A stretch of DNA of 20,814 nucleotides from a virus. The translations under genes were made by a program, and so were the position numbers. Below the pieces are notes generated by a model that worked only from the letters and a program-made list of their open reading frames with translations, was not told the DNA's origin and did no database searches. Every line of letters starts with the position of its first letter. The first letter of the stretch is position 1. Location: positions 1-20,814 of IMG/VR virus record IMGVR_UViG_3300044819_000136. The stretch is one strand, 5' to 3'. Below, one piece after another: positions 1 to 20,814 of the stretch.

Positions 1-396
1 ATGCCCAGAACCCCCAACCCAACCTTCGGCGCCGACCTCACGCTCGACGACATTCGCGCGCGCGGCATCGAGCCCAAGGACATCGACTCGGAATGGATGG
101 ATGAAATGGTCAAACGGCTCTTCCATGAACTGAAACGGCAATTGTCGCAGATCGAAGCGGCCAAGCCCGACAGCGATCAGACTGTCGACGCGCAGCGCCG
201 CGCCACGAATGTACGCGCGTTGAGCGGACTCGAACGCACGCTCGAACGTCTCGCGCGCCTCGAACAACAGCGCGTCGTCGCGCGCGAAACCAAGGTCGCT
301 GCCCGCAATGAACAAGCCCGCGCCCGCCTTATCCGTCGCATCAATGAAATGTTGGCCGCGGAAGGTGCTGAAACGATTTCTGACGGAGCTGAGTGA
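1..396 (+). CDS. Small terminase-like protein (GTA gp1-type), 131 aa
   Basis: Probable DNA-recognition subunit of the packaging motor, inferred mainly from position: it lies directly upstream of and overlaps the large terminase, where RcGTA carries its small terminase gp1. The protein is short, highly charged and mostly helical. A stretch around residues 60-115 is rich in Arg, Glu, Ala and Leu and looks coiled-coil or DNA-binding, as expected for a small terminase that forms a ring. I cannot point to a diagnostic motif. The ATG is the first base of the window, so any upstream ribosome site or earlier in-frame start is invisible. The 3' end overlaps the start region of terL, suggesting translational coupling. 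It could also be an unrelated small phage protein. Confidence 0.6.
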   Translation: MPRTPNPTFGADLTLDDIRARGIEPKDIDSEWMDEMVKRLFHELKRQLSQIEAAKPDSDQTVDAQRRATNVRALSGLERTLERLARLEQQRVVARETKVAARNEQARARLIRRINEMLAAEGAETISDGAE

Positions 397-1606
397 TGAC
401 GATGCCGCAAGGATCGAAGCCGATTGGCGCACCTGGGCGCGCGAGGAGCAGCGCGCGCCGAAAGGCAACTGGCGGCTTTGGTTGTTTCTCGGCGGGCGCG
501 GCGCGGGCAAGACGCGCGCCGGCGCCGAATGGATCGCAAAAGGCGTTGTCGACCTACGCATGCGCCGCATCGCGCTCATCGGCGCGACATACCGCGACGC
601 GCGCGCCGTGATGATCGAGGGCGAATCCGGTTTGCTGAAGGTCGCGGAAGGTGCCACCTATGAGCCGTCGAACATGCGCGTGCTGTGGCCCAACGGCGCG
701 GTCGCGACCGTGCTGAGCGCCGAGGAGCCGGACGGCATCCGCGGCCATCAGTTCGACACCGCCTGGGGCGACGAATTCTGCAAATGGCCCGAGCCGCAAG
801 CGATGCTGGATATGACTTTGATGGCGCTGCGCGTGGGTCAGCATCCGCAAATGGCGATCACCACGACGCCGCGCAACATTCCGGCGCTGAAGGCGCTGAT
901 GGAAGCGTCCGATCTGGTGCGGACGCGCGGCACGACGGCGGCCAACCAAGCCAATCTCGCGCCGGGCTTCCTCGAAGGATTGCAGGAACGCTTCGGCGGA
1001 ACCCGCCTCGGCCGCCAGGAACTCGACGCCGAGATCATCGAGGACTGCGACACCGCGCTGTGGCGCCGCGCCTGGATCGAGGATGGTCGCGTGCGCGAGG
1101 CGCCGCAGCTCGTGCGTGTCGTCGTCGGCGTCGATCCGCCCGCCTCGCAGCATGGTGACGAATGCGGCATCGTGGTGGCGGGAAAGAGCGAGGACGGCAC
1201 CGGCTATGTCCTCGCCGATCTGTCGGCATCGGGGCTCACGCCGACCGGCTGGGCCGCGCGCGTCGCCGACGCCTATGAGCAATACGGCGCCGACAGCGTC
1301 GTGGCCGAAGCCAATCAGGGCGGCGACATGGTCGAGGAAGTCCTCGTCCAGTCGCTTTCGAACATGCCGGTGAAGCTCGTCCATGCCTCGCGGGCAAAGC
1401 ACGCGCGCGCCGCGCCTTATGCGGTGCTCTACGAGAAGGGCCGCGTGCGCCATGTGGGCGTCTTTCCCGAGCTCGAGGATCAGATGTGCAACTACGACGG
1501 CGAAGGCAAAAGCAAAAGCCCCGACCGCATGGACGCCCTCGTCTGGGCGCTGGCGGACTTGTTCCCGAACAAGCGCCCGGCCAATCCGAAAGTGAGACGT
1601 TTGTAG
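344..1606 (+). CDS. terL: Terminase large subunit, ATPase-nuclease
   Basis: Packaging motor that translocates and cuts DNA at the portal. Numbered from the ATG at 344 (420 aa), the sequence shows a Walker A motif GGRGAGKT (residues 50-57), a Walker B-like TAWGDEF (139-145), the coupling motif TTTPR (173-177) and an RNase H-like nuclease domain with GVDPP (Asp264), VVAEANQGGD (Glu322) and SPDRMD (Asp394/Asp397). Length and motif order are those of GTA and HK97-type terminases. The start is uncertain. An ATG at 308 would overlap the upstream gene by 89 bases, the ATG at 344 by 53, and a GTG at 365 by 32; none has a convincing ribosome site. The function is clear. It is followed by a palindromic repeat and two extra genes rather than directly by the portal gene. 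Confidence 0.95.
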   Translation: MKCWPRKVLKRFLTELSDDDAARIEADWRTWAREEQRAPKGNWRLWLFLGGRGAGKTRAGAEWIAKGVVDLRMRRIALIGATYRDARAVMIEGESGLLKVAEGATYEPSNMRVLWPNGAVATVLSAEEPDGIRGHQFDTAWGDEFCKWPEPQAMLDMTLMALRVGQHPQMAITTTPRNIPALKALMEASDLVRTRGTTAANQANLAPGFLEGLQERFGGTRLGRQELDAEIIEDCDTALWRRAWIEDGRVREAPQLVRVVVGVDPPASQHGDECGIVVAGKSEDGTGYVLADLSASGLTPTGWAARVADAYEQYGADSVVAEANQGGDMVEEVLVQSLSNMPVKLVHASRAKHARAAPYAVLYEKGRVRHVGVFPELEDQMCNYDGEGKSKSPDRMDALVWALADLFPNKRPANPKVRRL

Positions 1607-1615
1607 CAACCCAAT

Positions 1616-1821
1616 TTGTCATCCCCGGCGAGCATCGCGCGTGAGCGCGATGTGAGGGAAGGGGACCCAGGTGGAGAGACCATGTCCGGTCTGACCGCCT
1701 GGGTTCCCTTCCGCCTACGCCAAAGGCTACGGCGGACGAGGGTTCGCGCACTCGACCGCCGAAGCTGCAGCGAAGGCGGTCCCCTCGCGACACTGACGTG
1801 TCGCTCGGCCGGGAATGACAA
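1616..1821 (+). repeat. Palindromic repeat, family B (copy 1), carrying a nested element
   Basis: Outer ends TTGTCATCCCCGG and CCGGGAATGACAA form an imperfect inverted repeat. Inner arms GGGAAGGGGACCCAGG and CCTGGGTTCCCTTC also pair. The same element without the central insertion occurs at 9402-9531. It fills the gap between terL and the next gene. No protein can be supported here. Confidence 0.85.
1710..1780 (+). repeat. Nested palindromic element, family D (copy 1)
   Basis: About 70 bp beginning TCCGCCTACGCC and ending GCGAAGGCGG, with arms that pair imperfectly. It interrupts the right arm of the family B repeat: removing it restores an arm resembling the uninterrupted copy at 9402-9531. 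A better conserved copy is at 6501-6564. Flanking TCCCT/TCCCC may be a degenerate target duplication. Confidence 0.7.
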
Positions 1822-1849
1822 TCATTTTTTTCCAACCCTGGAGACCCTG

Positions 1850-2485
1850 ATGTCCGGTACGCAAAACGTCGTCGGAGCGACGAATGATTCCGCTTGGGAC
1901 GGCTTATCGTCCGATGCCACCGAGATCGCGCTTCTGAAGAAGATCGCGCTCGGCCTCGCCCTCGCAGCCGGCGAGAACCATATCGGCCAGGTCGGCGGCC
2001 ATATCGCTGTCGCGTCGGCCAATTTCACCCGGCCCGCTGACACCAACGCCTATGCGGTCGGCGACCTCATCGCCAATTCCACGACGGCGGGATCGGTGGT
2101 GCCGCTTTCGCTCGCGGTCAGCCGCGCATCCGACAAGACCGGCATGGTGCGCCGCTTGCGGCTCAAGACCAACGACACCGCCTGGGCGAACGCCACGGTG
2201 CGCGTGCATCTGTTCAAGAACACGCCGACGCTAAGCGTGGGCGACAACGCCGTCTTCTCCGGCGGCACGACGGAGAGCGAATATCTGGGCTATGCCGACA
2301 TCACGCTCGACCGGCACTTCTCCGATGCGGAGAAAGGCACAGGCATCCCCGCCACCGGCAGCGAATGGAATTTCGAGCCCAGCGCGGGCACGCAGACCAT
2401 CTTCGCGCTGCTCGAAGCGCGCAGCGCCATCACGCCCGGCAGCGCCAAGGTGTGGACGCTCGCCGCCGAAACCCATCAGAATTGA
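1850..2485 (+). CDS. Hypothetical virion-type protein, 211 aa
   Basis: Not recognised with certainty. The sequence is rich in Ala, Thr, Ser, Gly and Asn, with a region around residues 45-85 (HIAVASANFTRP, then YAVGDLIANST) of the kind found in phage structural or decoration proteins. It has no transmembrane helix and no catalytic motif. The start ATG at 1850 follows a TGGAGA ribosome site. The frame stays open upstream to 1616, but that part is translated repeat, so I exclude it. It ends one base before the next gene (stop 2483-2485, ATG 2487), so the two are almost certainly co-translated. Genes of this kind are absent from this position in RcGTA, so the pair looks like an accessory cassette between terL and portal. 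A capsid decoration or adhesin partner is plausible but unproven. Confidence 0.7.
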   Translation: MSGTQNVVGATNDSAWDGLSSDATEIALLKKIALGLALAAGENHIGQVGGHIAVASANFTRPADTNAYAVGDLIANSTTAGSVVPLSLAVSRASDKTGMVRRLRLKTNDTAWANATVRVHLFKNTPTLSVGDNAVFSGGTTESEYLGYADITLDRHFSDAEKGTGIPATGSEWNFEPSAGTQTIFALLEARSAITPGSAKVWTLAAETHQN

Positions 2486-2486
2486 G

Positions 2487-3776
2487 ATGACGATGCTGCT
2501 TCCCCATCGCCGCGGGCTTCTCGCCGCGCCCCGCACCGCGCAATATTGGAGCGCGGGCGGGCGCACGGGCCTCAACGTTTCCCTGGATACCGGTCATTCC
2601 GGCGCGGTCTACAACGTCGGCACCAGACGGCTCGTGCGCAATAGCGGCGCGGCATTGACCAACCTCTTCGCGCGCTTCGCGAATTGGTATTGGGATGGAA
2701 GCACCGCGGGAGAACTGGCGACCGGCAACCCCATTCTCGTGCGCGCCTCCATCGAATACCCCATCGGCGGTGCGCTGTTCCAGATGACGCTGAACGGCGC
2801 GACCGATATGGTCATACAAAGCGGGCAGACGATCCAAACCGATAAAATCGCGGGCCTCACCATACCGGCGGGTGCCCTCTACTACGTCCACCAATTCATC
2901 TCGAACACGGTATCCGGCACGAGCTACAATTCGCTGCCGCAGGGCCGCGCCTATATCTATTACGATGGCAGCAATGGCGGGAACGAGAAATACGCGCGCG
3001 GGTCCACCGTCACCGATCAGACGGGAACGCTGGGCGGCCAATCCTCGACGCCCAGCACGGCGCCGGCCAATCTGTACCAGCCGCTCGTCATCGCCGGGAC
3101 GCCGGTCGTGAGCGGAACCTTGCCGCCCAGCTTCGCCATCTTCGGCGACAGCATCTCGTTCGGCTTCGACGAGGATCAGCAGCAGCGCGTCAGCGACAGT
3201 TATCGCAATGCCGGGCCTTGGGAGCGCTGGATCGGCGGCGTCGGTGGTTATGGCTACACCAATCTCAGCCGCTCCGGCGCAAAGGCGAGCGGCTATGCTG
3301 GGATCGCGGGTGGCACGTTTCCGCTGATCTGGAACGCGACGAAGGATTGTTTCAGCCACGCCATCGTGGCGCTCGGCCGCAACGACATCGGGACTTACAA
3401 TGCGGCGCAGATCCAGGCCAGCGTGGAGCGCTTGGTGGGGTTTCTCGTCCAGAACAAGAAGAGAGTGTGGGTTTCGACCATAACACCACTGTCCAGTTCG
3501 ACCGATGGCTATGTGACGACAACGAACCAGACGGCGGATGCCTCCACCGACCGCACCGCTTTCAACGCGGTCGTGCGCGCGAACGCTATCGCGCAGGCGT
3601 CGGGTTGTCTGGATCTCGCCGACCGTTTCGAAAGCGCGCGCGACAGCGGCAAGTGGCGCTGCGACGGCGCCGTGGCGTTCGCCAGCACCGTCACCGGCTC
3701 GGGCCTTCATCCCAAATCCATCGCCAATTCCACCGCGGCGTCGGAGTTCGCATCGCCATCCGGCGTGTTTGTTTAG
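2487..3776 (+). CDS. SGNH/GDSL-type hydrolase domain protein, possibly virion-borne
   Basis: A 429-aa protein. Residues 1-210 form a beta-rich, Gly/Thr/Asn-rich region with no recognised motif. The C-terminal half is an SGNH hydrolase fold: block I FAIFGDSIS (217-224, nucleophile Ser222), a block II-like Gly in NLSRSG (near 264), block III ALGRND (Asn299) and block V GLHP (His408). The usual Asp three residues before the catalytic His is Ser405 here, so the triad is incomplete at its standard position. Family members are esterases or acetyl-hydrolases acting on lipids, polysaccharides or cell-wall acetyl groups. In a phage cluster a surface-glycan deacetylase or spike role is an inference. 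The start at 2487 lies one base after the upstream stop. The gene is followed by a palindromic repeat, and the pair sits where GTA clusters normally run straight from terL to portal. Confidence 0.8.
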   Translation: MTMLLPHRRGLLAAPRTAQYWSAGGRTGLNVSLDTGHSGAVYNVGTRRLVRNSGAALTNLFARFANWYWDGSTAGELATGNPILVRASIEYPIGGALFQMTLNGATDMVIQSGQTIQTDKIAGLTIPAGALYYVHQFISNTVSGTSYNSLPQGRAYIYYDGSNGGNEKYARGSTVTDQTGTLGGQSSTPSTAPANLYQPLVIAGTPVVSGTLPPSFAIFGDSISFGFDEDQQQRVSDSYRNAGPWERWIGGVGGYGYTNLSRSGAKASGYAGIAGGTFPLIWNATKDCFSHAIVALGRNDIGTYNAAQIQASVERLVGFLVQNKKRVWVSTITPLSSSTDGYVTTTNQTADASTDRTAFNAVVRANAIAQASGCLDLADRFESARDSGKWRCDGAVAFASTVTGSGLHPKSIANSTAASEFASPSGVFV

Positions 3777-3804
3777 AGTGGATTGCTTGCGAATTAAATC
3801 AAAG

Positions 3805-3900
3805 TTGTCATCCCGGCCAAGCGAAGCGCGAGCCGGGACCCATCGTGATGGCGTCTCGATGGGTCCCGGATCGAACGGTGCGCGTTCGTCCGGGATGACA
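3805..3900 (+). repeat. Palindromic repeat, family B-like
   Basis: Ends TTGTCATCCCGG and CCGGGATGACA are inverted, and the central CGGGACCCATCG pairs with CGATGGGTCCCG. The outer ends match family B but the interior differs. It fills most of the 198-base gap between the SGNH gene and portal. With 1616-1821 it brackets the two-gene accessory cassette. Confidence 0.85.
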
Positions 3901-3974
3901 GGGTTATTTGGTAGACAAGACTTGAACTCGAATTCCTCGAACGCTTTCGCAACGAGCCAACACAGGCAACCCCC

Positions 3975-5174
3975 ATGTTCGAATTTCTAACTCGCCCCGC
4001 GAGAGTACCGGTGCAAACCCCGGCATCGGAACGCAAGGCCATGAGCTCCCCCCCTCTCATCGCCTTGTCTCTCGCGGGGCGGGCCCGCTGGTCGCCGCGC
4101 GACTATGCGAGCCTGGCGCGAGAGGGCGTCATGCAAAACGCCATCGTCTATCGCTGCGTGCGCATGATCGCGGAGAGCGCGGCGTCCGTGCCCTGGCTTC
4201 TCTACGAAGGCAGCACGGAGATCGAGAGCCATCCGCTGCTCAGCCTGCTGGCCGAGCCCAACGCCCAAGAAGACGGCACCTCGCTGTTCGAGCGCTGGTA
4301 CGCCTTCCTGCAATGCGCGGGCAATGCGTATCTCGAAGCCCTCGTCGCGGGGAGCGAGGTGCGCGAGCTTTACCTGCTGCGCCCGGATCGCGTGCGCGTG
4401 GTGCCGGGTCCGCGCGGCTGGCCGGCCGGTTACGACTACACGGTCGACAATATCACGACGCCGCTGCGCCCCGATCCCGCAACCGGCTTCATGCCGGTGC
4501 TGCATGCAAGCCTGTTCCATCCGCTCGACGATCATTACGGCTTCTCGCCGATCGAGGCGGCGGCGCGCGCCATCGACACGCATAATGCGGGCGGCGCCTG
4601 GACCAAGTCGCTGCTCGACAACGCGGCCAGACCCTCCGGCGCACTTATATATAAGGGACCGGACGGCCAGTCCTCGCTCACCGGCGAACAGTTCCAGCGG
4701 CTCAAGCGCGAGCTGGAGGACGCCTATCAAGGCGCCTCCAACGCCGGCCGCCCGATGGTCCTGGAAGGCGGGCTCGACTGGCAATCGATGAGCTACTCGC
4801 CGGCGGACATGGATTTCTCCACGACGCGCGACGCGGCGGCGCGCGAGATCGCGCTCGCCTTCGGCATCCCGCCGATGCTGATGGGCATCCCCGGCGACAA
4901 CACGTTCTCGAACTATCGCGAGGCCAATCTGAATTTCTGGCGCCAGACGGTGTTGCCGCTGGTCGGCCGCACCGCGAAAGCCTTGACCCGCTGGCTGGGA
5001 CCGCAATTCGGCGGGAACGTCAAGCTCGGCTACGATTCCGACGCGGTCGACGCACTCGCCATCGAACGCGAAAGCGTCTGGGACCGGCTGAACGGCGCAA
5101 CGTTCCTGACGCTGAACGAACGGCGCCAGGCGGCGGGGTATTCTCCGGTCGAGGGCGGGGATGGGTTGCGATGA
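3975..5174 (+). CDS. Phage portal protein, HK97 family
   Basis: Forms the dodecameric ring at the capsid vertex through which DNA enters and leaves. The 399-aa length and sequence fit the HK97/TIGR01537 portal family as found in GTAs. Recognisable features are the N-terminal segment with NAIVYRCVRMIAESAASVPW (residues 55-74), the central LHPLLSLL-type region, HPLDDHYGFSPIEAAARAI, and the C-terminal FGIPPMLMGIPGDNTFSNY followed by FWRQTVLPLV, all typical of the family. The start ATG at 3975 lies shortly after a weak purine-rich stretch (ACAGG). Upstream is a palindromic repeat; downstream comes a toxin-antitoxin-like block rather than the usual small membrane gene and protease. A complex hairpin follows six bases after the stop codon's first base. 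Confidence 0.95.
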   Translation: MFEFLTRPARVPVQTPASERKAMSSPPLIALSLAGRARWSPRDYASLAREGVMQNAIVYRCVRMIAESAASVPWLLYEGSTEIESHPLLSLLAEPNAQEDGTSLFERWYAFLQCAGNAYLEALVAGSEVRELYLLRPDRVRVVPGPRGWPAGYDYTVDNITTPLRPDPATGFMPVLHASLFHPLDDHYGFSPIEAAARAIDTHNAGGAWTKSLLDNAARPSGALIYKGPDGQSSLTGEQFQRLKRELEDAYQGASNAGRPMVLEGGLDWQSMSYSPADMDFSTTRDAAAREIALAFGIPPMLMGIPGDNTFSNYREANLNFWRQTVLPLVGRTAKALTRWLGPQFGGNVKLGYDSDAVDALAIERESVWDRLNGATFLTLNERRQAAGYSPVEGGDGLR

Positions 5175-5178
5175 AGTT

Positions 5179-5209
5179 GATTTTTTGGCAACAAAATTGC
5201 CGAAAAATC
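5179..5209 (+). other. Hairpin directly after the portal gene
   Basis: Arms GATTTTTTGGCAA (5179-5191) and TTGCCGAAAAATC (5197-5209) pair over 13 positions with one G-T wobble, around a CAAAA loop. It begins five bases after the portal stop. There is no trailing T-run on either strand, so it is not a classical Rho-independent terminator; it may protect or end the portal mRNA. The surrounding sequence is clearly AT-richer than the cluster. Confidence 0.5.
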
Positions 5210-5213
5210 CGAA

Positions 5214-5233
5214 ATATTGATATCTCTCAATAT
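5214..5233 (+). promoter_or_regulatory. Inverted repeat upstream of the toxin-antitoxin-like pair
   Basis: ATATTGA (5214-5220) and TCAATAT (5227-5233) are perfect inverted copies separated by six bases. The spacing suits a dimeric helix-turn-helix repressor. It lies about 50 bases upstream of the predicted -35 box. Role inferred only from symmetry and position. Confidence 0.3.
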
Positions 5234-5285
5234 GTTGCTCTCAAATCACGTTAAATCCTTTTGAACGATCTTGGAAGAACATGCG

Positions 5286-5313
5286 TTGACACTACATATC
5301 ATGGTGATACATG
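5286..5313 (+). promoter_or_regulatory. Promoter with overlapping operator for the DUF4258/XRE pair
   Basis: A consensus -35 box TTGACA (5286-5291) is followed after 16 bases by a -10-like TACATG (5308-5313). Between and over them lies a perfect inverted repeat, TATCA (5297-5301) and TGATA (5305-5309), a likely binding site for the downstream antitoxin-like repressor. The predicted transcript would begin only a few bases before the ATG at 5324, so the message may be nearly leaderless. Confidence 0.55.
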
Positions 5314-5323
5314 AGCTGTCCTT

Positions 5324-5689
5324 ATGACGGACAATATTCGGAAGCTGGTACCTGTGGCCGAACCTTGGACAGCCGCCCAGGCGACGGAGCGTCTCCGTCG
5401 GATAGCGCACGAGGACAGTTTCTCGTTAACGCTGACGTACCATGCCGAGGATCAAATGAAAGAGAGAGGCATCACCACGCTAGACGTCATGTACGTGCTG
5501 AAAAACGGTTTTGTCTACGACCCACCCGAAAAGGCGACACGGCCTGGATACTACAAATACGCAGTGGTCAATCCGACGCCGAATTCTGATCGTCGCGAAG
5601 TACGCGTGGTCGTAATTCCGTCCATTCAATCGGCGCAAGCTAAGATCGCGACGGTAATGTGGGCGGACGAACCGATGACTGGAGGATGA
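5324..5689 (+). CDS. DUF4258 protein, probable toxin of a type II toxin-antitoxin pair
   Basis: A 121-aa protein whose central and C-terminal part matches DUF4258: YHAEDQMKERGIT (residues 39-51), DVMYVLKNG, then YYKYAVVNP and EVRVVVIPS, ending KIATVMW. DUF4258 proteins are small, RelE-like in predicted fold and often sit beside a helix-turn-helix gene, so a toxin acting on translation is the working guess; no activity can be read directly. Toxin-first order resembles higBA and mqsRA. The ATG at 5324 has no ribosome site. A GTG at 5354 preceded by GGAAG is an alternative start that keeps the whole domain. Base composition is lower in GC than the phage genes around it, suggesting separate acquisition. 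It is translationally linked to the next gene. Confidence 0.75.
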   Translation: MTDNIRKLVPVAEPWTAAQATERLRRIAHEDSFSLTLTYHAEDQMKERGITTLDVMYVLKNGFVYDPPEKATRPGYYKYAVVNPTPNSDRREVRVVVIPSIQSAQAKIATVMWADEPMTGG

Positions 5690-5691
5690 AA

Positions 5692-6144
5692 ATGGAAAAA
5701 GAATATCGTTACACGGCGAGTGGGCTGGATAACGTCATCCTCGTGGGGCTGGACGAGTGCACGGATGATCACGGCGAAAAGTGCGTGACCATTCCTAACA
5801 TCAATAAGCTGCACGAGGCGATCGCCATGAGCGTGCTGAAGCGTCACGGTGGGATGACCGGCGCCGAGCTCAAGTTCCTGCGAACGATGATGGGCATGAC
5901 CCAGGCTGAGCTGGGTAAGATCGTCAATCGCGAAGCGCTGACAATCGGTCGCTGGGAGCGTGAGCAGTTCGAGAACGACCCGAATGCCGAAGCGATCATT
6001 CGCCTTGTCGCCGCCGAACGCTTGCAACTGGACCTGAAGGTACCCATTGAGGACGTAACGGGCTGGTGCTTCCAGACGGCAGATAATCCGGCAATTCGCA
6101 TCGACGCGAGTGACCCGGATAATTATCGGCCGATAGCGGCGTAA
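5692..6144 (+). CDS. XRE-family HTH regulator, probable antitoxin
   Basis: A 150-aa protein with an N-terminal YRYTASGLDNVILVG segment (residues 5-19), common in the antitoxin-like regulators paired with DUF4258 genes, and a central helix-turn-helix around residues 60-100 (ELKFLRTMMGMTQAELG, then LTIGRWE). It should neutralise the upstream product and repress the promoter at 5286 through the adjacent inverted repeat. The start at 5692 is chosen because GGAGG (5681-5685) lies six bases upstream. An ATG at 5686 would overlap the toxin stop as ATGA but leaves no spacing. The zinc-binding cysteines of MqsA are not seen, so it is not a typical MqsA. A strong terminator follows. The pair is a self-contained unit inserted between portal and the capsid maturation genes. 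Confidence 0.85.
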   Translation: MEKEYRYTASGLDNVILVGLDECTDDHGEKCVTIPNINKLHEAIAMSVLKRHGGMTGAELKFLRTMMGMTQAELGKIVNREALTIGRWEREQFENDPNAEAIIRLVAAERLQLDLKVPIEDVTGWCFQTADNPAIRIDASDPDNYRPIAA

Positions 6145-6167
6145 ACCCGCACGGCACCAAATTGGCG

Positions 6168-6207
6168 ACGGGCATCTGAGCAATCAGGTGCCCGTTTTGC
6201 TTTGTTC
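6168..6207 (+). terminator. Rho-independent terminator after the toxin-antitoxin-like pair
   Basis: Stem ACGGGCATCTGA (6168-6179) pairs with TCAGGTGCCCGT (6184-6195) over 12 positions with one wobble, around a GCAA loop, followed by a T-rich tail TTTGCTTTGTTCTTT. It ends the cargo transcript just before the next phage gene at 6230. Confidence 0.8.
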
Positions 6208-6229
6208 TTTATGACACCGGAACGAAATC

Positions 6230-6499
6230 ATGACCTTCCTCACCGAACGAATCCCGCCGATGTGGGACAAAAAACTTCCGGCCGCCCTTGTGGCGGCCTT
6301 TTTGTTGCAGACGGCGGGCGCGCTGTTCTGGGCCGGGTCGGCGGCGGAACGCATCGCTGTCCTGGAACGCACGCTGGCAAGCGACCACGACGCCATCGCG
6401 CGCGTCGCCGTGCTCGAGGAAGACATGCGCGCCGTCAAGGAAACGCTCGACCGTATCGAAGGAAAGCTCGACCGGGAGAAACTTCAACCCTCCCCTTGA
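6230..6499 (+). CDS. Small membrane-anchored coiled-coil protein (GTA gp3.5 position)
   Basis: An 89-aa protein with one hydrophobic segment near residues 17-36 (ALVAAFLLQTAGALFWAG) followed by a heptad-like charged helix (ERIAVLERTLAS through LDRIEGKLDREK). Small genes of this type often lie between portal and prohead protease in GTA-like clusters, the position of orfg3.5 in RcGTA. Function is unknown; a membrane-tethered assembly or release factor is possible. The ATG at 6230 has only a weak purine stretch before it. The last four codons and the TGA stop are supplied by the left end of a family C palindromic repeat that starts near 6485, so the natural C-terminus was probably replaced when the repeat arrived. 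Confidence 0.7.
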   Translation: MTFLTERIPPMWDKKLPAALVAAFLLQTAGALFWAGSAAERIAVLERTLASDHDAIARVAVLEEDMRAVKETLDRIEGKLDREKLQPSP

Positions 6500-6704
6500 G
6501 TCCGCCTACGCTAAAGCTTCGGCGGATTTGGCGCTTCATCCGCCGAAGCTTTAGCGAAGGCGGATTGAGGGAGAATCGAACAAATCCGCGCGCGGGCGCG
6601 TGGATTTGTTCGGGGGGGGTCTTCGCCGGCGCGTCGACCCCTCCCCGTCCTACGCTGTCGCTAGGGACTGCTTCGCAATTCGACCCTCCCCGTAGGGGAG
6701 GGTG
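6485..6704 (+). repeat. Palindromic repeat, family C (copy 1), interrupted by a nested element
   Basis: Begins CAACCCTCCCCTTGAG and ends CGACCCTCCCCGTAGGGGAG-GGTGG, with an internal pair GGGGGGGTCTTCGCC / GACCCCTCCCC. It is related to 7286-7422 and 19220-19375. A 64-bp family D palindrome interrupts its left arm. It fills the gap between the small membrane gene and the protease. Confidence 0.85.
6501..6564 (+). repeat. Nested palindromic element, family D (copy 2), with TTGAG duplication
   Basis: Two 27-base arms (6501-6527 and 6538-6564) are inverted copies with one mismatch, beginning TCCGCCTACGC and ending GCGAAGGCGGA, around a 10-base centre. It is flanked by TTGAG at 6496-6500 and 6565-6569. 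The family C copy at 7286 has a single TTGAG at this point, so this looks like an insertion with a 5-bp target duplication. Confidence 0.8.
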
Positions 6705-6721
6705 GAAAAAAAGAAAGACCC

Positions 6722-7330
6722 ATGACCCTGACCGTGAAATATGCGAGGCGCCGCCTCGCACGCACAGACGTGCCCGCGGCGCTCACCACGCTCGGCCGCG
6801 ACGAGTTCGAGGGCTATGCCTCGCTGTTCGGCGTGGCGGACGGCGCCGGCGACGTGATGGCGTCGGGCGCGTTCGCAGCCTCGCTGCGCGCGCGCGGACC
6901 GGGCCAGGTGCGCATGCTCTATCAGCACTCCACCCACGAGCCGATCGGCGTATGGGAGGCCATCACGGAGGATGCACGCGGCCTTTACGTGCGCGGGCGT
7001 CTCATCACCGATGTGCCGCGCGGGCGCGACGTGCGCATACTGATCGGCGAGGGCGCGCTGAACGGATTGTCGATCGGCTTTCGCACCGTGCGCGCCAAGC
7101 GCGACGCGGCAACCGGTTTACGCACGCTTCTGGAGGTGTCGCTCTGGGAGATCTCCATCGTGACCTTCCCACTGCTCACCGGCAGCCAGATTACCGCGAT
7201 GGGAGCGAAGGGGGCGCTGGTTGGCGAAATTCAGCGCGCGACGCGAGTGTTTCGGTTCAAGCAGGATTGTCCGGCAACGCAGTCTTCAACCCTCCCCTTG
7301 AGGGAGGGTCGAAGAAATCCGCGCGCGTGA
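6722..7330 (+). CDS. HK97-family prohead protease
   Basis: A serine protease of family S78 that trims the scaffolding-like N-terminus of the major capsid protein during prohead maturation. The 202-aa sequence contains FEGYASLFGVAD (residues 29-40), the catalytic His69 in LYQHST and the nucleophile Ser117 in GALNGLSIGF, followed by LWEISIVTFPLL (141-152), all in the standard order. Its substrate, the capsid protein, is the next gene. The last 14 residues (from Ser189) are encoded by a family C palindromic repeat, which also provides the stop. The core domain ends well before this, so activity is probably intact. The gene has family C repeats on both sides. The ribosome site before 6722 is weak (AAAGAAAG). 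Confidence 0.93.
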   Translation: MTLTVKYARRRLARTDVPAALTTLGRDEFEGYASLFGVADGAGDVMASGAFAASLRARGPGQVRMLYQHSTHEPIGVWEAITEDARGLYVRGRLITDVPRGRDVRILIGEGALNGLSIGFRTVRAKRDAATGLRTLLEVSLWEISIVTFPLLTGSQITAMGAKGALVGEIQRATRVFRFKQDCPATQSSTLPLREGRRNPRA

Positions 7331-7422
7331 GCGCGTGGATTTGTTCGGGGAGGGGTCTTCGCCGGCGCGTCGACCCCTCCCCGAATTGCTTCGCAATTCG
7401 ACCCTCCCTCAAGGGGAGGGTG
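7286..7422 (+). repeat. Palindromic repeat, family C (copy 2)
   Basis: Left end CAACCCTCCCCTTGAGGGAG and right end CCTCAAGGGGAGGGT are inverted. GGGGAGGGGTCTTCGCC and GACCCCTCCCCGAA make an inner pair, and GAAATCCGCGCGCG / GCGTGGATTTG another. It overlaps the 3' end of the protease gene and lies 54 bases before the capsid gene. Confidence 0.88.
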
Positions 7423-7476
7423 GTCAACGCCGTTTGTAGTGATGACGGCGAATTTCGTTCAACAGGAGAAAGCAGA

Positions 7477-8718
7477 ATGGAACTGGAATCCAAAGCCGTT
7501 GACGTCAACGACCGCGAGATCAAGGAGGCGTTCGACGAATTCCTGCGCGTCTTCGACGCCTTCAAAGGCGCCAACGATCAGCGCTTGGCCGAACTCGAAC
7601 GCCGCGGCAGCGATGTCGTGACCGACGAGAAGGTCGAGCGCATCAACCGCGCGCTCGACGAACAAAAGCGCGTGCTCGACGATCTGACGCTGGCCGCCCA
7701 GCGCCCCGCCATCGGCGGCGAACGCAAAGCGTCGCCTTACGAAGCGCGCGAACGCAAACAGGCCTTCGACCGTTATGTGCGCCGGGGCGACGCGGGCGGG
7801 CTCGACGCGCTCGAATTGAAAGCGCTGTCGGCCGGCTCCAATCCGGATGGCGGCTATACCGTACCGCTGGAGATCGAGACCACCATCGACCGCGTGCTGA
7901 CCAAGGCCTCGCCCATCCGCGCGATTTCTTCGGTGCGCCAGATCGGCGCCAACGTCTATCGCAAGCCCATCACGACCGCGGGTGCCGCGACCGGTTGGGT
8001 GGGAGAGACGGGATCGATCAGCCAGACCAACACGCCGACGCTGGCCGCGATCGATTTCCCCGCGATGGAGCTTTACGCGATGCCGGCCGCGACCCAAACG
8101 CTGCTCGACGACAGCCAGGTCGATATCGAGCAATGGCTGGCGGAGGAAGTGCAGATCGTCTTCGCCGAACAGGAAGGCACCGCCTTCGTCACCGGCGACG
8201 GCAGCAACAAGCCGAAGGGCTTCCTCTCCTACACCAACGTCGCCGATGCGTCGTGGAGCTGGGGCAATCTGGGCTATATCGCGAGCGGTGCCGCGGGCGC
8301 TTTCGCATCGAGCAATCCCGCCGACGCGCTGCTTGATCTCGCCTATGCGCCGAAGCAAGCCTATCGCGCCAATGGCCGCTGGGTGATGAACCGCAAGACC
8401 GAAAGCTCGGTGCGCAAGTTCAAGGACGCGAACGGCAATTACATCTGGCAGCCCGGCCTTTCCGCCGAGCAGCCGGCGACGCTGTTCGGCTATCCGGTGA
8501 CCGAGGCTGAGGACATGCCGGACGTCGCGGCGAACAGTTACTCCGTCGCGTTCGGCGATTTCATGCGCGGCTATCTGGTGGTCGACCGCATCGGCATCCG
8601 CGTGCTGCGCGATCCCTATTCGGCGAAACCCTATGTGCTGTTCTACGCGACCAAGCGCGTCGGCGGCGGCGTGCAGAACTTCGAAGCCATCAAGCTGATG
8701 AAGTTCGCGACGTCGTAA
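7477..8718 (+). CDS. Major capsid protein, HK97 fold
   Basis: A 413-aa shell protein (phage_capsid/TIGR01554, RcGTA gp5-like). Residues 1-105 form a charged coiled-coil delta domain (FDEFLRVFDAF, LAELERRG, VERINRALDEQK) expected to be removed by the upstream protease. The mature domain begins near KALSAGSNPDGGYTVP (residues 115-130), with later hallmarks GWVGETGSI, FPAMELYAMPAATQ, FVTGDGSNKPKGFL and GFP-type C-terminal strands ending FEAIKLMKFATS. The ATG at 7477 has a clear CAGGAG ribosome site (7463-7468). The frame stays open far upstream across the protease gene and repeats, but that part is not coding. This is the strongest ribosome site in the head region, fitting the high copy number of the product. 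Confidence 0.97.
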   Translation: MELESKAVDVNDREIKEAFDEFLRVFDAFKGANDQRLAELERRGSDVVTDEKVERINRALDEQKRVLDDLTLAAQRPAIGGERKASPYEARERKQAFDRYVRRGDAGGLDALELKALSAGSNPDGGYTVPLEIETTIDRVLTKASPIRAISSVRQIGANVYRKPITTAGAATGWVGETGSISQTNTPTLAAIDFPAMELYAMPAATQTLLDDSQVDIEQWLAEEVQIVFAEQEGTAFVTGDGSNKPKGFLSYTNVADASWSWGNLGYIASGAAGAFASSNPADALLDLAYAPKQAYRANGRWVMNRKTESSVRKFKDANGNYIWQPGLSAEQPATLFGYPVTEAEDMPDVAANSYSVAFGDFMRGYLVVDRIGIRVLRDPYSAKPYVLFYATKRVGGGVQNFEAIKLMKFATS

Positions 8719-8720
8719 GT

Positions 8721-8795
8721 TCCCCCTCCGCCCTTCGCACCTGACGGTGCTACGGGCACCTCCCCCGCCAGCGGCTTCGCCGCGCGGGGGAGGGA
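8721..8795 (+). repeat. GC-rich palindromic repeat between capsid and connector genes
   Basis: CCTCCCCCGC (8759-8768) pairs perfectly with GCGGGGGAGG (8784-8793) around a 15-base loop, and a smaller GCACCTGACGGTGC hairpin lies upstream. It resembles the short element at 10823-10852. There is no T-tail, so it is probably not a terminator. Confidence 0.65.
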
Positions 8796-8828
8796 GGCCA
8801 CGGCCAGGCCCCTCTATTGGAATTTCCC

Positions 8829-9395
8829 ATGCCTCTCGAACTCATCACATCGCCGTCGCTCGAACCCGTCACGCTGGACGAGGCGAAGGCGCATCTGAAG
8901 GTGGATACCACCGCCGACGATGCGTTGATCTCCTCGCTGATCACCGCCGCCAGGGCGCGAGCCGAATGGCACACCGGCCGCGCCTTCGTCACGCAAAGCT
9001 GGATCCTGTGGCTCGATGCCTGGCCGCAAATGGGCGCGGTCGAGATCCCGCTGCCGCCGTTGCAATCCGTCGGCACGATCACGAGCTATGCGCGCGACGC
9101 CGCCGCTTCGGTTCTCGACGCATCGAACTATCAGGTGGATGCGAAGTCCGAGCCGGGCCGGGTCGCGCTCAAACTGGCGGTGGCGCCGCCTGTCGCGAAT
9201 TTGCGACCGCTGAACGCCATCGCGATCGCCTTCACCGCCGGCTACGGCGGCGCGGAAAGCGATGTGCCGGGCCCGGTCAAAGCCGCGATCCTGGAGATCG
9301 TGACCGAGCTCTACACCAATCGCGGCGACGGCGGCGCCGAGCCTTCGCCCATGATCGCGGCGATGCTGGCGCCTTACAGAGTTCTTAAAATCTAA
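8829..9395 (+). CDS. Head-tail connector protein (gp6-like, phiE125 gp8 family)
   Basis: A 188-aa adaptor that binds below the portal. It begins with the typical SPSLEPVTLDEAKAHLKVD segment (residues 8-26), then DALISSLITAARARAEWHTGR (a helix bundle) and FVTQSW, the conserved PPLQSV turn, and a C-terminal PVKAAILEIVTELYTNRGD (helix). This order matches the TIGR02215/TIGR01560 families and RcGTA gp6. The ATG at 8829 is chosen over an in-frame TTG at 8817 because the protein family starts close to this point. A palindromic repeat lies on each side. Confidence 0.9.
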   Translation: MPLELITSPSLEPVTLDEAKAHLKVDTTADDALISSLITAARARAEWHTGRAFVTQSWILWLDAWPQMGAVEIPLPPLQSVGTITSYARDAAASVLDASNYQVDAKSEPGRVALKLAVAPPVANLRPLNAIAIAFTAGYGGAESDVPGPVKAAILEIVTELYTNRGDGGAEPSPMIAAMLAPYRVLKI

Positions 9396-9401
9396 ACAAA
9401 C

Positions 9402-9531
9402 TTGTCATCCCCGGCGAGCGAGCGAAGCGAGTGAGGGAAGGGGACCCAGGATTCGACGAGCTGCTCTGCGGCTTGGCCTGGGTCCCCTTCCCTCACGCGA
9501 GCCTGACGGCTCGCATTCGCACGGGATGACA
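9402..9531 (+). repeat. Palindromic repeat, family B (copy 2)
   Basis: Outer ends TTGTCATCCCCGG and GGGATGACA are inverted, and inner arms GAGGGAAGGGGACCCAGG and CCTGGGTCCCCTTCCCTC pair perfectly. This uninterrupted copy shows where element D entered copy 1 at 1616-1821. It starts six bases after the connector stop. Confidence 0.88.
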
Positions 9532-9552
9532 GATGTGAGTTTGAAGAAAATC

Positions 9553-9867
9553 ATGATCGGACAACTCAATCAGCGCGCCGCTCTGCTGGCGCAGACGTTG
9601 ACGCCGGATGGCGGCGGCGGCTTTTCGCAAGGCTGGACGTCTTTCGCGAATGTGTGGATCGCGGTCGCGCCGATAAACGGCACCGATGCATTCGGTCCCG
9701 ACCGGCTGGAATCGCGCGTGCGCCACAAGCTGACGCTGCGCAGGCGCACCGACATGGCCGCCGGCCAGCGCGTGCAGACCGGAACGCGGCTGTTTCGCAT
9801 TCACACAATTCTCGACGAAGGACCGCAAGCGATGCTGATGACTTTACTCTGCGAGGAACTGCCATGA
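9553..9867 (+). CDS. Phage head-tail adaptor (head closure) protein
   Basis: A 104-aa beta-barrel protein of the phage_H_T_join/TIGR01563 family (RcGTA gp7-like), which seals the connector and docks the tail. Characteristic features are the start IGQLNQRAALLA (residues 2-13), GFSQGWTSFANVWIAVAP (24-41) and the arginine-rich strand VRHKLTLRRRTDM (57-69), then RLFRIHTILDEG. The ATG at 9553 fits the family's usual N-terminus. An ATG at 9526 lies inside the right end of the upstream palindromic repeat and would add nine residues, so I reject it. The stop overlaps the next start as ATGA (9864-9867), indicating coupled translation. Confidence 0.88.
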   Translation: MIGQLNQRAALLAQTLTPDGGGGFSQGWTSFANVWIAVAPINGTDAFGPDRLESRVRHKLTLRRRTDMAAGQRVQTGTRLFRIHTILDEGPQAMLMTLLCEELP

Positions 9868-10274
9868 GCGCCGCGAGCTGGGCCTTGCAACAAGCCGTCT
9901 TCGCCACGTTGTGCGCGGATGGCGGCGTGACGGACGTCGTCGGCGATCCGGCGCGCGTGTTCGACGCGCCGCAGCGCGACGCGGAATTTCCCTATGTCGT
10001 GATCGGCGACGATACCGAAACCGATTGGAGCACCGCGACAGACACCGGCAGCGCGCATGCGTTCGCTGTCCATGTGTGGTCGCGCGCCGGCGGCCGCAAA
10101 GAGGCCAAGATCGTCGCGGGCGCGGTGAAAGACGCGCTCGACGGCGCGGAGCTTTCCGTCACCGGCCATGCGCTGATCGACATCCGCTATCTCTCCACGG
10201 AATTCTTTCGCGAACCCGACGGAGAGACCACGCATGCGGTGCTGCGCTTCCGCGCGGCGCTTGAGGAGGAGTGA
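9864..10274 (+). CDS. DUF3168 tail terminator/completion protein
   Basis: A 136-aa protein of the DUF3168 family (RcGTA gp8-like), expected to form the ring that ends the tail tube and joins it to the head. Hallmarks are SWALQQAVFATLCAD (residues 4-18), FDAPQRDAEFPYVVIGDD (33-50), the HVWSRAGGRKEAK segment (near 70-82) and the C-terminal THAVLRFRAALEE. It starts within an ATGA overlap with the head-tail adaptor. A family A palindromic repeat follows eleven bases after the stop. Confidence 0.92.
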   Translation: MSAASWALQQAVFATLCADGGVTDVVGDPARVFDAPQRDAEFPYVVIGDDTETDWSTATDTGSAHAFAVHVWSRAGGRKEAKIVAGAVKDALDGAELSVTGHALIDIRYLSTEFFREPDGETTHAVLRFRAALEEE

Positions 10275-10284
10275 CAATCCATCG

Positions 10285-10383
10285 TTGTCATGGCCCGCGA
10301 ATGCGGGCCACCCAGGTGACGAGAGTCTCCCTGCGCACGGACGTGCGCAGGCTGGGTGGCCGGGTCAAGCCCGGCCATGACAA
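10285..10383 (+). repeat. Palindromic repeat, family A (copy 1)
   Basis: TTGTCATGGCCCGCG at the left and CCCGGCCATGACAA at the right are inverted, with GGGCCACCCAGG / CTGGGTGGCC inside. A central CTGCGCACG / CGTGCGCAG hairpin forms the tip. Other copies are at 12586-12685 and 13611-13709. It ends eight bases before the strong ribosome site of the major tail gene. Confidence 0.9.
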
Positions 10384-10405
10384 CTTTTTTAAAAGGAGAT
10401 GAATC

Positions 10406-10822
10406 ATGACCGCACAACGCGGCAAGGACCTGCTTATCAAGATCGGCGACGGGGCAAGCCCGGAAGTCTTCACCACCGTCGCCGGACTTCGCGCCACCAC
10501 GCTCGCCTTCAACGCGACGAATGTGGACGTGACCAATTCGGACTCCACCGACATGTGGCGCGAACTGCTCGCGGGCGGCGGGGTCAAATCGGCCGCGATC
10601 TCCGGCTCCGGCGTCTTCAAGGACGCGGCGTCGGACACCGCGTTGCGCACGGCGTTCTTCAACCAGACGCTCTGCGATTGGCAGATCGTGATCCCGAGCT
10701 TCGGCACCGTCGCGGGACCGTTCAAAGTGACCTCGCTGCAATATGAGGGCCCCTATGACGGCGAGTTGAAGCTGTCGCTCTCGCTCGCGTCGGCGGGGGC
10801 GCTGACATTTACGCCGGCCTAA
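10406..10822 (+). CDS. Major tail protein, TP901-1 family
   Basis: A 138-aa tail tube subunit (TIGR02126, RcGTA gp9-like). The start AQRGKDLLIKIGDG (residues 3-16), the FTTVAGLRATTLAFN stretch (22-36), the TDMWRELLAGGGVKSAAISGSGVF-type core (48-71) and the C-terminal LSLASAGALTF are typical. The ATG at 10406 has an excellent AAAAGGAGAT ribosome site, consistent with a protein needed in many copies. The gene lies between palindromic repeats at 10285-10383 and 10823-10852, neither of which encroaches on the frame. Confidence 0.93.
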   Translation: MTAQRGKDLLIKIGDGASPEVFTTVAGLRATTLAFNATNVDVTNSDSTDMWRELLAGGGVKSAAISGSGVFKDAASDTALRTAFFNQTLCDWQIVIPSFGTVAGPFKVTSLQYEGPYDGELKLSLSLASAGALTFTPA

Positions 10823-10852
10823 CCCTCGCCCCCGCGAAGCGGGGGAGAGGGA
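10823..10852 (+). repeat. Short GC-rich palindrome after the major tail gene
   Basis: CCCTCGCCCCCGC and GCGGGGGAGAGGG pair with one mismatch around a GAA loop, starting immediately after the stop codon. There is no following T-run (AGATCATTTTC), so termination is uncertain. It could lower expression of the downstream chaperone genes relative to the tail tube. Confidence 0.6.
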
Positions 10853-10876
10853 GATCATTTTCTTGAGGAACTCGAC

Positions 10877-11236
10877 ATGAACAAAATCCGCGGCGAAGCC
10901 GAACTCGTTGCCGGCGGGCGCAGCTATTGTTTGCTGCTGACGCTAGGCGCGCTCGCCGAGATCGAGGACGGGCTCGGCCTTGCCGATCTGTCGCAAGTTT
11001 CCGCGCGCTTCGCCCATGCGCGTGCCGGCGATCTCGCCATCGTGGCGGCCGCGCTGTTGCGCGGTGGCGGCCATGAGATGACACCGGCGGAGGTGCTCAG
11101 GCTTCCCTGCGATCTCGGTGCGCTGATCGCGGCAGTGACGGCCGCGTTCGAGGCGGCGGGGCTCTCGAATGCAAAGCCGGGCGTCGAGGAAAATCCCGTC
11201 CCTTTTCCTGGGACGCTTGGCTTGCGCTCGGATTAG
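10877..11236 (+). CDS. GTA-type tail assembly chaperone (zero-frame product)
   Basis: A 119-aa protein of the GTA tail-assembly chaperone family (RcGTA gp10-like). It holds the tape measure during tail tube assembly, like lambda gpG. Family features are KIRGEAELVAGGRSYCLLLTLGALAEIED-type N-terminus (residues 3-31), a central helical region with RAGDLAIVAAALLRGGGHEMT, and a helix ending LIAAVTAAFEAAGL. GAGGAA precedes the ATG at 10877. Near its 3' end, the slippery heptamer C CCT TTT lies in the correct frame. A -1 shift there would replace the final nine residues with 57 residues of the next frame to give a 167-aa product. The zero-frame end therefore probably represents the short form of a G/GT-type pair. 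Confidence 0.88.
   Translation: MNKIRGEAELVAGGRSYCLLLTLGALAEIEDGLGLADLSQVSARFAHARAGDLAIVAAALLRGGGHEMTPAEVLRLPCDLGALIAAVTAAFEAAGLSNAKPGVEENPVPFPGTLGLRSD
11200..11206 (+). promoter_or_regulatory. Predicted -1 ribosomal frameshift site (CCCTTTT)
   Basis: In the chaperone frame the codons read GTC CCT TTT, giving the canonical X XXY YYZ heptamer C CCT TTT. After slipping, decoding continues TCC TGG GAC GCT TGG, giving ...VPFSWDAWLALGLG and running to TGA at 11377-11379. That extension is recognisable as the conserved start of the next chaperone family, which has no start codon of its own upstream in this frame. A weak downstream stem (GACGC 11212-11216 with GCGTC 11244-11248) is possible. Confidence 0.7.
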
Positions 11237-11241
11237 GCGCG

Positions 11242-11379
11242 ATGCGTCTGTCTCCCGCCACGTTCTGGAGCATGTCGCTTGTCGAATGGCGCGCAACGCT
11301 TCGCGGACGCGTGCCCCGACGCGCGGCACCGCTCGCGCGCGCCGATCTCGAACGTCTGATGCAAACCTATCCGGATTGA
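11242..11379 (+). CDS. Second tail assembly chaperone domain (TIGR02216/PF09550-like), -1 frame
   Basis: From the ATG at 11242 the frame encodes 45 aa: MRLSPATFWSMSLVEW, then ATLRGR and the C-terminal LERLMQTYPD. This matches the small GTA/prophage chaperone (RcGTA rcc01693-like) that follows gp10. The family's conserved N-terminal motif (FxWxAxxxLGLG) lies upstream of this ATG, is open in the same frame from 11206, and lacks an ATG, GTG or TTG start. The complete product is thus most likely a frameshift fusion with the upstream gene, residues 1-110 plus 57 more. The ATG at 11242 has no good ribosome site and may be unused. The stop lies three bases before the tape-measure ATG, so translation of the two is probably coupled. 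Confidence 0.75.
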   Translation: MRLSPATFWSMSLVEWRATLRGRVPRRAAPLARADLERLMQTYPD

Positions 11380-11382
11380 ACC

Positions 11383-11937
11383 ATGGCAAATGATACGACA
11401 CCTTCTCTCGGCGACGCGTTGAGCGCGAGCTTCGCCACCGCCGCGCAAGCGCTCGGCGATTTCGCCAACGGCCCGGTGGCGAGCGCGACCAAGACCATCG
11501 ACGACGCGGTGACGCGCAGCTTCGATTCCGTGTCGTCGACGATCGCGCGCGCGGCGCTGAGCGGCAAGACTTCCATCGACCAGCTCGTCAATGCCGTGCT
11601 CGCCGATTTCGACCGCATCGCGACCAGCCAGTTCATCGTCAAACCCATCGAGGGGGTGGTGAGTTCGCTGATCTCCTCGCTGCTGCCGATCTCCGGCGCG
11701 CGGGCGAGCGGCGGTCCGGTCGGCGCCGGCGGCAGCTATCTGGTGGGCGAGCAGGGGCCGGAATTGTTCACGCCGTCCGCCGACGGCGCGATCACCTCCA
11801 ACGCGAACCTCGCCCAGGCGCGGCCATCCGTCGTGCTGAACGTGCAGACGCAGGACGCGTCGAGCTTCCTCAAATCGCAAACCCAGATCGCCGCGATGAT
11901 GTCGCGCGCGCTGGCGCGCGGACAACGGAACCTCTGA
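11383..11937 (+). CDS. Short tail tape-measure protein (GTA gp11-like)
   Basis: A 184-aa protein whose C-terminal half has the hallmark GGPVGAGGSYLVGEQGPELF (residues 108-127) of phage tape-measure C-termini. An amphipathic, Ala/Ser/Thr-rich helical N-terminus runs from SLGDALSASFATAAQALGDF onward. A hydrophobic segment near residues 92-103 (GVVSSLISSLLP) may insert in the membrane during DNA delivery. Tape-measure proteins of siphophages are usually far longer; GTA versions are about this size (RcGTA gp11 is about 220 aa), predicting a short tail tube. It starts three bases after the chaperone stop with a weak ribosome site and ends one base before the next gene. Confidence 0.88.
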   Translation: MANDTTPSLGDALSASFATAAQALGDFANGPVASATKTIDDAVTRSFDSVSSTIARAALSGKTSIDQLVNAVLADFDRIATSQFIVKPIEGVVSSLISSLLPISGARASGGPVGAGGSYLVGEQGPELFTPSADGAITSNANLAQARPSVVLNVQTQDASSFLKSQTQIAAMMSRALARGQRNL

Positions 11938-11938
11938 C

Positions 11939-12565
11939 ATGAACTTCCACGAAATCCGCTTTCCCACCGCCATCGCGTTTCATTCGACCGGCGGGCCCGA
12001 GCGCAAGACCGAAATCGTCGCGCTCGGTTCCGGCTTCGAGGAGCGCAACGCCGTGTGGGCCAATTCGCGCCGCCGCTACGATGTCGGCTCCGGCGTCAAG
12101 ACGCTGGACGATCTGCACGCCGTGATCGGCTTCTTCGAGGCGCGGTCGGGCAGGCTCACCGGTTTCCGGCTCAAGGATTTTTCCGATTTCAAATCCTGCG
12201 CGCCGCTGCAATCCATAGCACCACTGGATCAAGCCATCGGCACCGGCAACGGCACGCAAACGGTCTTCCAGCTCGTAAAGACTTATAGCTCCGGCGCCGG
12301 AAGCTGGACGCGCGCGATCAAGAAGCCCGTCGCCGGCACGCTGCGCGTCGCGGTCGCGGGAACCGAGTTGATGAGCGGCTTCAGCGTCGATGCGACGACG
12401 GGGCTGGTGACCTTCGCGACCGCGCCCGCGAGCGCCGCCACGATCGCGGCGGGATTCGAATTCGACTGCCCAGTGCGCTTCGACACGGACGCGCTTTCGA
12501 TCAACCTGGCAAGCTTCGCGGCGGGAGAGATCCCGAGCATCCCGATCGTGGAGGTGCTGATATGA
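11939..12565 (+). CDS. DUF2460 distal tail protein (TIGR02217)
   Basis: A 208-aa baseplate component (RcGTA gp12-like) forming the ring at the distal end of the tail tube. Hallmarks are MNFHEIRFPTAIAFHSTGGP (1-20), the conserved TEIVALGSGFEERNAVW segment (24-40), RRYDVGSGVKTLDDLHAVIGFFEAR (44-68) and GFRLKDFSDFKS (74-85). The second half has TGNGTQTVFQLVKTY and ends IPSIPIVEVLI, as expected. The ATG at 11939 follows the tape-measure stop by one base. Its TGA overlaps an ATG (ATGA, 12562-12565) that opens a short ORF running through a palindromic repeat into the next gene. Confidence 0.93.
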   Translation: MNFHEIRFPTAIAFHSTGGPERKTEIVALGSGFEERNAVWANSRRRYDVGSGVKTLDDLHAVIGFFEARSGRLTGFRLKDFSDFKSCAPLQSIAPLDQAIGTGNGTQTVFQLVKTYSSGAGSWTRAIKKPVAGTLRVAVAGTELMSGFSVDATTGLVTFATAPASAATIAAGFEFDCPVRFDTDALSINLASFAAGEIPSIPIVEVLI

Positions 12566-12705
12566 CCGAAAAACTCAAATCAAATTTGTCATGGCCCGCG
12601 AACGCGGGCCACCCAGTTGGTGTGCCGCGCTTTTCGAAGGCTCGTCGGGTTTCAACTGGGTCGCCCGCATTTGCGGGCGATGACATGAGAGGGAAGTCGA
12701 AATGA
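12562..12705 (+). other. 47-codon ORF through a family A repeat, overlapping both neighbours by ATGA
   Basis: The ATG at 12562 overlaps the DUF2460 stop, and the TGA at 12703 overlaps the DUF2163 start at 12702. The frame begins MTEKLKSN and then reads the palindromic repeat (SWPANAGHPVG through STGSPAFAGDD) to the stop. The first codons may be the remnant of the original start of the downstream gene before the repeat entered. It could carry ribosomes across the repeat by termination-reinitiation. A functional peptide is unlikely. Confidence 0.4.
12586..12685 (+). repeat. Palindromic repeat, family A (copy 2)
   Basis: TTGTCATGGCCCGCGAACGC at the left pairs imperfectly with the GCGGGCGATGACA right end, and CACCCAGTTG pairs with CAACTGGGTCG inside. 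It is about 100 bp. It separates the DUF2460 and DUF2163 genes, which in GTA clusters normally abut. Confidence 0.88.
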
Positions 12706-13595
12706 AAACCCTTCCTTCCGGCCTCCAAGCCCATCTCGATTCCGGCGCCACCACTTTGTGTTGGTGCTGGAAGATTATGCGCGGCGACGGCGCTGTCCAG
12801 GGCTTCACCGATCACGATGTGCCCGTCGCGTTCGACGCCGTGACCTATGAAGCGGTAAGCGGCTTCACCGCCAGCGAAGTGCAATCCACGCTGGGTCTCG
12901 CCATCGACAATCTGACGGTGACGGGCGCGCTGTCGTCGGCCACGCTGAACGAGGCCGATCTTGCCGCCGGCCTCTATGACGACGCGGCCATCGAGATCTG
13001 GCGCGTGAACTGGGCCACTCCGGATCAGCGCGTCTTGATGCGCAAGGGCAATCTGGGCGAGGTCAAGCGCGGCAAGTCCGCCTTCCAGGCCGAGATGCGC
13101 GGTCTCGCCCATGTGCTGAACCAGACGGTCGGCCGCGCCTATGGCTATTCCTGCGACGCCGATCTCGGCGATGCGCGATGCACCATCGCGCTCGCCGGCC
13201 CCACCTTCACGGGAACGGGCACGGTCGGCGCCGCCATCGACGCGCGCCGCTTCACGGTTTCGGGACTTGGTTCGTATACGGATGGCTGGTTCGGCGGCGG
13301 CAAGCTCGCTTTCACGAGCGGCGCCAATGCGGGCCGTGCCATGGAAGTGAAACGTCACGGGCTCACCGCTTCGTCCGTCAGCATCGAATTGTGGCAGGCG
13401 ATGAGCGAACCGGTCGCGCCGGGCGACGCGTTCACCGTCACCGCCGGCTGCGACAAGCAGTTCGGCACTTGCAAATCCAAATTCATGAACGCCATCAACT
13501 TCCGCGGCTTTCCCTACATGCCCGGCAATGATGCGGTCTTGTCCTATCCCGTAACGACGCAGGTCCTGGATGGAGGAAGCCGCTATGGAAATTGA
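12702..13595 (+). CDS. DUF2163 tail hub protein (TIGR02218/BR0599 family)
   Basis: A 297-aa baseplate hub component (RcGTA gp13-like). It opens with LPSGLQAHLDSGATTLCWCW (residues 4-23) and then FTDHDVPVAFD, and closes with the conserved CDKQFGTCKSKFMNAINFRG (250-269) and FPYMPG. Four conserved-looking cysteines (Cys151, Cys160, Cys250, Cys257) are grouped as two pairs and could bind an iron-sulfur cluster, as is known for lambda gpL, a tail tip protein. That is an inference here. GAGAGGGAAG before the ATG at 12702 is a good ribosome site. The 3' end overlaps the peptidase gene by 11 bases. Confidence 0.92.
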   Translation: MKTLPSGLQAHLDSGATTLCWCWKIMRGDGAVQGFTDHDVPVAFDAVTYEAVSGFTASEVQSTLGLAIDNLTVTGALSSATLNEADLAAGLYDDAAIEIWRVNWATPDQRVLMRKGNLGEVKRGKSAFQAEMRGLAHVLNQTVGRAYGYSCDADLGDARCTIALAGPTFTGTGTVGAAIDARRFTVSGLGSYTDGWFGGGKLAFTSGANAGRAMEVKRHGLTASSVSIELWQAMSEPVAPGDAFTVTAGCDKQFGTCKSKFMNAINFRGFPYMPGNDAVLSYPVTTQVLDGGSRYGN

Positions 13596-14127
13596 ATCGC
13601 AAAACAAAATTTGTCATGGCCCGCGAATGCGGGCCACCCAGGTGATCGCGGGGCTGGACGACGGCAGTGGCGCACCAACTGGGTCGCCCGCAGTTGCGGG
13701 CGATGACAATCACGGAGTTGTGCTTGCCGCCCGTTCCTGGATCGGCACGCCTTATGTGCATCAAGCGAGCGTGAAGGGCGTGGGCTGCGACTGCTTGGGA
13801 CTGCTGCGCGGCGTTTGGCGCGAACTGCATGGCGAGGAGCCGGAAAGCGCGCCGCCCTATTCGCCGGATTGGGCGGAGGCGACCGGCGCCGAGACCCTGC
13901 GCGACGCACTCGCCCGGCACTTGAACGCCATCGCCTTGAATGCGCTCGCTCCCGGCGACGTGGCGCTGTTCCGCATGAGCCCGCGCGGTCCGGCCAAGCA
14001 TTGCGGGATCATTGCGCAACAGGACGGAGCGCTCACTCTGATCCATGCCCGCCAGAACAAGCGCGTGAGCGAGGAAACGTTCTCCCCCGCGTGGCGGCGC
14101 AAGCTCGCCTTCGCATTCAGGATATGA
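13585..14127 (+). CDS. NlpC/P60 family cell-wall peptidase (TIGR02219) with an in-frame repeat insertion
   Basis: A 180-aa baseplate peptidase (RcGTA gp14-like) thought to cleave peptidoglycan cross-links during DNA delivery. From the ATG at 13585 the family domain begins only at VVLAARSWIGTPYVHQAS (residues 45-62). It has catalytic Cys70 in GCDCLGL, His139 in KHCGI and His154 in LIHARQ, plus the family segment PPYSPDWAEA. Residues about 9-42 are translated from a 99-bp family A palindromic repeat (13611-13709), exactly 33 codons, which keeps the frame. The family normally starts near the VV segment, so this is an N-terminal insertion before the domain and activity is probably kept. GGAGGAAG (13573-13580) before 13585 sets the start; an ATG at 13570 precedes that site. 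The gene overlaps the hub gene by 11 bases. Confidence 0.92.
   Translation: MEIESQNKICHGPRMRATQVIAGLDDGSGAPTGSPAVAGDDNHGVVLAARSWIGTPYVHQASVKGVGCDCLGLLRGVWRELHGEEPESAPPYSPDWAEATGAETLRDALARHLNAIALNALAPGDVALFRMSPRGPAKHCGIIAQQDGALTLIHARQNKRVSEETFSPAWRRKLAFAFRI
13611..13709 (+). repeat. Palindromic repeat, family A (copy 3), inside the peptidase ORF
   Basis: Left end TTGTCATGGCCCGCGAATGC, right end GCGGGCGATGACAA, with inner CACCCAGG / CTGGGTCG arms. It is read in frame (ICHGPRMRATQ through GSPAVAGDD) within the NlpC/P60 gene. Copy 2 is read in a different frame, so the element has more than one open frame. Confidence 0.9.
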
Positions 14128-14214
14128 CGTGAAGATGGACGATTCATCTCCCTTCGCCGATGCGTGTGTGATAGGCTCGATGACGGGCAGGACTTGCAAA
14201 AAAGGTCGGGGGAA

Positions 14215-15183
14215 ATGAGCGGGATATTCGCGACGAAGGTGGTCTTTGCGGCCACCCTGGCGGCTGCGGCGTTTTGCGCGGGTGCGGCAAACGCCGCGGA
14301 TTCGGACAAGTCCGGCGATCCATCGAAACTGTGCCTCGACACCCAAGGCCATGTCGACCTCGCGAAATTCATCGCGGCCTGCACGGCGGTGATCGACTCG
14401 AATTCTTACGGAGCGTTGGAACATGCCGCCGCCTATGCCAATCGCGCGTCGAGCTATGTGACGCTTGGCTTGTACGACCGCGCGGTGGACGATTGCGAGA
14501 AGTCCAGGTCTTTGGATTCCGGTTCCGGGGACGCCGCCCAGGTCTATATCTGCGGGAATGCCTATCGGGGGCAGAAGGATTGGACCCACGCCATCGAGGA
14601 ATACAACCGGGCGATCGAGCTGTGGCCCTATTTCACCGATGCGTTCATCGCTCGCGGTCAAGCTTATGAGAAATTGGGCGACCATGACCGCGCGATGGAC
14701 AATTACACGGACGCGGTAAATCTTCCCGCCCATACCGCTGGGGAATTTCGAGCACGGGCGCGGGCGCATGTGCTTCTAAACGAATATTCCAAGGCGGTCG
14801 CCGATTACGACAATGTCGTGCGCCTTCAGCCGGACGATCCATCCGCCCTGGGCTGCGCGTGCTGGTATCGCGCGCAGCTCAACCTGCAGCTCGACGTCGC
14901 GATGAGGAACTGCAACACAGCCATAGAGCGCGATTCAAGTGACAGCTTCGCCATGGATTCGCGCGCCCTCGTGTTTCTGCGCATCGACGCCTGGGCCAAT
15001 GTGATCGCCGATACGAACGACGCGTTGGCGATCAATCCGAAAAAGCCAACGTCCCTCTACATGCGCGGCATCGCGAAGCTGCGCACCGGCGACACAGCCG
15101 GCGGCAATGCCGACATCGCCGCCGCCACGGCCATTGATCCGAAGATTGCCGAGACTTTCGCGGGATATGGCGTGAAGCCTTAG
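14215..15183 (+). CDS. Exported tetratricopeptide-repeat protein
   Basis: A 322-aa protein with a clear Sec signal peptide (basic Lys8, hydrophobic core VVFAATLAAAAFCAG, cleavage after Ala-Asn-Ala at residue 27), so it should be periplasmic. Residues about 70-310 contain roughly seven TPR-like helical pairs, for example AAAYANRASSYVTLGLYDRA (71-90), WTHAIEEYNRAIELWP (123-138) and DAFIARGQAYEKLGDHDRA (142-160). TPR proteins are protein-protein scaffolds; no enzyme domain is present. The start at 14215 is chosen for the signal peptide and the GGGGGAA just before it. A GTG at 14164 would bury the signal. This gene is not part of the standard GTA order and lies between the peptidase and the megaprotein, followed by its own terminator, so it looks like inserted cargo. 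No convincing promoter was found in 14128-14214. Confidence 0.85.
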   Translation: MSGIFATKVVFAATLAAAAFCAGAANAADSDKSGDPSKLCLDTQGHVDLAKFIAACTAVIDSNSYGALEHAAAYANRASSYVTLGLYDRAVDDCEKSRSLDSGSGDAAQVYICGNAYRGQKDWTHAIEEYNRAIELWPYFTDAFIARGQAYEKLGDHDRAMDNYTDAVNLPAHTAGEFRARARAHVLLNEYSKAVADYDNVVRLQPDDPSALGCACWYRAQLNLQLDVAMRNCNTAIERDSSDSFAMDSRALVFLRIDAWANVIADTNDALAINPKKPTSLYMRGIAKLRTGDTAGGNADIAAATAIDPKIAETFAGYGVKP

Positions 15184-15210
15184 CGCTAAGGCGTTCGAAT
15201 TGTTTGAAAG

Positions 15211-15241
15211 CGGCGGCAGCAATGCCGCCGTTTTCGTTTTC
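15211..15241 (+). terminator. Rho-independent terminator after the TPR gene
   Basis: CGGCGGCA (15211-15218) and TGCCGCCG (15223-15230) form a perfect 8-bp stem with a GCAA loop, followed by TTTTCGTTTTC. It lies 28 bases after the TPR stop and only 15 bases before the megaprotein ATG. Confidence 0.85.
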
Positions 15242-15255
15242 ATTGGAACAAACAC

Positions 15256-18200
15256 ATGGCCTCTCTGGTTCTTGGAATAGCCGGTTCGGCGCTGGGCCCG
15301 ACCTTGTTCGGCAGCGGCTTCTCGTTCCTGGGCGCGACGATCACGGGCGCGCAGATCGGCGGCGCTATCGGTGCCTTCGCGGGCGCCGAGATCGATGCCG
15401 CGATCGCGCCGGGCACGAAGCGCACCGGCCCGCGCCTCTCGGACGTGAACGTGCAAGCCTCGACCGAGGGCGCGCCGATCCCGCGCCTTTACGGCCGCAT
15501 GCGCGTGGCGGGGCAGTTGCTCTGGGCGTCGAAATTCAAGGAGACGACCTCCACCACCAGCACGGGCGGCAAGGGCTTGCCCACGCCGAAGGTGACAGAG
15601 ACCGATTATCTCTATGCGATCTCCTTCGCGGTGGGATTGTGCGCGGGAGCGGCCACCAAGATCGGGCGCGTCTGGGCGGACGGCACGCTGATAGACCTCT
15701 CGCAATATACGACCCGCTTCTATCCGGGCGGCGAGGCGCAGTCCTTCGATCCGCTGATCGAGGAGATCGAGGGAACCGGCAACACGCCCGCCTATCGCGG
15801 GCTCTGCTACATCGTGTTCGAGGACATGCCGCTCGCCGCGTTCGGCAACCGCATCCCGCAATTGCAGTTCGAGATCATCCGCTCCATCGCGCCGGACAAT
15901 CCCACCGCGCTCGAAAACAAGCCGTCCGGCGTGGCGCTGATCCCGGGTGCTGGAGAGTTCGTCTATGCGACGGACATCGTCACCGACGATGACGGCGCGG
16001 GAACGACTGAGGCGCTGAACGCGCATAACGCGTCGGCCACCGCCGATATCGACGCGTCGTTGGACGAGCTGACCGCGCTCGCGCCCAATCTCGGTGCCGT
16101 GTCGCTGGTGGTGGGCTGGTTCGCGAGCGACCTTCGCTGTGCGTCATGCGAGATCAGGCCCGGCGTCGAGACGGCAACGAAAACGACCTATCCCGACACT
16201 TGGAGCGTCGACGGCATCGCGCGCGCCGATGCCTATGTGGTGAGCGAAGTGGACGGACGCCCCGCCTATGGCGGCACGCCGTCGGACGACAGCGTCGTCG
16301 CCGCCATCGCGGATCTGAAAGCGCGCGGTCTTCGCGTGGTCTTCTATCCGTTCCTGTTCATGGATATCGCGAGCGGCAATACGCTCACCGATCCTTATAC
16401 CGGCGCGAGCGGGCAGGGCGTCTATCCCTGGCGCGGACGCATCACCTGCGCTCCGGCGCCGGGCGTGTCCGGCTCGCCCGACAAGACGAGCGCGGCAGCG
16501 ACGCAGGTGAGCGCATTCTTCGGCAGCGCCGTGTCCACCGACTTCGCGGTCGACGGCATAACGGTCGCCTGGACCGGCGGTGCGGACTACGGATTTCGCC
16601 GCATGGTGCTGCATTACGCGAAACTTTGCGCGGCGGCCGGCGGCGTGGACGCATTCCTGATCGGTTCGGAGCTGCGCGGGCTGACGCATGTGCGCTCCGA
16701 CGCGACGACATATCCGGCCGTGGCGGCGCTGAAGACGCTCGCCGCCGATGTGCGCGCGATCCTGGGCGGCGGAACCAAGATCGGCTATGCGGCGGACTGG
16801 TCGGAATACAACAATCATCAGACCGGCGATGCCGCGGGCGCCGTGCTGTTCAACCTCGATCCCTTGTGGTCGGACTCGAACATCGATTTCGTCGGCATCG
16901 ACAATTACATGCCGCTTGCCGATTGGCGCGATGGCACGACGCATCTCGACTACGATCCGGCAAACGGCCCCACGACCATCGACGATCCCGCTTATCTCTC
17001 GCGCAACATCAAGGGCGGCGAGGATTACGACTGGTATTATGCGAGCCCGTCGGACCGCGACGCGCAGACGCGCACACCGATCACCGACGGCCTGGGCAAG
17101 CCCTGGGTGTGGCGCGCAAAGGATCTTTGGAATTGGTGGTCGAACGCGCATTACGATCGTCCTTCGGGAAGCGAAAGCGGTTCGCCCACGGCGTGGACAC
17201 CGCAAGGAAAACCGATCTGGTTTACGGAGCTGGGTTGTGCGGCGCTCGACAAAGGCGCCAACCAGCCCAATGTCTTCTTCGATCCCAAGTCTTCGGAAAG
17301 CGCGCTCCCCTATTATTCCAACGGCGAGCGCGACGATCTGATCCAGCGCCGCTTCCTGGAAGCGCATCTGAATTTTTGGAGCGTGTCCGCCAACAATCCG
17401 ACCTCGTCCGTCTACTCGGCGCCGATGGTCGACACCGCGAATATTCTCGTGTGGTGCTGGGACGCGCGGCCGTTTCCGTTCTTCCCGGCGCGCGCCGATG
17501 TGTGGGGCGACACGGCGAATTATCAGTTCGGCCATTGGCTGAACGGACGGCTGGGCGCCGTGCAATTGGCGGATCTCGTCACCGCGCTCTGCGCCGATGC
17601 GGATTTTGCGGATATCGACGTGTCCTCACTTTCGGGTCTGGTCACCGGTTTCGCGGTGACCGACACGATGAGCCCGCGCGATGCCATCGCCCCGCTTGGC
17701 GTCGCCTATCAATTCGACGGCGTGGAGAGTGAGGGTGTCATCCGCTTCGTCGCTCGCGGGCGGCCGAGCGCCACATCTTATGACGAAGGCGATCTGGTGC
17801 TGCCGGACGGCGATGCGTCGTTCGGCTTCTCCCTCGACCGCGCGCAGGAGACCGATCTGCCCGTCGCTTCGCGCATTTCCTATATCGACGCCGACGCGGA
17901 TTACCGCCAGGCCGTCGCCGAAGCGCGCAGGCTTGTCGGCGGTTCGGATCGCGTCGCGAGTTCGAGCCTGCCGCTCGTGCTCGACCAAGGCCAGGCCATC
18001 GGCATCGGCGCAAGGTTGCTGCAGGACGCTTGGGTGATGCGCGAAAGCGCGAGTTTCGCGCTGGCGCCATCCACGCTGGCCCTCGATCCGACCGACGAGG
18101 TTCTACTCGACGTGGGCGGGCGCGTCCGCCGTCTACGCTTGACGGGAATCGACGACGCCGCCTCGCGTCAGATGCAAGCGGTCGCGACCGATCCTTCGAT

Positions 18201-19215
18201 CTACGAGGCCATCACCGGGCCGTCGCGTGCGCCGGGCGCCGCGCAGAGTTCGGTCAGCACGGGCCGCGCGCTGGTGGCGTTCCTCGATCTGCCGCTGCTG
18301 ACGGGAAGCGAAATTCCCTGGGCGCCGCGCGCGGCTGCTTTCGCCGATCCCTGGCCGGGATCGGTGCTGGTGCTGCGCAGCGCCAGCGACGCGAATTATG
18401 CGCTCGATACGTCGCTCACCCGTGCGGCGATCATCGGGGTGACCACTGCCGATTTTTCCACCGGCCCCATCTGGCGCTGGGACGAGGCGAGCGCGCTCGC
18501 GGTCAAGCTCACCAGCGGCACGCTGTCCTCGCTCGACGATCTCTCCGTGCTCGGCGGCGCGAACGCCGTTGCGATCCAGAACGCGGATGGCGGCTGGGAG
18601 ATCGTGCAATTCGCCACCGCGACTCTGACCGCGCCCAACCAATGGACGCTGACACGGCTGCTGCGCGGCCAGGCCGGAACCGAAGGCGCGATGCGAAGCC
18701 CGGTCGCGTCCGGCGCGCGCGTTGTCTTCCTCGACGGCGCACTCAAACAGCTTTCGCTCAGCCAGAGCGAGGCGGTATTGCCGTTCCATTATCTCTGGGG
18801 GCCGCAGGGAAAAGCGATCTCCGATCCCTCCTATCAGGGTGCAACGCTGCAATTCCAGGCCGTCGGGCTGCGCCCCTATGCGCCGTGCCAATTGCGCGCG
18901 GTGTATGACGGCAGCGGCGATATCGTTCTCGGCTGGATACGCCGCGACCGGGCGCCCTCGAGCGATTCCTGGGACCAGACCGAAATTCCGCTGAGCGAAT
19001 CCGCGGAAGCTTACGACGTCGAAATCCTCGATGGTTCGGGAAATGTCGCGCGCACATTCTCGTCGCTCGGCGCCGCGACCGCGACATATACCGCTGCCGA
19101 GATCGCGGCAGATTTCCCAAGCGGACTTCCCTCACCGTTCCGCTTCACGGTCTATCAGCTTTCCACCGTCCTCGGCAGAGGGCCGGGGAAAGTAAGAGGC
19201 TTCGTCTTCGCCTAA
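15256..19215 (+). CDS. GTA TIM-barrel baseplate megaprotein (host-specificity type)
   Basis: A 1319-aa protein matching RcGTA gp15 in length and layout; it forms the central baseplate hub and receptor-side tip. Residues 1-50 are Gly/Ala-rich and hydrophobic. Residues about 60-215 are an N-terminal tail domain with GAPIPRLYGRMRVAGQLLW. A TIM-barrel region follows (roughly 280-735) with VVGWFASDLRCASCEIRPG, GSELRG (Glu472), DNYMPLADWRD and IWFTELGC (Glu658). A phage tail-3-like domain (about 790-950) and a C-terminal region ending VLGRGPGKVRGFVFA complete it. Glu472 and Glu658 sit where glycoside hydrolases of this fold carry acid/base and nucleophile, so glycan cleavage is possible but unproven. 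The start ATG at 15256 has a weak ribosome site and follows a terminator by 15 bases. Confidence 0.95.
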   Translation: MASLVLGIAGSALGPTLFGSGFSFLGATITGAQIGGAIGAFAGAEIDAAIAPGTKRTGPRLSDVNVQASTEGAPIPRLYGRMRVAGQLLWASKFKETTSTTSTGGKGLPTPKVTETDYLYAISFAVGLCAGAATKIGRVWADGTLIDLSQYTTRFYPGGEAQSFDPLIEEIEGTGNTPAYRGLCYIVFEDMPLAAFGNRIPQLQFEIIRSIAPDNPTALENKPSGVALIPGAGEFVYATDIVTDDDGAGTTEALNAHNASATADIDASLDELTALAPNLGAVSLVVGWFASDLRCASCEIRPGVETATKTTYPDTWSVDGIARADAYVVSEVDGRPAYGGTPSDDSVVAAIADLKARGLRVVFYPFLFMDIASGNTLTDPYTGASGQGVYPWRGRITCAPAPGVSGSPDKTSAAATQVSAFFGSAVSTDFAVDGITVAWTGGADYGFRRMVLHYAKLCAAAGGVDAFLIGSELRGLTHVRSDATTYPAVAALKTLAADVRAILGGGTKIGYAADWSEYNNHQTGDAAGAVLFNLDPLWSDSNIDFVGIDNYMPLADWRDGTTHLDYDPANGPTTIDDPAYLSRNIKGGEDYDWYYASPSDRDAQTRTPITDGLGKPWVWRAKDLWNWWSNAHYDRPSGSESGSPTAWTPQGKPIWFTELGCAALDKGANQPNVFFDPKSSESALPYYSNGERDDLIQRRFLEAHLNFWSVSANNPTSSVYSAPMVDTANILVWCWDARPFPFFPARADVWGDTANYQFGHWLNGRLGAVQLADLVTALCADADFADIDVSSLSGLVTGFAVTDTMSPRDAIAPLGVAYQFDGVESEGVIRFVARGRPSATSYDEGDLVLPDGDASFGFSLDRAQETDLPVASRISYIDADADYRQAVAEARRLVGGSDRVASSSLPLVLDQGQAIGIGARLLQDAWVMRESASFALAPSTLALDPTDEVLLDVGGRVRRLRLTGIDDAASRQMQAVATDPSIYEAITGPSRAPGAAQSSVSTGRALVAFLDLPLLTGSEIPWAPRAAAFADPWPGSVLVLRSASDANYALDTSLTRAAIIGVTTADFSTGPIWRWDEASALAVKLTSGTLSSLDDLSVLGGANAVAIQNADGGWEIVQFATATLTAPNQWTLTRLLRGQAGTEGAMRSPVASGARVVFLDGALKQLSLSQSEAVLPFHYLWGPQGKAISDPSYQGATLQFQAVGLRPYAPCQLRAVYDGSGDIVLGWIRRDRAPSSDSWDQTEIPLSESAEAYDVEILDGSGNVARTFSSLGAATATYTAAEIAADFPSGLPSPFRFTVYQLSTVLGRGPGKVRGFVFA

Positions 19216-19219
19216 TTCC

Positions 19220-19375
19220 AACCCTCCCCTTGAGGGAGGGTCGAAATCTGATTTGAGCGTAAGCGAAAATCGGATTTCGGGGAGGGGTATGGCGCGGTGG
19301 AATGAACCCCTCCCCGAAGCCGTCTTCGCACTGTCGTGCGAATCCGCCTTCGACCCTCCCTCAAGGGGAGGGTCG
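19220..19375 (+). repeat. Palindromic repeat, family C (copy 3)
   Basis: Left end CAACCCTCCCCTTGAGGGAG and right end CGACCCTCCCTCAAGGGGAG are inverted, with an inner GGGGAGGGGT / ACCCCTCCCC pair. It starts just after the megaprotein stop and does not alter the reading frame. It fills most of the 204-base gap to the next gene. Confidence 0.9.
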
Positions 19376-19419
19376 AAAAGTGCATCGATCCGATCTGACC
19401 TAACCGAAAGACCATCACC

Positions 19420-20250
19420 ATGTCCGACACCACACCGCGCGCGGCGCTTCCGCTTCTGGCGGCGGCGCAGGCGCAGAAACACGTCACGCATAACGAAGCG
19501 CTGTACCAGCTCGACGCGCTGCTGTTCGCGCGCTTCCTCGACCGCGATTTGACGGCGCCGCCGTCGTCGCCGGCGGACGGCGACACCTATCTCGTCAAGG
19601 CGACCGCGACCGGCGCCTGGACCGGAAAGGACGGCGATATCGCCTTCGCCGTCGATGGCGATTGGCGTTTCGCCGCACCGTTCGCCGGTCTGTCCGCTTA
19701 TGTCGTGGACGAGACCAAGCTGATCGTCTTCACCGGCAGCGCCTGGGTGGATGTGGCGAGCATCCTGGCTCTGCAGAACGTGCCGCTGCTCGGCGTCAAC
19801 GCCACGGCGGATTCGACCAACAAGCTCTCGGTCGCGTCCGCCGCGATCCTGTTCAACAATATCGGCGCCGGCATCCAGGCCAAGCTGAACAAGAACGCGA
19901 GCGGCGACACCGCTTCGCTGCTCTATCAGACGGGCTTTTCGGGCCGCGCCGAAATCGGGTTGACCGGCGACGACAATTTCCATTTCAAGGTTTCCGCCGA
20001 CGGCTCGACCTTTGTCGAAGCGCTGTTCCTGGATACGAGCGGCAAGGTCGGCATCGGCACGACGTCGCCGGCCGTCAAGCTCGACGTCAACGGTCCTATG
20101 CGCGTGGCGAGCGTCACCGTCTCAGGCCTGCCCAGCGCTTCGCCCGCGGGCCAGACCATTTACGTCAGCAACGAAAGCGGCGGCGCGGTGCTGGCCTTCA
20201 GCGACGGCACGAATTGGCGCCGCGTCACCGACCGCGCCGTGGTGAGTTGA
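19420..20250 (+). CDS. DUF2793 fibre-like protein
   Basis: A 276-aa protein with an N-terminal DUF2793 domain: PLLAAAQAQKHVTHNEALYQLDAL (residues 11-34), then GDTYLVKATATGAWTGKDGDIAF and WRFAAPFAGLSAYVVDE. The C-terminal half has fibre-like strands (KVSADGSTFVEALFLDTSGK, then VGIGTTSPAVKLDVNG, a motif of phage tail fibre and spike proteins) and ends with a short ATFADGTNWRR-type segment. DUF2793 genes commonly follow the baseplate genes of alphaproteobacterial GTA-like prophages, fitting a host-contact fibre or spike. The gene begins after a family C repeat and is followed by a small membrane gene with a good ribosome site. Confidence 0.85.
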   Translation: MSDTTPRAALPLLAAAQAQKHVTHNEALYQLDALLFARFLDRDLTAPPSSPADGDTYLVKATATGAWTGKDGDIAFAVDGDWRFAAPFAGLSAYVVDETKLIVFTGSAWVDVASILALQNVPLLGVNATADSTNKLSVASAAILFNNIGAGIQAKLNKNASGDTASLLYQTGFSGRAEIGLTGDDNFHFKVSADGSTFVEALFLDTSGKVGIGTTSPAVKLDVNGPMRVASVTVSGLPSASPAGQTIYVSNESGGAVLAFSDGTNWRRVTDRAVVS

Positions 20251-20276
20251 AAATCGAACTTCAAAGGAGAACGACC

Positions 20277-20447
20277 ATGCTCAATGGATACAAGACATAC
20301 ATTGTCGGCGTCCTCGCCGTGCTAGGCGCGCTGGGCGGCTGGCTCGACGGCGATTTGACACTCACAGCCGCGCTCAATGCCGCGATCCCCGCGATCCTCG
20401 CCATGACCGTGCGTCACGGCATCGCGACGACGGCAGCGGGGCACTGA
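20277..20447 (+). CDS. Small membrane protein, possibly holin-like
   Basis: A 56-aa protein with two hydrophobic stretches: YIVGVLAVLGALGGWL (residues 8-23) and LTAALNAAIPAILAMTV (29-45), separated by a short DGD turn. Small two-span proteins at the end of phage structural modules are often holins, but no lysin is visible here, so the role is only inferred. AAAGGAGAA before the ATG at 20277 is a strong ribosome site. The stop is two bases before the lipoprotein start. Confidence 0.7.
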   Translation: MLNGYKTYIVGVLAVLGALGGWLDGDLTLTAALNAAIPAILAMTVRHGIATTAAGH

Positions 20448-20449
20448 CC

Positions 20450-20814
20450 ATGCGCAAACTCGCAATCGCAATCGTGCTCGCCGCCTCTCTCGGCGGCTGC
20501 TCGACCATCCAGTCCGTGCTGAGCGGCGAAAGCTTGGCGCAGACCGCACCCGCCACCACCATCGATGCGGAGAGGCGCTCACCATCGCCCATCTCGCCTA
20601 TCAGGCCATCGGCGTGTCGCTGCAAGGGGCGGCGCAAAGCGGTGCGCTGCACGGAAGCGATGCCGCGACCGCTGCGGCGCTCTACGACAAGGCGGGCGCG
20701 GCGCTGGATGTCGCCGACCAGGCCGACGCTCTCGCCAATGCGCAGGGCGTGATGGACGCGGTCGCCAGCGCCAACGCGCTCGTTTCCCAGATCGACTCTC
20801 TCATTCCCAAATAG
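20450..20814 (+). pseudogene. Lipoprotein gene with a frame disruption near 20571
   Basis: The first 40 codons encode a lipoprotein signal, MRKLAIAIVLAASLGGC, with lipobox LGGC and Cys17, then an Ala/Thr/Ser-rich stretch to about position 20570. After this the original frame turns into low-quality Arg/Pro/Ser-rich sequence (ending at 20752), while the -1 frame continues a convincing helical protein: EALTIAHLAYQAIGVSLQG, then LYDKAGAALDVADQADALAN, ending SQIDSLIPK at TAG 20812-20814. The junction is GCGGAGAGGCG, where the extra AG of a GAGAG run accounts for the shift. This is a recent frameshift mutation or a sequencing error; no canonical slippery heptamer is present. The intact protein would be about 120 aa, a small secreted lipoprotein of unknown function. 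The window ends at its stop codon. Confidence 0.6.

Follow-up and report, generated by a model that had tools for sequence, protein, structure and literature searches.

A probable programmed −1 ribosomal frameshift between the two tail assembly chaperones of alphaproteobacterial gene transfer agents

In a gene transfer agent (GTA)-like cluster and in many of its relatives, the junction between the two tail assembly chaperones is very probably a programmed −1 ribosomal frameshift that would yield a fusion of tail assembly chaperone 1 (TAC1) with chaperone 2 (TAC2). Frameshifted tail chaperones are established in phages (PMC5009743, PMC3556154, PMC4882933), and those of lambda (gpG/gpGT) and other tailed phages were described by Xu, Hendrix and Duda (2004), as summarised in PMC5009743. 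For GTA chaperones, a full-text search of non-subscription papers found no report of frameshifting, in line with the original prediction, in which none was known. Frameshifting went unmentioned in papers on the structure of RcGTA, on GTA taxonomy and on the Caulobacter GTA, and a paper on RcGTA homologues handles the two tail chaperones as distinct genes (PMC11409702). Strong comparative evidence from sequence suggests that what is new here is a phage frameshift device widespread in GTAs, which carries an unusual upstream element and has repeatedly given way to a separate gene.

The gene cluster and the chaperone junction

The analysed DNA is the IMG/VR record IMGVR_UViG_3300044819_000136 (20,814 bases; hereafter, the window). 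Its genes follow the order terminase, portal, prohead protease (S78), capsid, connector, head completion, tail completion (gp8-type), tail tube, two chaperones, short tape measure, DUF2460, hub protein, NlpC peptidase and multidomain baseplate protein. The baseplate protein (15256–19215) scored 1753 bits against the NCBIfam model NF048004 (GTA_megatron; cut-off 800), and the order around the chaperones is PF06199, PF11836, PF09550 and tape measure. Judged by its head–tail gene order and baseplate protein, the window is an RcGTA-like gene transfer agent cluster. The matches of TAC2 to TIGR02216 (43.9 bits, cut-off 56.1) and of the tape measure to NF058675, the RcGTA tape measure model (53.5 bits, cut-off 220), were significant but under the curated thresholds, implying that the cluster belongs to a divergent, non-RcGTA lineage. 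Also observed were a likely toxin–antitoxin pair between portal and protease (5324–6144), consisting of a DUF4258 protein followed by an MqsA-family/HTH-type antitoxin-like protein, and two ORFs inserted within the head–tail cluster (2466–3776 and 14164–15183), one GDSL/SGNH hydrolase-like and the other with TPR repeats.

The features around the junction are as follows.

10406..10822, + strand: major tail protein (gp9, PF06199), upstream of the chaperones
10877..11236, + strand: TAC1, tail assembly chaperone 1 (GTA gp10, PF11836), zero frame, 119 aa, ATG to TAG
11186..11189, + strand: GAGG, Shine–Dalgarno-like candidate stimulator, with a 10-nt spacer to the heptamer
11200..11206, + strand: slippery heptamer C CCT TTT (−1 frame, CCC TTT), identified from the sequence and its conservation in relatives
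11206..11379, + strand: TAC2 (GTA gp10.1, PF09550/TIGR02216), −1 frame, 57 aa after Pro-Phe, with the stop TGA at 11377–11379
11234..11236, + strand: TAG stop of unshifted TAC1, read from the sequence
11242..11244, + strand: first ATG in the TAC2 frame, after the PFSWDAWLALGLGA segment and 5 nt past the TAG
11383..11937, + strand: short tape measure protein (gp11, 184 aa), downstream of the chaperones

The frames, the heptamer and the missing start are read directly from the DNA, and here the original prediction was borne out. Zero-frame codons at the slip site are GTC|CCT|TTT|CCT, placing X XXY YYZ in the correct phase, with 27 nt between the heptamer and the TAC1 stop codon. Following a TGA at 11077–11079, the −1 frame stays open from 11080 to the TGA at 11377–11379; before the ATG at 11242, it holds neither ATG, GTG nor TTG, so that the second chaperone lies in the −1 frame with no start of its own, as had been claimed. 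The predicted fusion has the anticipated length of 167 aa, made up of the TAC1 codons to 11206 (110 aa) and of 11206–11376 (57 aa).

Both proteins belong to chaperone families. TAC1 matched PF11836 with 47.3 bits (cut-off 27.8) and TAC2 matched PF09550 with 55.9 bits (cut-off 23.4), the latter match beginning exactly at the slip-site Phe. The AlphaFold model of TAC1 (pLDDT 83) is predicted to have the tail assembly chaperone fold; its best match to predicted viral tail assembly chaperones had an E value of 4e-5 and a TM score of 0.68. Among solved structures, TAC1 had no match by sequence or by fold, and the TAC2 sequence gave one weak match, to a chain named HeliScrew4.

All 52 aligned TAC2 sequences, of frameshift and start types alike, share the Trp just after the slip site, indicating that the segment supplied only by frameshifting is conserved. 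This residue precedes any possible start in the window, and the claim that the family motif can be reached only through a frameshift is supported. Re-initiation, in which ribosomes stop at the TAG at 11234 and restart at the ATG at 11242, would produce a TAC2 of about 45 aa. The window ATG lies only 5 nt past the TAG, some start occurs within 25 nt of the TAC1 stop in 55/79 relatives, and GenBank records of phage relatives annotate TAC2 in this way. However, a start at ATG 11242 would be too late: both the FSWDAWLALGLGA segment and the Trp would be lost, even though this Trp is also kept in homologues that have a proper start upstream of it. Moreover, 11 of the 79 relatives have no start codon in the first 25 TAC2 codons, so the ATG at 11242 is not conserved, and re-initiation leaves the heptamer, the exclusive −1 relation and the Shine–Dalgarno (SD)-like element before the heptamer unexplained. 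We therefore regard re-initiation as very unlikely, and a frameshift remains by far the better account of the junction.

Comparative survey of junctions

Relatives were collected as 78 IMG/VR loci, found via the neighbouring DUF2460 protein, and 80 loci from GTDB contigs, with further loci from PF09550 searches of whole alphaproteobacterial genomes followed by region extraction. Removal of identical junctions left 243 unique junctions (IMG/VR and GTDB). A TAC2 was called start-less when there was no ATG, GTG or TTG within 15 codons upstream of its N-terminus. TAC1 read through past the N-terminus of a start-less TAC2 at 100 loci, and TAC2 was in the −1 frame in all 100; this counts for a frameshift, given that a random mix would place TAC2 in the +1 frame as often. 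At 32 more start-less −1 loci, the TAC1 stop fell just before TAC2, giving 132 in total.

Heptamers were counted as XXXYYYZ with Y = A/T within the overlap of the two frames. They occurred in phase in 111 of the 132 start-less −1 loci, compared with four and two in the other two phases, whereas the 83 start-bearing −1 loci had six in phase and one in each of the other phases. The junction alignment across alphaproteobacterial GTAs suggested in the original prediction, which looked for the heptamer together with missing starts, was thus strongly positive (111/132 vs. 6/83). As start loci mostly lack the heptamer and start-less loci mostly have it, the start-type lineages act as a mirror-image control. 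Judged by these phase-controlled counts, the conservation of the heptamer is far above chance.

In 88 of 103 −1 read-through junctions, CCCTTT coincided exactly with the Pro-Phe codons while TAC1 ran on, compared with about 10 of 103 expected from the codon usage of the same genes (joint CCC TTT frequency 0.095). The enrichment rests on these unconditional counts; a codon-usage p-value computed on 79 loci selected for CCCTTT was circular and was discarded. The CCCTTT bases were invariant (31/31) in an alignment of the closest relatives of the window, which were themselves drawn from CCCTTT-selected loci.

The commonest site was C CCT TTN at the Pro-Phe codons, where N can be any of the four bases; a systematic survey lists every C_CC.U_UU.N motif as frameshift-prone in Escherichia coli (PMC4066793). 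Other in-phase sites were CCCTTTG located 18–39 nt further upstream, GGGAAAG (in many cases immediately 5′ of the TAC1 stop), GGGAAAC and AAAAAAC, and an upstream in-phase CCCTTTN, GGGAAAG, GGGAAAC or AAAAAAC covers most of the remaining start-less loci. The putative slip site shifts in position and type between lineages, a point that extends the original prediction. One locus (L184) carried GGGAAAG three times in phase, at −60, −48 and −24 before an FDW-type TAC2. There were 21 start-less loci (of 132) lacking an in-phase Y = A/T heptamer, some of which may be pseudogenes, users of AAACCCT or genes with a more distant start. The motif AAACCCT (Y = C), which was left out of the main heptamer statistics, recurs in phase in the start-less loci L101, L181, L299, L305, L320 and L328 and could serve as an additional slip site.

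Transcriptional slippage at the C/T run, resulting in mixed mRNAs, would also produce a fusion without a start codon. Nevertheless, the runs comprise only three C and three or four T, and known transcriptional slippage runs are longer than this. In addition, tRNA re-pairing suits both the presence of an SD-like element and a Z base that can be T, C, G or A, and the alternative sites GGGAAAG and GGGAAAC contain no long homopolymer. This explanation has next to no probability in our assessment, and slippage of the ribosome is again favoured.

The upstream Shine–Dalgarno-like element and the proposed mechanism

Pairing with the anti-SD sequence was analysed in 79 non-redundant loci with CCCTTT at Pro-Phe. 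The strongest pairing clustered about 6–19 nt 5′ of the heptamer, and the core spacers were mostly 7–16 nt (10 nt in the window). The best duplex averaged −8.4 kcal/mol, compared with −3.4 kcal/mol elsewhere in TAC1, and a duplex of ≤ −6 kcal/mol was found in 78% of loci against a background of 15% (p = 8e-32); because the loci share ancestry, p-values that assume independence, such as this one, are overstated. Part of the enrichment could also be compositional, since the Gly/Glu-rich linker adds G-rich codons. A stronger point than enrichment is that the element tracks the moving slip site. Among 26 loci with a slip site displaced by 18–69 nt relative to the TAC2 N-terminus, 73% have the SD-like element ahead of the slip site, and 27% have one ahead of the TAC2 N-terminus (background 15%). 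An element that moves with the slip site looks like a dnaX-like stimulator and not like an initiation site for TAC2. The upstream element, which these comparisons add to the earlier reading, thus appears to be part of the signal.

The same data bear on internal initiation, in which GAGG would serve as the ribosome site for a non-canonical start near Pro-Phe. GAGG does lie 10 nt 5′ of the motif, and SD-like elements are common at this position. Nevertheless, the near-cognate codons ATT, ATC, ATA and CTG are absent within eight codons in 73/79 relatives, and the SD-like element goes with slip sites 18–69 nt upstream and not with Pro-Phe. Internal initiation also gives no reason to expect a heptamer. 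It is accordingly highly improbable.

Under the frameshift reading, we infer the slippage, its efficiency and the roles of the two products from sequence as follows. During translation of TAC1, the anti-SD sequence of the 30S subunit would pair with GAGG (11186–11189). The two tRNAs, on CCT in the P site and on TTT in the A site, could then re-pair one base back on CCC TTT (11200–11205). A minority of ribosomes would go on in the −1 frame and produce the 167-aa TAC1–TAC2 fusion, and the remaining ribosomes would stop at 11234, releasing the 119-aa TAC1. If the two products act as lambda gpG and gpGT do, the tape measure protein would be coated by the plentiful short form, and the scarce fusion would bring in the major tail protein.

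The junction resembles that of lambda in that two overlapping chaperone frames lie between the major tail protein and the tape measure, with a −1 shift at X XXY YYZ shortly before the first frame ends; the lambda site itself, GGGAAAG, occurs in some GTA relatives. It differs from lambda in that it belongs to GTA clusters of bacterial genomes, involves the families PF11836 and PF09550, and usually has its heptamer (C CCT TTN) exactly on the first TAC2 motif, accompanied by the upstream SD-like element. Signals of the dnaX/IS911 type employ an upstream Shine–Dalgarno stimulator for −1 frameshifting (PMC4066793). The GTA loci share with E. coli dnaX and IS911-type signals an SD-like element about 10 nt 5′ of an in-phase heptamer, where dnaX-type signals are expected to have one at about 10–14 nt, but they have C CCT TTN in place of A AAA AAG, and no conserved downstream stem-loop was detected in them. 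A search for a conserved downstream stem in the relatives with RNAalifold gave a consensus of only two pairs, and downstream folding was shifted weakly relative to shuffled sequence (mean z −0.4 to −0.7). The switch of codon phase at the heptamer was not crisp, and the overlap appears to be constrained in both frames.

Start-type lineages, history and significance

RcGTA g10 and g10.1 (Rcc01692 and Rcc01693, Rhodobacter capsulatus) and their counterparts in other Rhodobacterales are homologous chaperones in the same cluster position, but Rhodobacterales TAC2 has its own ATG or GTG at the TAC1 stop, whereas the TAC2 of the window is start-less. All 32 tree loci of the Rhodobacterales clade were of the start type: their TAC2 begins with an ATG or GTG that abuts or overlaps the stop of TAC1, and they lack an in-phase heptamer. 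Part of Hyphomicrobiales shows the same arrangement. Homologues with a proper ATG and no heptamer, which the original prediction had named as contrary evidence, are present, but only in these two groups; the start-less lineages mostly keep the heptamer, and for them the prediction is supported. In four start-type Hyphomicrobiales loci (L200, L206, L210 and L213), CCC TTT CCC is kept at Pro-Phe-Pro after the TAC1 stop, resembling former slip sites.

A tree of 186 non-redundant TAC1 and TAC2 sequences, from which the junction columns were left out, implied at least 18 changes between the frameshift and start states; the tree is unrooted with modest internal supports, and this number does not separate gains from losses. 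The clade with the kind found in the window comprised 36 loci (support 100), all of the frameshift type. An even sample of Alphaproteobacteria yielded 29 usable loci, of which 11 were of the frameshift type, 14 of the start type and four undecided.

In GenBank phage relatives, GGGAAAC or AAACCCT adjoins the TAC1 stop and TAC2 lies in the −1 frame, but the annotated TAC2 is truncated. In MW091529 (L331), MW462191 (L332), OP947159 (L333) and MW202777 (L334), the annotated TAC2 ATG lies downstream of the conserved Trp. Given the in-phase AAACCCT or GGGAAAC at the TAC1 stop, these four are probably mis-annotated frameshifts, and the junctions of the phage relatives would suit an ancestral frameshift. 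In the broader scenario, an SD-stimulated −1 frameshift would be ancestral in alphaproteobacterial GTAs and would have been selected in host-owned genes while its slip site was repeatedly turned over; the RcGTA lineage and several others would have independently swapped to a second chaperone gene with its own start, so that the chaperone ratio no longer depended on the ribosome. The evidence leaves us evenly divided for and against this history.

Because GTA structural genes are owned by the host, the persistence of a recoding signal in many genera, in the form of several site types, is evidence that intact tail assembly is still selected. The presence or loss of the signal could mark functional GTAs, and g10.1 is probably mis-annotated, as truncated or missing, in many genomes. 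Frameshifting and non-frameshifting relatives together provide a natural set for testing why phages frameshift at their tail chaperones.
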